A DNA stretch of 6,809 nucleotides, from assembly GCA_017997515.1 (NCBI GenBank), contig JAGOEY010000094.1:1-6809 (forward strand), written 5' to 3'. Both the position numbers and the translations under genes were made by a program. The notes under the pieces are model-generated. The model searched no databases and had not been told where the DNA came from. It saw only the letters and a program-made list of their open reading frames with translations. The DNA is from Burkholderiaceae bacterium (GTDB taxonomy: Bacteria > Pseudomonadota > Gammaproteobacteria > Burkholderiales > Burkholderiaceae). Positions 1 through 6,809 of the stretch are shown one piece after another. Within the stretch, counting starts at the first letter, position 1. Each line of letters starts with the position of its first letter.

Positions 1-265
1 CCGGGTTGCGCGTGAGGCGGAAGGTTTTGACATACCCATCCACCACCTGCTCGTCATGTGCATGGCAGACCACGCCCACCTTGAGCAGGTGCAGCGGGAT
101 GCCAGCTTGAACCAGCTTGCGCTCCAGCGCCCACATCAGCCCGGTGAAGGCGGTCATGGACGGGAACCCATGCGTGAGCGGGCTGGAGATGGCGTTGGCG
201 TTTTGCACCCGCAGGTGGGGGAACACCAGCAGGGCCTGGGCTTGTGTGGGGCGGTTTGCGCTCAT
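1..265 (-). CDS. csy2: Csy2 / Cas5f, N-terminal 88 residues (cut off at left edge)
   Basis: This is the start of the Cas5-family subunit of the type I-F Csy surveillance complex. Cas5f pairs with Csy1 at the foot of the complex and holds the 5' handle of the crRNA. The start is the ATG at 265-263. It overlaps the csy1 TGA (264-262) as ATGA, so translation is probably coupled. Visible I-F Csy2 signatures are the early hydrophobic strand ALLVFPHLRVQNANAISSPL (residues 11-30), then THGFPSMTAFTG (31-42), a helix, then VGVVCH (63-68) and TFRLTRNP (81-88). The frame is open to the window edge. From memory, full-length Csy2 is a little over 300 residues, so about a quarter is present. There is only a weak G-rich stretch upstream and no clear Shine-Dalgarno, consistent with coupling to csy1. 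The family call is confident; the completeness of the gene cannot be judged. Confidence 0.93.
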   Translation of the reverse strand, partial: MSANRPTQAQALLVFPHLRVQNANAISSPLTHGFPSMTAFTGLMWALERKLVQAGIPLHLLKVGVVCHAHDEQVVDGYVKTFRLTRNP

Positions 266-1575
266 GCAGAAACCCCCGCAAACAACCACGAATCATCGGC
301 CAGCAACACCCGACGCCACTCGCGTGCTTCGGCGTCGCCCACCGGCAGCTTGCCTTGCAACTGCGCATTGAGCCAGTTGGCAAAGCGCTTGCCCACTTGC
401 TCGGGCCAATCCATGTGGCTCCACTCTTGTGCAAATACCGTTTCGCCGGTGAGTTCTGCACGCCCCGGGTCTAGCCAGAGTTTCTCGGGCGGTGCCAATT
501 TTTCGTAGCGTTCATCTTGACTCCAGCCCGCAGGCTGCGACTGCAACTCGCCGGCATGAATGACGACCTCATCCACCAGATTGTCCAGAAAGTCATCCAC
601 CTGCTGGCGGGTGTGGCGGTTGGGTTCTGGGTCGGTCAGCAAGAACGCCAGGAAGGCTTTGACGGTTTTGCGGACGGCAGGCCGGGCCCCGAAGGCACGG
701 TCAAACACCGAGTTGGAGTGGATGGGTAGATAGCGCTGACCGGTCTGCCAAGCGGGCGGCGGCAGCGAAGCCAGCAGGTAGTTGGTGCCGCCACGTTCGC
801 TGTTGAGCTGCGAGATGTTTTGGGGTTTTGTCCCCCCCATTTTCTGCACAGCCAGACCCCGGTACTCGTGGTAAGCACCGTCATGCACCTTTCCCTCTCG
901 CCGCGCCTGGCGGGCTGCCTTGTTGGCCTCGCCAAACCGGGCTTCCTGCAAGGGGGCGTACACCGCATGCGCCAGGGATGTGGCGTACAGCGGTGCCAGC
1001 AGGTGGTAGGCCGCATCGTCACACGGGTCACTGCCCACCAACCAATACAACTGCTTGGCACGCACGTGCGAGCTGGCTCCGCCTTCGCGGGCCAGGGTGA
1101 GGCCCACAAATGCGTCGCGCAAGGCCTGCGCCTGCTGCGGGTCGGTGCTCAGCGCCTGCAGTGCGTCGGGCTGGCTTGTCTGCAAAGCGGCCAGCAGATT
1201 GACACCGGCCACCTCCAGCTTGAGCAGCTTGTACACATCCAGCGCGGCGGCATTGCCCACCACATCGGGCATGAGTTTGGCGCCCAAGGCATGGCTGCCC
1301 AGTTCGGCAAGCGGTGCCAGTGTGGCGGGCTGCACATACAGATTGGTGCCGCGTGCATCAGGGTGGATGGGCTTGAGCGAATGCGTGACGGCCTGGATCT
1401 GCTGAACCCGTTTGGCTGCGTTTTGCAGCCATGTGTCACGCTGGTGTTGTGCGATCAGCTCTGCCCGTTGGGCGTTTTCATCGGGCTTGAGTTTGTCGAG
1501 CTTGGCTTGCAATCGCTCCTGGATAAATATCGGAATCACGTCATTCCAACGCAGACGCTGTTCAACAGATGGCAT
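262..1575 (-). CDS. csy1: Csy1 / Cas8f, large subunit of the type I-F Csy complex
   Basis: This is a 437-residue Cas8f, close to the roughly 434 residues of the Pseudomonas aeruginosa protein. Csy1 sits at the foot of the crRNA-guided DNA-binding complex and reads the PAM. Family blocks are visible in order: FIQERLQAKLDKLKPDE (17-33), SLKPIHPDARGTNLY (66-80), DVVGNAAALDVYKLL (104-118), YHLLAPLYATSLAHAVY (190-206), the GGTKPQNISQLNSERGG block (247-263), and a C-terminal WPEQVGKRFANWLN (390-403). Residues equivalent to the P. aeruginosa PAM contacts N111, K247 and N250 (numbering from memory) are present as N108, K250 and N253, predicting CC PAM recognition. The start ATG (1575-1573) is preceded by a strong GGAGG at 5-nt spacing. 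It is the first gene of the csy operon, overlaps csy2 by 4 nt, and is transcribed divergently from higBA. No frameshift is seen. Confidence 0.97.
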   Translation of the reverse strand: MPSVEQRLRWNDVIPIFIQERLQAKLDKLKPDENAQRAELIAQHQRDTWLQNAAKRVQQIQAVTHSLKPIHPDARGTNLYVQPATLAPLAELGSHALGAKLMPDVVGNAAALDVYKLLKLEVAGVNLLAALQTSQPDALQALSTDPQQAQALRDAFVGLTLAREGGASSHVRAKQLYWLVGSDPCDDAAYHLLAPLYATSLAHAVYAPLQEARFGEANKAARQARREGKVHDGAYHEYRGLAVQKMGGTKPQNISQLNSERGGTNYLLASLPPPAWQTGQRYLPIHSNSVFDRAFGARPAVRKTVKAFLAFLLTDPEPNRHTRQQVDDFLDNLVDEVVIHAGELQSQPAGWSQDERYEKLAPPEKLWLDPGRAELTGETVFAQEWSHMDWPEQVGKRFANWLNAQLQGKLPVGDAEAREWRRVLLADDSWLFAGVSA

Positions 1576-1580
1576 CGTTT

Positions 1581-1585
1581 CCTCC
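1581..1585 (-). promoter_or_regulatory. Strong Shine-Dalgarno of csy1
   Basis: The minus strand reads GGAGG followed by AAACG and the csy1 ATG. This is a near-ideal ribosome-binding site at 5-nt spacing and fixes the csy1 start at 1575. No other start in this frame has comparable support. It implies strong translation initiation of the Csy operon, so control is more likely exerted at transcription, where the guide-RNA target lies. Confidence 0.85.
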
Positions 1586-1588
1586 CTA

Positions 1589-1618
1589 TTGGTTACATTA
1601 GGTTATATCATTTTAAAT
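1589..1618 (+). promoter_or_regulatory. Candidate promoter of the crRNA-like transcript
   Basis: On the plus strand TTGGTT (1589-1594) lies 18 bp upstream of TTAAAT (1613-1618), a weak but plausible -35/-10 pair. Transcription would start near 1625, before the first pseudo-repeat at 1643. If correct, the promoter is face to face with the csy1 promoter, and its start site lies in the guide target at 1623-1640, so the RNA would also repress its own synthesis. The hexamers are poor matches in AT-rich DNA, so this is tentative. Confidence 0.3.
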
Positions 1619-1636
1619 TACCATGATACGTGTAAT
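1602..1636 (-). promoter_or_regulatory. Candidate csy operon promoter
   Basis: The AT-rich stretch upstream of csy1 contains two minus-strand -10-like hexamers: TATAAC (1607-1602) and TAAAAT (1615-1610). Each matches TATAAT at five of six positions. The -35 elements are poor: ATTACA (1636-1631) lies 15 bp from the second, and the region 1625-1631 lies 17-18 bp from the first. Either choice puts the -35/spacer region inside the protospacer-like sequence at 1623-1640. A start near 1595 would give a leader of about 20 nt holding the GGAGG. The exact promoter cannot be decided by eye; its location between 1595 and 1640 is likely because it is the only non-coding space upstream of csy1. Confidence 0.45.
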
Positions 1637-1640
1637 CTTT
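1621..1640 (+). promoter_or_regulatory. CC PAM plus protospacer-like target of the pseudo-crRNA in the csy promoter region
   Basis: CC at 1621-1622 matches the type I-F PAM. Directly after it, from 1623, the plus strand reads ATGATACGTGTAATCT. The pseudo-spacer starting at 1670 reads ATGATCCGTGTGATCT. That is 14 identities in 16 positions, with mismatches only at 6 and 12; position 18 also matches, and beyond that similarity is lost. Positions 6 and 12 are the ones left unpaired in Cascade-type R-loops. Identity begins exactly at the repeat/spacer boundary on one side and exactly after the PAM on the other, which a random duplication would not predict. At the RNA's own locus the flank is AA rather than CC, so it would not target itself. 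The site overlaps the presumed csy1 promoter. Partial pairing is expected to allow binding without Cas2-3 cleavage. Confidence 0.85.
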
Positions 1641-1642
1641 AA

Positions 1643-1669
1643 AATTACTGCTGTAAAGCAGCTCAGCAA
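1643..1669 (+). repeat. Degenerate type I-F CRISPR repeat 1 (pseudo-repeat 5' of the guide)
   Basis: This 27-nt element aligns to the 28-nt I-F repeat (core CACTGCCGTGTAGGCAGCT, as remembered from Pseudomonas and enterobacterial systems) with one base deleted in the loop. The stem is CTGCT (1648-1652) and AGCAG (1657-1661) around a GTAA loop. Compared with the consensus CTGCC/GGCAG stem, the closing pair is changed on both sides, a compensated change. The A19-G20 dinucleotide before the Cas6f/Csy4 cut is kept (1660-1661). After it comes the 8-nt handle CTCAGCAA (1662-1669), one base from CTCAGAAA. The first four bases have decayed. Such decay is typical of pseudo-repeats in crRNA-like regulators. 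Confidence 0.8.
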
Positions 1670-1715
1670 ATGATCCGTGTGATCTATTCATCTCAGTGCA
1701 CTGCCGAGTAGGCAG
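1662..1715 (+). ncRNA. crRNA-like regulatory guide RNA (CreR/CreA-type), predicted mature 54-nt form
   Basis: Cutting both pseudo-repeats at the Cas6f position 3' of the stem gives a 54-nt RNA. It has an 8-nt 5' handle (1662-1669), a 26-nt spacer (1670-1695) and a 20-nt 3' repeat tag with the CTGCC/GGCAG hairpin (1696-1715). A canonical I-F crRNA is 8 + 32 + 20 = 60 nt. The spacer is exactly 6 nt shorter, one Cas7f/Csy3 footprint, so an assembled complex would probably have five rather than six backbone subunits. The spacer's first 18 positions pair with a PAM-flanked site in the csy promoter region (1623-1640, 15 of 18 identities). The predicted role is to guide the Csy complex to autorepress the csy operon, as reported for crRNA-resembling regulators elsewhere. 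It lies divergent from csy1 and upstream of higB. Expression is not shown by sequence alone. Confidence 0.8.
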
Positions 1716-1723
1716 CTTACCGA
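1696..1723 (+). repeat. Type I-F CRISPR-like repeat 2 (3' of the guide)
   Basis: About 22 of 28 positions match the remembered I-F repeat. The core CACTGCCGAGTAGGCAGCT is nearly intact, with a perfect 5-bp stem CTGCC (1701-1705) / GGCAG (1711-1715) and a 5-nt GAGTA loop, the geometry Cas6f/Csy4 recognises. The terminal 8-nt handle has decayed to CTTACCGA (1716-1723). That is acceptable because nothing downstream needs a handle: no third repeat follows at array spacing. The 3' end of this repeat overlaps the palindrome in front of higB, so the guide RNA terminus and the toxin operator are fused. Confidence 0.85.
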
Positions 1724-1743
1724 ATATCGGTAAACGGTATAAA
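1717..1743 (+). promoter_or_regulatory. higBA promoter with palindromic operator
   Basis: A perfect inverted repeat, TTACCGA (1717-1723) / TCGGTAA (1727-1733) with a 3-nt spacer, lies 20 bp before higB and is a natural HigA dimer site. TATAAA (1738-1743) is a good -10. A -35 at 16-bp spacing would be CTTACC (1716-1721), a weak match lying in the left arm of the palindrome, so a bound repressor would block RNA polymerase. The predicted start is near 1750, only about 4 nt before the higB ATG. The left arm overlaps the end of pseudo-repeat 2. Confidence 0.65.
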
Positions 1744-1753
1744 ATCAACTCTT

Positions 1754-2035
1754 ATGGCGATCACCTCCTTTAAATGCCAAGAAACACAGCGCTTGTTTAC
1801 CAGCGGAAAGACCCGCCGATTTGCCAACATCCAGAACGTGGCGGAACGCAAGCTGGTTCAACTGGAGGCGGCGACCAGTCTGGACTTCTTGCGCAGCCCG
1901 CCAGGCAACCGGCTGGAAATGCTGCTCGGGAATCGTCAAGGCCAGCACAGCATCCGCATCAATGACCAATGGCGCATTTGTTTTGTCTGGACGGAAAAAG
2001 GAGCGGCAGACGTGGAAATAGTCGACTACCACTGA
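1754..2035 (+). CDS. higB: HigB-family (RelE-superfamily) mRNA interferase toxin
   Basis: This is a 93-residue protein of the usual HigB length. HigB toxins bind the ribosome and cut mRNA; the partner HigA neutralises them and represses the operon. Family features visible are an N-terminal FKCQET strand (6-11), the helical block KTRRFANIQNVAERKLVQLE (19-38), the L.FLRSPPGNRLE segment (43-55), HSIRINDQWRICF (65-77) with the conserved NDQWRI, and the acidic strand ending VEIVDYH (87-93). R73 and the terminal DYH match the expected catalytic region. The start at 1754 has no Shine-Dalgarno, and the predicted transcription start is about 4 nt upstream, so translation may be leaderless. higA follows 54 nt downstream. 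The frame is intact, so the toxin should be active. Toxin-first gene order is typical of higBA. Confidence 0.93.
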   Translation: MAITSFKCQETQRLFTSGKTRRFANIQNVAERKLVQLEAATSLDFLRSPPGNRLEMLLGNRQGQHSIRINDQWRICFVWTEKGAADVEIVDYH

Positions 2036-2050
2036 AGCTGGGTTCGTACT

Positions 2051-2079
2051 ATTCACTGCCGCCTGAGGCGGCTCAGAAG
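2051..2079 (+). repeat. Type I-F repeat-like hairpin between higB and higA
   Basis: TTCACTGCCG (2052-2061) matches the 5' part of the I-F repeat exactly, and GGCGGCTCAGAA (2067-2078) matches the 3' part at 11 of 12 positions. One base is inserted in the loop. It can fold as the repeat-type stem CTGCC/GGCGG with one U-G pair, or as a perfect GCCGCC-TGA-GGCGGC hairpin (2058-2072). The base equivalent to A19, just before the Cas6f cut, is G here, which may weaken cleavage but not binding. The handle-like CTCAGAAG runs into the higA Shine-Dalgarno. No second repeat lies at spacer distance on either side, so it is a solitary element. Alternatives are a plain mRNA hairpin or an internal HigA operator. 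Confidence 0.6.
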
Positions 2080-2082
2080 GAG
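2077..2082 (+). promoter_or_regulatory. Shine-Dalgarno of higA, abutting the repeat-like hairpin
   Basis: AAGGAG lies 7 nt before the ATG at 2090 and selects that start over the Met at 2105. It lies just 3' of the hairpin (2058-2072) and overlaps the last bases of the repeat-like element. A protein bound to the hairpin, or a cut at 2071, could therefore change antitoxin translation. higA has a strong site whereas higB has none, favouring antitoxin excess. Confidence 0.8.
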
Positions 2083-2089
2083 TTGAAAC

Positions 2090-2401
2090 ATGGTCAAAAA
2101 TGGCATGCGCCCGGTGCATCCCGGGGAAATTCTGCGAGAAGACTTTCTCAAGCCGATGGCGTTGAGTGCAAACGCGTTGGCAAAGCATCTGCATGTACCT
2201 GCTTCGCGCATCAACGACATCGTGCTGGAGCGGCGAGGCATCACGGCCGATACCGCGCTGCGCCTGAGCCGCGCGTTTGGCGGCGACGCGCAGTCTTGGC
2301 TGAATCTGCAAACGGCCTACGACCTGCGAACCGTGGAGCTGAATGCGGCAGTGCAGGCGGAGGTTAATGAAGTCGGCCCTTTGCACTTTTTGCCTGCATA
2401 G
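2090..2401 (+). CDS. higA: HigA-family XRE antitoxin and autorepressor
   Basis: This is a 103-residue HigA/VapI-type helix-turn-helix protein. HigA binds HigB, blocks its activity and represses the operon as a dimer. The N-terminus MRPVHPGEILREDFLKP (6-22) is the hallmark of the family. A helix-turn-helix follows at about 26-50 (LSANALAKHLHVPASR, then INDIVLERRG), then ITADTALRLSRAFGG (51-65) and the QSWLNLQTAYDLR helix (68-80). The start at 2090 is supported by AAGGAG 7 nt upstream; a start at Met6 would lack this. It would bind the palindrome at 1717-1733. Its stop (2399-2401) is only 5 bp from the cas2-3 stop on the other strand, with no obvious terminator between, so transcripts from the two sides probably overlap. 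Confidence 0.94.
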   Translation: MVKNGMRPVHPGEILREDFLKPMALSANALAKHLHVPASRINDIVLERRGITADTALRLSRAFGGDAQSWLNLQTAYDLRTVELNAAVQAEVNEVGPLHFLPA

Positions 2402-2406
2402 TTGAG

Positions 2407-5400
2407 TCAGTGCTGGCGCTTGAAACCCAGCACGGAATGCCAATACCAGCCGTCTTGCGCACTGGGCAGGCTGGCGGTGGTGACCTTTTCAGCGCTGCGC
2501 CGTAGCGACTGGTCTTGCTGCTCGGCCCACTGCTGCAGCGCTGCCAGCAAGTCCAGTTGCATCCAGGGTGTGATGCGCGCCCCTTGCACCGCACTGTCGG
2601 GCACTGGATTAACCAAACTCTGGATGGGCACAAACAGCTTGTCACGCGGGCCTGTACCGTCATCTATCCGGTGCAAGACGAGGTTTTCGCCATCTTCGTC
2701 GGGCAGCCATGCCACATCCACACGCGGCAATGGGTCGTCCCGAAAACGCTGGAACTGCGGCAGCAGACCGGTGAGCCAGAGGCTGCCGGGCGCTTGCCAG
2801 TGCAAGGTCGCATTGCGCGTTACGGGTGTGTACAAACTGGTGCTGGCATCGCGCGGCAGCATGGTGTCGCGCATGCGGGCGTGTTCCAGGTCTACCCATA
2901 AAGTTTTGGGCTGCAGCTTGTCCCGGGGCGCAATGCGGGGGCGGGCATCAATGGCCCCGCCCTCTGCCGCCAATTCGGGCAACAGGTCGGTCAGACTGTG
3001 TGACTGCAAGTGAAAGTGTGTGGCCGAGTCGCGCAGGTCGGTGCGCTTTGCATCTTTGGGCACTTCGACCCGCTTCATTTCAAACCCGGGTTTACAGAAC
3101 ACGGCTTCACCCGTGTTCTTCTGTTCCATGCTGCGCAGGTTGCTGTCCAGCACCACCATGTTGGTGTGCTCCACAGCCCCAAGCCGATGCCGCCGCACGC
3201 GGCCCGCAAGCTGGATCAGTGAGCGCATGGACGACGGCTCCACCACGGCCCAGTCGTAGTCATGGTCGCGCCCCACCTCGGTGACAGGGCTACCCAGAAC
3301 AATGAACAGGTGGTTCTGCTCGGGGTATTTCTCCAACAGCGCACGCACTGTGGGCCGGGTCAGCGCAGGGTCCTTCGCCGCATCCACGGCGTCTTTGGTG
3401 GGCCGCCGGTTGAGCACGGTGTCGAGTTGGTGCTCGATGCCCGAGCGGGTGAGCAGCGGAAACTGCGAGTGGTACACACACAGGTGGATACGGGTGTCCA
3501 CAACTGGTGCGCCGAGGCGGAACATGGCCAGGGCGACATCAAACAGCGGATCGATATTGGCCATACGAACCAAGCCAAAACTCACACGTTTGCCAGTGGC
3601 TTGGTCGATGCTATGGTTTTGCGAATCCTGGTGCAGTTCCCATGAGCGCTGCAGCACGAAATGGGCAAAACTTTCGCGGCGCTCGTCTGGGCCCATGCCA
3701 AGCCAATCGGTGGGCAAGGGAACCAATGCTGCGCGACGGCGCACCTCGGCTTTGGCCAAGGCATCACAACGGTTTTGAACGAAGGATTCATGTGCGGCAC
3801 GGAAGTCCCGGGCGTCTGTGCAGCTGGTGTGGGTTTGCGCAAACTCATCCACCCACAGGCAGCACAGGCTCAGTGGCTCGTCGGGGCGTTCGCTGCGATG
3901 GCGCTGGTAATGTGCCCGCCCATCACGGTAGGCGAGGTACAACCCCTCGACCAGCGCTGGCGGCAAAGTGGCAGACGACAGCAGCACGCGCGACCCCAGC
4001 AGCCCGGCCCAGTGCACCAGCCGGGTGAGCGCAGGCAGGTCGGCCATGTCGAAGTCGTCGGGTTCGTCCAGCACCAGATCCCCCGTCATCAGCCGCAGCA
4101 TGGGCGCGATCTGGCGGCCACCACGCAGGCTTTCCGTCGCGGGCGTGAGGTGGTCGATGGTGCAAACCAACAGCGGTGCGGCCAGTAGTGAACGGGTTTG
4201 TGCGTCTCCGGTCAGTCGCATCAACAAGGGGTGCTGGTCGTTGCCCTCGAACAGCACCTGTCCGCCTTCATCGAGCAAGGCCTGGGCCGATGCCGAGCCG
4301 GTGGCTTCGGCCTGGGCTTCGTAGTAGGTGAACAGTTCACGGCTGGCGGTGCCGCCGACCTTGATGGCCAACTGGTCGTCACCCAGCCCCAGGTCATGCT
4401 GGAAGCTGCGCCCGGTTTGCAGGGTCAGCGTGCGCAGTCCCATGGCGAAGGCGCAGCGCAGGCCCAGCTGAGGGTCGGCCAGCGCGTTCATGATGCGGGC
4501 ATTGCCCAGCGTCTTGCCGCAGCCGGTGGACGCCATATTCACGATGAAAGCCCCTTGCTGGGCAGCGCTGTGGCGCACGCCGGCGGCCAGATCGGCCGCC
4601 TTGTCCTGCCACTGGAAGCGGGCGTTGTCGGTGCGCTTCTTCAAACCCTTGTGGCGTTGCAGCGCAGGCAGGCTACGCACCAGGCTGGTCAAGGCATGGG
4701 TGACGACGCTGGTATGGGCTTGCACACCCAGCAGGTGTTCGTCCAGCGTCTGGTTGAGCACGGTGTCACCCACGGTATTGCGTGTGGTGTTGGCGTACAG
4801 CTTGGCCATGGGTTGCAGATAGGCCGTTCGCTCGGGCACGGGTTGGTCGCGCGGGGCATGGGTGGTGCCAAGGTTCGGCGCAGGCTTTTGCAGGCCGAGG
4901 CTGGAGTAATGGTGGTCGGCCAGCATCAGGCACAACCGCGCAACGTGGGCCACAAACGGGTCTGCAGGCCACAACGCGTCACCCGTGCCGGGTGGCAGGG
5001 CTAGCAGCTTGCGGGCGAAGCGCGACGCCTGCTTGCGCCAGGCCGGGTTGCGCACGGGCAGGCCGTGCGGAAAAACCCAGTAGGTGTCCCGACTCGCGGC
5101 GCTGACGGATTCGCGTGGCTCGTTCCAGTCGGCATTGATTTGCTGCAGCAATCCGTCCAATTGGTCGCGATTCAAGAACTTGGGCTTGGTACCAAAACGC
5201 CGCCATTGCAGTTCACCTTCTTCCAGCGCTTCGTCCGATGCATCGGCCTTGTTCTTCACCGGCTTGCACGGCAAGCGGTGGTGCGTTAACACCAACCAGG
5301 CGATGGCCTGGGCCAGTGGGGGCAGTACAACGAAGGGGTTGTGCTGATGGTCTGCGCCCTTGATGTCCTTTCCGTCACGCAGCAGGCGGCCTGCGGCATG

Positions 5401-5976
5401 GTCCAGCCATAAAGCCTCAAAGGTATCGGCGTGCGTGGCGTCATCGACCGCTGATGCCAGGCGCTGCAACCAGCCCGCGTCGTTGTCGTCCCCCACAAAA
5501 GCCTGGAACAAACGCACCGACACCCATTCATGGCGGTAGTGGTTGCGCTCTCTGATACCGGGGTTGCGCAGGCGGTTCTGAAACGCCTGCGTAGCTTTGC
5601 CCAGGTCGTGCAGCAGGGCCGCCAGCGTGGCCAATGCGCTGATGGCGGGCAGGTGATGCCAGGTGTTTTCGTCTTCCGCGCGCAGCACATTGTTGGCGGT
5701 GAAGTTGGTGGGCACCGCTCCGCTGTCGTTGAACTGCCGCCCGTCCCCCACCACCCACAACAGCTCGCTGTGGTCCAGCCCACGAATCCAGTGGCAGGCC
5801 ACAGCGGTGTTCTTGCGGGCGGTCTTGCGCAGCAGGCGGCGCAGGGTGTCCAAGCCATCTTGCGTGATCGGTGTTTGCCAGGTGCGGTCACCGCGCCGCT
5901 CGGCGAACTGGTCGAGGATGCGGCGGGTTTCGGTAAGGGCGCGTTTGCTGCATTGGGAGATCAGCAGCACATTCAT
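2407..5976 (-). CDS. cas3: Cas2-3 fusion: type I-F adaptation subunit joined to HD nuclease-helicase
   Basis: This 1189-residue protein degrades targets marked by the Csy complex and, with Cas1, takes part in spacer acquisition. Residues 1-95 are the Cas2 domain characteristic of type I-F (MNVLLISQCSKRALTETRRI at the start). The HD nuclease follows: LLHDLGKA with H123-D124, YRHEWVS with H149, and THHRLP with H232-H233. The SF2 helicase shows MASTGCGKT (481-489, K488), DEPD (637-640), SSAT (667-670), a motif V-like VTEVGRDHDYDW (898-909) and motif VI QLAGRVRRHR (922-931). A C-terminal domain ends at GWYWHSVLGFKRQH. The start ATG (5976-5974) overlaps the cas1 TGA as ATGA; an open extension 40 codons upstream is Arg-rich shadow inside cas1. 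It is about 110 residues longer than the P. aeruginosa protein as I remember it. All motifs are intact. Confidence 0.97.
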   Translation of the reverse strand: MNVLLISQCSKRALTETRRILDQFAERRGDRTWQTPITQDGLDTLRRLLRKTARKNTAVACHWIRGLDHSELLWVVGDGRQFNDSGAVPTNFTANNVLRAEDENTWHHLPAISALATLAALLHDLGKATQAFQNRLRNPGIRERNHYRHEWVSVRLFQAFVGDDNDAGWLQRLASAVDDATHADTFEALWLDHAAGRLLRDGKDIKGADHQHNPFVVLPPLAQAIAWLVLTHHRLPCKPVKNKADASDEALEEGELQWRRFGTKPKFLNRDQLDGLLQQINADWNEPRESVSAASRDTYWVFPHGLPVRNPAWRKQASRFARKLLALPPGTGDALWPADPFVAHVARLCLMLADHHYSSLGLQKPAPNLGTTHAPRDQPVPERTAYLQPMAKLYANTTRNTVGDTVLNQTLDEHLLGVQAHTSVVTHALTSLVRSLPALQRHKGLKKRTDNARFQWQDKAADLAAGVRHSAAQQGAFIVNMASTGCGKTLGNARIMNALADPQLGLRCAFAMGLRTLTLQTGRSFQHDLGLGDDQLAIKVGGTASRELFTYYEAQAEATGSASAQALLDEGGQVLFEGNDQHPLLMRLTGDAQTRSLLAAPLLVCTIDHLTPATESLRGGRQIAPMLRLMTGDLVLDEPDDFDMADLPALTRLVHWAGLLGSRVLLSSATLPPALVEGLYLAYRDGRAHYQRHRSERPDEPLSLCCLWVDEFAQTHTSCTDARDFRAAHESFVQNRCDALAKAEVRRRAALVPLPTDWLGMGPDERRESFAHFVLQRSWELHQDSQNHSIDQATGKRVSFGLVRMANIDPLFDVALAMFRLGAPVVDTRIHLCVYHSQFPLLTRSGIEHQLDTVLNRRPTKDAVDAAKDPALTRPTVRALLEKYPEQNHLFIVLGSPVTEVGRDHDYDWAVVEPSSMRSLIQLAGRVRRHRLGAVEHTNMVVLDSNLRSMEQKNTGEAVFCKPGFEMKRVEVPKDAKRTDLRDSATHFHLQSHSLTDLLPELAAEGGAIDARPRIAPRDKLQPKTLWVDLEHARMRDTMLPRDASTSLYTPVTRNATLHWQAPGSLWLTGLLPQFQRFRDDPLPRVDVAWLPDEDGENLVLHRIDDGTGPRDKLFVPIQSLVNPVPDSAVQGARITPWMQLDLLAALQQWAEQQDQSLRRSAEKVTTASLPSAQDGWYWHSVLGFKRQH

Positions 5977-6809
5977 GGCGTGGGCGGCTCTTGCACGGCG
6001 TTGACTTGAGCCTGACGGCCCAGTTGCTGGGCGACGGTTTGCAAGGTGTCGATCATGAAGTCCAGGGCTTCGCCGCGGGTCAGGCTTTCGATACAAGCGC
6101 TGCGGAAGTCTTGCTCAGAATCGCCGCGCTGCGCCGAGACAAACGCCTGCGGCAGGATGTGGGCGTCTTTCACCAGATCGGCTACGTCGAACACCAGGCC
6201 ACCCCGCCGCGTCTTGCCGTGCAGAACGGCCAAACCATGCGGGAGGCCCAACACCCAGGTGGCAGTGGCGCCCAAGCCGTAAGCCAGGTAGTTGCCATGG
6301 TCAAGGAATTGATTGGCAGGATCACCACCGCTGCCTCGCTTGGCGCGCGTGAAGTCGCCATATTGCGAAGCACGGGCGGCAAGCATGTACAGGTGTTTGG
6401 TCAGGCGTGCCTCTTCCGTGAGCAGCGCCGTATTGTTTGGAGCAGCAGCCACGTTGCGTGCCGAGGCATCGAGGGCTTGCTGCAGTGTGGCTGCATCCAC
6501 AGTAAAACCCGCCGCGCGTAATGCCTTGCTGCCCACCCAGTGCTGGCGAATGCGTTGCAAGCGTGCCTGCTGAAAAGCCTTGGCGGCGGCCAGGCGCAAA
6601 CCATCGTCAAACCAGAATCGCACCCAGTGCTGCAGGTATTCGGTGGGTCGGTACTCACTTTGGGGCGAGAACCAGGCGACCTCTACATCCACCTCGTTGG
6701 CGCTGTACAGCGGGGTTCCCCCACCGCCACAGAAACCGACCAGCACACCCGCTTTGGCCAGCTCCCGCATCGCCGCCTGCGTGACCGAGGTGCCTGTACC
6801 CAGCAATAC
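5973..6809 (-). CDS. cas1: Cas1, type I-F integrase (N-terminus beyond right edge)
   Basis: Cas1 integrates new spacers, in I-F as a complex with Cas2-3. The visible part is the C-terminal 278 codons; about 57 N-terminal residues lie outside, judging from P. aeruginosa Cas1. The TTG at 6806-6804 is an internal Leu (frame reads VLLGTGTS), not a start. Counting that Leu as 1, the metal ligands are E132 in LLTEEARL, H196 in LAVLHGKTRRGG, and D207/D210 in VFDVADLVKD. With an offset of 58 these match E190, H254, D265 and D268 of the P. aeruginosa enzyme. Other I-F blocks are VLVGFCGGGGTPLYSANEVD (21-40) and RAKRGSGGDPANQFLDHGN (154-172). The TGA (5975-5973) overlaps the cas2-3 start by 4 nt, so the two are co-translated. 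Confidence 0.97.
   Translation of the reverse strand, partial: VLLGTGTSVTQAAMRELAKAGVLVGFCGGGGTPLYSANEVDVEVAWFSPQSEYRPTEYLQHWVRFWFDDGLRLAAAKAFQQARLQRIRQHWVGSKALRAAGFTVDAATLQQALDASARNVAAAPNNTALLTEEARLTKHLYMLAARASQYGDFTRAKRGSGGDPANQFLDHGNYLAYGLGATATWVLGLPHGLAVLHGKTRRGGLVFDVADLVKDAHILPQAFVSAQRGDSEQDFRSACIESLTRGEALDFMIDTLQTVAQQLGRQAQVNAVQEPPTP

Follow-up and report, generated by a model that had tools for sequence, protein, structure and literature searches.

A mini-CRISPR beside csy1 and higBA as a predicted CreR-like autorepressor of a type I-F CRISPR-Cas system

What could a degenerate CRISPR of two repeats be guiding from between a cas gene and a toxin gene, when part of its spacer is written a second time next to it? 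The stretch of DNA analysed here (the window, 6,809 nucleotides) raises this question. Its 6.8 kb are filled by a partial type I-F CRISPR-Cas locus, with csy2-4 and the main array lying beyond (Table 1). Between cas2-3 and csy1, both on the minus strand, a HigB toxin gene is followed on the plus strand by a HigA antitoxin gene, the arrangement of a type II HigBA module. The 178 bp between csy1 (start 1575) and higB (start 1754) hold a mini-CRISPR, in which two degenerate I-F repeats (psi-R1 and psi-R2) flank a 26-nt guide. We consider it very likely that this mini-array is a type I-F CreR-like guide through which the Csy complex would repress the csy operon.

Table 1 Features of the window, with the evidence for each
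Feature	Position	Strand	Evidence or remark
csy1 (cas8f), first gene of the csy operon	262..1575	-	PF09611 and TIGR02564
CC, type I-F PAM of the target	1621..1622	+	sequence; CC is the sole enriched of 16 dinucleotides across 126 regions
Guide target (protospacer strand)	1623..1640	+	agreement with the guide at 1-5, 7-11, 13-16 and 18
TATCAT, likely csy operon -10 box inside the target seed	1623..1628	-	TANNNT here in 13/15 layout loci
First pseudo-repeat (psi-R1)	1642..1669	+	stem CTGCT-GTAA-AGCAG; 5' handle CTCAGCAA at 1662-1669
Guide (psi-spacer), 26 nt = 32 minus 6	1670..1695	+	
Second pseudo-repeat (psi-R2)	1696..1723	+	Rfam CRISPR-DR4 match below gathering score
Dyad TTACCGA-ATA-TCGGTAA, likely HigA operator	1717..1733		sequence; overlaps the end of psi-R2
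higB, RelE-like toxin	1754..2035	+	PF05015, E 4.1e-16
higA, antitoxin	2090..2401	+	TIGR02607, E 1.5e-33
cas2-3 open frame	2407..6096	-	TIGR02562; family match from residue 41
cas1	5973..6806	-	TIGR03637; cut by the window end

The csy1 cluster of the window (37 member sequences) is present in 635 metagenome contigs, and among the best 80 csy1 relatives retained from genome contigs the closest shares 68% identity with it; the lineage appears to be common but unsequenced. Sixteen plasmid records carry a csy1 relative, the best at 62.6% identity, and 50 match the higBA stretch, each in parts only.

The first 16 bases of the guide (1670-1685, ATGATCCGTGTGATCT) and the target (1623-1638, ATGATACGTGTAATCT) are identical at 14 positions and differ at 6 and 12 only; position 17 is a mismatch and 18 a match. 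A sequence-only reading of this DNA had claimed both this identity and a start of the match right after CC and right after the repeat handle, and direct inspection bears it out on both counts (CC at 1621-1622, handle at 1662-1669). Searching the window for CC and the 16-nt guide with at most 3 mismatches returned the target (2 mismatches) and the guide's own site only, against a mean of 0.01 sites expected from 200 shuffles. The guide's own site is preceded by AA, not CC, so the guide should not target its own gene. The target sits 47 nt before the csy1 start.

The flanking repeats are worn. Against Rfam CRISPR-DR4, psi-R2 scores 24.8 bits (E 0.0019; gathering score 35), psi-R1 finds no Rfam match up to E 1, and the psi-R1 fold is modest (-6.7 kcal/mol, z -0.98). 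In an Rfam search of the window and five other loci at the gathering score, the best 150 of 205 matches were CRISPR-DR4 repeats and all lay outside the window. With its last seven bases, psi-R2 supplies one arm of the dyad listed in Table 1; since this likely HigA operator overwrites the psi-R2 handle, repeat and toxin-antitoxin operator appear to be fused. Similar dyads are present in HigB-bearing relatives.

We followed the match into related loci. Of 212 csy1 relatives found among genome contigs the best 80 were kept; together with whole-genome searches (1,541 genomes counted, in overlapping sets) they gave 141 loci besides the window, and once duplicates were removed, 126 unique csy1 upstream regions remained. 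The scan of each region covered both strands between csy1 and the end of cas2-3 (or 1,500 bp). Candidates were hairpins with a handle like CTNAGAAA directly behind them; the 16 bases after the handle served as the guide, which was aligned to all CC-flanked sites within its own region. With a handle fit of 6 or 7 of 7, 59 of 100 candidates had a CC-flanked site differing at no more than 4 of 16 positions, versus a mean of 0.475 and a maximum of 3 for letter-shuffled guides (200 rounds). Replacing CC by any of the 15 other dinucleotides left 0-4 sites each, and shifting the guide register by 1-6 bases left 0-3.

Wider limits (handle of at least 5/7, at most 5 mismatches) gave 66 distinct sites. 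We kept the 59 pairs with guide and target on the strand opposite csy1 and the site no more than 450 nt from csy1; the seven left out are second candidates on the other strand in L003, L006 and L029, and the sites of L045, L057, L112 and L136. The L136 pair looks genuine (2 mismatches), yet lies 535 nt from csy1. No site was found by the wider scan in 62 of the 126 regions, and visual inspection revealed an array in four of these (L007, L026, L043 and L081). Of the 59 pairs, 18 have the target no farther than 80 nt from csy1 (the near layout), and in 11 of these it abuts the first repeat, as in the window. With L043 and L081, found by eye because their stems are imperfect, the window-layout pairs number 13; L007 (6/16 mismatches) and L026 (TC for CC, five mismatches) belong to the layout in degenerate form.

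Across these 13 pairs, guide and target share the same base at 176 of 182 unflipped positions; permuting the partners 20,000 times gave 112.4 on average and never more than 161. Six dissimilar pairs agree at 81 of 84, a value reached in 26 of 20,000 permutations, which is about the share of the true pairing among the 720 orders of six pairs. Mismatches fall at exactly 6 and 12 in 8 of the 13; the L061 pair has them at 7 and 12. In L003 all 16 positions match, including 6 and 12, unlike in the other 12 pairs. The earlier reading had named such covariation as decisive, and independent divergence of guide and target, also in the seed, as what would refute it. Guides and targets change together across the relatives; no independent divergence occurred, and both CC and the register set by the 8-nt handle are conserved. 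Since the match persists in 12 related loci despite differing letters, the CRISPR complex likely lowers its own production.

In Cascade-type R-loops, bases are flipped out at every sixth position, and the sequence-only reading had taken the mismatches at 6 and 12 to be the tolerated ones. The 59 pairs agree with it: 51 are mismatched at position 6, 43 at 12 and 45 at 18, while positions 1-5 have 0, 1, 1, 0 and 0 mismatches (2/295) and positions 7-11 have 2, 5, 6, 4 and 5 (22/295). Further along, mismatches number 4, 13, 11, 14 and 18 at positions 13-17, then 24 at 19 and 33 at 20. Among 20 dissimilar targets the counts are 18 at 6, 13 at 12 and 15 at 18, with 1 mismatch in 100 at positions 1-5. 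The rates at 6, 12 and 18 equal those of two independent columns, which implies that these bases are free, not avoided; a preference for mismatches beyond free drift was considered and rejected on the same grounds. Base composition is skewed here as well. A or T occupies 156 of 177 target bases at 6, 12 and 18 versus 508 of 826 elsewhere; in the guides the figures are 70 of 177 versus 483 of 826. Weak DNA pairs where the RNA cannot pay for melting would explain the bias of the flipped target bases; promoter boxes could be an alternative cause.

Where would binding at this site act? In 13 of the 15 window-layout loci, the first six bases of the target, taken in the csy1 direction, spell TANNNT, the pattern expected of a -10 box, and in L022 a candidate promoter ATGACA-17-TATCAT places its -10 on the seed. 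A strict sigma-70 scan of the window found no csy1-direction promoter, and the same scan found one in 4 of the 18 near loci versus 1.7 expected. The claim that the site lies in the csy promoter stands as far as its place, its -10-like TATCAT and the relatives go, and falls short at the strict scan of the window. In the array direction, 5 of 11 window-layout loci have a weak promoter candidate (1.2 expected), and in L003 and L006 its -10 (CATGAT) overlaps PAM and seed. Together, the csy1-side TANNNT and the array-side candidates make a two-way -10 element possible.

The window layout also recurs with HigBA, an aspect absent from the earlier reading. HigB matches fall in the gap of 12 unique regions, and pairing is kept in 11 of them, the exception being L026. 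Ten of the 11 other loci have a HigB with 76-88% identity to that of the window. HigB of L061 matches in two pieces (59% and 76% identity) that overlap in different frames, so that this gene looks frameshifted. The csy1 genes of the HigB loci are 63-66% identical to window csy1 in nine cases, 45% in L114 and 51% in L061; the L114 genome has one in-frame TGA within the csy1 match. In L022 the place is taken by a BrnT toxin gene (PF04365, E 1.7e-23) and a CopG-like gene below the family cut-off, and L008 keeps the window layout with no match to HigB or HigA. Other toxin-antitoxin families seen in the same gap are HicB (L052), MNT nucleotidyltransferase (L053, L098), HepT (L046), PaaA2-like (L137) and, again in L022, BrnT.

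This neighbourhood invites a CrePA-like reading, in which binding at 1621-1640 mainly curbs the mini-array itself and read-through into higBA, so that loss of the complex would raise HigB. The target does lie upstream of the array in the array's own direction, a weak plus-strand promoter (TTACCA-16-TAAAAT, 1618-1645) overlaps it, and HigB genes recur next to the layout. However, shuffled sequences yield promoters as good as this one (0.9 expected). Beyond psi-R2, higBA also has what are likely its own promoter and operator, to which the guide does not pair, and L008 retains the layout without a HigB or HigA match. We hold this reading to be improbable.

Still less probable is a CreTA module, where the guide would silence CreT, a small toxic RNA whose gene would lie between target and csy1. 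Slot, repeats and CC are common with the Acinetobacter I-F creTA as far as the accessible text describes it (PMC10097628), and the gap of many relatives does hold CreTA-like layouts, which the earlier reading had not mentioned: the target is farther from csy1 in 41 of the 59 pairs (the far layout), 36 of them at 221-303 nt, leaving room for a toxic RNA. In the window, by contrast, only 47 nt separate target and csy1; this stretch holds the csy1 leader, and the 33-bp mini-ORF is absent from it. Across the 13 window-layout pairs the distance is 18-47 nt, a leader too short for another gene.

The far layout merits description in its own right. Its guide and CC target, some 220-300 nt upstream of csy1, resemble I-F CreTA well outside Acinetobacter (e.g. 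L005, L009, L017, L031, L012, L021), and a promoter-like pair stands close to the target in 18 of 41 far loci (3.4 expected). Several show a G+C-rich stem-loop just downstream of the target, followed by letters like CAACNNCG; these shared stem-loops are possibly a family of toxic RNAs. On a csy1 tree (125 rows, quick method, SH-aLRT only) the 16 window-layout rows need 11 changes, against 15.3 for shuffled labels, so the label is more clustered than chance. At least 8 of the 11 changes, gains and losses taken together, are forced by well-supported branches. In each of the sister pairs L026/L032 and L081/L004, one partner shows the window layout and the other the second layout.

Chance, or a dying self-matching spacer, would suit the degenerate repeats and the decayed look of L026 and L007 but is already contradicted by the controls and the covariation and merits next to no weight, and as little credit is due to tandem operators (two similar 16-mers bound by a DNA-binding protein), for although two copies stand 47 bp apart next to a promoter, one begins exactly after a repeat handle and the other after CC, the mismatches have a 6-nt period, and the letters vary between loci while both copies agree.

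Guide length follows a comparable step. In 57 of the 59 pairs (a second repeat was not found in two), pseudo-guides measure 12-32 nt and cluster at 12-15, 18-21, 24-27 and 30-32; division by 6 leaves a remainder of 4 or 5 in none of the 57. The best period over these 57 guides, related rows included, is 6.1, a fit that uniform lengths never equalled in 5,000 rounds. Among 26 thinned clusters, period 6 has a strength of 0.62 and period 7 of 0.59; as 7 is nearly as good there, we state the step as about 6 nt. Such steps would fit whole Csy3 units, the 26 nt of the window being one unit below 32. Intact canonical arrays in which 32 nt is the commonest spacer length are present in 7 of the 15 window-layout loci, several of the remaining loci being available as short sequence pieces.

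We now propose how autorepression of the csy operon would proceed. The mini-array (1642-1723) would yield a short crRNA-like guide, presumably through Csy4 processing, and the complex assembled on these 26 nt would be one Csy3 unit shorter than usual. The guide would lead it to the CC-flanked site before csy1, where the R-loop would occlude the -10 box inside the target and block csy transcription. As pairing stops at about position 17, binding is not expected to trigger cleavage by Cas2-3. Withdrawal of the complex by ordinary crRNAs or by anti-CRISPR proteins would release csy. HigBA, its likely operator fused to psi-R2, may act as the addiction module of the locus.

A broader picture is more tentative, and we would put it at somewhat under even chances when taken as a whole: the cas3-csy1 gap of type I-F may be a swap slot for guide-controlled modules, with the mini-array flipping between CreTA and CreR; HigBA (once BrnT) would take the addiction role in the CreR form; one R-loop over a two-way -10 would shut both the csy operon and the guide; and guides would be trimmed to lengths that correspond to whole Csy3 units, about 6 nt each.

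Should the prediction hold, guide-directed cas autorepression would extend to type I-F, beyond the I-B, I-E and V-A systems named in the accessible text (PMC13131331), and would be coupled to protein toxin-antitoxin modules. The natural pairs further offer an evolutionary readout of the R-loop, in which 6, 12 and 18 are free, 1-5 and 7-11 are conserved, pairing weakens beyond about 17 and guide length steps by about 6 nt. These pairing and length patterns would serve as testable rules for silencing without cutting. Within the openly accessible literature, subscription papers and supplements aside, we found no type I-F CreR. Likely new are the I-F form of CreR, the association of that form with HigBA (in one locus BrnT) and the stepping of guide lengths by about 6 nt, repression itself being predicted from sequence.

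The closest known system, as the accessible parts of the cited papers present it, is CreR (Liu et al. 2023, Cell Host Microbe), reported for types I-B, I-E and V-A (PMC13131331). There, the guide of a mini-CRISPR is partly complementary to the cas promoter and is thought to set the Cas level and to sense anti-CRISPRs (PMC13131331, PMC12948488, PMC12737573). The window likewise has a crRNA-like mini-CRISPR unit beside cas genes (psi-R1, the 26-nt guide, psi-R2) and limited, PAM-backed complementarity 47 nt before csy1 that covaries, in what is probably a promoter. It differs from the CreR described there in being type I-F, in occupying the cas3-csy1 gap and in its fusion to a type II toxin-antitoxin module. 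CreR is, in the wording available, generally not coupled with toxin genes (PMC12737573); given that "generally", HigBA next to the array marks a variant, not an exclusion.

According to the text consulted, the Acinetobacter I-F CreA represses via a CC-flanked site mismatched at 6, 11 and 18 (PMC10097628). The I-F CreTA so described and the relatives studied here have in common the cas3-csy1 slot, two pseudo-repeats, the CC PAM, about 17 nt of pairing and mismatches at 6 and 18, but its target controls a toxic RNA, whereas that of the window lies in the csy1 leader or promoter. CrePA, from what its source relates, joins the KilA-N toxin CreP with a CreA RNA (PMC12737573). Guide-directed repression next to a protein toxin, predicted in the window, is alike; the window target, however, is at csy1 and not at a toxin promoter, and the toxin is HigB with its own antitoxin.

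A last parallel comes from Cas9, whose autorepression guide derives from tracrRNA. As the accessible account has it, Cas9 represses its own operon via a natural single guide (PMC13131331). Repression of the effector's own operon by short pairing, with relief by anti-CRISPRs, is the feature shared, as a prediction for the window. The difference is that Cas9 is a class 2 effector, whereas the guide of the window comes from a mini-array.
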